Source: a bacterium (lineage in GTDB: Bacteria > Coprothermobacterota > Coprothermobacteria > Coprothermobacterales > JAADFF01). From it: 12,887 bases of DNA. The stretch spans positions 1 through 12,887 of the forward strand of contig JAMORD010000013.1 in NCBI GenBank assembly GCA_027063755.1. The letters are read 5' to 3'. The translations under genes were made by a program, and so were the position numbers. The notes beneath the pieces were generated by a model. That model saw only the letters and a list, made by a program, of their open reading frames with translations. It made no database searches and was not told the origin of the DNA. Of the stretch, positions 1 through 12,887 are shown piece after piece. Within the stretch, counting starts at the first letter, position 1. Each line of letters opens with the position of its first letter.

Positions 1-765
1 TAAATATCCATCTGAACTGTATACACGAAAAGTAAGATTCATGTGTCGAACACCTATATTGTCTATATGGTTGAGCCTCGCAGCTTTTCCATCGGACAAC
101 ATTAACTCATCAAAGGCATTGTATAGCGCATCCCTATTAAATATCAATCCAAATCCAACCTTAATAGTACTATCCCTTGGCTCAACAAGAGGCCTTACAT
201 ACGCCACCCCCTTTATATGCTGGGTAGCTGTATAACGATCAACGATCCAACTAACCGTGGCATCTTCTTTTAACACTGACTCATTATCTATTGGATATCC
301 ACTATCTTGAGTGTTGGCTATGAGTATCTTGCGATTAACCATCGTTATAGGTTCAAAAGTGTCATGTCTTTGAAATCCAACAACCTGTTTATACACTTTC
401 TGAAAAAGGGAAAGATCATTGAAAAATATCTTATCTACAACAACTCCTTCTTTTTCATAATGATACACCATCCACACATACGATGTATCTAAAGGAGAAA
501 CAAGAATAGTCAGCCAATGAAAATATTTCTTATCATCTGCACTAAGTACATAAAGGGTGCCGTAAGGTGTGGGGGTAAAACCACCAACAAGATGTAAGTG
601 ATTTACATGACCTTCTACCCTACCATCACGGGATACCTGTAAAACAATCTCTTTGCTATTGACACTTAATGATGTTTTTTGGTTGGGCATGAATATAGGC
701 AATACATAATAAAACACCCCTATTATCACAACTAATGCTAAAAGTCTATAAAGATACCTCCACAT
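1..765 (-). CDS. Membrane-anchored protein of unknown family, 3' end cut off by the window
   Basis: Reading the minus strand from the ATG at 763-765 gives 255 codons open to the window edge, so the C-terminus is missing. A GGAGGGT Shine-Dalgarno sits 5 nt before the ATG. Residues 5-25 form a hydrophobic segment (ALVVIIGVFYYVLPIF) after a short basic N-terminus: a membrane anchor or uncleaved signal, so the rest probably lies outside the cytoplasm. There is no lipobox cysteine. The protein is clearly related to the gene at 2627-4003: GG-x-YGTLY, then WLxILV, then YxWxVY occur in the same order and spacing (residues 61-101 here, 65-105 there), followed by DxGYxxxxxxVL and VGxGLI in both. The soluble part looks beta-rich. 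I do not recognise the family and propose no function. A promoter lies immediately upstream, divergent from the plus-strand gene at 866. Confidence 0.85.
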   Translation of the reverse strand, partial: MWRYLYRLLALVVIIGVFYYVLPIFMPNQKTSLSVNSKEIVLQVSRDGRVEGHVNHLHLVGGFTPTPYGTLYVLSADDKKYFHWLTILVSPLDTSYVWMVYHYEKEGVVVDKIFFNDLSLFQKVYKQVVGFQRHDTFEPITMVNRKILIANTQDSGYPIDNESVLKEDATVSWIVDRYTATQHIKGVAYVRPLVEPRDSTIKVGFGLIFNRDALYNAFDELMLSDGKAARLNHIDNIGVRHMNLTFRVYSSDGYL

Positions 766-799
766 AATACACCCTCCATTAATAATTATTTACCTATAC

Positions 800-828
800 A
801 TAATACAACAGAAAACTTTTATAGGCAA
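800..828 (-). promoter_or_regulatory. Sigma70-type promoter for the truncated left-hand gene
   Basis: On the minus strand TTGCCT (828-823) is followed after exactly 17 nt by TATTAT (805-800), 4/6 and 5/6 matches to the consensus hexamers. The ATG at 765 would follow after a leader of roughly 25-30 nt that carries the GGAGGGT ribosome site. I found no equally good promoter for the divergent plus-strand gene in the same 100-bp gap. Confidence 0.5.
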
Positions 829-865
829 ACACGCTGTAGTAAACTATTAAAGGGAGGTGACACTT

Positions 866-1294
866 ATGAATATACTGACAAGAACATTTAAGGAAGGAAG
901 AACAGAGGTTGTCCGTATCGTGGGAGGGGACTTTTACGAGGCACTTCAGAAAATCATTGAAGAAAAAGGCATTAAGATGGGTAAGGTATCATTTATCGGC
1001 TCTTTCAAGAAGGTCAAAGTTGGATACTATGACGACCAAACACAATCTTATGTGGGCATTGAATTCAATGAGGGACCATATGAGGTTATTGCCGGTGAGG
1101 GTAATATCTCCATGAAAGATGGCAAACCATTCCCCCACATACATGTGGCACTGGGAGACCATCAGGGCAAGATGTTTGGTGGCCACCTCATGGAGGCAGA
1201 GGTGCTTCTTGTAGAGATGTTTATAGAGGTGCTTGAGGGGGAGCCCCTTGAGAGAAAACACGACGAGGAAACTGGACTGACAATTTGGAAATGA
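866..1294 (+). CDS. PCC/DUF296-domain protein (PPC domain-containing DNA-binding protein family)
   Basis: This 142-residue protein consists of one PCC (plants and prokaryotes conserved, DUF296, COG1661) domain. The hallmark is PHIHVALGDHQGKMFGGHL at residues 90-108, with the H91-x-H93 pair and H107 that may form a metal site in bacterial members. The length fits a stand-alone domain. I chose the ATG at 866 because GGAGGTGA (853-860) lies 5 nt before it, the spacing seen at other genes here; the in-frame GTG at 857 overlaps the Shine-Dalgarno and is unlikely. The stop overlaps the lgt start (ATGA), so the two are translationally coupled. In plants the domain is fused to AT-hooks and binds DNA; no DNA-binding extension is visible here. 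The bacterial role is not established, so family assignment is firm and function unknown. Confidence 0.88.
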   Translation: MNILTRTFKEGRTEVVRIVGGDFYEALQKIIEEKGIKMGKVSFIGSFKKVKVGYYDDQTQSYVGIEFNEGPYEVIAGEGNISMKDGKPFPHIHVALGDHQGKMFGGHLMEAEVLLVEMFIEVLEGEPLERKHDEETGLTIWK

Positions 1295-2187
1295 AGAAAC
1301 TGTGTATACTTTCACTCATACTGATACCGGTATTTTGGGGAGCATATCTTATACTAAATAAAGCGGTACCATACCCGCCCCCCTTTAACCTCTATGGTAT
1401 CTCCCTTGCCACAGGAGCTATAGCAGGCTACCTTGTATACGCTTACAGGGTAAGAAAATTACACCTTGATTCAGCATCTGGCGACGATCTTGCGTTATAT
1501 GCCATTATAGGAGGTATATTAGGGGCAAGGTTAGGATATGTAATATTTTACAATCCTGTATACTTCTTACATCATCCACTTGAGATTATAGGTATTGTCG
1601 GTGGTAAATTTGTGGGCCTTAAAGGCCTTTCTATCTTTGGCACCATATTGGGTGGTCTTATTGCGATATTAATATATAAACGCATGAAAAATATGTCATG
1701 GCATACATCGTTTATGTATCTTGACGCTGTTGCCCCCGGTGTGCTTTTAGGCCAAGCCATTGGTAGATGGGGAAACTTTTTCAACAGAGAACTGTGGGGT
1801 TATCCTACCAAAGTGCCGTGGGCACTTATTGTCCCACCAGAAAGGCGTTTTTATGAGGGTATGAGCTTTGCCAAGTACAGCACCTTTCACCCTACATTCT
1901 TGTATGAAGGCACATTGAACCTCATTGGCATATGTCTCATGCTCTATATTGAGAGAAAGTGGAAGGAAAAGGGCAAATATTTCCCAGGATTCACAGCCTC
2001 TTTGTGGTTTATATGGTATGGCACTGTGAGGTTCATTATAGAATTTATCAGGGTGGAACCGAAAGTTGTATTTGGCATATTAACAGAGGGACAGACATTC
2101 GGCCTTATAGCTGTCATTATTGGTGTGCTCTTTGACATATACATGTGGAAAAAGATAAAGGTAGAAAAACCACAGACGGAAGAATAA
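1291..2187 (+). CDS. lgt: Prolipoprotein diacylglyceryl transferase (Lgt)
   Basis: Lgt moves diacylglycerol from phosphatidylglycerol to the lipobox cysteine of prolipoproteins in the inner membrane, the first step of lipoprotein maturation. The 298-residue protein is multi-spanning. It shows ARLGYVIFY (79-87), the Lgt signature GRWGNFFNRELWG (158-170) with the essential Arg at 159, HPTFLYE (200-206), and the C-terminal WYGTVRFIIEFIR (242-254) with the second essential Arg at 247. At the position of E. coli His103 the motif is LSIFGTILGG, so Phe116 replaces His; many Lgts have Tyr there. Length is near the family norm. The ATG at 1291 overlaps the upstream TGA (ATGA); a TTG at 1285 would be in frame but has no better ribosome site. 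Pairing with a PCC-domain gene is unusual. Confidence in the family is high. Confidence 0.93.
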   Translation: MKKLCILSLILIPVFWGAYLILNKAVPYPPPFNLYGISLATGAIAGYLVYAYRVRKLHLDSASGDDLALYAIIGGILGARLGYVIFYNPVYFLHHPLEIIGIVGGKFVGLKGLSIFGTILGGLIAILIYKRMKNMSWHTSFMYLDAVAPGVLLGQAIGRWGNFFNRELWGYPTKVPWALIVPPERRFYEGMSFAKYSTFHPTFLYEGTLNLIGICLMLYIERKWKEKGKYFPGFTASLWFIWYGTVRFIIEFIRVEPKVVFGILTEGQTFGLIAVIIGVLFDIYMWKKIKVEKPQTEE

Positions 2188-2193
2188 AAGAAA

Positions 2194-2210
2194 GGGGGCA
2201 TTATGCCCCC
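2194..2210 (-). terminator. Intrinsic terminator between convergent genes
   Basis: GGGGGCA-TTA-TGCCCCC is a perfect 7-bp GC-rich stem with a 3-nt loop. It lies 4 nt beyond the minus-strand stop at 2215 and is followed on that strand by a T-rich tract (TTTCTTTTATT), so it terminates the 4003-to-2215 transcript. On the plus strand it follows the lgt stop by 6 nt but has no clean T-run, so it probably works less well for lgt. Confidence 0.7.
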
Positions 2211-2214
2211 AATA

Positions 2215-2610
2215 TCACTTCTTTTCCAGTACTAGCCTTTGAATAGCATATATTAAGACAACCACCCCAGCAAAGGACAACATCATAAAAACATGGAAAA
2301 ATGCTCCTAGAGTGACCAGCACGATGATGAAACCAGCTTGTACTTTTCTGCCACTAGTTGCCAGCCACTTTATCCCAAACCATAAAGCCATGTAGAATAC
2401 AAAAACAGATAGAATTAACCATGCAGTATCTACAGGTGGAAAGTACATCCATATACCCAAAACAGGCAAGATATACCAAGAGATAATATCCAGCACCGAT
2501 AATGCAAGCACGACATGCCACCATCTTACATAGTGTCTTAAAGATCTAACAGTGTATAAGACAATCCACACGACAAACGCCGACTCAATATTAAATAGAT
2601 ATGAGTGCAT
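2215..2610 (-). CDS. Small multi-spanning membrane protein, unknown
   Basis: About 131 residues, almost entirely hydrophobic, with four or five predicted membrane helices (roughly residues 10-22, 32-54, 62-82 and 87-124). Trp, Tyr and Phe are abundant; the C-terminus is basic (ending LEKK). I recognise no family. The start is uncertain: the ATG at 2610 has GGGGA 9 nt upstream, resembling the GGGGA before the upstream gene; an in-frame GTG at 2634 or ATG at 2649 would overlap the upstream gene, the latter without a ribosome site. The gene directly follows the exported-protein gene (its stop is at 2627), with no terminator between, so both are probably one transcript ended by the hairpin at 2194-2210. 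A partner role for the upstream exported protein is a guess from position only. Confidence 0.7.
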   Translation of the reverse strand: MHSYLFNIESAFVVWIVLYTVRSLRHYVRWWHVVLALSVLDIISWYILPVLGIWMYFPPVDTAWLILSVFVFYMALWFGIKWLATSGRKVQAGFIIVLVTLGAFFHVFMMLSFAGVVVLIYAIQRLVLEKK

Positions 2611-2626
2611 AAAGACAAATCCCCAG

Positions 2627-4003
2627 TTAGTCACTTGGCACCACCACATTGAAAATCTGTTTTACAGGAATGGGTACATCTAACATCATTGATGTTGTAG
2701 ACCCATCCTTCCAGTAAACATCTGCATATACCCTAACAAGCACATTACCCTCAATATAGAGGAGTGCCTGGGGAGTATAATTGGGAACAGTCCACACCAC
2801 ACTGGCATAAATAGGCACCATAGGTAAATCATCTGGTTTAAAGTTGGGTAAAGACCAGCTATACATATCGTAATATGACGGAGAAGCAAGATTCATAGGC
2901 ATAGAAAATAACCCCCCCGTTGTCAACTGTGCATGCGTCCTATCAACATTCCAATAAGAGGTATAAATATAAGACGGATACAAAAGCTGTAATGTCAAGG
3001 CAGCGACAAATCCTGCAAGAGGTCCATACACTACATCGGCAGCTGTAGAAACAATAAAGGACACAGCTGATTTTGCCGTGGTGAAACCTGCCATAGGCGG
3101 ATTAAATAAATCTTTATCTCCCAAAATATCCTCATCAAATAGGAACGCATTATCTATATAGCTACCGATATTTATATCTTTAATCTTCCAAGTCATACTG
3201 ATACTCTTGACATATGTATGGGATATCTCTATATTCTTTACTAAGCTGTACGGAAAGTTTTCCAAGCTATAAAGTGCTTCCTTTACCTTATCCTGTCTAA
3301 CAATAAGACCAGATCCAACAGACAAAGCACGAAAATCCCTCTGATATACCTTTTGTATAGGCTGAACTCTCACCCCGTTTTCTACATGTATCGTCTGATA
3401 GTAATCACCTGTACCATGGATATCGTATTGTATAAGTACATTTGTTTCAGGTGCAAGTTCTGTTCCCACCTTAATAGGACCAATTTCATCTAACCTATCA
3501 CTACTGGATAAAACAGCCTCCTTGTTAACAGGCATATAATAGCCATCATCTGAGGAAGATTGTGAAGTTTCACTGCTCCAGGATAATTGTGTAGCACCTG
3601 TGTTAAATATGGACTTTTCAGCCTCTACCAAGAAATGCTCTCTCCTATGATAAAAAGCCTTCAATATATATGTTTCACCATCAAACTTGTACACTTGCCA
3701 CCGGTAAGCAGTTCCGTAAGAGCCCACCAAAATTTCTAGCCACTGGGGATTTTCAAATGAATTATTCTGGAAAAAATATAAAGTACCATATCTTGTAGAA
3801 ACATATCCTCCTTCAAATGTGCTACCGTCTACAGTGGCTATGGCTTTCCCATCATCTAAAACTCTAATATAGACACGGCTACCATGAATAACAAGAGGAA
3901 ACTTTACCTGTGAATAACCAATGCTCGGGACAGAAAACAGAAGCACAGAGAAAACAATCACAAACACCAAACAAATCTTCAACCATTTGCTAAAGTATCT
4001 CAC
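2627..4003 (-). CDS. Exported protein of unknown family, paralogue of the protein at 1-765
   Basis: The 458-residue protein starts with a classic signal peptide: basic start (RYFSKWLK), hydrophobic core (residues 9-24) and a likely cleavage region near SIGYS-Q (31-32). No lipobox cysteine follows, so it is not an Lgt substrate. The start is a GTG at 4003 with GGGGA 6 nt upstream. Residues 40-120 match the partial protein at 1-765 (GGYVSTRYGTLY, WLEILV, YRWQVY), and VGSGLI at 229-234 matches VGFGLI there. Between about 305 and 345 lies a long apolar stretch (AVSFIVSTAADVVYGPLAGF and following) that could insert in a membrane or be a buried helix. The C-terminal 100 residues look beta-rich, with many Tyr, Trp and Pro. 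No catalytic motif is apparent. It is probably a surface or periplasmic protein; function unknown. Confidence 0.85.
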   Translation of the reverse strand: MRYFSKWLKICLVFVIVFSVLLFSVPSIGYSQVKFPLVIHGSRVYIRVLDDGKAIATVDGSTFEGGYVSTRYGTLYFFQNNSFENPQWLEILVGSYGTAYRWQVYKFDGETYILKAFYHRREHFLVEAEKSIFNTGATQLSWSSETSQSSSDDGYYMPVNKEAVLSSSDRLDEIGPIKVGTELAPETNVLIQYDIHGTGDYYQTIHVENGVRVQPIQKVYQRDFRALSVGSGLIVRQDKVKEALYSLENFPYSLVKNIEISHTYVKSISMTWKIKDINIGSYIDNAFLFDEDILGDKDLFNPPMAGFTTAKSAVSFIVSTAADVVYGPLAGFVAALTLQLLYPSYIYTSYWNVDRTHAQLTTGGLFSMPMNLASPSYYDMYSWSLPNFKPDDLPMVPIYASVVWTVPNYTPQALLYIEGNVLVRVYADVYWKDGSTTSMMLDVPIPVKQIFNVVVPSD

Positions 4004-4038
4004 AACGCATCCCCATTTCTAACAAGTTTTGCACGATA

Positions 4039-4067
4039 ATTATAACATATGATAACGTATCATAACA
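4039..4067 (-). promoter_or_regulatory. Promoter for the exported-protein gene with a possible operator
   Basis: On the minus strand a perfect TATAAT (4044-4039) lies about 35 nt before the GTG start at 4003. The hexamer 17 nt upstream (TGTTAT) is a poor -35. Between them is an inverted repeat TGATA-ACG-TATCA (plus strand 4050-4062), placed where a bound repressor would block RNA polymerase. The -10 is convincing; the operator is an inference from one short palindrome in AT-rich sequence. Confidence 0.45.
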
Positions 4068-4108
4068 CATATAAAATCATACACAAACACAGAAGAAACA
4101 GAGATGAT

Positions 4109-4133
4109 AAAAATAGGGGAGCATCTGCTCCCC
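4109..4133 (-). terminator. Rho-independent terminator of nrdJ
   Basis: On the minus strand GGGGAGC-AGAT-GCTCCCC (4133-4116) forms a perfect 7-bp stem (8 bp if the loop is closed further), followed directly by TATTTTTATC (4115-4106). It begins 29 nt after the nrdJ stop codon at 4163. Structure, T-tract and position all fit. Confidence 0.88.
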
Positions 4134-4162
4134 CTTCTGCATCACCCAATATCTTATTTAAT

Positions 4163-7100
4163 TTAACTTGATGTACACATACTCCAGCCACACACAGGGC
4201 ATGTAATACAACCTGATTCATGGGATAGCTTCTCATTACCACAAACGGGGCATACGGTTATCTCTCCACTATCTTCCTTTACAGGCACCAGTTTTTCTGT
4301 CATCTCTATCTCAAGCATAGGCATTGGTGCCATGCCAGAGATATCTTCTTCATCAAAGAAATCTCTCAGATAAGGATATCTGTGTATAAGTTTATCTATC
4401 ACCTTACGGGCATATGGGCTTGCGGGATATGGCTCATGATACTCCTTCTGTGTCTCTGCCACATACACCTGCATATCCAGACTACCATCTCTGTATACGG
4501 TTACACCCTTAGCACCAAGTCTTTCAGCAAGCACAAACGCCTTTTTCACATCGCCAACAGACACACTATTGGCCATATTGATAGTCTTGGAAATAGAATT
4601 TGTTATCCACTTCTGGAAGGTTGTCTGGGCTATAACATGGTCAGCCCAGTGTATATCCATGGCTGTAATAAATACCTCTTTCAGGTCTTCTGGTATATTC
4701 TCAAGGTCTTTGAGAGATCCACCAGCAGACGATATCTTCTCAAGAAGCACTTCATCGTACATGCCCCTCTTTCTCAATACCTCTTCAAAGACCTTGTTGG
4801 TGTAATAGTAGGTACCCACCGTTGTCACCTTTTTGAATACCAGTGAGAACAGAGGCTCAATACCAGAAGAGGTATCAGAAATCATAGATACAGAACCTGT
4901 AGGCGGTGCTGTCGTATGGTCTACATTGCGTATACCATACTGCTTAATCTCTTCCGCAAGCTTATCCCACGGTAGTGTAGGCTCACCAGTATACACCCCG
5001 GCTACTGGCAGCTTACCTTCCTTATAATCTGTCTCTTCCCAGTAAGAGAAAGGTCCTCTCTCCTTGGCAAGTTCAAGGCTCTCCTCCATGGCATAGTATG
5101 TGAGATATTCAGCCAGTCTTTCCATAAACTTGTAGCCCTCTTCAGATGTATACGGTATACCCAGTCTAAATAGGGCATTTGCAACCCCCATAATACCCAC
5201 ACCAATGTTGCGACCTGCCCTTGTGTGGTCTCTAATTTTGTCCAGTGGGAAATTATTGACATCTACGAAGTTGTCAAGGAGTCTTGCCGTTGTGCGTATA
5301 GTCTTAGCATATGCCTCCCAGTCAAAGTAAGGTTTTTCCTCATCATCGTATCTTACAAATGCCTCTACATTGACAGAGGCAAGATTACAGGATTCATAGG
5401 GATAAAGGAACTCTTCTCCGCAATTTGATTTAACAATAGAAAGCCCTGGAGTATATATATGGGGACCATCTATAACAGTAATATCGTATACAATCTGTTT
5501 CCCAGTATCCACAACCTCCTTGACAGTAAGAATATTGTTTTCCACCTTGAACTTCTTATGCTCTTTGTTTTTATTCTCGTCAATAAAACCAATACAATCT
5601 AGGAATAGTTTCCTTGAGTAATTCTTAATGATAATCTCATAGTATCCAGAGGCCTTATATACTCTATCATCACCATCTTTAGTTGTATATGTAAACTCAC
5701 TCTCATATGGTCTATCGTATATCTTACCTTTGACACCAAACATGTTAAGAAGCTCCAAAACACCCTTCAGCAGCTCCTTTGAGCTACTTGTCAATCTTAT
5801 TGCTTTGTCATTGTCAATGTAGCCATCTGCTGTAAAAAGAGCTGCAAGAAAACCTCTAACAAAATCTATGCCTTCGGTAAAAACAAACTGAGGAACTACA
5901 GAATTCTTACTTTTATGAGCTTGCATTCCTTTGTCTACTACATACTTAAATAGACCTCTTGAAGAAACCACCAGCTCTGTTTCCTTCTCTGTCACAGACA
6001 CATTGCTGTCAAAATGTCTGTTAATAATATCAGCCATTCTCTTTGCTATATGCTTTTCATTTTTACTAAAAACAAGAATAGCCTGTTTTGACGCTTCATT
6101 GATATATCCATCTCCCACAAGCCATCCTACAAGAAGACCTTTTTCATAATCTCCTTTTTTCTCCCAATCTATCAGAGCTCTGGGATAGCGTATTTTCTGC
6201 CCCGCCTTTAAATCTTTAGCATAGACAAATGTTCCATCTTCTATCATAATCTTTGCGGTGGCACTAACACCAACCTCATAACCTTCCTCTGTGATAATCT
6301 TTACGGTATCCTTGGTGCCTATTTTCCACACTGCTGCATCTCTTAGTTCATATTTATAGGCTATCTGTTTTACTCCATGAACAGTTTCATACAAAACTTC
6401 TTCCTCTATAGGCACAAATATCTTTGTCATATATCCAATCTTTTCTCCATCTGCAGAAAACTCATCTTCTGACTTAGAACTTACTTTGTGCCCATCGGAT
6501 TTGGCACTTTCAAACAGCTGAGAAATAGCAACAAGGCCCTTTGAAGTTGGTATCTTCATATCACCTGTAACACATGGGTTCGTTACTCTAATCTCACCCA
6601 GCTTGTTTTTTCTGATGTTATATCTATTGCCGTTGTGGAAATATAAGAATGCTGGGTCACCTTTGGCCCATGCATACTCAGCCACTTTATCAAGGATCTC
6701 ACGGGCTCTTATCTTCTGAAGTACAGCCTTATTTCTTGGGTTGATAAGGTCTATCTCCTCATCGGAGTAAACAGCTTCCCAGAAATGTTCATCAGAGCCA
6801 ACGGAGAGGTTAAAAGTAGACAGATAATTGTCTCCCCTGTTTTTCTCTTTGGCCTTAATAAAGTCCATTACCTGTGGGTGCCAGTATTCCAGTATGGCCA
6901 TGCCTGCACCACGACGGACACCACCTTGAGAGATAACAGAAAGCACCCTATCGTAAAGCTCAAGGAATGATATAGGACCAGAGGCAACACCAACAGTTCT
7001 TTTTACAATATCACCCTTGGGCCTGAGCACGCTGAGGTTAATACCTACTCCACCACCCATTTGGGCTATAATGGCCATCTCCTTGGCAGTATCCATAATA

Positions 7101-7981
7101 GCATCAAGGGAGTCATCGGTTGCAACAGTAAAACAGGCCGAGAGCATACCAAGTGGCCTACCGGCATTAACAAGGGCTGGTGTGTTAGGCATAAACAGCT
7201 GATGTGTCATGCCCTCAAAAAACTCACGCACTTTCTGTTTGGCCTTATCAAAGTGCTTGCCACTTTCCAACATTGACAAAACTTTAGAAAGAGGATGTTT
7301 CATATGTCCATCTTTGGCAAGAAGGTCATAAAGATACACCAGTCTCTCAAAATGATATTTGTTTAGAGGAAAGCCCTCATCTATCTTGTAAAGATTATCA
7401 AACTGCTCTGGATTTTCCTGCCACCTCTTTCTATATTCTTCAACCTCTGCCTTCATTTTCTCGGTGTACTTGTGTCCACCGTCTTTGTCAAAGACGGCCT
7501 CATCGTATAAAACCTCTGGAATAGCACCGAGTACAGCTACACGGGTAAAAAGGCCCTCTACATCCTCAAGGAACTTGTCAGGGTCATTGGGGTCCTTCCA
7601 CAGATAACGGATTGTCAGCAGTCTAACGGCATTAAGGGAAAATCTCTTTTCTGTAGGGGAAAGAGTATCTTTCTTTAGCAGTTTTTTCTTCTCTTCCCTA
7701 ATCTGTCTCTTACGCTCTCTGTATAGAATAAAGGCCTTGGCAACATCAAACAGGCCCCTACGCATAAATGTCAGCTCAATAACATCTTGCACCTGCTCCA
7801 CCTGAGGTGTACCACTGGGATATAGGTTCTCCAGTGTTTCAACAACCTCATCAACAATATCATCTACAAGGGTGGAAGAATACATACCCACCTCTTTGAG
7901 GGCACCACCAACAGCACGAACAATGCGACTACGATCAAATGGCACCTGTCTTCCATCACGCTTTATAACATGGGTAATCAA
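4163..7981 (-). CDS. nrdJ: Class II (adenosylcobalamin-dependent) ribonucleoside-diphosphate reductase containing an intein
   Basis: NrdJ makes deoxyribonucleotides using an adenosylcobalamin radical, independently of oxygen. The precursor is 1272 residues; removing the 384-residue intein (470-853) leaves 888. Residues 1-95 are an ATP-cone (VIKRDGRQVPFDRSRIVRAV), the dATP/ATP activity switch. GGGVGINLSVLRP (310-321), NP-C-GE (radical cysteine Cys854 after splicing), ESCNLASVN (863-871), and PPTGSVSMISDTSSGIEP (1026-1043) are class II signatures. Cys283 and Cys865 are the expected reducing pair. The tail carries CPVC...CPVCGWSMC (1244-1269), the zinc-ribbon/redox-cysteine end usual in NrdJ. 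The start is a TTG at 7981 with GGAGGG 7 nt upstream; ITHVIKRDG right after it fits an ATP-cone start. The CruF-like gene ends 46 nt upstream, so they may be cotranscribed. A leader hairpin precedes the gene; a terminator follows. Confidence 0.95.
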   Translation of the reverse strand: MITHVIKRDGRQVPFDRSRIVRAVGGALKEVGMYSSTLVDDIVDEVVETLENLYPSGTPQVEQVQDVIELTFMRRGLFDVAKAFILYRERKRQIREEKKKLLKKDTLSPTEKRFSLNAVRLLTIRYLWKDPNDPDKFLEDVEGLFTRVAVLGAIPEVLYDEAVFDKDGGHKYTEKMKAEVEEYRKRWQENPEQFDNLYKIDEGFPLNKYHFERLVYLYDLLAKDGHMKHPLSKVLSMLESGKHFDKAKQKVREFFEGMTHQLFMPNTPALVNAGRPLGMLSACFTVATDDSLDAIMDTAKEMAIIAQMGGGVGINLSVLRPKGDIVKRTVGVASGPISFLELYDRVLSVISQGGVRRGAGMAILEYWHPQVMDFIKAKEKNRGDNYLSTFNLSVGSDEHFWEAVYSDEEIDLINPRNKAVLQKIRAREILDKVAEYAWAKGDPAFLYFHNGNRYNIRKNKLGEIRVTNPCVTGDMKIPTSKGLVAISQLFESAKSDGHKVSSKSEDEFSADGEKIGYMTKIFVPIEEEVLYETVHGVKQIAYKYELRDAAVWKIGTKDTVKIITEEGYEVGVSATAKIMIEDGTFVYAKDLKAGQKIRYPRALIDWEKKGDYEKGLLVGWLVGDGYINEASKQAILVFSKNEKHIAKRMADIINRHFDSNVSVTEKETELVVSSRGLFKYVVDKGMQAHKSKNSVVPQFVFTEGIDFVRGFLAALFTADGYIDNDKAIRLTSSSKELLKGVLELLNMFGVKGKIYDRPYESEFTYTTKDGDDRVYKASGYYEIIIKNYSRKLFLDCIGFIDENKNKEHKKFKVENNILTVKEVVDTGKQIVYDITVIDGPHIYTPGLSIVKSNCGEEFLYPYESCNLASVNVEAFVRYDDEEKPYFDWEAYAKTIRTTARLLDNFVDVNNFPLDKIRDHTRAGRNIGVGIMGVANALFRLGIPYTSEEGYKFMERLAEYLTYYAMEESLELAKERGPFSYWEETDYKEGKLPVAGVYTGEPTLPWDKLAEEIKQYGIRNVDHTTAPPTGSVSMISDTSSGIEPLFSLVFKKVTTVGTYYYTNKVFEEVLRKRGMYDEVLLEKISSAGGSLKDLENIPEDLKEVFITAMDIHWADHVIAQTTFQKWITNSISKTINMANSVSVGDVKKAFVLAERLGAKGVTVYRDGSLDMQVYVAETQKEYHEPYPASPYARKVIDKLIHRYPYLRDFFDEEDISGMAPMPMLEIEMTEKLVPVKEDSGEITVCPVCGNEKLSHESGCITCPVCGWSMCTSS
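5423..6574 (-). mobile_element. Intein with LAGLIDADG homing endonuclease inside NrdJ
   Basis: This in-frame insertion (NrdJ residues 470-853) splits the active-site motif NP|CGE, so the +1 extein residue is the radical cysteine itself. Block A is CVTGDMKIPTSKGLVAI with Cys1. The two endonuclease motifs are LLVGWLVGDGYI (616-627) and FLAALFTADGYI (711-722), with both catalytic Asp residues (624, 719), so the endonuclease looks intact. Block F is VYDITVIDGPHIY (831-843). The C-terminal junction reads IVKSN|C: Asn is present but the penultimate His is Ser852. Block B reads GVSATAKIMI, with Ala576 where the usual TxxH histidine would be. Three sampled 60-base lines inside had 16, 25 and 19 G+C against 31, 30 and 31 in the exteins, consistent with horizontal arrival. 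Boundaries are exact from the flanking motif. Confidence 0.95.
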
Positions 7982-7988
7982 AGCAAAG

Positions 7989-8024
7989 CCCTCCTTTCAT
8001 GAAAAGGGTAAATCCCCTTTCATG
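7989..8024 (-). promoter_or_regulatory. Leader with two mutually exclusive hairpins before nrdJ
   Basis: On the minus strand CATGAAAGGGG (8024-8014) can pair with CCCTTTTCATG (8008-7998): 7 bp, one A/C mismatch, then 3 bp, closed by a 5-nt loop. The same CCTTT segment can instead pair with the AAAGG just downstream (7997-7993), which is part of the nrdJ Shine-Dalgarno AAAGGAGGG. The first fold leaves the ribosome site free and the second hides it. There is no T-run, so this is not a standard terminator. A role in translation control of nrdJ is inference. Confidence 0.4.
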
Positions 8025-8027
8025 TTA

Positions 8028-8825
8028 TCAGAGGACATCGTACATAGAAGTTCCAAAAATTTCAATTAATAGTGATAGAATCACAGGCACTATGATGTAA
8101 GGTTTGGAGGCATATAGTCCTGACCAGAAAAACACAACAAGTGAAGTCAAATAAAAGGCCCATCTAATCATGACTATATCTTGAGGAACAACATCTTTTG
8201 CAAAACCCCACACTCTTACAATAATTCCAATAAATAACACAAGCCCCCATAACACATAGTACATGACAAGATACGGCACATACTTCAGGCCAAACATAAG
8301 GGCAATCCACACAGGAGGATATAATGCTCCCCACAGAATATACATCCACCAAGAGGGTTTTTTCACATTGACGATAAACATATATGACAGGCCCACGACA
8401 AATCCGGCCAGAAACCACCCCCAGAAATTGTAAAGGGGTATCCCCAAAAAATCTGTAGTAGGCTCCAATCCCTTCTTCCACACCCACAAACCGGCATGGG
8501 CCATAACAGGGTCAAGGGCAATATCTATAAGTACCGTAAAAAATGCCGTGGCAAAGGGATATAAAAATTCGGGAAGCCTAGAACGCCTGACAATCTGCAC
8601 ACTAGTAAATATGATAAGGGCCCAACCAGCAGGAATAGCCAGTGGAACACCAAAGGGCATAACAAGAAAACCATGATAGCCGTAAGCGTGAACATAATCT
8701 ACACCCAAGACCTCCATAACGAGTCCCAATAAAAAGATAGACACGATAAAGGCCCAATAATCTCTATATTGATACAGCAGGTATAAAAACATGACAAACA
8801 ATACTATCTCAACAAATATGGTCAC
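8028..8825 (-). CDS. CruF-like integral membrane protein (carotenoid biosynthesis family, DUF422/PF04240)
   Basis: The 265-residue protein has about seven or eight membrane helices. Family motifs are GLVMEVLGV (34-42) with a conserved Glu, YGYHG (48-52), DIALDPVMAH (101-110), GLWVW (112-116) and GIPLYNFWGWF (128-138). These fit the family containing CruF, which hydrates carotenoid end groups in Deinococcus, and the bisanhydrobacterioruberin hydratase of haloarchaea. The start is a GTG at 8825 with GGAGGTGA 6 nt upstream. No phytoene synthase, desaturase or cyclase gene is in the window, so the substrate here is unknown and the protein may serve another isoprenoid. On the minus strand TAAAAT at 8857-8852 could be its -10, but I see no convincing -35. 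It lies 46 nt before nrdJ with no terminator, so the two may be cotranscribed. Confidence 0.8.
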   Translation of the reverse strand: MTIFVEIVLFVMFLYLLYQYRDYWAFIVSIFLLGLVMEVLGVDYVHAYGYHGFLVMPFGVPLAIPAGWALIIFTSVQIVRRSRLPEFLYPFATAFFTVLIDIALDPVMAHAGLWVWKKGLEPTTDFLGIPLYNFWGWFLAGFVVGLSYMFIVNVKKPSWWMYILWGALYPPVWIALMFGLKYVPYLVMYYVLWGLVLFIGIIVRVWGFAKDVVPQDIVMIRWAFYLTSLVVFFWSGLYASKPYIIVPVILSLLIEIFGTSMYDVL

Positions 8826-8879
8826 CGTCTATCACCTCCACTGTCTATTTCATTTTACACATAGTCACATAAAACACAC

Positions 8880-8908
8880 TTGACAAAGATGACAATGTTA
8901 TGCATAAT
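8880..8908 (+). promoter_or_regulatory. Strong sigma70-type promoter for the two small genes
   Basis: A perfect TTGACA (8880-8885), a 17-nt spacer and CATAAT (8903-8908, 5/6 match) make the best promoter in the window. Transcription would start near 8915, giving a leader of about 43 nt with GGAGGTGA (8945-8952). It faces the CruF-like gene divergently. Confidence 0.75.
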
Positions 8909-8957
8909 GAATAGCCATATGCAGAATATGGTATATAGGTGTGAGGAGGTGATGCAT

Positions 8958-9077
8958 ATGCTAAGCATATACGATAGACTGATGAAAACCCTCGTATACA
9001 AAGAGGATAAGAAGATACTGCAAATGGCAATAAACGCAGTAGCACTGGGAGCGGTAGAGATGGGGCTGAGGGTATAA
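8958..9077 (+). CDS. Microprotein of 39 residues, unknown
   Basis: The ATG at 8958 lies exactly 5 nt after a perfect GGAGGTGA, and the gene follows the best promoter in the window, so expression is likely. An in-frame ATG at 8952 overlaps the ribosome site and is less likely. The protein begins MLSIYDRLMKTLVY, then KEDK at 15-18, then a helical apolar stretch with LGAVEM at 30-35 and a final RV. It has no signal peptide and is too short for a recognisable domain. KEDK at the same residue numbers and an LGxxE motif recur in the next small gene, suggesting duplication. The stop codon lies in the loop/3' arm of a strong hairpin (9063-9087). I do not recognise it. Confidence 0.68.
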   Translation: MLSIYDRLMKTLVYKEDKKILQMAINAVALGAVEMGLRV

Positions 9078-9087
9078 CCCTCAGCCC
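9063..9087 (+). terminator. Perfect 11-bp hairpin between the two small genes
   Basis: GGGCTGAGGGT-ATA-ACCCTCAGCCC is a perfect 11-bp, GC-rich stem with a 3-nt loop, overlapping the last codons and stop of the 39-residue gene. No T-run follows on either strand, so it is not a textbook intrinsic terminator. It may slow polymerase, protect the upstream message from 3' decay, or set different levels of the two small proteins. Confidence 0.5.
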
Positions 9088-9120
9088 GACCTAACAATAC
9101 TATGAAGGGAGGTGATACAT

Positions 9121-9231
9121 ATGAAAAGGATGGAAAAAGTCTTTACAGTCAAGTCTCAGCGCAAAGAAGACAAGCACTACTTTACCGGTCTTCTACTTGG
9201 AACATTGGAGCTCCTTGCCAAGACTGCATAA
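9121..9231 (+). CDS. Microprotein of 36 residues, unknown
   Basis: The ATG at 9121 lies 5 nt after GGAGGTGA (9108-9115), the same arrangement as in the small gene upstream. The product starts MKRMEKVFTVKSQR, has KEDK at 15-18, then HYFTGLLLGTLELLAKTA. The basic first half followed by an apolar helix suggests a membrane-associated or amphipathic peptide. The LGTLEL block corresponds to LGAVEM of the neighbour with a gap of four residues, one helical turn. The gene ends 22 nt before the convergent stop of the deacetylase-family gene, with no terminator visible between them. Function is unknown; the case for a real gene rests on the ribosome site, promoter and similarity to its neighbour. Confidence 0.62.
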   Translation: MKRMEKVFTVKSQRKEDKHYFTGLLLGTLELLAKTA

Positions 9232-9253
9232 GATCCCTCCCCTCTCCTCCGGC

Positions 9254-10153
9254 TCACTCCACTTTCATAAAATCTTCTACAATAGCTCTCCACAACTGGG
9301 CCGTTTTAGGGAAGTTGAATCCTCCGCCACCAAGCAGCACAACGGGGAAGTTTCTCTTTCTACTACACCGTGCAAGCACAGGTGCCACTGCGTGATAAAA
9401 GCGCTCTGTCAGGTTAATACCACTCATAGGATCATCTTTGTGCCCGTCCACCCCCATCTGTATTATTAGAAGCTCAGGCATAAATGGGGGTATAACACGG
9501 GGAAATAGTGGAACCAACCTCTGTATGACACTCTCTTCTGACTCACCGGGTTTGACAGGTATATTGATATTTCTATCGTCATTTTCATCTTCATAGCCCG
9601 ATGTATAGGGGTATTGGGTAGAAGGGTCTTGATGGATAGATACGGTAAACACATCGGGATCGTCTTTAAAGCCCTTCCATGTACCATCACCATGATGCAC
9701 ATCCCAGTCTATGACCATAACCCTATTCAGGCCATGCTGTTTTCTCGCATACTCTATACCTACACCAATATCATTGAAAATACAAAATCCCTTACCCCTC
9801 TCCCTCTCTGCATGGTGCCAACCACCACACACATTGACTGCCACCCCACCATGCTCAAGGGCCTTATCAATGGCCGTAAGGGTAGCCCCAACAGACCACA
9901 AAGCAGGCTCATATAGGCCTGCTGTTGGTGTATCCATAGATGCGGGGGCACCATGTTTTACAAGACCCAGATATGCCGGAGTGTGAAATAGAAGTATCTC
10001 TTCATCAGTTGCCTTGCGGGGTGGCACTATCTCAATACCCTCTATCTTGGCTATCTCCTCAGCTCCCCATTTACACCTGATAGACCTCATAGGGTGTCCT
10101 TCTCCGAAATCATAAGACAGTAGCTCGTCAGACCACACAAGTGTTCCTTTCAT
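9254..10153 (-). CDS. Histone deacetylase/AcuC-family protein with altered catalytic Tyr
   Basis: The 299-residue protein has the full arginase-like deacetylase fold motifs: GGWHHAERERGKGFCIFND (110-128) with the His-His pair, DWDVHHGDGT (149-158) with zinc ligands Asp151 and His153, and GVDGHKDDPMSG (234-245) with the third ligand Asp236. The usual GGGGY motif near the end reads LLGGGGFNFPKTAQLW (273-288), so Phe279 (codon 9317-9319) sits where the transition-state Tyr belongs. Members remove acetyl or related groups from lysines or small amides; AcuC acts on acetyl-CoA synthetase. Zinc binding looks intact but activity may be lower or changed. The ATG at 10153 has GGAGGTGA 5 nt upstream; the in-frame GTG at 10162 overlaps that site. 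It is monocistronic, with no deacylase partner nearby. Confidence 0.92.
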   Translation of the reverse strand: MKGTLVWSDELLSYDFGEGHPMRSIRCKWGAEEIAKIEGIEIVPPRKATDEEILLFHTPAYLGLVKHGAPASMDTPTAGLYEPALWSVGATLTAIDKALEHGGVAVNVCGGWHHAERERGKGFCIFNDIGVGIEYARKQHGLNRVMVIDWDVHHGDGTWKGFKDDPDVFTVSIHQDPSTQYPYTSGYEDENDDRNINIPVKPGESEESVIQRLVPLFPRVIPPFMPELLIIQMGVDGHKDDPMSGINLTERFYHAVAPVLARCSRKRNFPVVLLGGGGFNFPKTAQLWRAIVEDFMKVE

Positions 10154-10248
10154 AACACTCACCTCCTATTGAATAAACAAACCTCATATAAAGGGCAACC
10201 TCCCAAACTATAAGTGGCACATATCCCTACCTGACACTATCCTTTCAC

Positions 10249-10277
10249 ATTTTACGGCTCATAAACACAAATAACAA
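10249..10277 (-). promoter_or_regulatory. Candidate promoter of the deacetylase-family gene
   Basis: In the 204-bp gap 10154-10357, the minus strand has TTGTTA (10277-10272), a 17-nt spacer and TAAAAT (10254-10249): 4/6 and 5/6 matches. It would give a leader of about 90 nt. I see no convincing small gene, RNA gene or recO terminator elsewhere in this gap. Confidence 0.42.
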
Positions 10278-10357
10278 AGACATACAAAGTAAGCGACAAA
10301 CAGGCATCACTAACAAAAGCAGATGTCATAATCCACTGTGCCAATGTATATACCTAC

Positions 10358-11110
10358 TCAACCACCCTTTCGTCCAAACGAATAAAATACATGTCTCACA
10401 GCCTCAGATACAGGGATAGTGGCAAATGTCCTATCAAGTATTAAACGATAGGCATCTTCGGATATAAAATCGTCACCGTAGTGCCAAGACACCCTTTTAA
10501 GCTTAACAATCTCACGAAGCACATCTTCGGCAATGGTATATGTACCCAGTTTTACACCATGAAGAACATTACACTCTTCACACACAAGATACCCCTCATA
10601 TGGTGTGTAATACCAAACTCCACCATCATATTTCTTACCGCATATACCACATGTGGCACCACTCATAAACACACGGTAGCCCATAACCCCAATGTATTCC
10701 AGCAAAAACTTGGCAATAGCCGTTTTACCTGCCATTTTAGAGTGCAAAAACGACACCAATGTATCCCACTCGGCATACGATTCGTTGTCTTTCATAACAC
10801 TGCTGTCAACAAGGGTGGCAATAGCCATACGAAGCATGGGATTCTTCCTAACAAACACAGGAGGTAATGTATCAACCTGAAATGCCGTTAGAACATACCT
10901 ATCCCCAACGGGATACAGTATCATCTCACCGCCCTCAAGGGGCTCAAACGATGCACCCCACTTATGGGTATCTTTACGGGCACCCCGTATGAGAACATCT
11001 ATCTTGCCAAGATCGGAGGTTAAGACAACAGAAGATATAGCTCTCTCGTCTCTATGAAGTCTCTTATCAAGAATAATGCCGTGGGTAGAAATATATTTAC
11101 TTCTGGCCAT
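10358..11110 (-). CDS. recO: DNA repair protein RecO
   Basis: RecO acts with RecR and RecF to load RecA on SSB-coated single-stranded DNA and to anneal strands. The 250-residue protein has the N-terminal OB fold (STHGIILDKRLHRDERAISS at 8-27, then LTSDLGKIDVLIRGARK at 30-46), a helical middle, and a four-cysteine zinc finger: CGIC at 154-157 and CEEC at 177-180. Length is typical. The ATG at 11110 fits the family start but has no free Shine-Dalgarno: the gap to deoC is filled by a terminator-like hairpin, and the nearest GGAGGTG is inside it, 16 nt away. It lies downstream of era-nfi-deoC, matching the frequent era-recO linkage of Firmicutes. Confidence 0.9.
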   Translation of the reverse strand: MARSKYISTHGIILDKRLHRDERAISSVVLTSDLGKIDVLIRGARKDTHKWGASFEPLEGGEMILYPVGDRYVLTAFQVDTLPPVFVRKNPMLRMAIATLVDSSVMKDNESYAEWDTLVSFLHSKMAGKTAIAKFLLEYIGVMGYRVFMSGATCGICGKKYDGGVWYYTPYEGYLVCEECNVLHGVKLGTYTIAEDVLREIVKLKRVSWHYGDDFISEDAYRLILDRTFATIPVSEAVRHVFYSFGRKGG

Positions 11111-11113
11111 AAT

Positions 11114-11138
11114 AAAAAGGAGGGGACACCTCCCCTCC
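11114..11138 (-). terminator. Intrinsic terminator between deoC and recO, abutting the recO start
   Basis: On the minus strand GGAGGGGA-GGTG-TCCCCTCC is a perfect 8-bp stem with a 4-nt loop, followed at once by TTTTT. It begins 2 nt after the deoC stop and its T-tract ends 3 nt before the recO ATG. It would end the era-nfi-deoC transcript or reduce readthrough into recO, and it encloses the only Shine-Dalgarno-like bases for recO. Confidence 0.85.
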
Positions 11139-11140
11139 TA

Positions 11141-11980
11141 TTAGTATCCCTGTCCGTCGTCGGTCATATCGGCATCTTCACCGTGATACAGGGCTATATA
11201 CTGCTCCATAATCTGCACCGTGCGTGATGTACCCAGCCTATTGGCACCGGCCTCTATCATCTTCAGTGCAGCCTCTGCTGTGCGAATACCACCAGATGCC
11301 TTGACACCTTTATAAGGCCCTACAACTTCTCTCAGCAATTTGACATCTTCCACGGTCGCCCCGCCACCTAAAAAACCGGTAGATGTCTTGACAAAGTCGG
11401 CACCGGCTGCCATGGCTATAGCGGCGGCAACTTTCTTCTCATCTTCTGTAAGAAGGCCCGTCTCCAATATGACCTTAACAACAACATCTCTCTCCTCTCC
11501 ACCGGCAGCCCTAATAACCTCGGCAATATGCCTCTCTACCATGTAATAGTTCTTCTCCTTGAGATAGCCTATGGGTATCACCATATCAACTTCATCTACC
11601 CCCATCTCTACAACCTTCTCTGTCTCATAGGCCTTCATCAGGGCTGTGCCGGCTCCCAGTGGAAAGTCAATAACGGCCACAACGGCAACTCCAGTGTCTG
11701 TCTCCTCCTCTTCTTCTATAATCATAGGAAACTCATCGGCCACATTCTCTGGCTCAGGAATCTCCTCAATATACTCCCCCTCGGGAATACCCGTGAGGTC
11801 GCTAACCAGCTCCACAGCCAACGGTACATGTATGGGATTGACACATACCCCGTAAAAACCATAATGATATGCCTCTTCAACAAGCTTACGCACCTGTGCC
11901 GTTGTAGCCTCAGGTTTCAAAAGCGTATGGTCAAAAAACCTTGCAAATTCTGTAGGCTTAAGCATATTCTTCTCCTCCAT
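11141..11980 (-). CDS. deoC: Deoxyribose-phosphate aldolase (DeoC) with an acidic insertion
   Basis: DeoC cleaves 2-deoxyribose 5-phosphate to glyceraldehyde 3-phosphate and acetaldehyde, in deoxynucleoside breakdown. The 279-residue TIM-barrel protein shows FDHTLLKPEAT (16-26), VCVNPIHVPLA (45-55), IDFPLGAG (104-111), VDEVDMVI (128-135) with the catalytic Asp, DFVKTSTGF (195-203) with the Schiff-base Lys198, and KASGGIR (227-233) with the second Lys. It is longer than typical enzymes of about 220-260 residues because of a 33-residue insert (65-97) with 14 acidic and no basic residues. The ATG at 11980 has GGGAGG 9 nt upstream inside the nfi end; a second ATG at 11965 has its own GGAGG 8 nt upstream, giving a protein shorter by five residues. 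It starts 2 nt after the nfi stop. Confidence 0.94.
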   Translation of the reverse strand: MEEKNMLKPTEFARFFDHTLLKPEATTAQVRKLVEEAYHYGFYGVCVNPIHVPLAVELVSDLTGIPEGEYIEEIPEPENVADEFPMIIEEEEETDTGVAVVAVIDFPLGAGTALMKAYETEKVVEMGVDEVDMVIPIGYLKEKNYYMVERHIAEVIRAAGGEERDVVVKVILETGLLTEDEKKVAAAIAMAAGADFVKTSTGFLGGGATVEDVKLLREVVGPYKGVKASGGIRTAEAALKMIEAGANRLGTSRTVQIMEQYIALYHGEDADMTDDGQGY

Positions 11981-11982
11981 TG

Positions 11983-12654
11983 TTATAAACCTCCCTCTTT
12001 TCTCAATTTATTGGCATATATGTGTGCACTTCGTATTACCTTAGGTATTTTATACCCATCGGCCATAGACTTGATGATTTCTACAGCCCTTTCTGGAGAT
12101 ATGCGATAACCCGGTGAGATGTAAACGGGGCCTCCCCTCTTCCCCAACTTTACCTCATAACCCAGCACCATACCATCTTCAGGGTCTATTACCTTACCAT
12201 CTACAACATTACCATACAGAAGTTTCTTTGCAAAGCCTATGGTCTTCTTGTCAAATATAAATCCCATATGCGTAGCAATACCAACACGCAATGGATGGAT
12301 AATGCCCTGCCCATCAAAGATGACAAGGTCAAGCTCTTTCACAATATCCTTTAAAAGCTCATATAAAAGAGGTCCCTCCCTAAACACAAGATATGTGGGA
12401 ATGTAAGGAAACACATATTTTCCACTGTAGCCATACCAATCAAGCATCTTGAGAGACGGATACTCAAATACAGTGCATGCGGCATATGCATAGGGAGAAT
12501 ACATATTGGCAGACACATCTACAACGCCAAAGACAAATGTATCTTTTAAGGGAGGCTCATCGTCAAGGATGAGCCTCTCACTAATATAACGCTGAACTTC
12601 TCTTGCCTGCTTAAGATTCTTTGGGTAGAGTAAATCCGAGATCGGTAAGGACAC
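11983..12654 (-). CDS. nfi: Endonuclease V
   Basis: EndoV nicks DNA at the second phosphodiester bond 3' of deoxyinosine, beginning repair of deaminated adenine; deamination is a special burden at high temperature. The 223-residue protein has FGVVDVS (42-48) with metal ligand Asp46, [12 protein letters not shown] (84-95) with the wedge YIP and Glu93, [19 protein letters not shown] (109-127) with Asp114 and His120, [10 protein letters not shown] (139-148), and [13 protein letters not shown] (174-186). Spacing of the catalytic acids matches the Thermotoga enzyme closely. The start is a GTG at 12654, with GAGG 8 nt before it, inside the end of era; the genes overlap by 44 bp and no later in-frame start precedes the conserved core. 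Its stop is 2 nt before deoC, so the three are one operon. Confidence 0.93.
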
Positions 12655-12887
12655 CGAGTTTTCCTCTCCAATCCTCTTTAACCTTCACCCACAGTTCAAG
12701 GTAAACCTTCTTACCCAAGATAAGCTCAAGCTCTTGCCTGGCCTGTGTACCTATCTCCTTAATACGCCTGCCACCTTTGCCTATAATAATAGGCTTCTGG
12801 CTATCCTTTTCCACATATATAGTGGCATATATAACCACAATGTCTCCCTTATCTTCCAGCTTATCTATGACAACAGCCGTGCTGTGG
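12611..12887 (-). CDS. era: GTPase Era, C-terminal KH domain only (5' end outside the window)
   Basis: Era is an essential GTPase that binds the 3' end of 16S rRNA during 30S assembly. Only the last 92 residues are present, in frame to the window edge: they begin [18 protein letters not shown] and contain the KH-domain core [19 protein letters not shown] with the GxxG RNA-binding loop, then [16 protein letters not shown], which is the standard Era ending. The G domain lies off the right side. The last 44 bp overlap the start of nfi in another frame. The assignment is firm because this C-terminal sequence is highly characteristic. Confidence 0.95.

Follow-up and report, generated by a model that had tools for sequence, protein, structure and literature searches.

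Between a carotenoid-synthesis-type domain gene (PF04240, 8028-8825, minus strand) and a convergent deacetylase-type gene (PF00850, 9254-10162, minus strand) lies an interval that an initial annotation had read as two tiny genes of 39 and 36 residues. Do these frames encode proteins, and if so, what could such a pair do? The window, that is the whole stretch of 12,887 nucleotides that was analysed, belongs to a 1.5-Mb draft genome in 251 contigs, with a completeness of approximately 88%. For both frames, the comparison is that of a single species pair, this genome and one congener (G001).

Two short frames and their substitution pattern

Both frames were located on the plus strand, with the sizes announced. 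ORF1 (8958-9077) extends from the ATG at 8958 to the TAA at 9077 and encodes 39 amino acids, MLSIYDRLMKTLVYKEDKKILQMAINAVALGAVEMGLRV. ORF2 (9121-9231) extends from the ATG at 9121 to the TAA at 9231 and encodes 36 amino acids, MKRMEKVFTVKSQRKEDKHYFTGLLLGTLELLAKTA. Neither overlaps another gene, and the plus-strand unit reads in the order promoter (8880-8908), leader, ORF1, hairpin, ORF2. The second frame had been described as too short for most gene callers. This is overstated, as it is 111 nt long and the default minimum of Prodigal is 90 nt.

The same two-gene arrangement, which the initial annotation had proposed to look for in relatives, is present in G001, with order, lengths and spacing unchanged. 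The ORF1 counterparts have 39 residues in both species and 87% amino acid identity, the ORF2 counterparts 36 residues and 86% identity, and each frame has one locus per genome in the two genomes searched. In ORF1, 15 codons differ between the species and 9 of these changes are synonymous; in ORF2, the figures are 12 and 7. With the Nei-Gojobori method, dS was 0.71 and dN 0.094 for ORF1 (dN/dS 0.13), and dS 0.45 and dN 0.101 for ORF2 (dN/dS 0.22). The dN/dS comparison, also proposed initially, revealed codon-aware substitutions in both frames. Of the outcomes that the initial annotation had named as refuting it, loss of either frame in a close relative or substitutions blind to codon position, neither occurred. 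As a yardstick, neighbouring genes gave 0.01 to 0.24. The synonymous excess was pronounced when the two frames were pooled (Fisher p ~1e-6) and weak for ORF2 by itself (p 0.008). When the same 36 substitutions were scattered randomly, 54% of trials acquired a stop, and in 20,000 scatterings the combination of so few amino acid changes and no stop never arose.

Another 79 small ORFs of the window served as a control, and nine of them had a comparable signal (p < 1e-3, with open frames). By their coordinates, all nine lie opposite real genes, so that their signal is inherited from the codon structure of the other strand. For ORF2, all three antisense frames are closed by stops in both species. 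For ORF1, two antisense frames are largely open, and its strand is assigned not from the substitutions but from the promoter, the indels and the Shine-Dalgarno sequence, which the antisense frames lack. A minus-strand gene over ORF1 was considered and rejected: its frame is open here, no Shine-Dalgarno sequence was seen by eye, and a stop is present in the congener. Judged by these substitutions, both frames are under purifying selection, and we estimate at about 0.9 the probability that both genes are real and encode lineage-specific small proteins.

The known range of the pair is narrow. Each two-row profile, run against 335 further genomes for homologues outside the genus, gave only short sub-threshold matches in long frames. 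A match in a genome of the same order (G006) was discarded, as it lies in a different frame of a miaA-like tRNA-modification gene (named by eye). No homologue was found in viral contigs, searched by protein and by pattern, nor in phage records. That the peptides mimic a larger protein encoded in their own genome was also rejected, as no second match was present there. With the PF00850 deacetylase as a synteny anchor in genome contigs, the pair was carried by the same congener only. This deacetylase shares 55-57% identity with proteins of Thermotogaceae and Marinitoga and had no match in genomes of the same order at E below 1e-20, a pattern consistent with horizontal transfer of that gene. At the Thermotogaceae loci nearest by deacetylase sequence (55-57%), the pair did not appear among the best tblastn matches.

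Two observations were made elsewhere in the window. The ribonucleotide reductase gene (4163-7981, minus strand) contains a LAGLIDADG intein at 5424-6570; the congener gene can be aligned to both flanks but has no intein between them (R 3424-4685 and 4681-10980), its intein site being empty. Besides, the proteins encoded at 1-765 and 2627-4003 (minus strand) have a similar N-terminal pattern, PYGTLYVLSADD and RYGTLYFFQNNS, and are possible paralogues; no Pfam match was obtained for the longer one.

Relation between the two peptides and their predicted fold

The residues KEDK occupy positions 15-18 in both peptides, and a motif LGxxE(M/L) begins at residue 30 of ORF1 and residue 26 of ORF2, with the four-residue offset that the initial annotation had noted. 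Its observation of the same Shine-Dalgarno sequence exactly 5 nt ahead of each ATG was also correct: GGAGGTGA is present at 8945-8952 for ORF1 and at 9108-9115 for ORF2, identical in the congener at both places. From such resemblances an ancient duplication had been deduced. Several points would fit a tandem duplication in which both genes retained one ancestral function. A 4-mer matching at the same index, as KEDK does, arose in 0.1% of composition-preserving shuffles (3.3% when any index was allowed), the 16-nt start region GGAGGTGATRCATATG has an exact match at these two genes only in either genome, and local alignment with standard gap costs gave p values of 0.01-0.03. However, the motifs are in different registers: KEDK with KEDK and LG with LG can be aligned jointly only with a four-residue gap, and the best local alignment follows the LG register, not that of KEDK. 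Overall, p values against shuffled sequences ranged from 0.01 to 0.07. Neither peptide retrieved the other when its genome was searched with E values up to 1, profile-profile comparison (hhalign) returned a probability of 0.6%, and the Shine-Dalgarno sequence is the common form of this genome, present at other genes. The resemblance is marginal and the duplication not established; we regard it as doubtful.

Each peptide was modelled by AlphaFold2 as one helix, on two-row alignments: residues 2-38 of ORF1 (pLDDT 80.5) and 2-35 of ORF2 (pLDDT 80.6). Both are small and cationic, charged in the first half and hydrophobic in the second, and ORF2 contains a GxxxG motif (GLLLG). They had been proposed to be amphipathic or membrane-binding. 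Amphipathicity is at best weakly supported, the 18-residue hydrophobic moment reaching no more than 0.27 in ORF1 and 0.18 in ORF2. The same applies to membrane binding: the best 18-residue Kyte-Doolittle means are 1.58 and 0.80, with internal charge or polar residues in each, and a transmembrane span or membrane insertion is not supported by the sequence of either peptide. That no known family was recognised was borne out, as searches of Pfam, NCBIfam, PHROGs, PADLOC and PDB sequences with both peptides produced sub-threshold chance matches only.

On composition, a tentative role can be proposed, the most likely of those considered although we place it somewhat short of an even chance: the two peptides would have an accessory or regulatory function and bind a partner through their helices. 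In each helix, the hydrophobic C-terminal half would dock on a larger protein or on a membrane surface, and the charged half bearing KEDK would stay exposed.

Promoter, leader and intercistronic hairpin

The initial annotation had placed a TTGACA-17-CATAAT promoter ahead of the pair, and a sigma-70-type promoter is present on the plus strand exactly in this form (8880-8908; TTGACA at 8880-8885, a 17-nt spacer, CATAAT at 8903-8908). Its score, 11 of 12, agrees with the claim that it is the strongest of the window, except that it is tied with sites at 3207 and 11838. The congener retains every one of the 12 hexamer bases together with the 17-nt spacing, whereas only about 9 of the 17 spacer bases are common; by this comparison, the promoter is conserved between the two species. 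The arrangement supports co-transcription of the pair from one promoter, as a bicistronic operon. Co-transcription is the only functional link between the two peptides.

The 5' leader (8909-8957, plus strand) is identical in the congener at 49 of 49 bases, within an 80-nt identical run (8898-8977), and the non-coding DNA upstream of the promoter (8826-8879) is 76% identical. Since other fully identical runs of 173, 93, 92 and 80 nt exist in the window, the leader run is only suggestive of constraint. These runs (7680-7852, 2137-2229, 12002-12093 and 11145-11224) are found amid about 80-90% identity with the congener; they suggest patchy recombination between the two species, from which the identity of the leader may partly come. 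Two other readings of the leader were discarded. As a thermometer-like fold it had a z score near 0, and as a repeated element it is present in a single copy in each of the two genomes. At the predicted transcript start, placed from the position of the -10 hexamer, lies an inverted repeat, CCATAT-GCAGA-ATATGG (8915-8931, plus strand), which may serve as an operator or form a weak 5' stem-loop: its folding energy is -5.3 kcal/mol at 37 C and only -0.7 at 65 C.

Between the cistrons lies the clearest RNA element of the unit, an 11-bp hairpin (9063-9087, plus strand) which, like the identity of the leader, the initial annotation had not mentioned. In both species, the stop codon of ORF1 is found at the loop. 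The folding z score is -6.9 here and -6.5 in the congener, and the tenth pair, changed from G-C to T-A between the two species, amounts to one compensatory change. Unlike terminators elsewhere in the window, the hairpin has no T-run, which makes a classical terminator unlikely; it is most naturally read as a stabiliser or as a partial block separating the cistrons. After ORF2, a pyrimidine-rich gap of 22 nt (9232-9253, plus strand) separates the unit from the convergent deacetylase gene. Of its bases, 21 of 22 are identical in the congener, and by its excess of C over G, the 78-nt segment at 9219 ranks within the top 0.8%. No hairpin with a T-run was found in the gap, which is possibly a Rho-type transcript end. 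The transcript ends against the convergent gene, so that no larger gene lies downstream.

Could the transcript then be mainly a regulatory RNA, its leader and hairpin active and its frames secondary, like dual-function peptide-encoding small RNAs? The fully identical leader, the compensatory change in the hairpin and the end of the transcript against the convergent gene, with no larger gene following, would all fit. Against this, codon-aware constraint acts in two separate frames, no Rfam family reached the gathering score, shuffled sequences fold as well as the leader by itself (z -0.28), and the other identical runs of at least 80 nt weaken the argument from the leader, its identity being possibly due in part to recombination. 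A mainly regulatory RNA is unlikely.

Returning to docking helical peptides, the bicistronic operon with its own sigma-70-type promoter would produce two different, lineage-specific single-helix microproteins. The stop-codon hairpin would probably stabilise the ORF1 part of the message or lower read-through into ORF2, leading to differing amounts of the two peptides; if so, these two genes would be a simple example of differential expression within one operon. A bolder version, in which the members of this genus-specific pair form a heterodimer on a common target and the hairpin sets their amounts, would make a new type of two-microprotein regulator; we consider it quite unlikely.

Alternative roles and comparison with known systems

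Adjacent tiny ORFs with a conserved leader and structured RNA are also what a small toxin-antitoxin module might look like, either an RNA-locked type I toxin or one peptide neutralising the other, and the locus resembles hok/sok-type (type I) loci in having small ORFs on a structured message. It differs from them in lacking an antisense promoter, an end-to-end lock and a transmembrane toxin. Neither peptide is transmembrane-like, given the Kyte-Doolittle maxima reported above; between 8366 and 9700, no minus-strand promoter scoring at least 9/12 was found, sigma-70-type sites being the only ones covered; and the 3' tract pairs with the leader, in the manner of hok, no better than expected by chance (rank 918 of 2571 windows). 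In addition, each genome has a single locus with no sign of mobility, and PADLOC gave no match. Such a module is very unlikely.

A two-peptide bacteriocin or a secreted signalling pair would agree with small cationic helical peptides encoded in tandem, and the adjacency of the genes and the GxxxG of ORF2 recall class IIb bacteriocins. In contrast to these, a double-glycine leader is lacking from both peptides, and the genes beside the pair include none for immunity or transport. The C39 leader peptidase (PF03412) was not found in this approximately 88% complete genome, and both peptides are under strong purifying selection. Because neither a double-glycine leader nor a C39 peptidase was found, a two-peptide bacteriocin is highly improbable, and so is a signalling pair. 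Most improbable of all is that these are chance ORFs of an intergenic region: both are short and the species-pair evidence is limited, but neither frame is interrupted, amino acid identity is 87% and 86%, dN/dS lies well below 1, the promoter and both Shine-Dalgarno sites are kept in the congener, and the permutation test excludes it.

For the accessory role proposed here, a parallel can be drawn with small membrane subunits. CydX has a true transmembrane helix, and its gene lies beside oxidase genes. The likeness to CydX-type subunits (PMC4325964) resides in size (37 amino acids for CydX, 36 for ORF2), in a hydrophobic stretch and in the accessory role itself. On the other hand, the present pair is too weakly hydrophobic and no oxidase operon is present; no sequence relation to CydX was found via Pfam or NCBIfam.

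If translated as the promoter and ribosome sites suggest, the two peptides would be abundant proteins. The pair adds two very small, selection-supported genes to a poorly studied, thermophile-related lineage, where such genes are easily missed. Unannotated bacterial small proteins under 50 amino acids have been catalogued, for example, in sORFdb (PMC11796252). The pair is like them in its size, strong Shine-Dalgarno sequences, purifying selection, narrow range and lack of a family match, and differs in its tandem genes with a conserved hairpin, the first stop being at the loop. It belongs among narrow-range bacterial small proteins, a known kind.
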